NCBI GenBank assembly: GCA_022453515.1
Contig: JAJNNY010000065.1
Location: 1 to 64,000, forward strand
Reading direction: 5' to 3'
DNA from: Astrocystis sublimbata
Taxonomy: Eukaryota; Ascomycota; Sordariomycetes; Xylariales; Xylariaceae
Length of the DNA stretch: 64,000 nt
Made by a program: the position numbers and the translations under genes. The notes beneath the pieces are model-generated. The model did not search any database. It was not told where the DNA came from and saw only the letters and a program-made list of their open reading frames with translations. Shown here in pieces: positions 1-64,000 of the stretch (position 1 is its first letter; every line of letters begins with the position of its first letter).

Positions 1-240
1 CCATCCGGGGCTGACAAGATCACCGTACCGTATGCTCTCGTGGCATCGAAGGAGGAGACGCCGGAAACGATCAAGGACTTCGAGAGCAGATTGAAGGTAC
101 CTCACCACGTCGAGACTTTCAGCGACCAAGTCCACGGCTTCATGGCAGCTCGTGCAAATCTTTCTGATCCACGCGTCAAGGAGGAGTATGCTCGCGGCTA
201 CCAAGTCGTTCTCGACTTCCTGGGTAAACATTGGGACTGA
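1..240 (+). CDS. Dienelactone hydrolase family protein, 3' end (left-arm copy)
   Basis: This is the last 79 codons of a fungal dienelactone hydrolase (alpha/beta hydrolase), cut by the window start. It is identical to the C-terminal part of the complete copy at 11236-12214 on the other strand. The stretch contains the DQVHGFMAAR segment, whose His is the expected third member of the Cys-Asp-His triad of the family. It ends in a DFLGKHWD tail and a TGA at 238-240. The nucleophile Cys and the amino-terminal exons lie upstream of the window if the left arm continues. It is convergent with the SMP-30-like gene to its right. See the right-arm copy for the complete description. Confidence 0.88.
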   Translation, partial: PSGADKITVPYALVASKEETPETIKDFESRLKVPHHVETFSDQVHGFMAARANLSDPRVKEEYARGYQVVLDFLGKHWD

Positions 241-823
241 TATCAAAGAGTCTGACGACAAGTGTAGATTATATATTCGAGGCTTTTGGCAGGCTTTGCA
301 TCCTTTTATGTTGTGTTCTCCCTGTTTAATTGTCTACGTAGTCTGATATTTTGCACTATATACTACCGTATTTCGTCTTTGCCTCAGAAACCAAAGGTGC
401 TTTTCACGAAAATCTTGCAAGATGGCCGTGCCCCATGCTCACCCGAAGGGCCTTTGTCCAGGCAATGATACCACCTCGTATCTTGCATAAAAAGACTATT
501 TAAGAGTGTTTGAAATAAGTCACGAACGTTCCCACATATAGTCATATGTAGCATACGTATCTTTTCATGCGAGTGCAACGGTAAATATGCGGTCCAGAAT
601 AATTACTTTGCCACACCACCTCTAGCATACCTAGGCCATAATATTACACTCGTGCAAGAATAACTTAATTACTACAATCAATACTCATGTTTCAGAAATG
701 AATGCCTATCACTTGTAAACGTATATCAAGCGTCTTCAAAGATGTTTACTCCCTGTTAATGCGCACATCATAATCATGATTAATTACCCTGTGCTGTTAT
801 GTTGTCTAAGCTATCCCAGGGAT
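241..823. other. Intergenic, convergent 3' ends (left arm)
   Basis: This is AT-rich DNA between the 3' ends of the DLH and SMP-30-like genes. Only short chance frames occur (up to 64 codons). It is identical in reverse complement to 10653-11235. I see no RNA gene or mobile element. Confidence 0.7.
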
Positions 824-2019
824 CTAAAGTTCATCCTCGGGTGGAAAAGAAAACCCTCTCGTGTCGACAGCAATTATCCTCCCCCCTTCGACGAATGTCC
901 CATTGATAGGGTTTAGAAGTGCACCTCCAGTCACGATGTACAGGGTCTCCTTGTCACCCGGCAGCTTCCCAAATGCAAGGCCCACCGGTCCAGCAAGCAC
1001 AGCTTCGTCTGATGCACCGAGTACGGTGACGGGGTTTCCTTGAGGAGGAATGGCAATAAGTTGGTTGTTCGCGTTTGAGGCTGTCCATATGATGTTGCTG
1101 TCGTCCGGGCCGAATGTTGAACCGTCCAGGAAGACAGCACGGACATGTTGAACTAGCTCAATCTTGGTCCCTGGGACCGCATGGCCGTCGTCTGTCATTG
1201 CGAAATGATAGAAGTTCCCGAGAAATCCGTTGTTGTAGTAGATATACCCATTATGGACATGAGCACCGTTGATGCCAAAATCCATAGATGCCCATGCTGG
1301 GGGAGCCATCGTTTTGTCGCGTAGAACTTCTTCGTATGTACCACTTGAAACGTCAACTTGCCATATAATTCCAGCTTTGGTATCAGACACAAGATAATTA
1401 TCAGAGTGGTCTGGAATTGGTTCGATATGGACGCAAAAGCTGGCATTGGTCATGTGAACGCGCTCTGCGACAATAGGATGGTCTATTCCATTTGTCAGGT
1501 CTAGCTCGTACACCGAGTGAGTACCAGGCACACCGGCTCCTATAGTTGTTTGATTGCCCCCTACAAACACGAAAACATCGGGATTTTGTGTTCCTGTTAT
1601 GGACGCTATCAGACTAATATAGTCCAGGTCCACCACTCTTGTCAATGTTGGTGTTTCAGTGGTTGCTCCTGATACATGCCACTGATAATTGTTAGTTAGA
1701 CGTTGAAAGTCACTCGTCCAAAGGCGATAAAAGGATATTCGACATTACGTACTATAGATGCAGTAGGTGCAATCGTCGTTACAAGGAGATCGCCGTTCGA
1801 TGCCACATAGATGCTTTGCATGTAGAATGGGAAGTCAAACTGACAGAGCCGACGATACGGCAGCGAAGCTGGCTCCCCTGCTCGGTGTGGTTTGAGGGAC
1901 AAAGATAGTTGCCGAAATGGTTCGAGAAGCGATGAGAATACAGAAAATTGAACACTAGATGCGACAGATGCGAGTATCAAGAGGACACTCAGGTAGCCTC
2001 TCATGATAGATGAATGCAT
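824..2019 (-). CDS. Secreted SMP-30/gluconolactonase-like protein (left-arm copy)
   Basis: This is a two-exon gene, complement(join(824..1681,1753..2019)), encoding 374 aa. The 71 nt intron has a GTACGT donor, a CTAAC branch site and a CAG acceptor; joining is in phase 0 and gives TASI-WHVS. The amino terminus is a hydrophobic signal peptide, so the product should be secreted. The body resembles the fungal SMP-30/gluconolactonase/LRE-like beta-propeller group, with NGAHVHNGYIYYNNG and IWTASNANNQ segments. In this fold, acidic and Asn residues bind a metal and act on lactones or related esters. The real substrate is unknown. It is divergent from the laccase, sharing a 464 bp promoter region, and both products carry signal peptides. 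It is a perfect duplicate of 9457-10652. An alternative start six codons in (MRGYLS) is possible. Confidence 0.85.
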
Positions 2020-2483
2020 GTTGTTGAAGGCAGCTGAAATACGTCAATATGATAATTACTTGTGTTGTCTTGCATAGACCACACTTTCCTTTTCTCAGGC
2101 CCATCATCATAAAGAACATTTGTCTCGCCCTCGGAGCCCTTTATTCCAAACGTAGAACATTGTAGCAGTCTTAATGTTGACGTCTATCACTCGGCGTCGG
2201 ATATTTCCAATCCCATTTCAGTAGTGGTTCGGAGAGTTCATAATTTCCCCATTTGTTAACACACTCGACGAAGGACCCAATCAGGTACGGAGCTAGTAAA
2301 CCCAACCTTGGCAGATCAGCGGCCGGACCTTTGAGAACATTTTTATTCCGAAGCTCATGATTATTGAATAATCTGCGACTTGGCTGGTCCGCGTAATTTC
2401 TCTGATTTTATTAATGTGCGGAAATTGGTAGCATCGAACTCTCATAACCCAACATTAGCAGCCTACAGCACCCAGTCGCCGCT
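2020..2483. promoter_or_regulatory. Bidirectional promoter region, SMP-30-like gene / laccase (left arm)
   Basis: These 464 bp separate two divergent start codons, so both genes must be driven from here. A CCAAT box-like CCAATC occurs near 2278. CGG triplets, the half-site type of Zn2Cys6 factors, occur near 2192-2200 and 2321-2326. No spacing was clear enough to name a factor. The region is duplicated exactly at 8993-9456. Confidence 0.55.
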
Positions 2484-5067
2484 ATGAAGCATATCAAGTG
2501 CTTTTTATTACTTCTGGCTCTGAATAGCCTGTGGCTTGTCAGTTCCGCCTCAACCTACGAACAAGAATCCAGGCATGTCCCGCGCAAAGGAAACTGGAAC
2601 ATTCATCAAACAAGTATTTCCAATCATGGAAACACACACCACAGTTATTTATCTGTATGGTTTCAGCCAATGAGGGAATTCTTTTGTTCCATTTTTGGGC
2701 TTAACACCAATACACCATTTGCGTTGAAGGACTCCATCCAACGACCAGGCCAGCATCCGATTGAGCCGATTGAGCCTTCTGATTCTTTTGGTCTATGCGA
2801 GAATTCACCAACTTCGCGCAATTTCTGGGGCAAATATAACACAAGCACAAATTACTACCTCGAGACACCCGATACGGGTGAGACAGTCGAGGTCTGGCTT
2901 TCTGCTGAAGAGAGCATCTGTAACCAGGATGGTTACGCAAGACCATGCCTCACATTCAATGGCACCATGCCTGGGCCGGCCATCATTGCGAACTGGGGAG
3001 ACTATGTCAAAGTTCATGTCACAAATAACTTACGATCAAACGGTACAATAACATCTTACGTCCAACACTGATCACCACCAGCATGGTCTGTCACTCTAGA
3101 TGGCCTAGACTAATTGGAAGATTTTAGGAACATCGGTGCACTGGCACGGGCTTCGCATGCTAAACAGCGTTCAGTACGATGGGGTTCCTGGTGTAACGCA
3201 GTGTGCTATCCCACCTGGCGAGACGCTCACGTACAAGTTCAGAGCCACACAATACGGCACGAGCTGGGTAAGACTCCCAACACGTCTCATGCGTGTGGAT
3301 CGCTCTCTTGAATCACCTTTGAGACAATCGCTAGTATCGTAGCTAATAGCCGCTTATAGTATCACAGCCATTTCTCGTTACAATATGCCGAGGGTCTATA
3401 CGGTCCATTAGTAATTCATGGCCCTGCTACAGCTGACTACGATGAGGATCTGGGCCCATTGGTCCTTCAAGACTGGTCACATGTACCAATCTTCACTGCC
3501 TGGAGCGACTCACAAGAATGGGGCATGACATATTCTTTGACAAACACCTTGATCAACGGCACGAATACGTTCGACTGCACCGCCCATGACCCCGACCCGA
3601 AGTACCTCGGTGGCGGGAGGAAGTTCGAGACCACATTCCAGCAGGGCAAAAGATACCTTATCCGCCTTGTCAACGTCGCTATCGATAGCCAATTCCAATT
3701 CAGTATCGACGGCCACTCTCTAACAGTTATCGCTGCCGACTTTGTGCCGATCCAACCATACAAAACTGAAAGCGTGGTCCTCAATTCTGCTCAGCGCTAT
3801 GATATCGTAGTTGAGGCAAATGCAGAACCTGGAGATTACTGGATTCGTGGCGGGTAAGTTTTCACCGCCGATGACAGAGAGCAGTCATTTCGAAAGTACT
3901 CGGACCCTTAAGATGACAGCACCAGTTGTCTACGATTGATATACATATATGAATTATGGTACTGACTGTTGCTGTCACAGCTGGGTACATAGCGGCATAT
4001 GCCAGGGTGTGGCAAACGATCACCCCGAAGACATGACGGGCATCGTGCGCTACAATAGTTGGAGCAAACTTGAGCCATCCAGTGCTTCTACAGTTTCCCC
4101 TCCGATCACCTGTATCGACGAGTCACGGCACGATCTCGTACCCTGTTTGAAGTACGACGTTACTAATGTGGCTGGTATGACAGTTGAGGAGCTTAATTAT
4201 CGCTTCACACACACGGGGATGTTGAAATGGACCATTAATACCACTGACCTGTTGATAGATTGGGCAAATCCAGGTATGTCTCTCAACAAGCGCGTACGTA
4301 TGTCTGTTAACTAACTGCCTATGAAGTAAGTTGACCAAGTTGTCCGTTACTATTGGTTAGTATAGAGGGGTATAGTAACAACACACCGAAGACTCTCCAG
4401 CAGATCTTAAACAACGATACATCGTTCCCGAATAACTATAACGTCGTACAAGTCGAAGTAAGTGTTTGAGCAATTATGAAAATGGGCTGTGATTGGACAC
4501 TGATAGCTCTGTACCGCAAGAAACAGTCAGATATTTCAGATGAATGGACGGTTCTTGTAATAGAGAATGTCGCAGCATCTTTCTTTGGGGGGTAAGAGCT
4601 ATTAGTTTCTTCAGACTTCACTCATACTCCCTTGTCCATATTCTACACCATCCTTTGAGTATACTTGCCTCAAATCAAACCTGCTCACGAGTGTTTTGAC
4701 TTGCAGGATTGCCCATCCAATTCACCTCCATGGACACGACTTCTGGATTCTAGCGCAAGAAGAATTTAGCAAGTGGGACGGCACAGCAAGATCATTCCAG
4801 CTTGAGGACGCACCCCGGCGCGATACTGCAATCTTACCAAAGCACGGATATCTAGCAATTGCATTCAGGCTTGACAACCCCGGCGCATGGCTATGCCATT
4901 GTCATATAGCGTGGCATGCCAGTATGGGTCTGGCTTTTGAATTTATGGAGAATCGGGGATCGATCTCGATGGGCAAGTCGGACAAGGACGCGTTGGACAA
5001 GACCTGCGCAACTTGGTCAGAATGGAATCGAGATGCTCCGTGGCCACAGGAGGATTCGGGCATTTAA
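2484..5067 (+). CDS. Ascomycete-type laccase (multicopper oxidase), left-arm copy
   Basis: This seven-exon gene is join(2484..3042,3128..3267,3360..3853,3981..4273,4366..4457,4527..4591,4707..5067), about 667 aa. The acceptor at 4527 could instead be 4521, which adds two residues. Exons 1-21 or so encode a signal peptide, followed by an unusually long linker before the first cupredoxin domain. All four copper signatures are present: [19 protein letters not shown] and HCHIAWH. The position ten residues after the copper Cys is Leu, as in high-potential laccases. The protein ends in DSGI, matching the mature carboxyl plug of ascomycete laccases, with no further propeptide. It should oxidise phenols using O2 outside the cell and may couple aromatic metabolites oxidatively. 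The amino-terminal motif reads [11 protein letters not shown], where family members usually have RxCW, so one disulfide Cys appears lost. Its 3' end faces the palindrome axis. Confidence 0.93.
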
Positions 5068-6408
5068 AGACGCATATTGTTAACTTAATGAATTCAATAT
5101 ACTAAATTAAAACAAATTAAAACTTAATGAAATAAATACAAAATAGCTTGAAGCTAATCTGTGTTCTCCGGGCTGCGCCATGGTTGAAGCGGTGGCAGTC
5201 GTATTGGGGCTGTGGCAATGATGATGGAAGTGGTTGTTTGGAAGGTTCACTTGTGAGGGAGGAAATGACTGCTCCATGGGTGGGCAGGCATTTTCATCTG
5301 GCGTGCGTGGCCTATTTGATAAGGTTCGGTCGGCGAGCTCAAAATACCTAGTAGTTGAAATAGTCGTATTACGAGGCAGTATTACGAGACAATATAACGA
5401 TTGATTCTGCCGCTCCGGTAGGATGGGACTTAGTCACGCCGATGGCCGGCCATGTGAGGTAGTCTAGTACCTACCTAGGTACCTGGTAGGTAGTGTTTTA
5501 TAGGTTAGGCCAGCCGTCTTTTACACCTTTCACTCATGTGGTAAGAATAACAACTGTGCATATTACAATCGATTCTAATGTGTACTTATAACTAACTACC
5601 TAATGTGCAAGGAAAGGGCAAGTGTCTTGTCTCGCGCCAGACAACTTAATAAGGATTAAATCACTATATTAATATATATATATATATTAAAATAACTTAA
5701 TATTTATTTATAAAAATTAAAGTATTAAATAGAAATTTTAAAATTTCTATTTAATCTTTATTTTATAAATAAATATTAAGTTATTTTAATATATATATAT
5801 ATATTAATATAGTGATTTAATCCTTATTAAGTTGTCTGGCGCGAGACAAGACACTTGCCCTTTCCTTGCACATTAGGTAGTTAGTTATAAGTACACATTA
5901 GAATCGATTGTAATATGCACAGTTGTTATTCTTACCACATGAGTGAAAGGTGTAAAAGACGGCTGGCCTAACCTATAAAACACTACCTACCAGGTACCTA
6001 GGTAGGTACTAGACTACCTCACATGGCCGGCCATCGGCGTGACTAAGTCCCATCCTACCGGAGCGGCAGAATCAATCGTTATATTGTCTCGTAATACTGC
6101 CTCGTAATACGACTATTTCAACTACTAGGTATTTTGAGCTCGCCGACCGAACCTTATCAAATAGGCCACGCACGCCAGATGAAAATGCCTGCCCACCCAT
6201 GGAGCAGTCATTTCCTCCCTCACAAGTGAACCTTCCAAACAACCACTTCCATCATCATTGCCACAGCCCCAATACGACTGCCACCGCTTCAACCATGGCG
6301 CAGCCCGGAGAACACAGATTAGCTTCAAGCTATTTTGTATTTATTTCATTAAGTTTTAATTTGTTTTAATTTAGTATATTGAATTCATTAAGTTAACAAT
6401 ATGCGTCT
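5068..6408. other. Palindrome centre between convergent laccase 3' ends
   Basis: This 1.34 kb stretch is itself a near-perfect inverted repeat. Outer parts carry laccase 3' flanks and ACCTACCTAGGTACCT-type motifs at 5469-5492 and mirrored near 5985-6008. The inner 170 bp (about 5655-5825) is extremely AT-rich, with TA dinucleotide runs on both sides. The innermost 32 bp (5724-5755) are a perfect palindrome around 5739/5740. A 67-codon open frame at 5148-5351 (mirrored 6125-6328) has no recognisable features and is not called. No gene or RNA was found. Confidence 0.85.
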
Positions 6409-8992
6409 TTAAATGCCCGAATCCTCCTGTGGCCACGGAGCATCTCGATTCCATTCTGACCAAGTTGCGCAGGTCTTGTCCAACGCGTCCTTGTCCGACT
6501 TGCCCATCGAGATCGATCCCCGATTCTCCATAAATTCAAAAGCCAGACCCATACTGGCATGCCACGCTATATGACAATGGCATAGCCATGCGCCGGGGTT
6601 GTCAAGCCTGAATGCAATTGCTAGATATCCGTGCTTTGGTAAGATTGCAGTATCGCGCCGGGGTGCGTCCTCAAGCTGGAATGATCTTGCTGTGCCGTCC
6701 CACTTGCTAAATTCTTCTTGCGCTAGAATCCAGAAGTCGTGTCCATGGAGGTGAATTGGATGGGCAATCCTGCAAGTCAAAACACTCGTGAGCAGGTTTG
6801 ATTTGAGGCAAGTATACTCAAAGGATGGTGTAGAATATGGACAAGGGAGTATGAGTGAAGTCTGAAGAAACTAATAGCTCTTACCCCCCAAAGAAAGATG
6901 CTGCGACATTCTCTATTACAAGAACCGTCCATTCATCTGAAATATCTGACTGTTTCTTGCGGTACAGAGCTATCAGTGTCCAATCACAGCCCATTTTCAT
7001 AATTGCTCAAACACTTACTTCGACTTGTACGACGTTATAGTTATTCGGGAACGATGTATCGTTGTTTAAGATCTGCTGGAGAGTCTTCGGTGTGTTGTTA
7101 CTATACCCCTCTATACTAACCAATAGTAACGGACAACTTGGTCAACTTACTTCATAGGCAGTTAGTTAACAGACATACGTACGCGCTTGTTGAGAGACAT
7201 ACCTGGATTTGCCCAATCTATCAACAGGTCAGTGGTATTAATGGTCCATTTCAACATCCCCGTGTGTGTGAAGCGATAATTAAGCTCCTCAACTGTCATA
7301 CCAGCCACATTAGTAACGTCGTACTTCAAACAGGGTACGAGATCGTGCCGTGACTCGTCGATACAGGTGATCGGAGGGGAAACTGTAGAAGCACTGGATG
7401 GCTCAAGTTTGCTCCAACTATTGTAGCGCACGATGCCCGTCATGTCTTCGGGGTGATCGTTTGCCACACCCTGGCATATGCCGCTATGTACCCAGCTGTG
7501 ACAGCAACAGTCAGTACCATAATTCATATATGTATATCAATCGTAGACAACTGGTGCTGTCATCTTAAGGGTCCGAGTACTTTCGAAATGACTGCTCTCT
7601 GTCATCGGCGGTGAAAACTTACCCGCCACGAATCCAGTAATCTCCAGGTTCTGCATTTGCCTCAACTACGATATCATAGCGCTGAGCAGAATTGAGGACC
7701 ACGCTTTCAGTTTTGTATGGTTGGATCGGCACAAAGTCGGCAGCGATAACTGTTAGAGAGTGGCCGTCGATACTGAATTGGAATTGGCTATCGATAGCGA
7801 CGTTGACAAGGCGGATAAGGTATCTTTTGCCCTGCTGGAATGTGGTCTCGAACTTCCTCCCGCCACCGAGGTACTTCGGGTCGGGGTCATGGGCGGTGCA
7901 GTCGAACGTATTCGTGCCGTTGATCAAGGTGTTTGTCAAAGAATATGTCATGCCCCATTCTTGTGAGTCGCTCCAGGCAGTGAAGATTGGTACATGTGAC
8001 CAGTCTTGAAGGACCAATGGGCCCAGATCCTCATCGTAGTCAGCTGTAGCAGGGCCATGAATTACTAATGGACCGTATAGACCCTCGGCATATTGTAACG
8101 AGAAATGGCTGTGATACTATAAGCGGCTATTAGCTACGATACTAGCGATTGTCTCAAAGGTGATTCAAGAGAGCGATCCACACGCATGAGACGTGTTGGG
8201 AGTCTTACCCAGCTCGTGCCGTATTGTGTGGCTCTGAACTTGTACGTGAGCGTCTCGCCAGGTGGGATAGCACACTGCGTTACACCAGGAACCCCATCGT
8301 ACTGAACGCTGTTTAGCATGCGAAGCCCGTGCCAGTGCACCGATGTTCCTAAAATCTTCCAATTAGTCTAGGCCATCTAGAGTGACAGACCATGCTGGTG
8401 GTGATCAGTGTTGGACGTAAGATGTTATTGTACCGTTTGATCGTAAGTTATTTGTGACATGAACTTTGACATAGTCTCCCCAGTTCGCAATGATGGCCGG
8501 CCCAGGCATGGTGCCATTGAATGTGAGGCATGGTCTTGCGTAACCATCCTGGTTACAGATGCTCTCTTCAGCAGAAAGCCAGACCTCGACTGTCTCACCC
8601 GTATCGGGTGTCTCGAGGTAGTAATTTGTGCTTGTGTTATATTTGCCCCAGAAATTGCGCGAAGTTGGTGAATTCTCGCATAGACCAAAAGAATCAGAAG
8701 GCTCAATCGGCTCAATCGGATGCTGGCCTGGTCGTTGGATGGAGTCCTTCAACGCAAATGGTGTATTGGTGTTAAGCCCAAAAATGGAACAAAAGAATTC
8801 CCTCATTGGCTGAAACCATACAGATAAATAACTGTGGTGTGTGTTTCCATGATTGGAAATACTTGTTTGATGAATGTTCCAGTTTCCTTTGCGCGGGACA
8901 TGCCTGGATTCTTGTTCGTAGGTTGAGGCGGAACTGACAAGCCACAGGCTATTCAGAGCCAGAAGTAATAAAAAGCACTTGATATGCTTCAT
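6409..8992 (-). CDS. Ascomycete-type laccase (multicopper oxidase), right-arm copy
   Basis: This is the mirror copy of the laccase at 2484-5067: complement(join(6409..6769,6885..6949,7019..7110,7203..7495,7623..8116,8209..8348,8434..8992)). The predicted protein is identical in all exons, including the copper motifs, the Leu axial position, the RNFW variant and the DSGI end. Introns are identical too. Because the duplicate is exact, dosage rather than divergence would be the immediate effect if both copies are real. Transcription runs toward the other laccase across the palindrome axis, so read-through from either gene would give self-complementary RNA. Confidence 0.92.
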
Positions 8993-9456
8993 AGCGGCGA
9001 CTGGGTGCTGTAGGCTGCTAATGTTGGGTTATGAGAGTTCGATGCTACCAATTTCCGCACATTAATAAAATCAGAGAAATTACGCGGACCAGCCAAGTCG
9101 CAGATTATTCAATAATCATGAGCTTCGGAATAAAAATGTTCTCAAAGGTCCGGCCGCTGATCTGCCAAGGTTGGGTTTACTAGCTCCGTACCTGATTGGG
9201 TCCTTCGTCGAGTGTGTTAACAAATGGGGAAATTATGAACTCTCCGAACCACTACTGAAATGGGATTGGAAATATCCGACGCCGAGTGATAGACGTCAAC
9301 ATTAAGACTGCTACAATGTTCTACGTTTGGAATAAAGGGCTCCGAGGGCGAGACAAATGTTCTTTATGATGATGGGCCTGAGAAAAGGAAAGTGTGGTCT
9401 ATGCAAGACAACACAAGTAATTATCATATTGACGTATTTCAGCTGCCTTCAACAAC
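8993..9456. promoter_or_regulatory. Bidirectional promoter region, laccase / SMP-30-like gene (right arm)
   Basis: This is the exact reverse complement of 2020-2483, between divergent start codons at 8992 and 9457. It carries the same CCAAT-type box and CGG triplets. No transcription factor site could be assigned. Confidence 0.55.
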
Positions 9457-10652
9457 ATGCATTCATCTATCATGAGAGGCTACCTGAGTGTCCTCTTGAT
9501 ACTCGCATCTGTCGCATCTAGTGTTCAATTTTCTGTATTCTCATCGCTTCTCGAACCATTTCGGCAACTATCTTTGTCCCTCAAACCACACCGAGCAGGG
9601 GAGCCAGCTTCGCTGCCGTATCGTCGGCTCTGTCAGTTTGACTTCCCATTCTACATGCAAAGCATCTATGTGGCATCGAACGGCGATCTCCTTGTAACGA
9701 CGATTGCACCTACTGCATCTATAGTACGTAATGTCGAATATCCTTTTATCGCCTTTGGACGAGTGACTTTCAACGTCTAACTAACAATTATCAGTGGCAT
9801 GTATCAGGAGCAACCACTGAAACACCAACATTGACAAGAGTGGTGGACCTGGACTATATTAGTCTGATAGCGTCCATAACAGGAACACAAAATCCCGATG
9901 TTTTCGTGTTTGTAGGGGGCAATCAAACAACTATAGGAGCCGGTGTGCCTGGTACTCACTCGGTGTACGAGCTAGACCTGACAAATGGAATAGACCATCC
10001 TATTGTCGCAGAGCGCGTTCACATGACCAATGCCAGCTTTTGCGTCCATATCGAACCAATTCCAGACCACTCTGATAATTATCTTGTGTCTGATACCAAA
10101 GCTGGAATTATATGGCAAGTTGACGTTTCAAGTGGTACATACGAAGAAGTTCTACGCGACAAAACGATGGCTCCCCCAGCATGGGCATCTATGGATTTTG
10201 GCATCAACGGTGCTCATGTCCATAATGGGTATATCTACTACAACAACGGATTTCTCGGGAACTTCTATCATTTCGCAATGACAGACGACGGCCATGCGGT
10301 CCCAGGGACCAAGATTGAGCTAGTTCAACATGTCCGTGCTGTCTTCCTGGACGGTTCAACATTCGGCCCGGACGACAGCAACATCATATGGACAGCCTCA
10401 AACGCGAACAACCAACTTATTGCCATTCCTCCTCAAGGAAACCCCGTCACCGTACTCGGTGCATCAGACGAAGCTGTGCTTGCTGGACCGGTGGGCCTTG
10501 CATTTGGGAAGCTGCCGGGTGACAAGGAGACCCTGTACATCGTGACTGGAGGTGCACTTCTAAACCCTATCAATGGGACATTCGTCGAAGGGGGGAGGAT
10601 AATTGCTGTCGACACGAGAGGGTTTTCTTTTCCACCCGAGGATGAACTTTAG
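9457..10652 (+). CDS. Secreted SMP-30/gluconolactonase-like protein (right-arm copy)
   Basis: The gene is join(9457..9723,9795..10652), 374 aa, identical to the left-arm copy. The start at 9457 gives a signal peptide with a hydrophobic core (LSVLLILASVASS). The rest is a predicted beta-propeller of the SMP-30/LRE group. Fungal members of this group occur in or near secondary-metabolite clusters, where they can open or close lactones; a specific reaction is not inferable here. Its 3' end converges with DLH at 11236, separated by 583 bp. Confidence 0.85.
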
Positions 10653-11235
10653 ATCCCTGGGATAGCTTAGACAACATAACAGCACAGGGTAATTAATCAT
10701 GATTATGATGTGCGCATTAACAGGGAGTAAACATCTTTGAAGACGCTTGATATACGTTTACAAGTGATAGGCATTCATTTCTGAAACATGAGTATTGATT
10801 GTAGTAATTAAGTTATTCTTGCACGAGTGTAATATTATGGCCTAGGTATGCTAGAGGTGGTGTGGCAAAGTAATTATTCTGGACCGCATATTTACCGTTG
10901 CACTCGCATGAAAAGATACGTATGCTACATATGACTATATGTGGGAACGTTCGTGACTTATTTCAAACACTCTTAAATAGTCTTTTTATGCAAGATACGA
11001 GGTGGTATCATTGCCTGGACAAAGGCCCTTCGGGTGAGCATGGGGCACGGCCATCTTGCAAGATTTTCGTGAAAAGCACCTTTGGTTTCTGAGGCAAAGA
11101 CGAAATACGGTAGTATATAGTGCAAAATATCAGACTACGTAGACAATTAAACAGGGAGAACACAACATAAAAGGATGCAAAGCCTGCCAAAAGCCTCGAA
11201 TATATAATCTACACTTGTCGTCAGACTCTTTGATA
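10653..11235. other. Intergenic, convergent 3' ends (right arm)
   Basis: This is the exact mirror of 241-823: AT-rich sequence with only short chance frames. No gene, RNA or repeat other than the palindrome itself was seen. Confidence 0.7.
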
Positions 11236-12214
11236 TCAGTCCCAATGTTTACCCAGGAAGTCGAGAACGACTTGGTAGCCGCGAGCATACTCCTCCTTGA
11301 CGCGTGGATCAGAAAGATTTGCACGAGCTGCCATGAAGCCGTGGACTTGGTCGCTGAAAGTCTCGACGTGGTGAGGTACCTTCAATCTGCTCTCGAAGTC
11401 CTTGATCGTTTCCGGCGTCTCCTCCTTCGATGCCACGAGAGCATACGGTACGGTGATCTTGTCAGCCCCGGATGGGTCAACCATAGCAGGATGGCAGGCA
11501 ACTGCGACGGCGAACGGGTTCGATGATGCTTGTGATGTAACCAGCTCCGCCACTTTTCCGCCCCAACAATACTAGTCGTGGGTTAGTTGATATTAAGCAG
11601 CATGATAAATGGAAATAGGCTGAAACGTACCCCGATAAGTCCCCAGGAGCGAATGGACGTGTTCGACTCCTGAACAGCTTTGACATACTCGGGCAAGGCA
11701 GCGGCGACATCGAATGGGGAGTTTTTGCCAAACCATTCACCCAGCTTCTGCTGTTTCTCCTCACTATCAGGCGGATACCTATCGTATCAATCTTAGCTAT
11801 CTGCTCGGAACAGAAAAACGAGACACCGAAAGGAATAGCTTAGTATTTTACCATTCTACTGGGCAAGGGTGTCCACAGAACCAGTCTGGCATAAAAACCT
11901 TGAATTGCTGCCCATTGATGCCTGTGGCCAAGATATCGGCTCCTTGAATGGTCTGATCGAAATAGCCGAAGATGTCAAATACGGAAATAAGACCTTTAGG
12001 TGCATCAGGTGCGCCAGTGACGTCTTGACATGAGTGATAGTGTCGCAAGTTAGCCAAGTCACCAAGTGTCCAACACTTGGTCATGGGAATGCTTACAGGT
12101 CTTTTTGCCCCCCAGCTGGGTATAGGAGCCCTTAGGGGTATACCCTTCGGAGACCACTGGTGGGATGTTGCAACAAGCGGCGTTGTGGCCGTGTGAAGCA
12201 GGCATAGAAGACAT
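11236..12214 (-). CDS. Dienelactone hydrolase family protein (right-arm copy, complete)
   Basis: This four-exon gene is complement(join(11236..11571,11631..11778,11852..12023,12097..12214)), 257 aa, the usual length for fungal DLH proteins. Introns of 59-73 nt have GTRNGT- or GTAAAA-type donors and all junctions are in phase. The nucleophile motif YCWGG opens the last exon and the catalytic His lies in QVHGF. Where relatives usually carry the Asp of the triad (KDE-type sequence), this protein reads SKEET, so the acid may be Glu. The amino-terminal half has FDIFGYFDQTIQGAD, typical of this fungal branch, which hydrolyses enol lactones or related esters in the cytosol. It lies beside the SMP-30-like and laccase genes. 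The palindrome is proven only up to 11475, inside exon 4. Exons 1-3 have no visible left-arm partner because the window starts there. Confidence 0.9.
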
Positions 12215-13063
12215 GGCTAGTGCTTGTGAATGGATGCGTGTCGTTATATCAGAACTCCACAAGTGAGGTTGTGGTTGTGGTCTTGGGTATGTGGGCACAG
12301 CGCAAGTTGGTGGTTTTATTTCACTTCCTCTCGATATTGTCAAAACTTCAGCCGTTCGGCCTCTGCAGCACTGCAGAAATGGCGCATGGCTGGACAAGCG
12401 AGGTCTAGGCGGCATGATTACTAGGTAGGCAGGCAACCAAGCATAGGCTGGTATTGGTGGTAGGCATTCTCTGTCCAGGTCGGCAATTTTGACGAACTGC
12501 TTTTAAGAAAAACCCGAAAAGCCATCAGCGAATAATCGGAGAACAGTGCGATGTGTAGGTGCGGCACAGCCCGCCGGTCGCCTGTCCGCCTTGCTCCGTT
12601 GTCATCCTCGGACCTCCGCGGCGATAAAATAGCGTTTAATCCAAACCCTCCGAAAGCGTAGGTAATACCCCGAAATAGTCGCAACAATTAACAAATCTGG
12701 ATGTATTCGGTGCGATGAACAGCCTCGTCTCATTGCGGAAACCGAAAAGCGAGTTGGTTGTTGATTTGACTCGGCATTCTTCCATCTGTTTAGCGGAGCT
12801 ATTGTAATAAGCTGCAGCCCGGAGTGAAACATGAAGTCGGCGCTTATTAGCAAATGCGCAGCTGCCAAAACTATCTGCATTCTATTAGGCAACATCTCGT
12901 CCCTGATGAAAGACAATGATGATCTAGTAACCGTCGAGAAAACCGGCACTCTCAGCTCAACTCTTTGGAGCCTCTAGCTAGTACCTGTCTATCGCATACA
13001 CTATCCATCATCACCACTAATACATCGAAAAAACCACCCGTGATTATCCATCAACTGAAAATC
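12215..13063. promoter_or_regulatory. Divergent intergenic region, DLH / DUF3237 gene
   Basis: These 849 bp lie between two divergent start codons and so hold both promoters. An in-frame upstream ATG at 12965 would extend the DUF3237 protein by 33 unlikely residues. An ACTAGGTAGGCAGG-type copy of the intergenic AGGTA motif sits near 12419. No specific operator was recognised. Confidence 0.5.
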
Positions 13064-13585
13064 ATGGCTATGAACGCATCTGCATCTGGGTCTCCTGCCC
13101 TATCACTTCCTATTCAGCCATCATTCAACCCTCTACCAACCTATCTTTTTAGTGCAACTGTTAAACTTCAGAAGCCGTTGGGACCGATTCCTCGACTCCA
13201 GGGGGGCAGTCGACTGGTCGAGCCAATCATCGAAGGGACCATCCAGGGACCCGCTTTCAACGCCACTATCGACGGGGGAATTGCAGCGCCTGTGCTGATG
13301 GAAGGCGGAGGAGGCACGGGAAACAATATCCTCTATGCTTTCATTTATGTCTATGGGCATGCGAGCGATGAATCACCTTTCTACTTTGAGGAGGCTGGGG
13401 TCGGTTCCCCTGCGACACAAAACACGAGGGTTTGCCTGGAAGTTGGTGGCATGTACGCGGGGCTTCAGAGCACTTATATCCTTGCCCAACCCAAGGTTGC
13501 AGATGAGGCCAGAACTTCGGCCACAGTCGAGTGCTTTAGTTTACCGTTGCCTCCCCTCGGAGATCAATCAAGTTCGGCTGAATGA
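13064..13585 (+). CDS. DUF3237 family protein
   Basis: This is a single-exon gene encoding 173 aa. The start at 13064 (AAAATCATGGCT context) is preferred over the in-frame ATG at 12965, because the family similarity begins after MAMNASASG. Recognisable DUF3237 features include GGSRLVEPIIEGTIQGP, the following A/G-rich INATIDGG-like turn, and the Tyr/Gly segment FIYVYGHASDE. Family function is poorly known; members are small barrel proteins, some near polyketide or aromatic pathways. There is no signal peptide. It is divergent from DLH and convergent with the FAD monooxygenase, which fits a shared metabolic cluster, but co-regulation is inference. Confidence 0.75.
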   Translation: MAMNASASGSPALSLPIQPSFNPLPTYLFSATVKLQKPLGPIPRLQGGSRLVEPIIEGTIQGPAFNATIDGGIAAPVLMEGGGGTGNNILYAFIYVYGHASDESPFYFEEAGVGSPATQNTRVCLEVGGMYAGLQSTYILAQPKVADEARTSATVECFSLPLPPLGDQSSSAE

Positions 13586-13942
13586 TGACTACTTGTGAAT
13601 AAGGTTCTGGGAGAACAACATGTCATAACCGAAGTGGTGGAAAAAATAGTACGATATACATATACTGACCTTGAATAAACCCCCCACGCCCGACTTTTCT
13701 TCCTCTTTTCTTCCGTTTTCAGCATGTTTACAAATATTCAAATCATTTCGCCGGCTACTATAGTAGGTGTGATGAAGAGTTGTTCGGTTGGATTTTGAAA
13801 TGTATACGATTGAATTTGAATATATAAGGAGCGAAGAGAGAAGCCAGCAAAGTGGCGGGTACTACTCCCTCTATATATAGGGGTTAGGGGTATAGCCTAC
13901 GTTGGTACCTAAGCGCTATCTGGGAAGGTTCATATATTCGCT
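13586..13942. other. Intergenic, convergent 3' ends
   Basis: These 357 bp lie between the stop codons of the DUF3237 gene and the FAD monooxygenase. The tract is AT-rich with pyrimidine-rich patches. No feature was seen. Confidence 0.65.
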
Positions 13943-15589
13943 TCAATAGTGAACTAGACCCAGTTGGTAAGAAGCCATGAGCCATACATAAGACAAAATG
14001 GTCCACGCCAAGGAGGACAACCACCCCATCCCAAAGAGCCCGATACATCGATTTAGTAAAATAAATCTGTCAGCGTAAAAGACGTTTTCTTGATGGTACT
14101 GCTCGTGACTGAGATGTCCATTCATGACCTTCTCTACCGCCAAGCAATGGCGCGCGGCCTGTTCGGACGCCATACCAAGGTGCGACCGAAACCCTGTGAA
14201 GGCGTCCCCAATGAGCATGAGGTGACCGTCGTAAAAGCTGCCAGCCCGACACTGCGCTTCACCAACTTTGGTAATGAAGGGCTTGGGGGTCTTAGAGATG
14301 ACATCGGCGAGCGGTGCTGTCATCTGTGGTAAATAGCGCGCAGTTTGGGCGACCCAGACGTTGGGATTGACGAGCCCTCGGGGAACCGTATTGGGGTGCA
14401 ACTTCCCATTGACATCCGTAAAAATAGCTGCCATCTCAGCTGACTTCTCTGGAACCTCATAGTACCAGACCCAGTTGAGTAGTCACTTACCAGGCTCAAT
14501 ATGGCCGCTCTCGGTGGGAATGAAATAACTGTTTTGGTGAATTTTGTTAAAATCGTGGAGAAAGCGGTAAAGTATAGAACAAAAACATCAAAAGCCGACA
14601 TGTTAAAAGCATAAACGTACCTGATAAAATACATGCCCTTTAAGACTGAAAAGTTCAATCGATCTAGAAAATATTCGACTGTACTAGGCTCCAGTAGTCG
14701 CTCAGGAACAGTGCCTCTCCAACCGATGTAGCCGGCATATTCCTGACGCACAGATACCCCTAAGAGCTGCCTTACGGTCGAGTGGACACCGTCAGCTGCA
14801 ATGACAAGCCCCGATGAGATGCTGCCCTTCTCTCCGGTTGTAACGTCGATGAAGTGCACATGGACCTGCTGAGATTTGTTGTCATACGTCAGATTGACAA
14901 CCCGCTTTCCAGCTTGATAGTCCACAATCCCGTCTCCATTCTTAGGGCCAGGAGGGTTCGGAACCATCTCAGACTTTAAGCCGTCGAAGTTAGCCCGCAG
15001 TATAAGATACAGACATCCCCAGTTACTCATGTTGTGTCGCCATTCGGTGTTCATGACTCGAAGTCGCTTACGCCAAGCAACGCTCAGAAAGGCCGAGGGT
15101 ATCTTTAGCACGCTGTAGTCAGTATTAATTGCCTTTTACAGTAAAGAAATATCTCATGAATCTGAGTTTTCTGATGTCTCGAGAGCATTAATACCTGTTA
15201 GGGTAATTGATGCCTTCGAGACTTGCCAGATAGGGGAGTTAGTGACTCCAGGGAATACATACGGCTACGGGTCGACCGATGGCATCGTATTTGTCAAGTA
15301 AGTGAACCACACTTGGCCCGATTGATACTCCAGATTCATGGGTGTGCCGATCCTTGGAGGGGTCTTGTTCTAGTACGATAACATTGTGGCCGTTGCGCTT
15401 GAGCTGGAGACCTTGAAGGAGCCCAGCAACCGACCCACCAACCTAGATTTTTATACAAGAATCAGTGGTGATCTTTTTCTTCGTTGTAGAGTATCTAGTG
15501 AAAAGAGAAAGAGCAAGGGGTTGGAAACCAGGGTTAAGGGGGGGTCGACGGCATCGTACCACAACAACAGTCTTATTATCGTTATACAT
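13943..15589 (-). pseudogene. FAD-dependent aromatic monooxygenase, probably broken by an in-frame TGA
   Basis: Exon 1 is 15560-15589 and exon 2 is 15263-15442; joining gives TVVVVGGSVAGLLQGL, the dinucleotide-binding GxGxxG-type fold. A later exon, ending at 14631, carries NMSNWGCLYLILRANFDGL and the IAADGVHSTVR flavin motif. A 102 nt intron (14529-14630) follows, then YFIPTESGHIEPGK. A TGA at 14485-14483 comes next in frame, after which the family sequence resumes at once (LLNWVWYYEVPEKSAEM) and runs through LIGDAF (the second flavin motif, GD) to 13943. Relatives usually read PGKRLLNWVWY, so CGA to TGA is the simplest reading. The stop lies within a 42 nt stretch bounded by GTAAGT and CAG that would splice in phase, so exon-internal splicing could bypass it. 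The junction between exon 2 and the exon beginning near 15110 is not resolved. The family hydroxylates phenolic rings using NAD(P)H and O2. Confidence 0.78.
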
Positions 15590-17040
15590 TTTCTTCTCCG
15601 CTTAATACGTGCACTCGGGGCTCGCACTGATCCAGTTCGATTGCAAATAAACTAGTTTATATATTTGGAGTAGATTCATGAGCTGTCTGTGATCTGTGAT
15701 CACGTAAGCCTAGATGCGCAACCAACAGGTACCGGAGGTCCACTTTCACCCAGTAAGCTTTCGAGACTCACGGACTCGGCGTGTTGAAATCGGACATAAA
15801 TCATCCGAGGATGTAGAATCTCCTTCAGCCTTGTTGAATACGGGGGCGGCGTAGCACTAATCGGGGCAATTAACTCTTTTGGAAACGTGAATTGCGAATG
15901 AGCCGAAACTAGCCCTGCATATTATTGACAAATTCAACTGCATATCTCCGACATCACACAAAACTGTTTGGTCCAATTTTGAGTAACAATCTAGACTTCT
16001 GCACTCGACGTTATTGGGCAAGACTAGTTTGTGGCGTTGTAGTACTCATTGGCGAACCATTACGCGAATTAGTGTCCTTTAATACGTAATCCGAGATAGG
16101 ACACACAACGGTTTCAACACATCATGGCTGACAGGACGGCGGCAAAGTTTCACTTACGACGGAGGACTCCTTTTCGGAAGATGCATGCTCATCGTCTTCC
16201 CAATCGGCCCAGACCCCGTTATCAACTCCAGCTGACGATCCATCTTACCTAGTTTCAGACGCCGGAATCAAGCTGTTGACTGCCAGCGAAGGTGATGGAG
16301 ACGATCGAAAGATCAGAAATTAGTATTATCGGGATCAAACAGGGGCATAGTAAAGAACTAGTGTGTTTATATACCCTTGATAATTAATACTTGAGTATCC
16401 TAAATGTAAGAATAATAACCTTGAAGCTTTTGTTTATTATAATAGATTTAATACTACTACTAGGTAGCTACATCTAAAGGTATCAACTATCAGATCGCAT
16501 CACACAAAATGATTCAGGTACCAAACACATGGAATATACTCCCTGACCATATCTCAAGATCATTGCATTTATAGTTCAACAGAATGAAATTATGGCAAAA
16601 ATCAAAGTAAGTCGCATAAGTTTGATGTAGTGATACTCCCACTCACGTAAAAGTCTCTTTTCATACCCATCGTTGACGTTGAAAACACTCTCAAAGGAAG
16701 CTCAAAGCAAGGTCCTTTCGTGGCCGCCTCAAGCTGAATGACAACAGCGGGTAACAAGGCCATTGTACTAGAGAACAGTCTTCTAGCAATGCCCAGACAC
16801 ACATTGGCTGTGGAAGCAAGACTACATACAAAGGACAACAATACCTTTGATCGTTGCTCACTTCGTACTTGCTTGCTTGTCCGTGTATATAACACCAATA
16901 GTAGCATCGCTTGTGGTTCGGCTGAAATACTCGACACCAACACACACCCCAATAGCAATAGCGACCCAGTACTCGCACCTCACACCAGTATCCCAAGATT
17001 CGAAAACACCCTTCTGCTGTCTCTCACAACATTCTGCAAA
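15590..17040. other. Intergenic, cluster edge and 5' region of the Nudix-like gene
   Basis: This 1.45 kb tract is AT-rich, especially 16320-16620. It has no long open frame before the 5' leader of the next gene. The reading frame of that gene is open upstream to 16738, but the translated leader is not protein-like. The region separates the metabolite-type genes from housekeeping genes. No transposon relic could be named. Confidence 0.6.
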
Positions 17041-19731
17041 ATGTTCGCCTCAACTCCTTTGTGGTGGCAACAGTACAGCCAGCCGTACCGTCCACAACAG
17101 AATATTCAGTGTTTATCGGGACATGTTCACCAGAACAACCGACCTATAGTTGCCTTTGTGTTTTGCAGAACCAATGCGGACGGAGAGCTCGAACTGCTTC
17201 TCGAACATCGATCTACCCTCGTAGAATACCCCAGGAGTTGGGGCTTTATCGATGGAGACTATGATCCACGCACCGAGGAGCCAGAAAACGCAGCCTATCG
17301 AGCGGCTAGAAACAAGTTTGGAATTAACCGAAACGCTATCAATATCCTCGGCCTCATCTATAAGCACGACCACGGCGGCCCCAAATACCTAACCTACAGC
17401 TACATATTCGCAGAGTATAACGCCCCAGCGCCCTCCCCTCTAACGAACATGTCTACTAAATCGCAATGGTTTCGTACTTCCCTTCCTATAGAAGTTATGC
17501 CCTTCCTACGAGAGGATTTCACAATGATTAGTCACATTTTGAGAACTGAAATTATTCATAGATTGCAAAGAGGTCGAGAAAGTGCTATCATGGTTCCACG
17601 TTTGGGTTCTGTTGAATCTACTCAGCAGTCCGAGACTACCTCTCAGCAATCTGACAGCGGGATTGGGAGCGGGATTGGGAGCGAGATTGATCGCCCCAAC
17701 CTTCAAGCCCCGGTCATACTGGACTTTTTTGGTACAGACCTACTATCTTTTACTAATTTTACTGTCTCTCGCACCCGTGAAGCACAGAACAACCGGCACC
17801 AAAGCTCAGCTGCGGCAGCGTCTAGTGCCGGCCAACGTCCAACCGGTCAAGTTCAGAGTTCTGGTGCAAATCAGGGCCAAAGCTCCACCAACACAACGTC
17901 TAATGGTCAGGTGCATTACCCCAATCTTGGCCCATCAACAGACAGGACTAAAAACATCGTCAACACACTGACTAAAAAGCAGCGGGCTGAGCTTGCAGCC
18001 CTAGAGCTACAGAAGGATGCCGCTGCGGCATCAGCCTCTCAAGCTGAGAGCAAAGCTGAGAAAGGAGGACACAAACAAGAGACCAAATCATTATTCTCCA
18101 AATTCTTCAATTACATGCCCTTTAAAGGCGGCAAGCAAGATATTGTGCCAAAAGACAAAGGACCCGAAGGCAAGGATCCCAAGGACAAAGTTGAAGGTCA
18201 AGCTGCTGGCAACAAGCCCAACGACGAGGCTACTAGCAACAAGCCCAACGACGAGGCTGCTGGTAATAAGCCAAGCAACGGCCAAACTAAGGAAAGCTCT
18301 CTATCCCCTGAACCAAGGGGTTGGGGGTTGTGGAATTGGAACCCACTGTGGAATACTCTCCCTACTGGCGGTGACAGTACTAAACCACTTCCTGGCACCA
18401 AAAGACGCAGATCTGCTGAAACTGATGAGAAAGCAACCAGCCCGGCTAAAAAGAAGAAAGTCGAGCAGGAAAAGCAGTCTGAGCAGGAAAAGCAGCCAGA
18501 GCAGGAAAAGCAGTCTGAGCAGGAAAAGCAGCCAGAGCAGGAAAAGCAGTCTGAGCAGGAAAAGCAGCCTGAGCAACAGAAGCAGCCAGAGCAACAGAAG
18601 CCGCCGTCCAAAAGCCCAACACGAATTCCTCCTCAGCCTAGCGAGGCGGGACCGTCAACATTACCTCCGATGGACAACAACCACCGCACTCCGCCCTCAG
18701 GCCAGGGCACCAAGAGAGCTACCCCTGTTGACAAGGACCAGCCAGCAAGCCAGCCTACCAAAAAAGTCAGAATTGCAGTTCCAGGAGAGCCAGCACCTAG
18801 CAAAGCGTCGCAGCCGACAAAGGTTACATCAGGGCAGGCTTTGAAATCATGGGCTATGAATGTAGACGACATGGAGTCCCATTATTCTGGAATTCAGACG
18901 ACTCACCAGGCCCAGACTCAGAATCACCAAGCTCAGACTCACCAAGTTCAGACTCACCAGGTTCAGACCCATCAAACTCAGACCCATCAAACTCAGACCC
19001 ATCAGACTCAGACTCATCAGACTCAGACTCATCCGACTCAGACTCATCCGACTCAGACTCATCCGACTCAGACTCGCCAGACTCAGACTCACCAGACTCA
19101 GACTGTGAATCAAGCCCCGATACCTGCACCAGAGGCCAAGAAGAGCGTTCAGCACCCAACCGTAGCAGAGGCTCCCCCGGCTACTAGCCTCTTTAATACC
19201 AATCCCGCTCAGCCCAATGTTCCGAAGGTATCCCTCTTCGCCGACTACTCTCAAACGGCCCCCGGAGCTGCCGTTTCCGCCCCCGGGTTTTTGGCGACGT
19301 CGTCTGGAACCCAGGCTGGAATGCAAACATCATCTCTGTTTGGTAACCGGTCTCAATCTATGCAACAGCAGTCAGGGTCTTGGTGGCAGCAGACGTCCAA
19401 CTCTGCGAACCAGCCGCCGCCGCCGCCGCCGCCGCCGGCGCAGGTCGCACGCACACAAGACCAGTTCCGCGCGATTCTACGAAGTCCCCGAACTGCACCT
19501 CTTCCCGGGCCGCCAAAGTCTGCTCCCTTTCCGCCACCGCCGCCGCCGCCGCCGGCGGACTTCGCACGCATACGAGACCAGTCCCGCGCGATTGCACGAG
19601 GTCCCCGAACCGCACCTCTTCCCGAGGATATTCGTACGCCTGTTTTCTCGAGCGTGCCTCACCCGACGCCTATGAGCCCCTACTTCTTCGGTAGTCGCCG
19701 TGTGGGATCTGACTACTCCCTTTCGTCGTAG
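17041..19731 (+). CDS. Degenerate Nudix-domain protein with long repeat-rich, SLFG-containing tail
   Basis: This is a single-exon gene encoding 896 aa. The start at 17041 (CAAAATGTTC) is preferred over 16738, because the extra 101 residues look like translated leader. Residues about 33-185 resemble a Nudix fold (VAFVFCRTNADGELELLLEHR, PRSWGFIDGDYD). The box core reads RAARNKFGI instead of REUxEExGU, so all three metal-binding Glu of the core are missing and hydrolase activity is unlikely. The tail is disordered. It has an EQEKQ(S/P) repeat at residues about 475-520, a QTHQT-type repeat at about 620-690, SLFN/SLFA/SLFG motifs at about 717-770, and two poly-Pro tracts each followed by DQ(F/S)RAI...PRTAPLP. 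Basic KRRR- and KKKK-type patches could be nuclear signals. SLFG-type motifs recall FG nucleoporins, but this is only a resemblance. I cannot name the gene. Confidence 0.75.
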   Translation: MFASTPLWWQQYSQPYRPQQNIQCLSGHVHQNNRPIVAFVFCRTNADGELELLLEHRSTLVEYPRSWGFIDGDYDPRTEEPENAAYRAARNKFGINRNAINILGLIYKHDHGGPKYLTYSYIFAEYNAPAPSPLTNMSTKSQWFRTSLPIEVMPFLREDFTMISHILRTEIIHRLQRGRESAIMVPRLGSVESTQQSETTSQQSDSGIGSGIGSEIDRPNLQAPVILDFFGTDLLSFTNFTVSRTREAQNNRHQSSAAAASSAGQRPTGQVQSSGANQGQSSTNTTSNGQVHYPNLGPSTDRTKNIVNTLTKKQRAELAALELQKDAAAASASQAESKAEKGGHKQETKSLFSKFFNYMPFKGGKQDIVPKDKGPEGKDPKDKVEGQAAGNKPNDEATSNKPNDEAAGNKPSNGQTKESSLSPEPRGWGLWNWNPLWNTLPTGGDSTKPLPGTKRRRSAETDEKATSPAKKKKVEQEKQSEQEKQPEQEKQSEQEKQPEQEKQSEQEKQPEQQKQPEQQKPPSKSPTRIPPQPSEAGPSTLPPMDNNHRTPPSGQGTKRATPVDKDQPASQPTKKVRIAVPGEPAPSKASQPTKVTSGQALKSWAMNVDDMESHYSGIQTTHQAQTQNHQAQTHQVQTHQVQTHQTQTHQTQTHQTQTHQTQTHPTQTHPTQTHPTQTRQTQTHQTQTVNQAPIPAPEAKKSVQHPTVAEAPPATSLFNTNPAQPNVPKVSLFADYSQTAPGAAVSAPGFLATSSGTQAGMQTSSLFGNRSQSMQQQSGSWWQQTSNSANQPPPPPPPPAQVARTQDQFRAILRSPRTAPLPGPPKSAPFPPPPPPPPADFARIRDQSRAIARGPRTAPLPEDIRTPVFSSVPHPTPMSPYFFGSRRVGSDYSLSS
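18464..18602 (+). repeat. 18-bp coding tandem repeat (EQEKQS/EQEKQP)
   Basis: About seven to eight copies of an 18 bp unit alternate between TCT (Ser) and CCA/CCT (Pro) at the sixth codon. The last two copies use CAACAG (EQQKQP). The repeat keeps the reading frame of the Nudix-like gene. Confidence 0.9.
18900..19106 (+). repeat. 15-bp coding tandem repeat (QTHQT/QTHPT)
   Basis: The unit ACTCAGACTCATCAG and close variants is repeated about 13 times, encoding a Gln/Thr/His repeat (THQTQ, THPTQ). The 15 bp period keeps frame. The other strand reads Ser/Leu/Met-rich, and the +1 frame reads Ser/Asp-rich, both artefacts of the repeat. Confidence 0.9.
19411..19622 (+). repeat. Duplicated poly-Pro plus PRTAPLP module
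   Basis: Two copies of a roughly 90 bp module lie about 120 bp apart. Each begins with a CCG-rich poly-proline tract (19411-19440 and 19531-19555) and continues into a DQxRAI..R.PRTAPLP segment. The copies differ at several codons, so the duplication is not brand new. Confidence 0.85.
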
Positions 19732-20888
19732 AGGGTGACGAGTGGGTTTCTCATAGCCAGAGTTTCTTCTAAGCCCATGCTTAGCTTGGAAAGACATCTC
19801 GTGTGTATCATGCGAAGAGTAGAGGGTAGAGGCAGCGGCCGTGAAAAGTGAACACAATGGTACATTTGGTCTGGGGAGAGTCAGGGGAGGGAGGCAATCT
19901 TGGTAAGGTGGCACTAAAGTCACTAACACCCTGCACCTACCTACCTAAGATATGATTTGTGGTGTCTTTTTTCTTTCTTTTCATCATAATTGGTTGACTT
20001 TCTTTCCCTTTGTCATATATCCGGTGTACACACATCGTAACAAAAGCAAACAAGTTCGCAGAGAGAGATTGTTGATACCTCTACGATTACGCATCTAATA
20101 GATAGACTAGTTAGCATCTGTTTTCCATTGTACGAAGGTTACGAACTTATGTTGTATTCATGTATGTATGTAGCGAATAAATAGATTGCGATTCTTTTCG
20201 AGACACAAATTTGACCACAGGTGAACCTGACGACATTAAGCTTAGGCCGTTAACTAAAACTTAACCTCGAGATGCGTAAAGGGAATGTGAACGTCTAGAC
20301 AAGGATCAAGAGCAAGTAAGTAAGCCTTCTGTATCTAAATACAATAATCGCCATTCTTTGTAACCACCTTAAGATTGGCCAGTCGCCGAATAGCTCATCC
20401 GGATATCAGACACAGTGTTTAGGGAAGATGATCTGACACATATGTTGCTCAGGATATCTTCTAGATTCTATCTAGAGCTACTACGATTACTAAGTAGGAT
20501 ATAGCTGCTATGTTTGATCAATGCACCCTACATACAATTTGCAGAAGAAAAATCATTTGACGTATTGGTATATAAATCGAAACACTAATCGCGGTTTTGC
20601 CACCCTTAATGTAGTTGCGTGCTTGCTTGCTTTGCTTGCTATGCGAATTCTCTCTCTTCTATGTGCCAAATATATTCATGTGTCCCATTGCAGATTTTTC
20701 ATGATGCAAACTTAAAGTTGCAAGACCACCCAAATGTTTTCTCGCAACACTTATAGTAAAGCCTCCTCCCTGCCTGTCCCATTCCAGAAAAATGCACATA
20801 CCCGGACCGCAGGACGTGCGCTCTTGCATTTGCTTCTCATTATTAAGCTGGTCTAAAATTTGGGGTATCGCTATTGATCAAAGATGTT
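19732..20888. other. Intergenic, convergent 3' regions
   Basis: These 1.16 kb lie between the 3' ends of the Nudix-like gene and cla4. The tract is AT-rich with AATAAA-like signals (for example near 20175). Only short frames occur. No RNA gene was seen. Confidence 0.65.
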
Positions 20889-23814
20889 TTATTTGGCATG
20901 CTTTCGGAAGGCGAGCAGTTCGGATAGGCTGGGCAACGGGCAACCGTGCTTCAGGAAATCGTGCTGAAGGAGCTCGTCGGCAGAGGCACGGCTCTTGACG
21001 TCGACACACAAACAGACGGACAAGAAAGCTTTCAGCTCTTTACTGAGTTTTTCAGGCTTCTTGAGGCGGGGGGTGCCGTTAGTCGCGATGAGGTAAAGGG
21101 CCTTGAGAGGCTCCTCATTCAGGTAAGGAGGCTCGGACTCGATCATCTCAATCGCCATGATACCCAAAGACCATATATCGACCTTGGGACCGTATTCCTT
21201 CTGCTTGACAACTTCAGGTGCCATCCAGTAAGGCGTGCCAACCATAGTGGCGCGCTTCGATTTGGTCTCAGTGAGCTTGGCGCAGAATCCGAAATCGGCT
21301 TCGTTTGGTTAGCGGGGCGAAGAAAGATCCGAAAGGGACCTTGAATGTTGATGGTGGAACTCACTGATCTTCACATTGCCGCGAGCGTCCAAGAGAACAT
21401 TGTCACTCTTGATATCACGGTGGATAATATTCTGAGAGTGGAGATGTTGCAATCCTCGGCAGGTCTATGATCATGTTAGAGATGCTTCATTTTCAAGGCA
21501 TGCGCGGCAGAAAATTGGCTTACCTCAAGGCAGATAGTCGAGATTTGTTCCTCGGTGATGACGGGGTTATTGTCGATGACATCTGTCAGGGCACCACCTT
21601 CCATGTATTCCATGACAACCCACAGCTCGGAATTGTTGTTACGAAGAAATGCGTCGAGGAAATTGACAATGTTGCGATGCTTGCTGTCTTTCATGACCAT
21701 AATCTCATTTACAATCAGTTCCTTGCGGGGTTGGTGCGCCAAATCCATCTGTTTGATGGCAACTTGAGCCCGAGAGCCAAAGTTACGGAGAACATCCCGA
21801 GCAACTGGCGAGACGGCACCCTCTTTGACCTTTGCCACATAGACTGAACCAGAAGCACCTTGACCAATCTTCTTCTGCTTAGAGTAAGACATGTTGGGGT
21901 CGTCTTTTGATACGGCTTCAATTAGCTTGGCCATAACCTCCTTTTCGGACATTGTTGACATCCGGACATCTTGCTTTCGCTCCGTCGGTGGTGGCTTGGC
22001 TGTAAGAGCTGCTTCAGCAGCTTTGATGCCATCGTTCTGCGGAGGCGGACTAGGCTTCGCTGGCACGTTTAATGGCTTTACAGAAGGACCAGGTAAGCGA
22101 GACGGGGATTCGTTCTGTCCATTCGCACGAGGTTGAGATGATCCGTTGGCGTTGCCACCGTTAGGATATCTTGAAGTAGGGGATGACTGATCAGCTCGTG
22201 GGGGCGCACGTTGTGCGCCTTGCTGAGGGTCTCGGGACTGTGGTACTGAGCCTTGCTGTGCCATGGGTGGCCTTGAAGACATGGTAGGTGGCGGAGGAGC
22301 GGGCCGTTGTTCTTTACGAACGCCGTTGGGTTGGTTTGCGGGTTTTGGCGCAGGGGGCGCTGCTCGTGAGGGGTTGAATTTGTCTGTCGCCGGGGGACCA
22401 CCATATCCGCCAATCTCCTGTTTAGCCATGGGTGTTTTCTTCTGCGGAAGCGAGGCGTTGTAAGCTTCCATCTCCCGCCTATTCTGTTCATCAATATCTC
22501 TCTGCCTCTCTAGTCTTTGACGTTGCTCTTCTCGAGACGCATCTGGTGGTACGTAGTTGGGTGCCATGTTCTGCATCTGTTGTCGCTGCTGCATCGGGTT
22601 CTCCGATGGCGGCGGCGGCCTCGGGGGCGCATTTTGCTGTTGTGGCATATTACCATAGTTGGCCTTTTGTTGAGGCGGAGGAGGCCTGGGAGGCGCAACA
22701 GAGGCGCCGCCGGCATTGTACCCAAGCTGGTTGTTTCCCTGAACACCAGGAGGAGGAGTTGGTGTTAAGCTAGAGTACTGCTGGGGATTCTCCGCACGCT
22801 TGGTTAAGTCTGAGTAGAAATCGAGGACCTCGAAGACAGCTTGAGGGTTACGCTCATAATCCTCTTTCGTGATGGCAGAGGAGTTCAGCAGCTTGGACCA
22901 CTCTGGCGGAAGTCCTACAAATTGACCAGTCTGCGGATCGAAGCCAACGTGGACCGCATGCGAGAAGTTGGTAGGATTGCTAACCCCGCCCATGGTAGGA
23001 CATCGACCATAGAGGAGATCAATCCAATCATAGAGGTCATCGTCTGACTTGACTCGTATGTTCAGCGTCCTGATCGAGTTGTCGTCGTCGCCGGGACTAT
23101 TGGACGAGCCGTTGACGTGTCTTTTGATCTCAAAGATGGTGCCAGCAGCCTCCACCCTACCAACATTCACCACATCCTTGAGGTACAGGGTGTATGAGAC
23201 TTTGCCGCCTTCAGTCTTGTGAAAATCAAGATGCTCTTTTCGCAGTATTAGGTATTTTTGTTTCCACGGCTGAATGAAATTACGGCTCTCTTTCACCTGC
23301 GCCCAACCTTCTTTGATCACAGCGACTCCACCCATGCCGTCGGTCTGATTCGACCGCTCACGGGCTAGGGGAAGCGAGATCGTTGAGCCGGTATATGTGG
23401 TAGTGGCGGTGCGTGTTATGGGTGATCCGACCATGTTCGCCATGCTGCCCGGCATGTTGGTGTTGGGTGTCAGGGCGAGCCGTGGCCGGTCAGTGGGTGG
23501 CCGCGGTGCTGGGCCGGGATTCATGAACGAGGTGTTGTTCGCATACATGCTGTGCAGATAAGATTAGCTAGCGTCGGCCAACCGCACGGGAGCGTTTCCA
23601 GGGCAATGTGACGGCGACCGCGACTGCGCCAGCTTCGGAGGCCAGCTTCGGTGCTCGCATCGCCAACCGAAGCCGAACGGAGACATGGTTGCGCTAACGG
23701 GGTCCATGGCCCCGCACTCGTGGGAACTCATCGACACCCATGCTGAGACAAGTAGGTCACAGGAGAGACAGGGTGGTGATATAGATCTGACACATACCCG
23801 TTCGGTGCCGACAT
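20889..23814 (-). CDS. cla4: p21-activated protein kinase Cla4 (PH, CRIB, kinase)
   Basis: The model is complement(join(20889..21298,21365..21464,21524..23549,23798..23814)), 850 aa. The tiny first exon encodes MSAPNG and is joined in phase to [13 protein letters not shown] across a 248 nt intron. A PH domain spans residues about 84-190 ([10 protein letters not shown] to DWIDLLYGR). It is followed by a CRIB Cdc42-binding motif (ISxP-type: [17 protein letters not shown]). A long Pro/Gln-rich linker follows, then an STE20-type kinase from about residue 561. The kinase has the glycine loop [13 protein letters not shown] lysine, HRDIKSDN loop, DFG and [10 protein letters not shown]. The order PH-CRIB-kinase distinguishes Cla4 from Ste20, which lacks the PH domain. 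It acts downstream of Cdc42/Rac in polarity, septation and septin organisation. The kinase end [10 protein letters not shown]...FRKHAK looks complete. Confidence 0.96.
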
Positions 23815-26800
23815 GGTGAGGGATATGTATTAGGATGATGTCGTCGATTGACTCGCGGGCTTATCGTAGAAAGAGGCGCTGTAGAACGCTGGACAGGTTG
23901 GGCATCCAGATCTTGCGCACCCTGGCACTTCTTGAATGTCAGCACCGTCAGTCGCTATTTGCTGCGCAGAGGGGCGCCGCTCTGTGGTTTCTCAGCGTCC
24001 GCAAGCTGGACGGCTAAGGCGAGGTTGATCTGAACAAAGTTGGATTGCGTCTGTGACCAAGTCCGTTAGGAGGAAAGTGTTTCACCAAAGAGAGGTTGTC
24101 AGCGAGAGAAGACTCGAGTTCTGCTTCAGGCGGGTCCGGGCGGGCGAGGATGCTTGATGCTCGATGCTTGATGCTTGATGTAGACGGGAGACGAGGTAGA
24201 CTCGGCCTCGGGAGGATCTGCTGCTGCTGCGTCGGTCGGGTCGGCGCGTGCTGACTCTTGAGGCACAGACAGCAGTTCAGGCTTGAGTCCGAGACAGGGC
24301 CGGGCAGAGGACGAGCATGAAAGAAGGCGATGGCTCGGCTCTGGCGTCGGGATTGACGCCTGGGTTGGATCACAGGTTGCAGGTTGGGTGCAGGCACTTG
24401 GCGGCGAAGTGGGCGACGCCTTGACTGCACGGCGCGCAGACGCTTGCTGGCCGACCAGTGGGCGTTTACCTGGTGGGCATGGATCCCGCAACGGGCGTGG
24501 TGTGGTTTGGATTCCTGGATGCACGATTCACGATTGGAACAGAAGACGCCCGGTGTCGTCTGCGTGCAGGCGTGCAGAATACGTGGTATGGTACGTGGTG
24601 TACGTGGTATACGTGGGCCGTAGGAAACGGGGAGTAGAGGAGAGAGGGTTGTCGAGTGGAAAGGGATGCTACCGTAGGTATTATTCCCAGGAGCGCCAGG
24701 CTCGTCAGGCAAGGCCCAGCGAGCCCAGGAGGGCCATTGTTGGCGGGGGCGGCGTCGCGGGATTGGCCAGTCAGCCTGGGCCAGCACAGGGGGCCGCAAC
24801 AGCGGCAACACACGCCTACGGGGGGGCTCCAGTCTGCTCTGCTGCAGGCAGGTGTAAGTGGCAGAGTACCTTAACCACCAAACCGCTCCTGTTCTCCGAC
24901 CCCAGCTTATGACCAATGTCCCCAGCACCTAACCTTACTTACTTAGGTATCTACGTAGTCAGGGGATCCGCTAGCGGATCCAGGAGATAAAGCCTACAAA
25001 TGTACCTATCTAGCTCTAGTAGGTAAGCACCTATAAGAGGCGGCTCGGTGGGCATCGTCCGGCCGCACCTGGTACTGAACGAGAGTGTCGAGATGTTTAT
25101 TAGGTACCATTGTTGCTTGCTGTAGTAGGCATCTTGGAGGATGGGGGAGTAAGGGGCAGGCAGTAATCCAACAACAACCACGACGTCAACACAAACCTTG
25201 AAACGCGGATGGCAATCACGTCGAATGTACGTGGGCATGAAAGTTTAATCAAGCTTGTAATAGTCTATTTCGCTTCGGATCGTAACTATACACACACACG
25301 GGCTATAAGCGAAAGAAGCTCAATGTTACTTAGGTCGTCGTTAAGCTTAATTTAACAAGGACCTATACCAACTGAGCATATTGCACAAGGAGCCTCTCGA
25401 GCCTCTGGTGTTTGAAGGCCGAATAATGATGTATGGTAACTTCCAAGTTTGGACGGATGGCCTTGTCTGGTCTTGAAAGGAGGAATATCTCAAGGATTTA
25501 TGGTAGGAGACGGCAAAAGCACCCCCTGGGGGCTCGCTGCACTGCAACACGGCTGGTTCCGTTCCTCTGGTATAGTTTCCCATCCATATTCTAAATGAAA
25601 TATCGCTCAAATCTGAGCTGGGATTATTGATGAAATGCAAGCTTCCAAGCAGAGCAAAAAAAAGTCTGTGCAGGAAACAAGCGAGAAGATAAAGTGATCA
25701 ATCAGTAGGTAGGCTTATGTAAGCAGGTGTAAATACAGTAGGTAGGAGGTAGCTGGGCAGTTGGATGAGAGTTGTCTGATAGGTTACGCATATACTTATA
25801 GGTACTTACCTAAGATGCTAAGTATCCTCCAAAGCCACCAGATCAGGACCCGAAAACCCGCACAAACAATCTTCGCATCTCAAGTGATCACTGATCAACT
25901 TCGTCCTGCTCGTATCGCACCAGTTGTTGTGTCCTTGGTTTCCCTTCGCCCAACCCCAGCCATTGCGGTACCTGTCGGCAGCGGCCGGAGACTCCTTTCC
26001 CGAGGCCTTGGGTGAAGGAGGCTGCGCCATTCCGCGTCTAAGGTTAAATTGCCGCATTGCGTGTGCCGAGATAGGGGCCGTCCCGCGTCGAAAAGATGAC
26101 GGTGACCTGAACTACTCGCTACCTACGTGCAAAGGACGGTCTCATGGCCTTTGTTCAGTGCTCGGGTTATCATCCACGCAAGATTGGCAACATAACAACC
26201 ATGAATGCTGTGTGGAGATGGCGCTGGTGGACCGTGGCGGGCACGCACACCTCTCGACCTCTCTTTCTTTACTCGAGGAAAGATAACCCACAATCCCACA
26301 ATCTTTGCTGGCAAGACTCCATCTTCGGTCCATCTTGCTCAGCATGACGTTGCCTAACCGAACAGAAACAATTTCCAGGGATTCATACAGGGAAGCCCAT
26401 CGACGCATCGCTCATGCTTCTCTGACACAAGAACCTCCCTCGCCTCCCTCGCCAGCCTAACCTAGGTAGAAAAAGCTAGCGAGGCTAGACAGCTGACATC
26501 GGCAGATGTTCCCTTTGGACAAGACCCAACATGAGCCAAAACGCACTGCTCCTCCACTGTAATATCTGACGGAATCTTCAAGAGAAGCCTCCACATAGAT
26601 ACCTAGGTATACTGCTTGAGGTAAGATTCTCCGGGACCCAAGTGCATCAGGCACTGATTTCAGTTCCAGTGCAAAATGACCTCATCGTCCGTCGCATCGC
26701 ATCGCATCATGTTTACTGTGAAACTTAAAATGGATTGCTCCTACTCCTGAAGCGTCGTCTCCATGCTGCTTGACTTTTCACTATCAGAGTGAAATAGCAT

Positions 26801-27966
26801 TACAAAGCTGGGCAATTTTATGTGTATCTTCAGTTGGACAGACTACTTGGTACTACTACATGCCCTCACTGTTCGAATGTCGTCTATCGTACCCAAACGG
26901 CCATCTGATGTACGGTCCTGTTCCGTTACTTACACAGGTACATACTTAGGCGCGTCGCATCTTAGCGAATGTGTTTCAAAAATAGCCTGGCTTCACGTTG
27001 CCTCGGCGCAGCAGCGGGAAGTACAAGCTCCCCTGATTCCAGGCGATCGCAGATGCACCTGTGAGACTGGCGACAAACCATAGAGCGGGGATCCGCGCCT
27101 GGTAAGCCTCTCCGCTGGCTTGGCTGGTGTCCTGTTGGCGGGATGGGTGGATCGGCGGTAAAAACAAAGCGCCTCTGTTTCTGGTTTGCGGATTTGTCGC
27201 AGCCCCTGTTGTCGCTTCGCATCATTGGCTACATACCTGCCATGCCTGCCTACCTATACCCACTTAGGTAGCATCCGTACCGAGGGAGATCGGGAGATGT
27301 GAAGAACTGGAAATGTGAGTCAACATACTGACTACGAAACTCAACGTATTGAGTGTACAGGCTACTACTGTAGTTTGGACCGGAATTCCGGTATGGAGGA
27401 GGCTACGTCTGTGGATAGCTTCTAAGGCAGAATGCGAGGCTCACTCGGAAGAGGGCAGATTTTGAACATCTGAAACTCACCACTTGTGAAGCTCATCGTG
27501 CTGGGAACATTCATCCCAAGTAGAAGTGTTAACAATAAATTCCTCAGTGTACCCATTTCATGACCGACCAACGTTACCTACATGTAGGTAGGTACCGATC
27601 GATTTAGGCATTGTTCTTCTGGCATGCATGTAGATATAAAAATGCCCGACATGTCTGCTTCGCCTAGGGAGCAAGGGGTACCGCCAGGTGCTTCCGCTTA
27701 TCAGTTTATCAGCCGTAGCCCCTCATTGAGCTGCCGCGTCCGATACCCCACCACAGCAGGTGCTTCCCGAGTGGGGCTTTCTGCTCCTTTCACGCTAGAG
27801 GCGGCCCACTCTAAGAGAGCCTATCTACCTGGGCATGGACCCACCAAAATTTTCAAGATTGTTTAACCTCTGGACGCAGCTGAGCTTGCTCGAGGGTAGT
27901 CGGGCACTCAATCCTTCCGACTGAATTGTGACGAACACGATATTCCATCGCACCGCCTGCTCCAAT
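23815..27966. other. Long intergenic region, divergent promoters of cla4 and rpf1
   Basis: This 4.15 kb region lies between divergent genes. The first 1.1 kb is GC-rich with short CGTGGTA and GATGCTT near-repeats (24150-24180, 24590-24620) and open frames on both strands that lack any protein character. Copies of the AGGTA palindromic motif occur at about 24941, 26460, 26601, 27261 and 27575-27596. A perfect palindrome sits at 24964. I see no gene. Confidence 0.6.
24964..24981. repeat. 18-bp perfect palindrome
   Basis: GGATCCGCTAGCGGATCC is its own reverse complement, with no spacer. It lies in the intergenic DNA upstream of cla4. It could be a dimeric protein binding site or chance. Confidence 0.8.
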
Positions 27967-29835
27967 ATGGCGTCGCACAGAAATCGCTCTCTGGCGCAGA
28001 AGACGGCCCGTGCTAAAGAAAGGAGAGAGAAAAGATTCGCCATCAAGAGGGAAGAGAAGAAAGACCCATCTCTCAGAGCCGCTAGACTTGAGAAGAACAA
28101 GCCACGTACCTTGGACCAAAAACGAGTATGGGACGATGTCGACGACGACGAGTTGACGAGCAGCGTCGATCTACAGGCACTCCGGCGAAAGCGCATGCGA
28201 CAGGCCGAAGACGCCGAACGAGAGGCGGCCGAGGCAGAGCAGCCCGGAGACACCCAACAGGATGAAGACGATGCCGACAGCATGCTGGATTTCAACGAAG
28301 ATGAAGACGAGGACGAAGAAGACGCCGAAGCCAACCCCGACGACTCGGCTGCCCAACCACGTCCTAGACAGAACAGCCTCGCGCCGTCCATCACCTCAAC
28401 CAACATAGACATCACACCCGAGTCACTTCTCGCCAAATTTCCTTCGCTCTTCTCAGAAAACTCCCGTCCCGCGGAACCGAAAAGTGCGTACACACCTGTC
28501 CCACGCAGGGCGAAACGAGGAAGTTTCTCGCTCCGAGTTGAACACCATACTAAATCGCAACACAGTCTTAATAACGACTAGTCTGAATTCCACACTTCAC
28601 GCAGTCGCGGAGATATTCCAGGGGATCATACCAAACTCGAAATACGTCCCACGATCCGCACACCACTACGTAAGTCAGATAGACGCGACACTGAACAAAT
28701 TATCTGGTCGCTTGTGCGGCTTACACGGGTCATGGCTAAGAGTTTACTACCTTAGGGGCACAAATACAGTGTGCGGGAAATTGCAAAGTTCGCCGAGAAC
28801 CAAGGTTTTTCTTCACTGCTTATAATACGTGAAGATAACAAAAAGCCTATCGGTCTTGATATCGTTGATCTTCCCTCCAAGGTCACTTTCCATTTTAGTA
28901 TGTTGACACCAATCTGCACCGGGCCTTCGTGTGACAGAGTTCGAGTAACGTGATAACCTTTACTAATTGCTCGCCAATTCTTGAAGGCATAAGTTCCTGG
29001 ATCGAAGGCAAAAAACTTGTGAGTGACACTGCTCCCGTGGCTCCATAACACAGATGGTTGAGATTCTGTACAAAAGAGAATTGCTAACCGCTTTGAAATG
29101 AAAGCCTCATCATGGAAATGCGACAAATCACTACCCTGAATTGTTATTAAACAATTTTGCCACGCCTCTTGTGAGTCCTGATTTCTTCTTCTTTTTGGTG
29201 GCAGATTTCATGTTGCAGTTTTCTTTTTCAAACCGCGAAGGTGTGTTCGACCACGGCGAAAGACTGATTGCAAGTATTAAAGGGCTTGGTAACCGCGAAA
29301 ACACTACAATCATTATTCCCTCAGACCCCTGAACTCGGCGGCAGGCAGACTGTGATGTTCCACAACAGTCGCGACTACATATTTTTCCGCAGGCACCGCT
29401 ATATTATCCGCGAGAAAAAGGCGACCGAGAAGAGCGTGGTAGGCGCTGATGGTCAAGAGATGAAAGGAGTTGAGAATATTCGGGCTGGTAAGTTGATGCG
29501 TTCTTTTCCCAGGCGGTTACATCGACGTATTGAGGCGCGGTCATTTGACAGTCTCTTGCACATTGCACATTCTCCATCCCCCCCCCCCCCCCCCCCCCGA
29601 AAAACCCAGAATCGTAAAAACTGACCCATTTCCTTCACAGGCTTGCAAGAATTAGGACCTCGCTTTACTCTCAAGGTATGGTTCTCTCCTTGGTTCTCTC
29701 AAGTATGGGTACTGATTTGAACAGTTACGGCGTATCGACAAGGGGGTAGGCAGAGCTGGCAGTGATCCGAATGATCCATTGCACTGGCAATGGCAAGCCA
29801 AGATGGAGAAGAACCGCAAACGTTTCAACCTGTAG
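27967..29835 (+). CDS. rpf1: Ribosome production factor 1 (Brix-domain protein)
   Basis: This eight-exon gene is join(27967..28483,28566..28669,28756..28897,28987..29018,29105..29170,29283..29487,29641..29675,29725..29835), 403 aa. Every junction was placed by phase and continuity with the Rpf1 family. The amino terminus ([17 protein letters not shown]) is basic, followed by an acidic Asp/Glu stretch near residues 95-125. The Brix domain runs from [14 protein letters not shown] through [64 protein letters not shown] and [18 protein letters not shown]. The protein works in the nucleolus in 60S subunit assembly and early pre-rRNA processing. Two exons are only 32 and 35 nt, so automatic prediction may miss them. 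A 21-base poly-C run lies in the sixth intron. Confidence 0.93.
29578..29598 (+). repeat. Poly-C run (21 bases) in an rpf1 intron
   Basis: A homopolymer of 21 C lies within the intron between exons 6 and 7 of rpf1, 43 nt before the acceptor. Length is likely to vary among isolates or reads. It does not touch coding sequence. Confidence 0.9.
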
Positions 29836-30679
29836 AACCAAATGTCTATAAACAGCGCTTCCTTGAACAGAGTGTGGCAGTCGTATGCTGTCTTGCAACA
29901 ATCAATAGCAACAGGGAAGGACCTGCTACCAGGGCCAGGGCCTGGCACGTAATATTGAACATTAAATGGTCCATTCTTTCTACCAACTATCTAGGCATGC
30001 TAGGTAGTAGTGCAGATTGAGGGACACTTTATCTCTCAACCGCATGCCTGAATGAAGGAATTTGGAAGGTGGGGGGGATAGATACCCATGATGCCTATAT
30101 CAGTAGATTTTTATATATGGCGCGGGGATACAAGCCCAGATGCCACTTACAGTACTATTCGGCCCCCATTCGACAAAGGCACCGCGGAAGCCCGGCGAGT
30201 GCACTAGGCAGACGACCCCAACGTTTGCAAGGATCCAAGCGGAATAGCAACTCGTTAGCGGCCCACCTCTGGGGCAGACCACCGCCACGCTGCACGCATG
30301 ACCGTTATCTGAAACGGGCTGGCTGAGTCCCTCTGGCTGAGTACCTCACCGGCCCAGGACCGCTGATCGCTTATCTCCTTCTCTCCCGATATCTGCCTTA
30401 TGACGAGGACGAATGACCATCGCACGCGTACGCCGCCTGTGTATTCACCCACCACAGCAACCTCCCAGTTGACGATTCCGTCGCGCATACACCTCGGGAT
30501 GACCTCGAAGTGCACCACTCGCTCGCTCCAGACATTGCAGTCGTCAAACTAAATGGCCATCCCGGCCTGCCTATTAAACCAGGGCATATCCACCTCCATG
30601 TCTTAGTAGCATTCGATCCTCGTCCCATATAACCGAATATTGTCGAAGTTACCGGACGCGCCTTGCTCGATCGGTCACG
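29836..30679. other. Intergenic, rpf1 3' end to nucleoside transporter promoter
   Basis: These 844 bp contain a CTAGGCATGCTAGGTAG near-palindrome (29991-30007) and otherwise unremarkable DNA. Frames reach only 87 codons on either strand and none has protein-family character. Confidence 0.6.
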
Positions 30680-32105
30680 ATGGATCGCCTACGGTCGTAC
30701 TTCCAGAAGAGGGAAGCTGAAGAGCAGGAATATCAGCCGCTCTACGAAGATAACGTTGGCCTGGGCCAAGGAGAAGACGACGAAAATGAGACGCCTTTCT
30801 CGTGGGTCGAGTACGGCATCTTCGTCATGCTCGGCGTCGCAATGCTATGGGCCTGGTATATTCACCCTCCATCCACATCATGCACGTGCCGCGAGTGTCT
30901 GTTCTGACTGCCGGAGTAGGAACATGTTCCTCGCTGCTGCGCCCTACTTCCAGCATCGCTTCCAGACGAGCGACTGGGCTCTCCGGAACTTCCAGTCCGC
31001 CATTCTCTCTGTATCAACACTTACCAATCTTGGTGGGATGACCTACCTAGCCAACAAGCAGCAGTCGGCCTCGTACCCCTTCCGTATCAACGCCGCGCTT
31101 TACATCAACATCGCAGTCTTTGCACTCTTGACGGTATCGTCCAAGATGTTCCTCGATGCTACGGCCCCTGTGTACCTCACCTTCATACTGGTCATGGTAG
31201 CCTTGACGGCGTGGGCGTCCGGGCTCATGCAGAATGGCGCGTTCGCATTTGCTTCGAGCTTCGGTAGACCCGAATACATGCAAGCGATCATGGCTGGCCA
31301 GGGCGTCGCTGGCGTCTTGCCGTCCCTCGTCCAGGTCATTTCGGTCCTGGTCGCGCCACCGCCGGATCTGATCTCGGAAGCGGACACGAATGCGCCTGAG
31401 AAGGTAACCTCGGCATTCATCTACTTCTTGACGGCCGTGGTAGTATCAGCCATAGCTGTCGTTGTTTTCATTCCGCTCGTCCAGCGATACACTCAGATGA
31501 TGGAGCGGCGCATGATGGAGACCATGGGCCAGTCTATGAACAGCATCGAAGAGGCCGAACGCGCCTCAAGGAAAGTTGTGAGCATGACCAGGTTGTTCCA
31601 GAAGCTGTACTGGGTCTCTGGTGGCGTTTTCTTATGTTTCGCTGTTACCATGTTCTTCCCGGTCTTGACGCCGAAGATTCTGTCTGTAACAGAGCCGGAT
31701 AATGCGGGTCCTCTGCTGCGGCCGGCGGTCTTCATTCCGCTCGGGTTCTTCTTCTGGAACCTCGGTGACCTGATAGGGCGGGCAGTGCCCCTCGTCTGGT
31801 CCTTACGGCATCGACCAGGTGCTCTGTTCAGCTTCAGCGTTGCGCGCTCAGCGTTCCTACCGCTATATTTCCTCTGCAATATCCACGGCCAGGGCGCAGC
31901 GATCAATAGCGATCTCTTCTACCTGCTGGTTGTCCAGCTCCCATTCGGAGTGACCAACGGCTGGCTGGCGTCCGACTGCATGATGGCTGCAGGCGAGTGG
32001 GTAGACGACCATGAGCGAGAGGCTTCGGGGGGGTTCATGGGGCTCTGCTTAGTCGCCGGTCTGTCGGCCGGCAGCTTGTTGAGTTTCACTGCTGCTGGTA
32101 TTTGA
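30680..32105 (+). CDS. Equilibrative nucleoside transporter (ENT/SLC29 family)
   Basis: Two exons, join(30680..30855,30920..32105), encode 453 aa. The 64 nt intron joins WAW to NMFLAAAPYF, rebuilding the first-helix ENT signature (LLWxWNMF followed by A.PYF). About eleven hydrophobic helices follow. A central hydrophilic loop lies near residues 265-300 (RRMMETMGQSMNSIEEAERASRK at DNA 31506-31574). The NLGDLIGRAVPL segment corresponds to the conserved GR of helix 8. The acidic amino-terminal tail (YQPLYEDN, GEDDENE) is cytosolic and may hold sorting signals. Yeast has one such protein, Fun26, which moves nucleosides and nicotinamide riboside across the vacuolar membrane. Vacuolar location here is inferred by that similarity. 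Confidence 0.92.
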
Positions 32106-33414
32106 TGATGTTATGACTACTTACCCAATAGAAGCATTTACGGAACGGATGGATACTACCTAGGCGGTTGGCGTTACGGTTTCGGTTCCTTATCTCAGTG
32201 TCACAGTACAATCTTGTGTTACATATACCAACTGCACAATAGGGGGGCAGTGCAATCAATACCTTATAGATCTCCTAGGCATGAACATTGCTAATGCCAA
32301 TGTCAATGCGACATGATACACCACTTTGATGCTACCTACGATACTACCTACAGCACGACGCACGAGTAGCGCGGCTATCGTTGAATAAATAAATAAATCC
32401 GACATGGATCACGATCAATGCTACCGAGGTTTGGACTCGCTACCTGAGCTTACGTAGTCCTGGTCCTCAATAGTTATCAGGAGTGCGGTAGTTCGTGGTT
32501 CCCCCTAGACGCCGAGCTGCCTCAGCCAATCGACGTCCCAAGCCGCTACTTATTCATTAGCGCAAAGGCGGCGCGTGCACCGTATCAAGATTACAGCCGC
32601 ACATTACTCGGACTAACATCGACTGAGCACGCAGTGTGAAGAATAAATGAGACGCTCACAGAGTACATATCAACCTCGTGATAGTCAAGATCCATGATGG
32701 AATCTACGTCTCGTCTGCCTTGTGCTGGACCCTATATATAACTAGGATAGGAGGAGCATATGTGCCTAGGTATGAGCATCTACTATATCCAGGTCAATTG
32801 TTTAGAGAGTCAGAATCAAGAGTGCACATGATTTCGAGTGAGTGGGAGCTTGGTAGGCTCGGTGGGTAGGACCTGGCGAGCGTGGCGAGTGGGTTGATAA
32901 TGGGAGGTTCATTTAATTCTGGCACTACTAGGCTTAGATCCATGTTAGTCAGTGGGCGGTGCAGGACAGACGGGACTGTGCATGAAAGAGAGCGTCTCGA
33001 GGCGTCGAATATGACATATATAAATTGAAGCGCATAGTTCCTATCGATCCCCGCGATATGGCTTGGGGGCTGCCGTGTCCAAGTTGCTACGGGTCAGGTG
33101 CATGCGTCGACGCGCAAACCAACACCAGCATCATCGTCCTTCTCCCAGCCATGTACTACTTCCTGACTGACATGATCTAACTGTCGTTGCCTACTCGCTC
33201 CTCCCGGCGGCCTCACTCGGGTTGCTATCTCGCTCGCTTCTCATCGCTTGGCCTGAAACTGTCGCATACTATGTGCAGATTGACCTAGCCCCAGCTTTCC
33301 CGTCTGATTGAAACACCGCACCACCCAAACGTTCGATTGAGTCTCTTTGACACTTCGACTTCTTACCCTAAATAGCTCAATCTTAGTCGTGGCCAGCAGC
33401 GACCACTTTTCGAG
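32106..33414. other. Intergenic, ENT 3' end to ipk1 promoter
   Basis: This is 1.31 kb with no frame above 63 codons until the ipk1 upstream region. An AATAAATAAATAAATC run near 32384-32399 may serve in 3' end formation or be simple repeat. Nothing else was seen. Confidence 0.6.
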
Positions 33415-34452
33415 ATGGAAGTCATCTGGAAGCAACACTCCCGGCCGGCATCGCAAGGAACTTCCGATGACGAGGAGGCCCTGGCCGCCAGGACGGTCAA
33501 GGAATGCGAAAGTATAATCAATAGTCCACAGAAGGTCAATTTCACGTACGTTGCGGAGGGCCGGGCCAATGCGGTATTCTCCATGACGGAGAATGACAGT
33601 CCTGCGCCTTCCCAGGGACGGTTCGGGGGCACGCTGCTCCGTGTTCCAAAGGCAACATTGGGCGTGACGCCGTGCGACTACAAGACGCTCCAGGCCTTCC
33701 ACGAGAACCAGGTCGAGGACCGTGTCGGCCGCCAACACCTCGTCCCGCAAGCCTTGATCCAGATCTCGGCCGAGGTCGCGGACATGCTACACAAGACACG
33801 GAACAAGGCCGACAAGAGCGAGATCCGTGCCGGCCACGCCATGCTGATCCAGGACATGAGCGCATCAGCCGGCTACTCGGTGCTCGAGTTCAAGCCCAAG
33901 TGGCTAGCGCAGTCGCCCATTGCGCCACCGAACGCAAAGCGGTGCCGGACATGCGCGCGGGAGGCGTTCCGCAACCACCAGAAGCGGGGCAAGGGGCAGC
34001 CCGTCTCGACGCCGATATGCCCCCTCGGCCTGGTGCACGAGGACCCCGCCGTCGTCATGGACACCATCAAGCGCCTGACGCCCGAGTGGCCGCCGCTGGA
34101 CCAGACGCGGCTGTCAGAGGCCTTCGAGCGGGGCGGCATCCTGACGAAGCTGCGCGAGCTGCAGGCCAAGGGCGACCCGGACCGCGCACTCCTGGACACG
34201 CCATCGGATCCCGACTTCGGGCTGGCCATGACGCTGCGAGACTGCTCGTGCTATGTCCGCATGCCTGCGGATCCCGACAAGGACGTGGAGATCAAGCTCG
34301 CCGATGTCGACAAGAAGAACTGGGAGGAGAAACAGACGTACTGGCAGGACTCTCACTGGAACCTGGTCCGGAACGGCTGGTACACTTGCGAGGAGCAAGT
34401 TGGCACGCCCATCTTGACCGAGTGTCTGCTCAACGGACCACCGCCTGCATAG
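33415..34452 (+). CDS. ipk1: Inositol-pentakisphosphate 2-kinase
   Basis: This intronless gene encodes 345 aa. The family core is clear: VNFTYVAEGRANAVF near the amino terminus (nucleotide-binding beta strand), GTLLRVPK with the Lys, then LIQDMSASAGYSVLEFKPKWL, the signature EIKPKW-type motif. A zinc-site segment CRTCAREAFRNH and ICPLGL follow, then the metal-binding IKLADVDKKN toward the carboxyl end. The enzyme phosphorylates inositol pentakisphosphate at position 2 to give phytate (InsP6). Phytate is needed for mRNA export and is the precursor of inositol pyrophosphates. Codon usage is strongly GC-rich, which produces long shadow frames on both strands. The start at 33415 gives a normal amino terminus. 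The next gene is 3.1 kb away. Confidence 0.94.
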   Translation: MEVIWKQHSRPASQGTSDDEEALAARTVKECESIINSPQKVNFTYVAEGRANAVFSMTENDSPAPSQGRFGGTLLRVPKATLGVTPCDYKTLQAFHENQVEDRVGRQHLVPQALIQISAEVADMLHKTRNKADKSEIRAGHAMLIQDMSASAGYSVLEFKPKWLAQSPIAPPNAKRCRTCAREAFRNHQKRGKGQPVSTPICPLGLVHEDPAVVMDTIKRLTPEWPPLDQTRLSEAFERGGILTKLRELQAKGDPDRALLDTPSDPDFGLAMTLRDCSCYVRMPADPDKDVEIKLADVDKKNWEEKQTYWQDSHWNLVRNGWYTCEEQVGTPILTECLLNGPPPA

Positions 34453-37400
34453 CAAACCGGGCAGGCGAACGAGCAAACAGCCACAGGCCGATGATCTCTC
34501 TACGTGTACACCACCGGCATAATGGGTAAAAGGAAGTTGCGCGCTCAGCGAGACCTCGGCAGCCCGATCAACACGGGTGTGTATTTGGATTGGGCCGCCA
34601 CCCACATGACAACTAGGCGAATATTGGTCACGACACCGCCAAGGCTAATGGAGACGCACATATTTAGAAAGCGTGACGATGGATCACTGCACCACCAGGG
34701 CTAATGGGCATGAGGAGACGCACTCGACACACTCTCGGGGAAACCCCTGGTGGGTGGCAGGATTGATTAAAGTGTTCCCATCTCTAGAGCTATACGTTGT
34801 TTTTACCATAGTATAGATTCACCGTCGACTTCTACGAGTTTCGATGCAACTCTGAATAATGCAACATAATCGGACTTCACACACGAAGGGGAAAATATTC
34901 AGGGTTTCTGGTGTCCTTAACCCTAGGAGACGGTCTCGACGGTGTCTTAACTTCCTCACCGCCTCCGCACTTGTAACCGACCAACCCCGCCGCCGTGCAG
35001 GAGACTACGAAGGGGGGTTTCGCGATAGCCAAACTTACCTGACTTACAACACTCGGTCCAGCCAATCCCCAAGGGCGGCCATCTGCATCTTGTAACCGAG
35101 CCCCGTTTCCACGCGGGAAGTGCTGCGATCCTGCCAATGATGGGAATGTTACAATTGGCGGTCTACGAACTGAGCCAGGTTCTGCCCAGGTATTTCAATG
35201 CAACTGCGTCCAGGTACCCGCCCGGGCCCCATCTCCATGGGTAAGGCTACTCAGAGACTGCCCGTGATAGGTCGTCTGACAAAGTCGGTCTGGGACCGAA
35301 GTTGGGACCTCACCTTTGGTGCTTGTATCAAGACCATCGTAAACAAGATAATTGATCCAGTCAATGTTCACGCGACAGTGGATGCGCGCTACTGCCAAGT
35401 AGGCATGCGCTTGACAGAAATGCCCAGACAAGCCAGACGAGCCATATGCCCTCGAGGCCCTCAATGCCCTAGGTCAGAGTGGCTCGAGTGGGTGGATACG
35501 TGCGAGGGAGAGGGGGCCGTGTAAAGCTTATGACTAAACTCAGCCACACACAACTCACGATGCTAGTGTCGACGGAGAACCGGGGCGCTGCAGAAGACCG
35601 GAAATGGCCATTGTCAGGCTGCTACGTGGGAGTCTGTGGTGGTGCGCAGGACGGACGGTGGGAATGCGGGCGAGGCATCGTGGATTCGTTGGGTTGCCAG
35701 AATGACCCGACTTGCATCCTTCTTGTCGTTTTTCTGCATTCGTGTATACACGCGTCTCATGATGGGTCAAATGGTGTGTGGGCGGTTGGTGGGATGATGA
35801 GCTGGCCGACGCTCACGCGACTATTACTCTATTACTGAGGAGTAGTAAAGTCACCATCACTTACTGCTGCGCGTGCAGACTTCGAACATCCATCCCCGGC
35901 ACGGCTGAGCGGGATTTCATATCTGGAAAGATTCTAGACTTTATTCTGCTGCTGCATGCTAGCGGTACTTGTTCGTCGAAGATAGCATATCCTGGGTAAT
36001 AGGTAACGAGAAGAACAATGAGCATTGTGAAGTTCGATATAGTGTCATGGGAATCCCGAAGACCGACCAACTGCGTCCCTTAAGTATGTCTCAGACCGGC
36101 AGTCATCTATCTCGCAGACCATCCATGAACGATCGCTTCAGGATCTGTTCGTCGGGTCCTGCGGTAGTCGGTGGGGATGAAAGAACCTTGAAGCGAGCAC
36201 GGACGGGCAAACGCCAGTAGCGTCCATGTCCATGCTGCGTCCAGCGCAGAATCCATCGCAGAATCAACACCCGTCCGCGTCTTCCCCGGCTTGTCGAGCT
36301 TGGGTACGCCAACCTTCTGGGGCGGACAGGAAGCAGGGTACTTAAGTACTTACATGGACTCCTCTGCAGAGGATCCTGCAGGGACGTGTACGGACGCCGG
36401 ACGGGCAGCTCGCTCGGGTACGCAATCGACCCGCTAATTGCCCTTAGGAGACATAGTGGTCCATCTCTGGCCTATCAGGATTCCAGCCCTAGAGTAAGTA
36501 TATATCGAAGCATCCTTCTTTTTAATTTTCTCCCTTCCTGTCCAAGAATCTGTGATAAGGAACTGCAGTAGGGTTGTGGCCACACACCACCCACAGCGCA
36601 GCACATTGCATGAGACATCGCACGCACACTTGGCACATGATGTGCCGGAGTAGAGTACTGCTGCTGGAGCAGAACCAGCCCCAAGAAAAATCAAATAGCA
36701 GAACCAGCAGAAACCGGAGCTAGGTTCTGCTAAGGGCCCAAAAATAAGAACTAAGGGCTTCCCCGATCGGCCTATCCCTCCACCCAGCGCCCCGGCGATA
36801 GGTAGCGGCAGAGGAGGTAGGAGGTACGTACCTAGGTACTGTAATAGCACGCATAGTCCGCACAGGAAGCAGGGCATAGCGTCATCTTAGATGCCTCATG
36901 CACCAACCAAGACACGCGAAAACGCCCCGGCACAACCCTCGCACACCCTAGACATGCCCCCAAGACACCCTAACAGACTCCCGCGCGACACACCTGGGCT
37001 CGCTGGGAACACCACCTGCACCACACCTCCCGAAAATTCCATCGATTCCATCACAGCTCCAATTTTTTTCTGGGTCCGCGGCGACTTCCTCCCATCGAGC
37101 CGAGCTTGCTTCTTCTCTTATCCTGCCATTGACGACGAACCCTCATTCTCCCACCCTCCCACTGTCCACTAACCACCAACCACCAGCCACCACCACACCA
37201 AACACGACGCTTTCGTCTGCTCCGTCTCCTCTGTCTCCTCTTTCTCCTCTTCGCGTTCGTACTCCTTCCTGCCCCTCTTTCACTTGCTGTCCGCGAGCTT
37301 CACCTAAACAAGCAAAGCACTCCTTCTTCCCCCGCAATAGGCAAGTTCCAGCATCTTGGAACACCTCCCTCATTGCTGCTGTCTTTGCATCTGTCTTTGC

Positions 37401-37568
37401 ATCTGCACCTGCATTTGCATGTGTGTGTCCCTATCCTGTATGACCTAATCGACCGACGATCGGCACTGCGACCTCGCGTCACCTCCCGTCCCGTCTCGTC
37501 ACGTCACGGTACGATAAGCACCTCTTCAACGATGCGCATCTAGCAGGCCTCGACGCCGACTCCCCGCC
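34453..37568. other. Long intergenic region, ipk1 3' end to mdm34 promoter
   Basis: This region is 3.1 kb. Frames are all below 150 codons and lack protein character. A GTACGTACCTAGGTAC motif copy lies at 36824-36839. From about 36900 to 37560 the plus strand is strongly C/T-rich, as in ascomycete promoters and 5' leaders (ACCACCAACCACCAGCCACC, TCTCCTCT runs), so this is probably the mdm34 promoter and leader. Confidence 0.6.
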
Positions 37569-39719
37569 ATGGCCTTCAACTTCAACTGGTCGCCCCTCGC
37601 GGCCGACGCCGAGTTCTACAAGCGCGCACAAGAGCTCCTGACCGACGCCCTGAACAAGAACCCGAAGCCGCCTATCATCGTCGATGACATCCTCGTTACC
37701 GAGCTGAACCTGGGCTCCGTGCCCCCCGAACTCGAGATCCTCGAAATCGGCGACCTCGCCGAAGACCGCTTTCGCGGCATCTTCAAGATGTGCTACTCCG
37801 GCGATGCCTTTTTGACGTTGCGAACAAGAGTTCAGGTACATATCTTGCTTTTCTTACCCATTTTCTACGTGCATTTGTCGCCTCGAAGCATTCTACAGTT
37901 GCTCGTCTAGGGCTTTGCAGGACCAGTCACAGCCAGTCTTGTTTTTCTACCAAGCAATCGTATCGTTCAATTTACTTGAACGGCACATGCTATCATTCGC
38001 CCGAAGCCGGCCCACATAGCGTCTGGAAGCTACCCGGTATTCCCAGTCGAGCTATCGCGCCCCCAAGGTGTCACGCGACAAGCCGTCATCACATTTCCCG
38101 GTCTTGCTTCAGTTCAGTCACCGCATATCCCCTTGAACATGCCCCCATTTCCCATAGCCATGCGCTTTCGTCACCGCAACAATGCATTATCTTTGTTGTT
38201 CGGTTTGTGGAGCTGTCGCATGAATATCACAAATGAACCGCAGGGATCCGCGTTGGCCGATGTTTCTTAATACCCCAACTAAGCCCATGTTTCTGGATGT
38301 TTCTATGTCCAATAGCAGTCGCTAATATACCAATTAATGCAGGCCAACCCGTTAAACACGTACCTTTCGGCCAAACCATCGTTCACGTCGCCAAAGCCCT
38401 TGGCGGCTTCCGCCGGCTTGACGATACCACTGTCTATCACTCTGTCCGAGATCAAGTTATCGGCGTTTATCATACTAGTCTTCTCCAAGCAGAAGGGTCT
38501 CACACTGGTCTTTCGCAATGACCCACTTGAATCCCTCAAAGTCTCATCCACATTCGATTCGATCCAATTTGTTCGCGACTACCTTCAGAGGACCATCGAG
38601 GGTCAATTAAGAAACTTGATGATGGATGAACTCCCCGCCATCATACATAAGCTGTCGCTTCGACTATGGTGTCCCGATCAATTACCGAGGGAGGAGGTAG
38701 TGGAACAGAATACGGGAAACGATACTCTTATCGACCCATTTGCCAACCCGCCCGTTGAGGCTGTTGACTCACACGGTCATGTGCTCGATGCCAATGATAT
38801 CTCCTCATTATCATTAGACGGTGGAACCGGCGCGCAATCATTATTTTCACAGAAAAATATGCTGCGATTAGCAGCTTTGACCGATTCTCATCGAACATTA
38901 TCTTTATTCACCCCGGGTATCCGAAACGCCATATTTAGGGCCTGGGCCGGTCCCACGGAACGACACGAGACCGGCACAACTACCCCGATCAGTGCTCCCG
39001 CTTTGTGCCGAATGCCCAGCGCGCAGGGTAGCTCGACGATCTATACATTCAACGATACCAGCAGCGTCGTCGATCAAGGCTCGCTGCCCTCGAGACCCTC
39101 GTTGACTAGTTTTAATTCGGTCAACAATGGGCTACCACTAGGGGCTGGGAAGCACTCGCGGAATCTCAGGAAGAAGAAAACCCGTGTCGTCAACCTACGC
39201 CGATCGAAGACTGGTAGCGAGTCAAGCAGCGACACGACAGATACAGTGTCAGATACCTTCTCTGTAAACGCGCCCATTTCAGAGCCCATCGTACCCATGT
39301 CGATTCCGGAAGAAATTGAAGCAGAGGAAGAGGAAGAGGAAGAACCACCACGGGCCTCACATCGAAATCGATATAATAACAATAAATCGACGCCAATCAG
39401 ACCACCACTAAACATGGAGATGTTTGAGGAACCTACCACGGCAGAAAGAACCCCACTTTCGTTAGTTACAGACGACGAAAAGGCCGTTCCACCCCACGTG
39501 CAGCGGGCGAGGGAGATAGTCTCAGCCTACAGAGGACCCGATTTCCAAATTCCGAACACCGCTGGCTCAGAAAATCCTTCGGTGATTCTCGAGCAAGCGT
39601 GGATCATGAAGATGGCCGACGAAATTGCTCGCCGAGTATACCACGAGAATAAACGAAACGAAAAGCTGTGGGAGGAGCGCCACGACACTCCCCCACCAGC
39701 TTACCATCCAACACAATAA
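37569..39719 (+). CDS. mdm34: ERMES complex subunit Mdm34
   Basis: Two exons, join(37569..37835,38343..39719), encode 547 aa. The start gives [10 protein letters not shown], the standard Mdm34 amino terminus. The first 200 or so residues form the lipid-binding SMP domain: [30 protein letters not shown], then [31 protein letters not shown] and the segment around [16 protein letters not shown]. The middle is low complexity with a [13 protein letters not shown] basic patch and an acidic EEEEEEE run. The carboxyl end has a PPPAY motif, the PPxY type bound by Rsp5-like ubiquitin ligases. Mdm34 sits on the mitochondrial outer membrane and joins Mdm12, Mmm1 and Mdm10 in the ER-mitochondria tether that moves phospholipids. 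The 507 nt intron is unusually long for this window; phase 0 joining yields RVQANPL. Confidence 0.95.
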
Positions 39720-41684
39720 TAGTGTGAAAAACACTTGACCCATCGTCAGGGTCTTTCTTTTGTTCTTCCAAATCCTTTTGGATAACATTGCATCATTTGA
39801 CACGGCGTTTTACAATTTTTTTGACTGGATTCCGTCTCCATCACTACAATGTGTATTTGGTTTGCGAATTAAAGCTTTATAGCATGGGCGTTACGGCAGG
39901 GGATGAGGATGACACATTCTGAACGGGTTCATGGTTTACGAGCAAACAAAAGCAACATGGTTATGGGGTGGGCGGTTCGCGTGGGCAAAAACGAATTTGA
40001 ATTTTTACGACAACCAAACGACCAAAATTGAAATCCCTAACATGGGAAAGCTATTGAGCATCTTTATCTGTTCACTGTTTGGTTTTCAGCGCATCGTTTT
40101 TTACTCACTGAGTCGCTCATTCGTCCACAAGCTTCACTTGAAGCAAAACAACATTACACCACACCACAACATCTCACAAACCTCTGAACCCGGACACTAT
40201 GGCGTCCTTGTTTGAATTGGAGATTCACTTTTTCGCGAAATTGGTCAACAAGATAGAAGGAGTCGGCGGTGTAGCAGAAGCTCTGGGGCGAAAGCAGCGT
40301 CACTATCTGCTGCCCGCCGAAGATATAGAGCAATCAGGCTGGGACAGGAAGGGAACCGGACAGGACTGGGCATAGGGACAGGGGATGGGAAAGGAATAGG
40401 ATTGGCAACGGAGGAGGGAATACCAACCACTCAACCAACTCACAAACTTAACACATTTTAACTCCCATTTCGTATATACACGCATACATACATACTTTCG
40501 TCATACCTATGCCAACCGTATGAGGTAAAAACAATTCAAAATGAGCTTGATTACAATTCGTCTTACTCTTTGCTCGGAAAACTATTCAAAATGAGCTTGA
40601 TTACAATTCGTCTTACTCTTTGCTCGGAAAACTATGTTTCCCTTTATTAAAATCTCACAGGATGCTACAACTAATTGCCAAGGTTTACAAGGTTCTCATC
40701 GACGTATATAAAACGTCAGGCGAAATGGGGAAGTTGAGCAGACGAGTTTCAGTGTTTTTTTTTTGTTCTTTGTTTCTGTTTTAAGCTGCGCACTTCTTCA
40801 CTTCCTTGATGCCTCATGAGGAACAAAACCTCAGTGCCCCCCCTATTAATAGTTTGATGGATGGATGAGACCGAAATAGTGACTACCTCTGGTACCTACC
40901 CATGTCCAAACCATTCATTCCATTGCTTGTTGTACCACTTATGCTATTGCCACCCTCCATGAGTATTGTTGTTCATGTATGTTTGTTGGCCTGTTTGGTA
41001 TTGCTTCACTCTGCTTTGCTAAAATGGCATGAAGAAGCCTAGAGGCTGTCGTGATCTCCGTACTTGAGGCGCTATCTCTAGCAATAGCAATGCTTTTCCA
41101 GATGCTTTCATAGGTGTGATTCCAGCGTCCCATGCTTCCTGGCTTCCCTGATGCACTGAGTTCTAAACATGTTTGTGACTTTCTACTTCTTCGTGCCGCG
41201 ACTCGAGCGCTGTCGTTGTATGGTCTTCGACACACAATCCCCTTGTATCGTCGAAAGTGAAGGTATCGTCATAAACAACGTGGTCTCGCTGGCGGCGTAA
41301 TAATAGCGCATATGGATGTGGTGTATCGCTCGAGGGGCTGCTAGTAAGGATTCACTTTTGTAGTCGTATGTGATTACCAGGAACTTTCGTCGGATACTTC
41401 GCTCCAAACACTGGCTTCTCGGCTCGAGACACTGTCGTTGTTGGCGTCTGAGTCTGAGACCAAGATGACGGAGCCTAATGCCTTTTGTGGGATGTTCCGC
41501 TTATTACTAGCGCTATGAGGCTCACCTCCTGCTCCTCTTCTTCTGTGTGGTGTTCTTCCCTCCGCTTCTGCGGTTATTCCTGTTCACCTCCTCTATCCAC
41601 TTTTCGCTTAAAGATAATTCGAGGTCGACCAGCAGCAGATTGGGTTTCGGGCATTTTTGCTGCAGCAGCATCAAGAGCAGCGGT
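39720..41684. other. Intergenic, convergent 3' regions of mdm34 and yaf9
   Basis: This 2 kb region is AT-rich and contains the 50 bp tandem duplication described separately. A 58-codon frame starting at 40199 (MASLFELEIHFF) has no recognised relatives and is not called. No RNA gene was seen. Confidence 0.6.
40535..40634. repeat. Perfect 2 x 50 bp tandem duplication
   Basis: The 50 bp unit at 40535-40584, beginning TTCAAAATGAGCTTG and ending GGAAAACTA, is repeated without a mismatch at 40585-40634. It lies in the shared 3' flank of mdm34 and yaf9. It is probably a recent slippage or repair duplication. Confidence 0.95.
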
Positions 41685-42596
41685 CTAGGCCGAAGAGTTG
41701 CTATCCTTAGCAGCAGTACCTGCGGCCACAGCCGACCTATTCTGCGCCCTCAGCGATTCCAGCTCCGCCTCGCTGGCCTTGACCGACTCGGTGAGCTCGG
41801 CGATCATTTTCCTGACCTTCTCGTCGGCCTCGCGTATGCGCTTGATCTCGGCCTCCTCGGTCTCGCGGCTGAAGGGCTGGCCGGGCTTCGTGGTGAGAGG
41901 GATCATGGCGCTGCGCTCCTTGACATCGCCTTCCTTAGAAGCACCTGCTGACAAGGACGATGCGGCGGCGTTCTTGCCCTTTCCTTTGCCCCCCTTGGCC
42001 TTCCCGCCGGGGGGCGCGCTGCCCTTGTCGTGGGCGCCGCTCGTCAGGATCTTGTAGAACTCCTCGAAGGGCTCGTTGAAGACCAGCTCTTCGTAGATCC
42101 AGGCGGGGACCTCGCCGGTGGCGCGCATGGCTTCCTTCTCGGCCTCGTTGGTGCCGTACGGGTGCAGGCGCAGGTGGTGGTAGAGGGTCTGGGGCTTCTC
42201 GCTGCTCTTGCTGTCGAAGTAGAGCTTGATGGTGATCTCGAACTCGCCCCAGCCCGTCTCGCTGACGACGAAGGCCTTCTGCGGCTTCTTGGCGCCGGAG
42301 CGGCCGGCGGCGGTGGCCAGCAGCTCGTCGTTGTCCTTCTTGATGGACTCGGCGTCGATGGTGCGCAGGTGGTTCGGGATCGACTCGTGCATCTTGAACT
42401 GGACCCTACGCAGCCAATGGAAGATGTCGGTGTCCTCGACGCCCTTGACGAAGACCTGCCACGAGTGCGTGTGGTCGGGCGACACGCCGGCCGGCCGTAG
42501 GTTGTCGGTGTCGTTGAAGGGTTTCGCGGTAGTGCCGTAGATGAAGGGCCGGAACACCTGCACGCCTTTGACGCGCTTCCCGGCTGGGGGCGCCAT
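41685..42596 (-). CDS. yaf9: YEATS-domain chromatin reader Yaf9
   Basis: This intronless gene encodes 303 aa. Residues about 8-160 form the YEATS domain. It opens with GVQVFRPFIYGTTAKPF, continues through HTHSWQVFVKGVEDTDIFHWLRRV and KMHESIPNH, and includes GWGEFEITIKLYF. The His, Gly-Trp and Phe residues of this region form the aromatic cage that reads acylated histone lysines. EEFYKIL follows, then a Gly/Lys/Ala-rich insert (KAKGGKGKGKNAAASS). A carboxyl coiled coil lies near residues 235-285 (EEAEIKRIREADEKVRKMIAEL). Yaf9 is a shared subunit of SWR1 and NuA4, which deposit H2A.Z and acetylate H4. The insert is longer than in yeast. The gene converges with mdm34 and is divergent from the Coq11-like gene. 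Confidence 0.95.
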   Translation of the reverse strand: MAPPAGKRVKGVQVFRPFIYGTTAKPFNDTDNLRPAGVSPDHTHSWQVFVKGVEDTDIFHWLRRVQFKMHESIPNHLRTIDAESIKKDNDELLATAAGRSGAKKPQKAFVVSETGWGEFEITIKLYFDSKSSEKPQTLYHHLRLHPYGTNEAEKEAMRATGEVPAWIYEELVFNEPFEEFYKILTSGAHDKGSAPPGGKAKGGKGKGKNAAASSLSAGASKEGDVKERSAMIPLTTKPGQPFSRETEEAEIKRIREADEKVRKMIAELTESVKASEAELESLRAQNRSAVAAGTAAKDSNSSA

Positions 42597-43338
42597 CTTG
42601 GGATGGGGGAACAGGGAAGTTCTCTTCGTTGTGTGTCGCTTCTTCTACGGAGTCGGCAAGCTTGCGAGGTAGAAAGGGTGGGGTGCTGATACAGCAAGAC
42701 GTCCAATGTCTTTTCTTTATGGATGTGTTCCGAATTATTCCAAGGCCCTTATTTCTGTTCGTTGATAGGGTGGGAGGTGAGATTGATGGGGAAACGTTAG
42801 GCGGGCAGCGTTTAGGGACGGACTTATATGGTATTGATCGATGTGCCAAAGAGGTAGAAGCGGGAAGGTCAAGGTAGGTACGATACGACCTTAGGTAGAT
42901 TGAACTTTAATGCGGAGCAGATAGAGCTTCGACCAATCAATACCGGATAGAGGGGTAGCTCAAGCTAAGGCACCTAAGGTTAGTGACATGTGTCAGCCTC
43001 GCACATGCTCGTAGTATTGTGATTTATCGCATGTCTCATCGTGCAGGTGATATGATGATGTAGTTGATTGAGGTTGCTAACTAATTGTGACAATATGAAA
43101 TAAACCATCCGAGTTACTCCCGTAATCACCATATCGCCATTCCTTTTCGATACATACAAATACTCATATATGTCGTCTGAACATCAAAACCATAGTAACG
43201 ATACGATCTGATACCGTACCCATCCAATCATTCATCATCGTGGGCGCTATAAGTGCTCCAACCTCAGAATTCCCCCAAGCCTCCAGGAGCTAGCAAGCAA
43301 GGCAAGGCAAGGCCGGAATACCAGATTTTCACCTCACC
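42597..43338. promoter_or_regulatory. Divergent promoter region, yaf9 / Coq11-like gene
   Basis: These 742 bp between divergent starts contain no convincing frame. CCAAT-type sequence occurs near 42935 (GACCAATCAA). An AAGGCAAGGCAAGG direct repeat lies just upstream of the Coq11-like start (about 43297-43312). Confidence 0.55.
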
Positions 43339-44289
43339 ATGTCGGCCGCCAAGAGGCTGGTAGTCTGCGGAGGCAACGGCTTCTTGGGTTCAAGGATATG
43401 CAAAAATGCAGTGCAGCGAGGATGGGATGTCACATCAATTAGGTATGCACCATAATGACTTACATCGACATCCGTCCCACCATCAAAAACCCAGCTGACA
43501 AACTCACCTCCTAGCCGCTCAGGGGTACCGAAATGGGAGACCGTGACATCGTCCGCGACGCCGCCATCCTGGTCTCACAAAGTGACCTGGGAGCGCGGCG
43601 ACATCCTGCGTCCCGGGACGTACGCGCCGCTCCTCAAAGGCGCCGACTTCGTCGTGCACAGCATGGGCATCCTGCTCGAGGCCGACTACAAGGGCGTCTT
43701 GCGCGGGCAAGAGTCGCCCATCTTGGGCTTGCGAAAGGCCTTTGCCTCGGCCCCGCAGCCGGGGAACCCTCTGCAGCGCGGCGTGAAGGAGGACGCCGAC
43801 GCCGATATCCGCCCGCCGGAGACGCGCGAGCAGCTGACGTACGAGAACATGAACCGCGACAGCGCCATCATGCTGGCCAAGGAGGCGGACCGCGCGGGCG
43901 TCGCCGCCTTCGTCTACGTCTCGGCCGCGGGCGGCGCCCCCGTGCTGCCGGCGCGGTACATCTCGACCAAGAGGGAGGCCGAGAGCACCGTTGCGAGCGA
44001 GTTCCCGCGCATGAGGGGCGTGTTCCCCCGCCCGCCCTTCATGTACGATAGCTCGCGGCCCATCACGATGCCGATGGCTGCTATGACGGGGGTCGGGGCC
44101 GTGTTCAATGGGATCACGGGTGGGATCTTCGGTAACTTCATGGGTGCCGCGGGAGCCAAGCCGCTGCAGGTGGATGTCGTGGCACAGGCTATCGTGCAAG
44201 CGCTGGGCGATGAGCAGATCAAGGGTCCGATCGAGGTGCCACAGCTCGAAGAGCTCGCCAATAAGGCGTGGAGGGGTGGGATGCTCTGA
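43339..44289 (+). CDS. coq11: Coq11-like mitochondrial NAD(P)-binding protein
   Basis: Two exons, join(43339..43442,43515..44289), encode 292 aa. The amino terminus RLVVCGGNGFLGSRIC is a Rossmann nucleotide-binding loop (GGxGFLG) of the atypical short-chain dehydrogenase type. SISRSGVPKWE, restored across the 72 nt intron, follows the second strand. YISTKREAE carries the Tyr-x-x-x-Lys pair. GADFVVHSMGILLE and FVYVSAAGG match the NDUFA9/YLR290C branch. In yeast the protein is associated with the coenzyme Q biosynthetic complex on the mitochondrial inner membrane, with a modulatory rather than essential role. A classical presequence is not obvious. It converges with syf2, only 169 bp apart. Confidence 0.88.
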
Positions 44290-44458
44290 TCAAATAATGG
44301 AGTTTGTGTGTTATTCTACAAAATCTATAGACTGTAACATAGCTCCTCCTTACGGCACTTGTCGGCATGCCATTGATAATGTATTCTGTAATCGTCAAAC
44401 GCTATGAACGAAATATACAACGCCACTTCTTGACCAAAACACCAGCTCCTTCGCGATC

Positions 44459-45418
44459 CTATATCCTTGTTCCACGCTCGAAACTGTCCCGTATCTCGGC
44501 TGTGTACTTGTTGTAGAAGCGCGACAACTTCTGGTTGAACTGCTTGTTTTTCTCGTTGATGTACGTGATATCGCCGTCGTCGCCGTTCTTGGCCATGCGC
44601 TCCTTCCTCTTCCGCATACGACTGTCCTCGGCCCTCTTCAGATCATCGACCAGGCGGTCCACGGCCGCCTTGTCGGGCTTGTTCTCGTGGAAGGTGGTCG
44701 AGTCGGCGGTGGAGTAGAAAGTGCCGTCCTTGTCGACGGCGATGAGCTCGCCCTCGTCGGTCTCGATGATCTCCAGCCCGCCCGAGGCGGCGGCCTTCTC
44801 GATGGCCTTCATCTTGTCCTTCTCGTAGCGCTCCATGTCGGGGGCGCCGAGGTTCTGCAGCTGGCGCTTGTAGGTCTTGGCGCTCTCGGTGGTGTAGTCC
44901 TGGAAGGCGTTGTTGTCGCGGTGGGCGGCCTTCTTCTTGACGCGCTTGTCCCAGCGCTCGCTCTCGTCGGCGGTCCAGTCCCAGGCGCGCTTGCGCTCGA
45001 AGTCGCCGCCGTCCTCCTCGGTCTCGGCCTTGAGCAGCTTGTGGGCGGCGATGTCGCGGCGGCGGTGCAGGGCGGTCAGGGCCGACGGGTCCGTGGCCAG
45101 CCGCTGGGACTCCTTGGTGGCTTCTTTGAGGTTCTGGTCGGACGACGTCTTGGCGCGGGCCTGGAGAGCGCGGAACCGCGCCAGCCTGTCCTGGGTCTTG
45201 GTGGCGGTCGCGTCGATGCCTGTGCTCGTCGACGTCGACGGTGCCGGTGCCGGATTATCGTCTTGTGTGGGTTCTGCCGGCTCTTCTACGGCCTGACTTG
45301 TCGGTTGCGCACCGTTATCTGCGAGTGCAGCATCTTGTGTTTCCTCCTCCTGCTCCTCCTCAGTCGGTCGTGCTGGTTTCTTGGCGGGCGCAGTCTTTCT
45401 CTTCTTCGCTGGTGGCAT
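44459..45418 (-). CDS. syf2: Pre-mRNA-splicing factor Syf2
   Basis: This intronless gene encodes 319 aa from the start at 45418 (MPPAKKRK). An in-frame ATG 28 codons upstream is judged to be in the leader. The first 100 residues are a basic, then acidic and Pro/Ser-rich tail. The Syf2 core begins near RLARFRALQARAK and continues through LHRRRDIAAHKLLKAE, KRAWDWTADESERWDKR, AHRDNNAFQDYTTESAKTYKRQL and DRLVDDLKRAEDSRMRKRKER. It ends with NKQFNQKLSRFYNKYTAEIRDSFERGTRI. Syf2 belongs to the Prp19-associated NineTeen complex and is present in active spliceosomes. Its high charge and helical content are typical. It converges with the Coq11-like gene. Confidence 0.95.
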   Translation of the reverse strand: MPPAKKRKTAPAKKPARPTEEEQEEETQDAALADNGAQPTSQAVEEPAEPTQDDNPAPAPSTSTSTGIDATATKTQDRLARFRALQARAKTSSDQNLKEATKESQRLATDPSALTALHRRRDIAAHKLLKAETEEDGGDFERKRAWDWTADESERWDKRVKKKAAHRDNNAFQDYTTESAKTYKRQLQNLGAPDMERYEKDKMKAIEKAAASGGLEIIETDEGELIAVDKDGTFYSTADSTTFHENKPDKAAVDRLVDDLKRAEDSRMRKRKERMAKNGDDGDITYINEKNKQFNQKLSRFYNKYTAEIRDSFERGTRI

Positions 45419-46031
45419 GATGGTCGGAATGCGAGGCGATTGCGAGAGACGAATGGGCCGCGTAGGCAGGGAGAGTGATACGGTTGAGATATCTTGATGC
45501 AAATGACGGTTGAGTATTGATGGGCTGGAGTTGGCTTGTCGGACTGGTGATGCTCAATGCTTAATTGACTGCCTTTTGGAGGGCTTGGCTGGCTTGGCTG
45601 GCATAGGCAGGATTTCCAGGCAATTCAGGACGTAACCATAAGTCACTACGTAAGTTTGTTTCTGTGACCAATTGTTTGTTACCGGATCTACCTACCTAGG
45701 CGTGCTAGGTAAGTTCTAGGTTATACCAGTATCCTAGCCTTTAGCTAATTAGGCTTAGCGCTTTTCCTGCTTTTCTTCACCCAAACGTAGGGACGGCTTA
45801 ACATTTTATTTTAAAACTTAAAACTAATATAACAATTCTTGTGACCAGGTCCCTTACCTGTAGAATTGCAGCAGGTTAAGTGGCTTATTAGTGTGTGCGG
45901 TAAATCGCACATATAAATTGTATGACCACAGACCCACTTGCACTCACAACAAGTGCCAAGAAAAGTAGTTGAAGGCGGGAAGTTGTTTAGCACTGTTGTC
46001 CTGTTGATAATGAAGCATTAAAAATATTCGA
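45419..46031. other. Intergenic, syf2 promoter to 3' end of the Gfd2-like gene
   Basis: This 613 bp region holds a cluster of the AGGTA palindromic motif at 45688-45720 (CTACCTACCTAGG, CTAGGTAAG and CTAGGTT elements, able to fold back). The remainder is AT-rich. No gene was seen. Confidence 0.6.
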
Positions 46032-47416
46032 TTAGATATCCTCCATAATGCCAATAAAATCTAGTCCTAAGCCTTCTTCTTGAACTTTTTCCGTGTTTGC
46101 CTTGTCTCTCACCCGCTTCGACACGATGCCGTTTCTATCGACAGGCTTGTCAGCATGCTGGAACACTTTTAGTTGACGTCCACATCGTAGAGGCCGCTGG
46201 TCATTTTCCTTTACGAAAATAGCCAATTCATCTGCGTTGCTGAAACTGACGTAGAAGTAAAGTCGGCAAAAGTTCATTGGATGTCCATCGGTATGCCTTC
46301 CATGTTGACCGATCGCTTTAATGGGATATTGCGCAAAAAACTGTTCCAACCTCAGTGGGGTGCGGATCTCATGTCCAGGGCAATTGCCATCCTGCATTCG
46401 AACAACCGCCCTGTTTCATTGCAGCGAGTTAGTGAACGCCCTTCAAAAGAGTACGGATGTGGATTGGGATATTGCATGAAGAATCTAGCCTAGAAACTTA
46501 ATATTGCTGTGAATAGAGAGATCTGCACTTACCTAAAGGGGTGGTTCCTAAAAATGAATGCATTTGCTTTGGACAGCGGTCCCTTTCGGGGGCGAAATTT
46601 CGGTTGCGGCCGCTCGTGCTGAAGCCGTTCGAGTTCCATTGGGAAGCCGGAAGCAGGTGTATTGGCAAGACACGCCAATAGGGCTAAAATCCGAACCGCG
46701 TCGTTTGCTGCACAATGGTTTAATTTTGTAGATTGGTAGCCTTTTTCAAACCCATACCCTGCCATCGCAACTGTCATTGCCGGCAAATGTTGATGATGGC
46801 CGGTCCGAGTTCCAGCTAACCAGTCTACCTCCCATACAATAGGTTGAATATCGACCCAGGCTGATATATACGGGATAACAGCAGGGGTGTGGTGAGAGAG
46901 GAACTTGAATTCTGCGCCCATGGCGAAGCCAATCAAGGTAATGTGTTCAACGCCAGAGACAGATCTTATGTGTTCTAGAAATTCGATGATTTTGGCTTCG
47001 GCTAGATTAGCATCGATTTCTTGTACAGTCGGTTCTTCGAAACGCCATTTGAAATTCTCCCTGTCCCGAGCCGGCTCCCGTCGTCCCAGAGAGGGCGTTT
47101 TTAGACAACGAATATCAACGGCGTGGGTTGCAGCAAATTTTGTGATTTCAACGGGTCTCTCATGGCCTGTAGAAGGCAAATATGCCAAGCCGATCTCGCT
47201 AATGAGGCCATCTTGATGAAGTTCGATATCGAAGGACACCAAGGCGGTTGTCGATTTCAAATGGTGCTTAAGTGCTGCGAAGTCGCCGATCCTTCTCGCC
47301 CACAATGGCCTGTATCTTCTTGTGATGGCCCAGTCAGGAATCCTTATGGATAAGGGCGAGACCCCAACGGTTTCACGGCGTGCGGGTCTTGGTGATTTTG
47401 GCTTCATCGTCGCCAT
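46032..47416 (-). CDS. Gfd2/YDR514C-like protein with exonuclease-type fold
   Basis: Two exons, complement(join(46032..46410,46533..47416)), encode 420 aa. The 122 nt intron joins RNHPFR to AVVRMQDGNC in phase. The amino-terminal half resembles the RNase H-like fold of the fungal Gfd2/YDR514C group. TALVSFDIELHQDGLISEIGLAYL carries the Asp-x-Glu of motif I. VEHITLIGFAMGAEFKFL and LNHCAANDAVRILALLACL follow, the latter with the His and Asp expected near motif III. The carboxyl part (residues about 296-420) has FYVSFSNADELAIFVKEN, which could be an RNA-recognition or similar small domain, uncertain. Yeast Gfd2 is linked genetically to mRNA export. Catalysis is not shown by sequence. The neighbour is divergent at 48226. 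Confidence 0.72.
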
Positions 47417-48225
47417 TGTATGCAGAACAAATTATGTTGTGTTGTTACTGTAGGCAGGAATGAAATATAAGCGCTACCTAATAAACATAAGTAGGTGTTG
47501 GATAATTGCACTGAGATAGAGCTTACACCTACATAGTAGAACGAGACACGGCTGCTACAGTATAACTCTGTGATTAGGAGCTATCTCACACTGTCACGCA
47601 AGATGCTCCACGTGAGACACTACTAGTACCTGATGTGGATGTACATAGGGCTGCGATGAACTTAGACTCGATGAACTGATCTGTCCGCTAAAACATAGCG
47701 TACATTAGCCCGCAGATACCCCAGACGGGAAGCATCCTTGTCCGGGGTTTAGTGCGGTTCTGCCTGCTTTCAGATCTCTACATAGATGTTAGTGATGGTT
47801 CAAGTTGCACTCGAAGTAGATATGTTTCTGCCGCTTCATGTTGGAATATTTACCTAGGCAGATAGGTAGTAGGCAAACACCTGATCTTTTCAGTAGCAGT
47901 GTATCGCACGCATGTGACATGGCAACACTCAAGTCAAGGCCAGATGGGCAGTCTCGACCTGGGCAGCTTCAGCTGTGCCGAGGCAGCTGCAGTCAGCTCT
48001 GCAGCTGTGCTTGCCCTTTGTTGTGGCGGTGGTTGGAGGACAACAAGGAAATACCTAAGTACCTACCTCTACCAACCTCTCTTTTAGGTACCTCCTACAT
48101 GTCTTGGGTGTATGCCCCTCCGAGGTCGTCTCATCCATCAACCCACGACCCACGATACCTACCCCTGACAACATATGAATATCCATGATGCCCCTCCTGA
48201 AAGGTAGTCGCAATCGCACTTTGCC
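47417..48225. promoter_or_regulatory. Divergent promoter region, Gfd2-like gene / unknown protein gene
   Basis: These 809 bp carry two groups of the TACCTAGGCAGATAGGTAG / AAGTACCTACC..AGGTACC motif at 47851-47871 and 48052-48096. There is a CAGCTGC-rich segment near 47965-48006. No frame of note occurs. Confidence 0.55.
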
Positions 48226-49890
48226 ATGCAACGAACGATCCGTCGACCATCCGTTCTCGCGAGCCTCCGATTGCGAAAACCCCAGGCACGCGACCACGTC
48301 AAAGTCTCGTCCGGCTTCCCTTACCCCAGTCGCATCAAGAAGTGGGCAAAACCCACGCCATGGGGTCCTCGCCAGCGCGAGAACTGGCCTACCTTCGGGG
48401 TATCCAACCTCCTTCTGGATCTCGATGCCGCCGACCTCAAAGGCGTGCGTCTCTTCGACGAACAGCGCGATGGCAAGCCCGAGCACCCTGAAGCCGCGAT
48501 AAGCCGTGACCTGCTTCCCGTGAAACAGCGTATCGCCGCATTCGAGGAAGGCTACCGACGTGACGCCGCCACGTCCGCAGAAACGCTCGCCCGTGAAGTC
48601 GATCCGCTGCATGTCACCGACTTCGACGTCCTCGCCGCTGTTCTCATCGACATGCCCAACGCCCCCCTCGCCCTCTTCGCCCACCAGTCGTCATCCCCCG
48701 TCGATGCCTCCGCTACACATGCCGACGACCTTCGCTCTGTCCTCGATGGAAACGGCATACCACAGTCTGTACGCAAAGACCCATCTAATACCGTGGCGTA
48801 TTTGCAGCGCTACCAGTCGCACAAACCACGGTCTTTAGGACCTGGCGACCATGCCATCCTTTCCGAGGCCCTGGGCGCATGCACCACCTTCGTTCAGATC
48901 GACCGCCTCATCACCCGGCTTATGCATACAACCGAAGGCTGCCTTCTTCTGTCCAATTCCAGCAATGAGCTTCACGAATTCTTCACCCACCTCACCTTTG
49001 GCGAGCCCCATCAGTTATTGTCCCTTCTGAATGCTTTGTCCCTGAATTTCGACCGTCTCGGACTGCCTATGACGAGCAGCCTTCTCGCATTGGGCACCTG
49101 GGCCTCGCTCAAGTGTCCGGCCATCGCCACCGCCCACCAATACATCAAGCGGAGCGTCGATAACCGGGACTTGGGAAAACGCCACGTTGCTTCTATTGTC
49201 GAGACTCTAGCACAGATCTTAAGCGTTCCAGCCAATTTCAATCGATCTCACTTGAACCCAAAGGATCAACTAATGGCTACATATTCTCTCCTCACTGGGT
49301 ATACGCCTGGAGAAAGCCAGCAAACTGTCTCCCTTCGATCTCTCATGAGTCGCGATGGATCCATCGATGCTAAACCAGAGATATTTCGTCTGTACATAGA
49401 ATGTCTGGCGCGTTTGGGAGCCTTCCGGACAATATGGCATGAGCGGTGGACAACTGATTACGAGGCACAGGTCACCAAGACCGAGGATTTGCGGCTGCAG
49501 GAATATTTGACAGAGAGGAATGCGAAGTCTCTGGCGACGCAAGTTCTCGTGGATATTACCCCGGAGTACGGTTACCAGACCTGGTTTGGCGCGGTGATGC
49601 TGGACGCATTGCGTAGAAACGATGCTATGAGTAGGACGCCCGGAGTACCGGGAGTCTGTGATTTGACTGGACAACCACAGAGAGATTTCCAGCTCGACAT
49701 GGCTAGCATCACACGGTCAGAGAGCCTACTTCCTTTGCTGGGAGAAGGAGACACTGGGCCCGAGTCCTCGCCGGATGGTTTGGGATTTCAACTTGTCTCC
49801 TTGAGACAGATACTGATAGAAACGACAAGTGAAGAGGAGGCGGTGGCTAACATGCGGACATTTTTGAAGGAGTTCAAACCTACTCGATGA
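48226..49890 (+). CDS. Unrecognised conserved-looking protein, probably mitochondrial
   Basis: This intronless gene encodes 554 aa. I do not recognise the family. The amino terminus MQRTIRRPSVLASLRLRKPQ is basic, hydroxylated and free of acid, like a mitochondrial presequence. A second segment, IKKWAKPTPWGPRQRENWPTF, is aromatic and basic. The rest (residues 130-554) is predicted mostly helical, with repeated Leu-rich segments such as FVQIDRLITRLMHTTEGCLLL and HQLLSLLNALSLNFDRLGLP. This is reminiscent of helical-repeat organellar RNA-binding proteins, though no PPR signature is clear. Frame length, GC-rich third positions and lack of competing frames support a real gene. It is divergent from the Gfd2-like gene. 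Confidence 0.8.
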   Translation: MQRTIRRPSVLASLRLRKPQARDHVKVSSGFPYPSRIKKWAKPTPWGPRQRENWPTFGVSNLLLDLDAADLKGVRLFDEQRDGKPEHPEAAISRDLLPVKQRIAAFEEGYRRDAATSAETLAREVDPLHVTDFDVLAAVLIDMPNAPLALFAHQSSSPVDASATHADDLRSVLDGNGIPQSVRKDPSNTVAYLQRYQSHKPRSLGPGDHAILSEALGACTTFVQIDRLITRLMHTTEGCLLLSNSSNELHEFFTHLTFGEPHQLLSLLNALSLNFDRLGLPMTSSLLALGTWASLKCPAIATAHQYIKRSVDNRDLGKRHVASIVETLAQILSVPANFNRSHLNPKDQLMATYSLLTGYTPGESQQTVSLRSLMSRDGSIDAKPEIFRLYIECLARLGAFRTIWHERWTTDYEAQVTKTEDLRLQEYLTERNAKSLATQVLVDITPEYGYQTWFGAVMLDALRRNDAMSRTPGVPGVCDLTGQPQRDFQLDMASITRSESLLPLLGEGDTGPESSPDGLGFQLVSLRQILIETTSEEEAVANMRTFLKEFKPTR

Positions 49891-52800
49891 TCAATATCCC
49901 CAATATGTGATGTTTCCATACATCGTGCTTACTCGGATGCGAAGTCTATCACAGCGAGAGATGTACATTTACTGAAGCTTATCATACCTTATGGAACGAC
50001 TATAAAAGGCTTTGATACACCTAGTCCACGCTCGCACAAACATTCAGCATATGGAAACCTGATGAGCAAGCCCTCAATTAGCGCGCGATATTCATTTATT
50101 GCATATTGACGCACGATAAAATTCCATTCGGGTACGGTCATTGGGCCGGTCGGTATGCCTCTAGACATATGGTACAATCTCGGCCCGTGACTCGGAACAG
50201 CCGGACACAGAGCGTACATGCAATTACGCCGCATGCGACCTGCCATGGGCTGACTAGAAAGGATGTTATTTTACTAATATATTTGTTAGTATCCAGATCA
50301 AGTACTTGCTGCGGTCTAGGCACGTACGTGCTCATTTCTAAAATGACCAGTTACTTCTTGATATTCATGGGACCGCCGCCATGCCGCGCAACAGTCCTCG
50401 TGAAACTTGGGTGATTGAATTGGTCCTTGGCGGTTGGCCAACTTACTTACCAGTCAGTCGGTAATTGGAACCTCTCGAAGTCATTGGTACATCACCCAAG
50501 CGTTGTATCTTTGGCCTATCAAGTCTAATGTGTCTTCAGTAGGTATCACATATCTTTGATAAAGATACGTGAATCCTGTGTTATCTACGCATGTCCAATG
50601 TGTTGGTGATAGATCAGAAAGCATGGCCCGAACCCTATTTGTCGGTGCTGTTTGCCGGGATTAGTCTCGTAAGTTTGGTATAGTATAGTCAGCCCATTGT
50701 TTCCTCACTATTTACATTCGCATGGTGATATCAGTGTCTTTGAGATTAGCATTGACATGAAGGGGATCCGGGGGAGGCCAGTGACCAACTATATAAGTGT
50801 CAGCCTCAACATGCATTGTATCGCAATCAGGGAATCTTCTCAATATTAGGATAGATAGTAATGACCCCTGCCAAGTTCTGTACCATGGCCGTAGGGACTT
50901 TGGATCCCACCTTTTCGAGTTCCAGGGATCCCATTATCCAGAAGAGCGAACTTGGCATGATGGAAGTTGGGTTAGGTGCTTGCAGCATCGCGACACAGTG
51001 ACACCAATGATGAATTGAATGAAAATATCAATGCCGGAACCTCTTGCCGCCTATATAGAATAGATTGGGATATGTACGTTTGAATGCTTATCTCCATGCT
51101 TGCTATACACTATTTGGTAGGAACACAGAGCATGACTACTCACCTATGAGACCTATAGCTGGCAACATTGCATCGCTCGCCTAACGGTGAGCGAGCCCTT
51201 ATTTACACATCTATACAGGCTTGGCTTCCGGTGAGGGCGATCAATCTATGCTGTGTTACCGAACAAGCAGGTGTTCGTGTGTGGTGTGTCGTAGCAGGTA
51301 ATGTTGCAATTTTCAATTGTTGGTTGGGTGAAAGGACGGACGAGTCGGTCGCGGCTTGGTCGTACCGAAGAGATGAGCGACATTCGTCCTTGTGGCAGGA
51401 GTCGAGCATAGGTAAGTAGTGATAACCCAAGGAAAACTCGCCCAATACCCATTCGCAGTTCGTGGGTTGATAAGAGCCTTTTTATCCATGGTCCGCCGGT
51501 ACCCAACTGCTACCTCGGTGTGGCCGTCGGAGGGGGACGAGCAGATGTGATATATGTATGCTATTGTTTTCTCGGTCCGGGAACTCAGGGGTCGAGTTCC
51601 CGACCGACTGACCGACCCCTTATCGTTGATTTCCCTGTAGGTAATGCCGCTTCGCTTATCTGGAAGAGCAGCGTCTGCTGGTTGTGGGGGGGTTGATCCG
51701 TCCCATCTACGCATATTTCTACACCGACACGGCAAGAATAACCGGCGTCGCCAAGGACATTAAGGCCGAACAGCCAGCATACACTATATGCACACGTGAG
51801 GTCATCGTGGTGATCAGCAAAAAGATATGTCGCTTTGGTATGTCGTCAGGCAGGAGCGAAACCAGATTTCAGGCCGGAGAAGTCACAACAAATTGATATT
51901 GTTGGTAAATACGAAATGGGAAATGAGAGAGCAAGAAGATGCGCCCGGCCGACGCGGTACGGCAGCTCGAGTGTCAAGCGCAGAGTGCAATGTGACCTAC
52001 CCCAAGATAGAAGGGCTGCAGAGCAAATATGACAATATTTTGCGTGCATTTACAATGACATTAAACTTTCTACAAACAGAATCGATCGCGAAGTATCGCC
52101 TTGGAACTCAGCGAGCTTGCTTCAGATCAATATTAACATGGTGCGATCGAAAATTTCCCGGAGCCCTGATTGAAATCATCATACACACTGCTTCCTTCGA
52201 GCTCCTTCAGCCTGTCAGATAGAAATCGATCGGGTGGAGAGGCCTTGGGTTGGGCAGAGACCGTGCGACACCGGAGTCTGAGGAGTCTCGTGACTTTGGA
52301 ATAAGAGCAGGGGGGGTCAGTAAAGTAGGCAAGTAAGACGCCGCAAGCCAGCTCGAAAACTTGCAAGATTTTAGATGGGATACAGTCTGCGAATGATGGC
52401 GTTTTCCTTCTTCTGCTGAGTCACCCTGTGCAAATCTTCCCCCGGATCAACGAGACAAGCCCGCCACATGCTCGGCTTCGCCTGCCGAGAAACCGCCGAG
52501 CCACAATTATCCCCAGTTCTGCCCCTAGTAGGTAGGTGGGCGGTCTTGGGTGGTCAAGTACTTATTGTGAATGTGCAAAAACTAAGTAAGCAGAACTGGA
52601 CCGCCCTCATTGCCACATCGCAGGCGCTGCGAAGGGGGATTGGCTCGTTTAAAACAGCTTACATGTGCGTATGTGTGATTGTTGTGAAACGTATGGTTCG
52701 AGAAGTTGTGAAATCCGGTAAACCGGTACACTTCACATGGGACATCGAAGTAGTGCCCCCCAACCCCCCACGACCTAAGATTAAGTCTGATCCTAGATTG

Positions 52801-55800
52801 AGTTTGGCTTGGGCTCGGGAACCGTTGTATCTCGCTCGCCCTACTCCGGATCAGAAAGCTACCGATTGATTTTGGTCGTTCCGTGAGTATGTGCCTACTT
52901 ATCTGTCTGGTCCTGATAAGCAACCCAAAGTTCCCTAGATCCGAGGGGGACTAACGAGGGTACCTGCAGGATCTCAGGATTCGGAGGTTCACGGATGGCT
53001 CGCGGGCAGCATCATCTTGCATTTGCCGCTCTATTGCATACATATAAGGCGGTGCCAATAGCGGCAATGGGGGAGGGCGGGGAAAGTATTTGTTTTTCTT
53101 GAATCCTCTGATCCTCTCTGGGCATTTTGCGTTGACTTACTAGGCTTCCAATCCTACCCGGGCGATTGCCTCCTTTCAAGCCTCGGATCCGTTAATGATG
53201 ACGACTACTATGTAGATATGTAAGAGTATGTATGCAATGCACTCTATGTACTTATGAATTATTGTATTCGCATACCACCCAACACGTCTCGGCGTTCAAG
53301 CCTCCCCCTTCGTCCGCGCGAGGGAGCCAATGAGGAGGCTCACTATTTACCCCATGGCTTGACCCCCCCGAGGTTGGCTGCAGATATTACTAGTTTGTGA
53401 AAATCTCTTGGTCTGATAAGGAGTATGCATTGTTTGGTCGGGGTACGCCGAGTGATGCAATGAATCTCGACAACAAGATGCCACGATGGTTCGTGCTTCT
53501 TTACGAGAAGAAGAAAAGCAAGCGCGCTCCGCTTGGGAGAAAAAAAAAGAAACCGATCGCGATGTCGTGCGTCCGAGCTAGAGGTATCTTCCCGTAGACG
53601 ACCCTGAAGGTCACACCCGTCTCTGAGAAGTAACCTTGGGGTTGCGCGCCTGAGGTGATCTTGGAGGTGATCGGCGTGGTCTGCCGCCTTCAGGCTTGAG
53701 AAGAATAGATCAAGAGGGGTCGCAATTGGAGACGTGGCATTCACCCAGTTCATCAGCGTGCCGCCGAAGGTCTCCCTGGCGTGCCTGAGTGGGAAGAGAA
53801 GCAACAGCTGATTGTCGTTGTCCTGGTCATCGTTCGATCAAGAGTCAAATATGCATCTGGTTGTAAGTCTGGTTCACATTGGTCCACTCAGCTGTTACCA
53901 CCTAAAGCAATATATATCGACAACGACATCGTGTTGTGACAGACGCTAGCTTCCATCGTTCAACGTATCAGAATTCTTTGACATGAGCCATCGAGAAACT
54001 ATGATAGGCCACCACAACCGAAGAGTGGTGCAATGACTCGTTTGAAGTGTATCAACCCTCCTCATATCGAAAGGTTCTGTCGGGAGAAAGTCCACCAATG
54101 CAATCACCAAAGTACCCGGCAACATGCGACAACAATAAGCATGAGGCTTTCGCCTAAGGCTAAATCGGCAGTTGAGGTGAATTCACCAACAATGGGTCTT
54201 TTGAGAACTGGAACGCTGTCGATCTTGTCTCGGCGCGAACGGGCAGGTCGATCGAGACACATTGGTGTTACATGGTTGCTAACCTAGCTCATCACACCTT
54301 GTTTTCCTGCCTTGTCACTCACTGCCTGTGAAATCCGTCCAATATTGCGCCCAGGTTTGTCTTATACCAGCGCCTATAGGCAAGGGTTCTATGCGAACGT
54401 GGGATGACGGGATGCTTCCAAAAGAGGAATACCAAGCAATGGACTGCCTAGGTGTTCCTGGTAGGTTGCCGTTATTGATCTTTTCAGTGCAATATCAATT
54501 CCTCAGTACTTGAAACGCTACAGGTGTATGTCAAGTCGCTGTCCGGCGCTATGCACTTGCAACATACCTACCTACCTAGTACTACTACTGCAGTACTTAG
54601 AAGCTCGAATAATTGAATGCATTACAGTGTTACATAGTGCATACTGTACAGGTGCACCGTTGTCGAGTTCTGCTTTGTGAATGGTCGGAATCCTAGTCGA
54701 ACAATCCCCCACGCGTTGACCATAAGCAAGAATAGCTGTAAGCAGCTCGATGCAGGCGGAGACAGGAAAGGTAACGATGCACGTTCTGGCCAGATCTACT
54801 TAGGAAACGCTGACAACGCTTCGTAACGAACTTGAAGAGAACCGAGTACATCAAGGGCGGATATCTTCTCTTTTCTAGAAGAGTTTTTGTTGACTGGAAG
54901 GCAGATAGATAGGTACCTGGTAGCCGGAGACGGCTATTGCAACTCGCAGCTCGTGTCAAAACGCCACGGGCACGATTATGGCGTGCATGATTCCTCATCA
55001 TGGGCTAGACCTATTCGCAACAAGTATGGGAATGAGCGCAAAACATTTCTTGTAACGATATCGATGTGGCTGCGTTCCAGAGAGCTGGTCGTGCATATAT
55101 GCATATTTCCTCTGTCCCTAGCTCGGCACTGAGTCCTAAAACTTCAGCATGGTGGTATTGTACGCATACGCATAGATACACCTAGCAGCATCCTTAGGAT
55201 AGGACTAAGGTAGTCCATTGAGTCTGAAATATAGATACTTCGTGGGAGGCGCACCAATCATAACTCAAATTCGACACATGTTGGCGCCGATTTTGGCGCC
55301 TATTGATGCTAGTGCAGGTGAAGGGAGGATAAGCTACCATGTTACTACGATAGTGGGAGAATGGCAGACAGACATACACCAATGCGGGCTGAGGCAAGGT
55401 TTGAATGGTTGCATGTTGTCTTGAGCCTCAAGGGTGACGCTGATATAGATGCTGATACGTGCTCTGATGGCCAGAGTTATGTAGAAGGTATGTGTGTAGA
55501 CACGTGAAATCTCATTGCTGATGTACACTACATGGGATGCATGTAATCTTAGCATTCGATACCGCCATGACTGGAAGTGGTCCTGACCAAGAAGTCAGGC
55601 TCTGGGGACCCTGATAGTCAGTCACCTTGAAGGGCCTCGACGACTGGGTAGACGATGGTGAGTTTTGACATATGCCTGGGAGCAATTAGCCTTGCAACTC
55701 CGCCATGTAGGACAAGACCTACGGTAGCCGGATGTTTCGGCCAATCCGCTCCTTGTTTCCCATCCGTGTTTGGAAGGAATGGCCAAATCGGGGCCCCCTC

Positions 55801-58800
55801 GTGTTTGTGGTACTGTACAGAATTATTCACAATTATTCAGGCCAGGGTGCTGTAGTGGACAGCACAACCCTGACCACGTAGGTACCTATATGGTTGCAAA
55901 CTCGCCTGGGATAGGAACCCTGGGTGCGTCCTGGAACGCGCGTTTCCCCCGCAGAAGATTTTTTTTTCTCTCCCTCTTTGCTTCCCTTTGGAGGGGTTTG
56001 GTCTAGGTATCCTCTCACGATGATAGTGGGTTTCTACGTATTAAGCCGAAGTTGACGCTATTAATAGCGAGATGCACTAAAACTTACGAATAACTTGGAA
56101 TCTACCGAAACTGAGACCAACCACTGGAGGGAATACCAAAGCATATGTATAGGAACAAACACTGACGCCGCTAGCCATTTTCTACAATCTACTAACATAT
56201 GTGCAAGCTCGCCACGCAACACCAATGAGAACATTTATAAGGCCCAGAGCAATAGGTCAGTCGATATATGTAGTAGGATTTGTGTTTATTCCATGCAGTT
56301 GGTGTGCTGCTAATCAGGTACCGGACGCACGGTGGTCTTGCCGCGACCAGACTTATCCCCCAGTTGCGCTTGGAGCAAGAGGAGCCTCCTCATCTAGTGG
56401 CTAGCAGTGGGGAGAATGCGAGCCTCATCACATTTAGACACGCCGTGACGTGTGGCCTTGAGAGCAATTTTTGCTGGGAACAGCACAGAGTTCAACCTAA
56501 GTGGTGGACGAGCAGGTGCCGTGTGGAGGATGGAGTGTGTGTAGATAACTATAAAAGTTGGAAGACTAGGTTAAGCAGGGAAAGCCCTGACAGCATTTGT
56601 AAGAAGTGAAGAATCTTGATTCAAGAACTAGGTACATCGTGAACAAAGCCTTGTGTGGTATGACACTCCGAACCATAACAGGAGATAGATATGAAGGTGG
56701 ATTGGAGTCAAATTGAAAGATATTGGCTTCATACTGGGCACATCAGCATTGGTTAGCATGCTGCGCTTAACAATTTAGTCTGTGCAACACATTGGCTGAG
56801 CGACAGTGCGCAGTTGCACGTACGAGCTTAAAGACACTTATACGTCTCAATCGCGTACCTGTGTATCTTATTGACAACTGCCCAGAATACAAAGCGCCCT
56901 TATGAGAAGGCCGGAATGCGAGTTTGATGTGTCAAAACTTTTCTTCGCGCCTCTTAATCCCTGAATTCTAGACCACCCCCATATTTACCCCCAACTTCCA
57001 AGCATCCAAGCACATAAGTAGGTTAGGTAGCTCAGTTAAGGTAAGCAAGCCATCGGCCATCAAAAGCTCCCAGGCTGTGCTAGCCCCAGGCAAGACGTGG
57101 GATGCCGGCCAACGAGCATCTTTAAACCCGCCCGTGCCACAAGGCTTGCCGTGCCAGCCAACAATATCTACCACGGCGGCCCACAGCCTGAGGTGACGAA
57201 GGTTTCGCCGAAGGTGAACAAGGTGAAAATTTTCATTCACGTTTCCTTTAAGCCGTATATTACTCATCCAAATGTTGCGAGGTCTGATTACGCATACGCA
57301 TTTTCGCGTCTCCCATGTGAACCGGGCATGAGGGATTCGCGCACCACATAATCTGCCAATTGGCGCAGGCGAAGCCGAACAACATCCCATAAGCTCCGTT
57401 TTCGGCTGTCTGGCGATCACAAACGCCTTGTTGGGGCACATGATGTCGAGGTGGGAGATCGACCGCATACTGTCCGACGGCCATGCTTTATTTTCTCTTG
57501 CTACATTACCTATGGAAGAGTCATCGCTAAATCACGTAGCTCCTAGATAGGCTCGCGGTGGACTCCATAAAGTCTTGCGCTATCGTTGCCTATTGTCGTG
57601 TCTACTAGTTACCTTGTTGGTCCCTGAATACCTGGATCCTAGGTCGTATAAGTCAACCTAAGTACTTAGGTACGGGTGGGAATGGGAATAGATAGCCACT
57701 ATGCACCAACATGCTAGTGTACCAAAACATCCATCACGTCTGCTACTTAAGTAGCACGTAGACACAATCAATAGGTCGATGCAGTGGTCTCTGTCACCTA
57801 CCCTAGTTTAGTAGGTCATGGGTAATGAGGTCAAGTTGACTAACTGATCTGGTATCGTACCCGCCAGAGCTGCATGGATTGAGCGGCATCTGCACTACTA
57901 CTGCACCCATACTTGCTATCTGTGGTCCCGAGCCCCCCAAAACACCAACCAACAGGCAAGTCTAACGACACGGGGGGTGACACTGACAAGGTACCGTCCT
58001 CTTCGGTGTCAGGGGTCCAGATATGTGCCCTTGATATATTATCGTTTCCTACCCTCTTGGCTTCGTTTCCATTCCTTTCGCTCCCTCACTTATTAACCCA
58101 AGGACTTAAACTTAAATTCTTCCCTCGTCCCTTCGTTCTAGTCTCTTCTTGACTTTCACGACACCTCTGACGACGAGTTCGCCGTTAGTGCCCTATTTAC
58201 AGTGAATCGCCATTCCCGCTAGGATTGATCTCATTGTCTGCTATATCCGCCCCATCTTGCCCGAGTAGCCGGCCGCTTGTTACTCTCCCACATCACCCCG
58301 GATACCCCTTGAAGCAAGTCTACACTCCGACCAACAAACACCAGTGCCCAAAACCCTTTTACACCAAGAATAGCACCACGTATTGTGTGATTATCCAACT
58401 TCATTGTTCCCACCTCTTTGTGTGTCAGGGGAACCCACGTGCTGCTTTGACTCCGACCCCCGATTCACCTACTCGCTAGTGGGGCTCCGTATCACCGCAA
58501 TATCGTCATATCACGAAATCAACTGGAGCCTGCTACTCAATCATAACGTGCAGCGCCCCAGCGCATAATATTTAAAAGTACTCCGCATGGGCATCAACAT
58601 CAAGTCTCTCCGTCCATCGACTTGTATTTGTCTTTGAGAGTAAAACCAACTACGGATAACCTGCATCAAGGTGCCCTACCCAACTGCCCGACAACTTTGA
58701 TAGTTGGTATCGTGCTCACGATCTGGACCCAAGTTGTGGCTTCCCTCAAGATATTGGATTGAGAGAAGGTCAAGAAACGTCCTGCGATATCAAAGTGCGC

Positions 58801-58931
58801 CTGGTCACAGCAACTTGTGCTTCCGAGACTTTTCAGTGTCTCGGTCGATGAGGTCCTGTACGGGAATTCGCCTACCAGATCATAGCATCCTCTTCTCCTG
58901 ATTCGCCCAGGACTAGTTTCCCACGATCAAA
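49891..58931. other. Nine-kilobase gene-free region
   Basis: No frame exceeds 166 codons in 9 kb and none has family character. I found no transposase, reverse transcriptase, long terminal repeat, tRNA or long tandem repeat. Copies of the AGGTACC palindromic motif occur near 52531, 54566, 54911, 55879 and 57657-57673. Short hairpins occur at 51175-51193 (CGCTCGCC-TAAC-GGTGAGCG, one mismatch) and 51577-51599 (GGGAACTC-7 nt-GAGTTCCC). The last kilobase (about 57900-58931) is C/T-rich on the plus strand and is probably the promoter and leader of the Ecl1-type gene. The rest may be decayed mobile DNA or unannotated non-coding RNA territory. Confidence 0.6.
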
Positions 58932-59871
58932 ATGCATCACCATCGCAGAAAGTCTGGCCATGCGTCGACCAATTCGTCAATGACTGATGTCCGCAAGGCT
59001 GGTGGCGCTGTAGAGGCTTCCCGATTACGACGACCACAGACTTTAACCCGGAAATCGACTCCCCAGACACTGCAGAAGCTAGGCAAGAATCCCAGAGACC
59101 GCGAAAGAGAGTGGGAAGCAGAGCAGTGGTCTGGGGACGAGCGGGAGAGTTTCCCACAGTATTGGTGAGTCAGCACACCATTCGCCGGCACTCGCGCTCC
59201 TATGTGCCAATCCATTCCACGCTTTGCTTGCTGACCGAGCCCGACAGCATGTCTTGCGAAAAACAGTTTATAGCACAAGATGAGAGGTGTCTGTACTGTT
59301 CAGAAGCGTAAGTGCTTGCCCCTCGAAAAGTAGCCACTCGCCTGCCCGGAACTTGCTGACCTGTATACCCAGTTGTCGCAGGCATGACCAAACCGCAACG
59401 ACATCATCACATGCAGCAGCTGGATCATATCTCAACTACACTGGAAGCCTACCATACCATAGCTCCAGCAGCAACCCAGAGCCCCGTGATATCATCCCTC
59501 GGGCGTCGCCGTCTCGCCCCAGTTCCAATTACTTTTCACCTCCTACCACACCCACCAGTTCCCAGTATACAAGCGCCGTCTCGGCATTAAGGTCGCTTAA
59601 CCGACGGCCTCCGAGCCCGCCATCTCCGGTCTCTATGAATGCGAGCATCTGGCCCTTTGCCCGGAGCGCTGCCACCAGCCCAAGCTCGTCCTATACACAC
59701 TCTGCCAGCATATATCCTTCGACATACGACGGAGGCTACCATACGTCGGTTTACGGCCACGCAGGACATGGCGTAATGACAGCAGACCGGCCATTACCAT
59801 CGAGAAACCCTCCGGCCTATTCTCGACCGAAGAGCATCGAGCTCGTGACTCCCTTGATGACGCGATCTTGA
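58932..59871 (+). CDS. Ecl1-type life-span regulatory factor
   Basis: Three exons, join(58932..59164,59248..59307,59373..59871), encode 263 aa. The 60 nt middle exon is bounded by GTGAGT and GTAAGT donors and both joins are in phase. The rebuilt core reads QYWCMSCEKQF, then RCLYCSEACRRHDQ: a four-Cys zinc site (CxxC...YCSxxCR) typical of the fungal Ecl1/Ecl2/Ecl3 family. The amino terminus is basic (MHHHRRKSGH). The tail is Ser/Pro/Tyr-rich and disordered. In fission yeast, Ecl1 proteins extend chronological life span and respond to nutrient and zinc or sulfur limitation. The filamentous fungal proteins are longer and probably act in the nucleus as signalling adaptors. It is preceded by a long leader and a 9 kb empty region. 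Confidence 0.85.
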
Positions 59872-62800
59872 ACGAGAGCACACACGGCGAGCATAGATCA
59901 TGTGTCCGCATCATACTGCCTGGCGGTGGATCATACATTCACACAGGCATTGACCGAGCGCTGCTGTGCAGGCCCGGCCCCGATGCGTGCCTTTCGCGCC
60001 ATGCTTAGACCGAACTCTTATCAAAGACCCAATCTGAGGCCTTTTGTTGTATTAGTCACTTGCGGGGTATCACTTCACTAGTTCAATCCATTCGACCTAC
60101 TGAAAGGGACTGCCGGACCGTCTATCTGCACGCCATGAGTGGAGGCAAATCCGGGCGACCAGTGGTCATGTTCGTTGCCGGCATTCGATGCCACAGAGCT
60201 CAAGAGAAAAGTATTCGGCATAATGACCCACATGATCTGCGGCGCTGTTGCGTTCAGTTCAAGACAAGAGAAGCTGTTCTAGTCTTCCCCCCTCATCACA
60301 TAAAAAAAAGACACTATGTTTTATCCTTGGCAGGATTTATCTTGCTTGCCTACAACTGTTTTGAATTGTTTAGCAGAGAGATACCTAATCATGTCTTGTT
60401 CTTTTTCTTTTCCAATAATGAATAAAAAATGAAATGCATATAGAGAGAGCGTCAGGTATCAACAGCGGATATGGTTGGCGCAACGAGGACTGGGCGCCCT
60501 TTGGAAGCTGCATCGCAGACGGAGGATCAAGGCCCGTTATACTCTTATTGGGGGAGGATTATTGCCATCACATCGATCAATTAGCGTTTTACTTTTTGCA
60601 CCCACATATATACCATTTACGAGCATCTAGAGGCTACCTGGGTGGTCAGCAATGTCTAATAACTACATAGCTGTTGGTTTATCCATATGACAGACGTCAA
60701 TACGATATAATCTACAGAGTCTTATCGGTAGCCAAGCTTCCCCTCCTTCGTCTCCGTGAATCCTACTACATATTACATATCGATCCCCCACGTTATCGAG
60801 CTTGGGCAAGCATAAGGCAAGTCAGCAACATGTCACAGATATACGATCTCATACATAATATGACATGACATGACACGACCGACACACAGGGCCTATACAG
60901 TGTATAAGGCATCTGTGAGGCAAGTGTGCGTATGAAGAACACACGGTATGTAGCTGGATAGCTTATTATGTACCTAGGTATGTACGCGTACAACCCAAAC
61001 GTTTCCATGACTAATAACTTCCAGACAACGTGGAGGTGGAAGAGTGTTATTCCCGGCATCTCCCCTTTCCCATACCTAACCACCGTCTTTCACGTTATAG
61101 CAGCATGCCAATGCTCCGAGCGCCAAAGGCAAAGTACGGTACGCGGTGACCGCTCATGTCTGAGCGCTGGGGCGGAGGAGGGGGGAAAGAAGTGTGAGTA
61201 AGGTACGCCATAGTGCACTTTTTGCTACCTAACTATCTATGTGCCTACATACCCACCGAGCAGGTTGTTTGTTTCTTGTCATGCTTGTCTGCTATTGGCG
61301 TTTGCCTGCCCTGGAGGTTATGGTAGGCTAGAATCTGGACACCCACAGACTGGCGAGACTGGGGGGGTGGGAAGGAGATCCACGCCAAAGCGATGGGACC
61401 CTTACCGATCGACCCGGATGGGCGAGGCGGGGCAGGCAGCAGGGGCAGGCGATACTTAGCAAAAGTTCGGAATATCTGGGGTTTCCAAGCTTCGAGGCAC
61501 GGCATAAGTGCATACTTCAGGAAGTACGGACGGAATGTGGGTGGAGTCTTCTTTCTCTGAGCTCGAGCCTTTCTTGGTGCATGTATGCATGTATGCAAGT
61601 ACTAAGGCGGTGTTGATGGTGTTGGAGTGCAGTGCTGATGTGTCTCTTTACTGTAAGACGCTGCGCTTGGCGCATGTGGTTTTCTACTCATGATCGCCAA
61701 GACACACCTTATGCGCGAGAGCTTGACTCGCCTTCTCCGTTGCAAGGTACCCGCGATCTAAATTGCGTGCCAGCACCGGCTCCAGGACCAGCACCGCTCT
61801 TTCAAGGTTCACTCCGCCCGGCTTCCTGTCATGTCTACGTCAGTTGACGCAAGGTACGCGAGTACGGCACGGTCGGGACGTCTGGGAAAAATTCGGGATG
61901 CGTACGTCTTGCGCGCTTACGTAGGTACCGTATCCTACATACCCGTCATGTCCGTCATGCCCATACGCACGGGAAGTAGACGGCAGTGTACGCGTCCAAC
62001 AGGTCTCGAGCGCTCGGATATCCGCTCGTATGTTTATGAGTAATGTTTGCCTGGACGCCCTGTTCAGAAGGTTTTTCTTCGGCGCTTCTGTCCTCTGGCG
62101 TTGGATAAGGTAGGCAGAGACTACTCGCCATCATCAGGTGCCACTACGTAAGAACTTATGGGTATGAAACTCGAGCGCCGAGCTTGCGTATCTACCTATA
62201 TGTGAGTCATCATGTCGAGGACGCCAGCGCTGTTATAGCTACCAGGTTTGCTACGATACATTGCCTCCACAGAGTCCACAATAGCAATGGGATCGAAGCT
62301 ACGGGACCGGGAAGAATAGGCTCGGCGAGAGCTCCGGTTCGTCGAGGCACCGCTTGTGATGTTACGTAAATTGCTATTTGATTTGTGACAATTCGCAGCT
62401 GGGTTTGGTCGGGCATTGGGTATAGTGTACACGCGTCGTGAGACCATATTTTGGCCAGTGGGGTGCAGAATCGTTTCAGAGACGTTCCCCGAAGTTGAAG
62501 TGCCATGGACCTATATTGGCCGTCGAAAGTTTCTTTTTCGGGTTTGTGGACTTGACGTGGAGTCAGTAGAGCATGTTTCCATTTCAGACATACCCAGACT
62601 CCAACGTTGTCAATTTGTCTGAATGCTCATCAGTACTTGTCTAAAGCTCAACTCAACATACCTAACCCCTTGCACGCCAGGGAAGGTACCTGCTGCCTTG
62701 GGCTGATACGGGCTGTATGACAGAAAAGTAACTTAGAGTTCTGTAGTACCTATGCAAGACAACCTCGGAGACTCGTGCGTGACTTAATTTTTTATGAATT

Positions 62801-63753
62801 AACATGCATGATGCGTACTAATAATGGCTGAGAGCAAGCAGCATCATGGTGATAGCCAGAGTACCATGATATATCCAACATTTGTCCTTAAATAATATCT
62901 TCCTCTTCCTCTTCCTCTTAACCCCGCTTTCTCCAGCGAAACGACAGCTATTGTTGCGTTCGTCAGAACTCGTCCTACAGTAACGCGACATTGTTTGCAC
63001 CTTTTTTTTTCCCCCTAGGCATGGAGCCCCAAGGAGCGTGTTTGTATGACAAACATGATCTTCAACAACATTCGCCTGTTCCAACAAGAGGCCAGCCGAC
63101 TCATGGAGAATTATCCTCCTTGTGACCATTTTCTCCCAAAGTACCTTTATTGACAACCAAATAGTTGGGCTTCATGTTTCGAATACGAAAAAAAGAAAAA
63201 AGAAGCATTACTATTCGCCTTGGGTGAGAGGCGCATTTGTGTCAATTCCCGGTGTCTGGATTCCAGGTATGGTATCCTGAGCATCTACGTTAGAGCAAAA
63301 TGGCCGTGTAGAACACTCATAATACATATGGAAAGACTTCAATAATCAATCCATATAATCTGTGTTTGCCCTTCTTAATGAAAGATGTTATGGCTATTCT
63401 CGTCTATGTTTATTGGAGGATCACTATGGTTGTTATCTCCAACAGCAGAAATAAGTGGGCCAGTTGATAGTTAGTGATTAGTGGCTGCCAGTGCTGACAG
63501 TGCTGAAAATGACGTGCATTTACTCGCGTTGCAGTTCACCCATCTTGACCCGCAGCCCTTCATCCCCGAGAAAAAAAAGATCCGACGCGACGAGATCATC
63601 ATCAAATCTGTGGCGGTCCATGCCGCGCAGCCATTTGAGTTCATGGCGATCACTTTAGCCCATTCTAGCCTCGAGTAATCACAGCAAGGGAGTCGCAGTC
63701 CCCTATGCTCTTTTCTCCTGTGCAGGCCTACTTGCCCGTCTTGACTGTTCATC
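59872..63753. other. Long intergenic region, Ecl1-type gene 3' end to swc2 promoter
   Basis: This 3.9 kb region contains AATGAATAAAAAATG near 60418, a plausible 3' end signal of the Ecl1-type gene. It also holds a TACCTAGGTATGTACG motif near 60971 and a TTCCTC hexamer run near 62901-62918. A 65-codon plus-strand frame at 63481-63678 lies close to the swc2 start and may be part of its leader. No gene was supported. Confidence 0.6.
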
Positions 63754-64000
63754 ATGGCGACACCCGACCAAGAACAGCGCATGCGCATTGACGGGCAGGA
63801 CAATGATCGACCCCCGTCCGTCCTCAGCGACAGCGACAGCGACGATGACCTATCCGGTGACGAGAAGCCTGCCTCCGACTCCAAGGTCGAGTGGCTGGCG
63901 ACCAGCCGAGAAAAGCGATCAACCGCCGGCAATCGCATGAAGTCGATGATCGCTGCCGAGGAGCCTGACGATGAGCTTGAGCTCCTCTTTGCCGAAGATG
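63754..64000 (+). CDS. swc2: SWR1 complex subunit Swc2/Vps72 (YL1), 5' end
   Basis: The first 82 codons are visible; the gene runs off the window. The start at 63754 (CATCATGGCG) gives MATPDQEQRMRIDG, then an acidic Ser/Asp run (LSDSDSDDDLSGDEK). EWLATSREKRSTAGNRMKSMI and EEPDDELELLFAED follow, which is the YL1 amino-terminal signature (RSxRxNRM..L.xxE.DDEL). This part of Swc2 binds the H2A.Z-H2B dimer and guides its exchange into nucleosomes by the SWR1 remodeller. No intron is seen in the visible part. Yaf9, another SWR1 subunit, lies 21 kb away in this window. Confidence 0.88.
   Translation, partial: MATPDQEQRMRIDGQDNDRPPSVLSDSDSDDDLSGDEKPASDSKVEWLATSREKRSTAGNRMKSMIAAEEPDDELELLFAED

Follow-up and report, generated by a model that had tools for sequence, protein, structure and literature searches.

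The first 11.5 kb of contig C152 in the draft genome of Astrocystis sublimbata, which also open the window analysed here (a stretch of 64,000 nucleotides), read almost the same on both strands and appear to carry the same genes twice, raising the question of whether the fungus has a giant palindrome at this locus. An earlier note on this DNA had set out two readings: a palindrome of a biosynthetic cluster that was recently formed or is actively conserved, or an assembly folded back on itself. We found the second reading to be borne out by the position of the palindrome at the contig start, by inverted copies at 11 of 36 probed contig ends and on C2, and by the AT-rich turning points, while nothing found here supported the first. 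The giant palindrome is almost certainly absent from the fungus and is no real biological feature. We are highly confident that it is an assembly artefact of one kind or the other, from chimeric reads or purely computational, and it is very probably one of a number of long-read fold-back chimeras that turned at AT-rich inverted repeats and were kept at contig ends of this fungal draft genome.

Results

Geometry of the palindrome at the contig start

Self-BLAST of the window returned a single long inverted match, 1-11475 against 11475-1, at 99.95% identity over 11,478 columns with 0 mismatches and 5 gap openings. Base 1 pairs with base 11475. The axis lies at 5739/5740 and has no spacer; the 16 bases next to it on either side are perfectly paired, giving a core of 32 bp that is perfectly self-complementary. 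Over its outer 5715 bases the left arm matches the right arm without any difference, and three single-base indels (5716, 5718 and 5723), 17-24 bp from the axis, account for the differences between the arms. Judged from sequence comparison, this identity is far beyond chance, and the earlier description of a near-perfect palindrome at 1-11475 lacking a unique spacer was confirmed by the self-BLAST with only these indels near the axis.

The left arm had been supposed to exit the window into more genome. It does not: the window corresponds to C152:1-64000, so that window and contig (199,747 bp) share their first base and the palindrome reaches exactly to the end of the contig. Coincidence of contig position 1 with window base 1 had been named in advance as an observation that would refute a real palindrome, and on checking this is what was found. 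Searches of two segments against the assembly (42,594,959 bases in 189 contigs, hence 378 ends) gave a consistent picture. Segment 10900-12100 is present once in full, only in C152, and its part up to 11475 occurs once more as the left arm; no boundary is visible in the right arm at 11475. For segment 4000-5600 the 100% matches are the two arms of C152, and 53 other matches are pieces of dispersed repeats at 68-97%. Neither search found a second contig with the C152 arm or its outer junction. The palindrome therefore shows one outer flank within the assembly, the left arm stopping at contig base 1.

A telomere was considered at the contig end and rejected, there being no run of at least two TTAGGG units in the window. 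Elsewhere, no run of at least three units was seen in twenty 10-kb pieces of contigs, and no run of at least two in sixty terminal 300-bp contig pieces.

Genes in the arms

The palindrome had been described as carrying three duplicated metabolite genes. The multicopper oxidase (laccase-like) gene and the SMP-30/gluconolactonase-like gene are indeed wholly doubled, but the dienelactone hydrolase is doubled only in part, its left-arm copy being cut off at base 1 so that about 240 bp of the open reading frame (ORF) are mirrored (Table 1). The three multicopper oxidase ORFs that were scanned contain the Pfam domains Cu-oxidase_3, Cu-oxidase and Cu-oxidase_2. The scanned ORF of the gene at 9433-10652 gave no Pfam match; six homologues of its protein were found, one of which, from the xylarialean fungus Astrocystis sublimbata, is 100% identical over 93% of the query. 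The start of this gene resembles a signal peptide, as judged by eye.

Table 1 Features at the start of contig C152, in window coordinates
Feature	Position	Strand	Remarks
Left arm	1..5739	-	Fold-back copy of 5740-11475 reaching contig base 1; in all likelihood not genuine sequence here
Right arm	5740..11475	+	Genuine locus; continues without boundary into 11476 and beyond
AT-rich axis tract	5665..5811	.	Holds all arm differences; GC 0.05 within about 60 bp of the axis
Multicopper oxidase (laccase-like) gene	6409..9028	-	Mirrored at 2448-5067
Multicopper oxidase ORFs	8405-9028, 7619-8116, 7162-7536, 6409-6870	-	From the ORF list
SMP-30/gluconolactonase-like gene (name from one homologue)	9433..10652	+	Mirrored at 824-2043
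Dienelactone hydrolase-family ORF	11236..11571	-	Only 11236-11475 mirrored (1-240)

Inverted copies at other contig ends

The same structure recurs at other contig ends. C2 opens with a flush palindrome at 1-7062, the one case among 18 contigs (C1-C18) read over their first 10 kb; no palindrome was seen there in the other 17. In addition, 300 bp were fetched from 60 contig ends and 60-mers from 36 of them were searched against the assembly, the other 24 being omitted from the probes as AT-rich, of low complexity or from small contigs. At 11 of the 36 probed ends, a figure that is therefore not a rate for all 378 ends, the terminus has an inverted copy on the same contig: C168, C57, C179, C135, C67 and C35 in the first probe set (6/18), and C120 together with the right ends of C1, C13, C103 and C106 in the second (5/18). 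At the remaining 25 probed ends no such copy was found.

Measured from outer end to outer end, these terminal inverted copies spanned from 3.0 kb (C57) to 38.8 kb (C13), a spread as expected if read length sets the span. Fold-backs besides those of C152 and C2 were compared by the terminal 60-mer and by 601-851 bp around the axis. Among interior control 60-mers, one of 18 had an inverted copy on the same contig; this was C9, a 68-kb contig in which the copies lie in +, -, + order and both turning points are palindromic. Some probes also matched other contigs (C112/C163, C146/C138, C113/C141/C58, C1/C56, C13/C88 and C5/C153).

Turning points of the fold-backs

Fifteen axes were examined (C152, C2, the eleven probed ends, C34 and C163). 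All 15 were AT-rich, with a GC content of 0-0.23 within 60 bp, and about 0.4% of 20,000 random 120-mers drawn from 242,525 bases of sequence were that AT-rich. Over the 601-851 bp aligned per axis the arms were mostly near-identical away from the centre and differed close to the axis. The centre of C35 had 52 mismatches and 69 gap openings in 796 columns, that of C135 was unpaired, and in C2, C179, C67 and C103 some arm differences also lay farther from the centre. Differences between the C152 arms all lie near the axis, as if its centre had been covered by fold-back reads alone. Polishing would give such a pattern, many normal reads correcting the arms and only chimeric reads the centre.

These axes bear on a rival explanation in which no palindromic read or molecule existed and the join was the assembler's own work, a read being linked to its reverse complement by an AT-rich overlap that is self-complementary; the palindrome would then be an artefact too. 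In favour of it, the axes are both AT-rich and partly self-complementary, and in two pairs of contigs, C163/C112 and C67/C34, the termini fall at the same base, as if a read end were shared. However, the perfect self-complementary core in C152 is just 32 bp, and the overlaps normally asked of long reads are longer than this. The widely varying spans, too, are better fitted by read ends. We consider a purely computational join unlikely and favour chimeric reads as the origin of the fold-backs.

Twin contigs with and without a fold-back arm

C34 (31,514 bp) and C67 (712,586 bp) have the same first 60-mer and the same fold-back terminus but different centres. A 589-bp piece across the inner arm end is identical in the two, about 420 bp of it being flank. 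Similarly, C35 and C29 (the latter possibly folded too) are identical over 601 bp across the inner arm end. In the pieces compared, C112 shares the C163 arm and stays with it until about 37 bp beyond the axis; C112 then continues, while C163 turns back. C163 thus has an unfolded counterpart across its turn, and C73, described below, is the counterpart of C49 up to its turn.

These twins were informative about a real giant palindrome of the gene cluster, present in the chromosome and broken by the assembly at its outer boundary. Near-identical arms around a spacer-free centre are what such a structure would show. A graph break at the boundary of the arm would likewise explain the flush contig end, and reads shorter than a real palindrome could have the same effect. 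Genuine chromosomal palindromes, however, stand between two unique flanks, and the second flank should appear in the twins. It was sought in two contig pairs, C67/C34 and C35/C29, and the same flank was found instead, which argues against a real palindrome. Such a palindrome would, moreover, require the same event at a dozen unrelated loci, with every arm ending at a contig end. Fold-free versions are present for C49 (C73) and C163 (C112), and no second contig with the C152 arm or outer junction was found. Nothing we found supports a biosynthetic cluster palindrome that has formed recently or is being actively conserved, and a real chromosomal palindrome is, in our assessment, highly improbable.

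The AT-rich tract at the C152 axis

Segment 5665-5738 of the AT-rich axis tract matches C73:11-82 at 97% and C49 at 90%, the latter on both strands; no further contig matching over this segment was found among the 40 of 63 candidates that were scored. C49 (24,803 bp) is itself a fold-back, its first 300 bases recurring inverted at 12.1-12.4 kb. On either side of its turn, C49 matches the first 1.4 kb of C73 (18,618 bp) at 99.8%, and the two contigs end in the same 500 bases. The comparison was made in pieces, between which the offsets shift by a few bases along the contig, and in these pieces C73 appears to be C49 without its 6.2-kb fold-back arm.

The 72-bp AT tract is the only sequence that C152 itself shares with C73. 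The first 40 bases of C73 match the AT tract in reverse, and C73 stops short of unique C152 sequence, so that the adjacency of the two depends on the 72-bp AT-rich match, from which we infer that C73 and C49 adjoin C152 in the genome. A single AT-rich tract thus seems to be where the assembly broke, with one fold-back coming from either side of it. The window axis corresponds in C73 to the 3-nt loop of a hairpin predicted for the DNA: the 110-nt tract has a predicted folding energy of -16.3 kcal/mol compared to -9.7 kcal/mol for shuffled sequences (z -3.8, 0 of 200 shuffles as good).

Discussion

Taken together, the position of the palindrome right at the contig end, the recurrence of this structure at other ends, the AT-rich axes, the twin contigs with and without a fold-back arm and the hairpin predicted at the position of the axis in C73 support an artefact. 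The true contig would run leftwards through the dienelactone hydrolase, lactonase-like and laccase-like genes and into AT-rich sequence near 5740. At this point a short AT-rich inverted repeat may have made a DNA strand, or a read derived from it, snap back and be copied backwards, yielding a long palindromic read. The assembler would then have taken this read as the outermost piece of the contig, adding a false mirror copy that ends at the read end. Both the strand snap-back and a long-read platform behind the C152 fold-back are what we infer from these patterns. A literature search for this assembly yielded no description of the sequencing; the one paper found to name the species deals with taxonomy, and xylarialean genomes were reportedly sequenced in a JGI project.

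Reads with these properties have been described. In PMC12870357, fold-back artefact reads occur in several library types, with virtually none in a PacBio HiFi sample, and the second half of such a read maps to the first on the opposite strand, often with little in between. Simple repeats are enriched between the halves, at the turn, and some fold-backs recur at the same place. The structures reported here share these features and differ in that they are found in a finished assembly instead of in reads, and in that their axes are AT-rich. Artificial palindromes that arise after whole-genome amplification, and others that may stem from a missed SMRTbell adapter, are reported to harm assemblies (PMC6218980). 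The C152 fold-back resembles these palindromic chimeric reads in being a long artificial palindrome that damages an assembly, although we saw no sign of amplified DNA or of a missed adapter. The same source mentions real palindromes of chromosomes, for example on primate Y chromosomes, whose inverted arms are highly identical, as in C152, and for which doubled read depth is expected (PMC6218980). In C152, by contrast, the left arm stops at the contig end, and no second flank came to light.

The predicted hairpin also raises the question of whether palindromic molecules could have been present in the culture. DNA might have been hairpin-capped at AT-rich inverted repeats, through in vivo breakage at fragile sites followed by fold-back synthesis, so that some nuclei contained palindromic molecules that are not the reference structure. 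The AT-rich axes, the hairpin predicted at the axis and the fold-backs apparently arising from both sides of one tract (C152 and C49) would all agree with this. However, the same signature can come from amplification, library preparation or base calling, according to PMC12870357 and PMC6218980. The number of loci is better fitted by a library-wide process, and nothing places the process in living cells, making hairpin-capped DNA in the culture a very doubtful source. Scarcely any more probable is that the AT-rich inverted repeats, some of them in dispersed repeats, are real fragile sites at which broken ends were hairpin-capped and copied to inverted dimers in the living mycelium; a physical fragile site would likewise be compatible with fold-backs on both sides of one hairpin, and if this were true, palindromic molecules that really existed at many loci would be recorded in the fold-backs.

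Fold-back chimeras at AT-rich inverted repeats thus remain the preferred reading, and on this reading the mirrored 5.7 kb adds a false second laccase-like gene, a false second lactonase-like gene and a false gene fragment to the draft genome. Terminal inverted copies were found at 12 further contig ends (11 of the 36 probed and that of C2), with spans of up to about 39 kb. Such ends need checking and trimming before gene families are counted, clusters predicted or synteny drawn from this assembly. Where other fungal genomes contain AT-rich tracts, looking at contig ends for turning points that are AT-rich and hairpin-like would be an easy way to screen for this fault.

Repeats and low-complexity sequence in the window

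Dispersed repeat pieces close to the palindrome axis, present also at the mirror position in the other arm, were 68-97% identical to dozens of genomic sites and look like decayed repeats, possibly of the RIP type. Further along, an ORF of 997 aa that matches NUDIX weakly holds low-complexity repeats, made up of KQPEQEKQ-like and TQTHQTQTH-like runs.

Positions of the repeats and of the features on other contigs
Feature	Sequence	Position
Dispersed repeat pieces	window	5156-5670 and mirror
Low-complexity repeats in the 997-aa ORF	window	18198-19624
Turns of the zig-zag	C9	near 20.7 kb and 41.6 kb
60-mer source	C13	8001
Inverted match of the C13 60-mer	C88	14252

Contigs elsewhere in the assembly

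Contig C9 (67,950 bp) of the same assembly is a zig-zag in which a single 60-mer is present in +, -, + order and which is palindromic at both turns; this 60-mer is also contained in contigs C60 and C62. A 60-mer from the start region of C13 has an inverted match in the start region of C88, as if an overlap of ~22 kb between these contigs had been left unmerged. Copies of the termini of C146, C113 and C1 were contained in C138, in C141 and C58, and in C56, respectively, with the recurring termini present on both strands in C138 and C141. These four contigs perhaps represent more redundant or folded ends.
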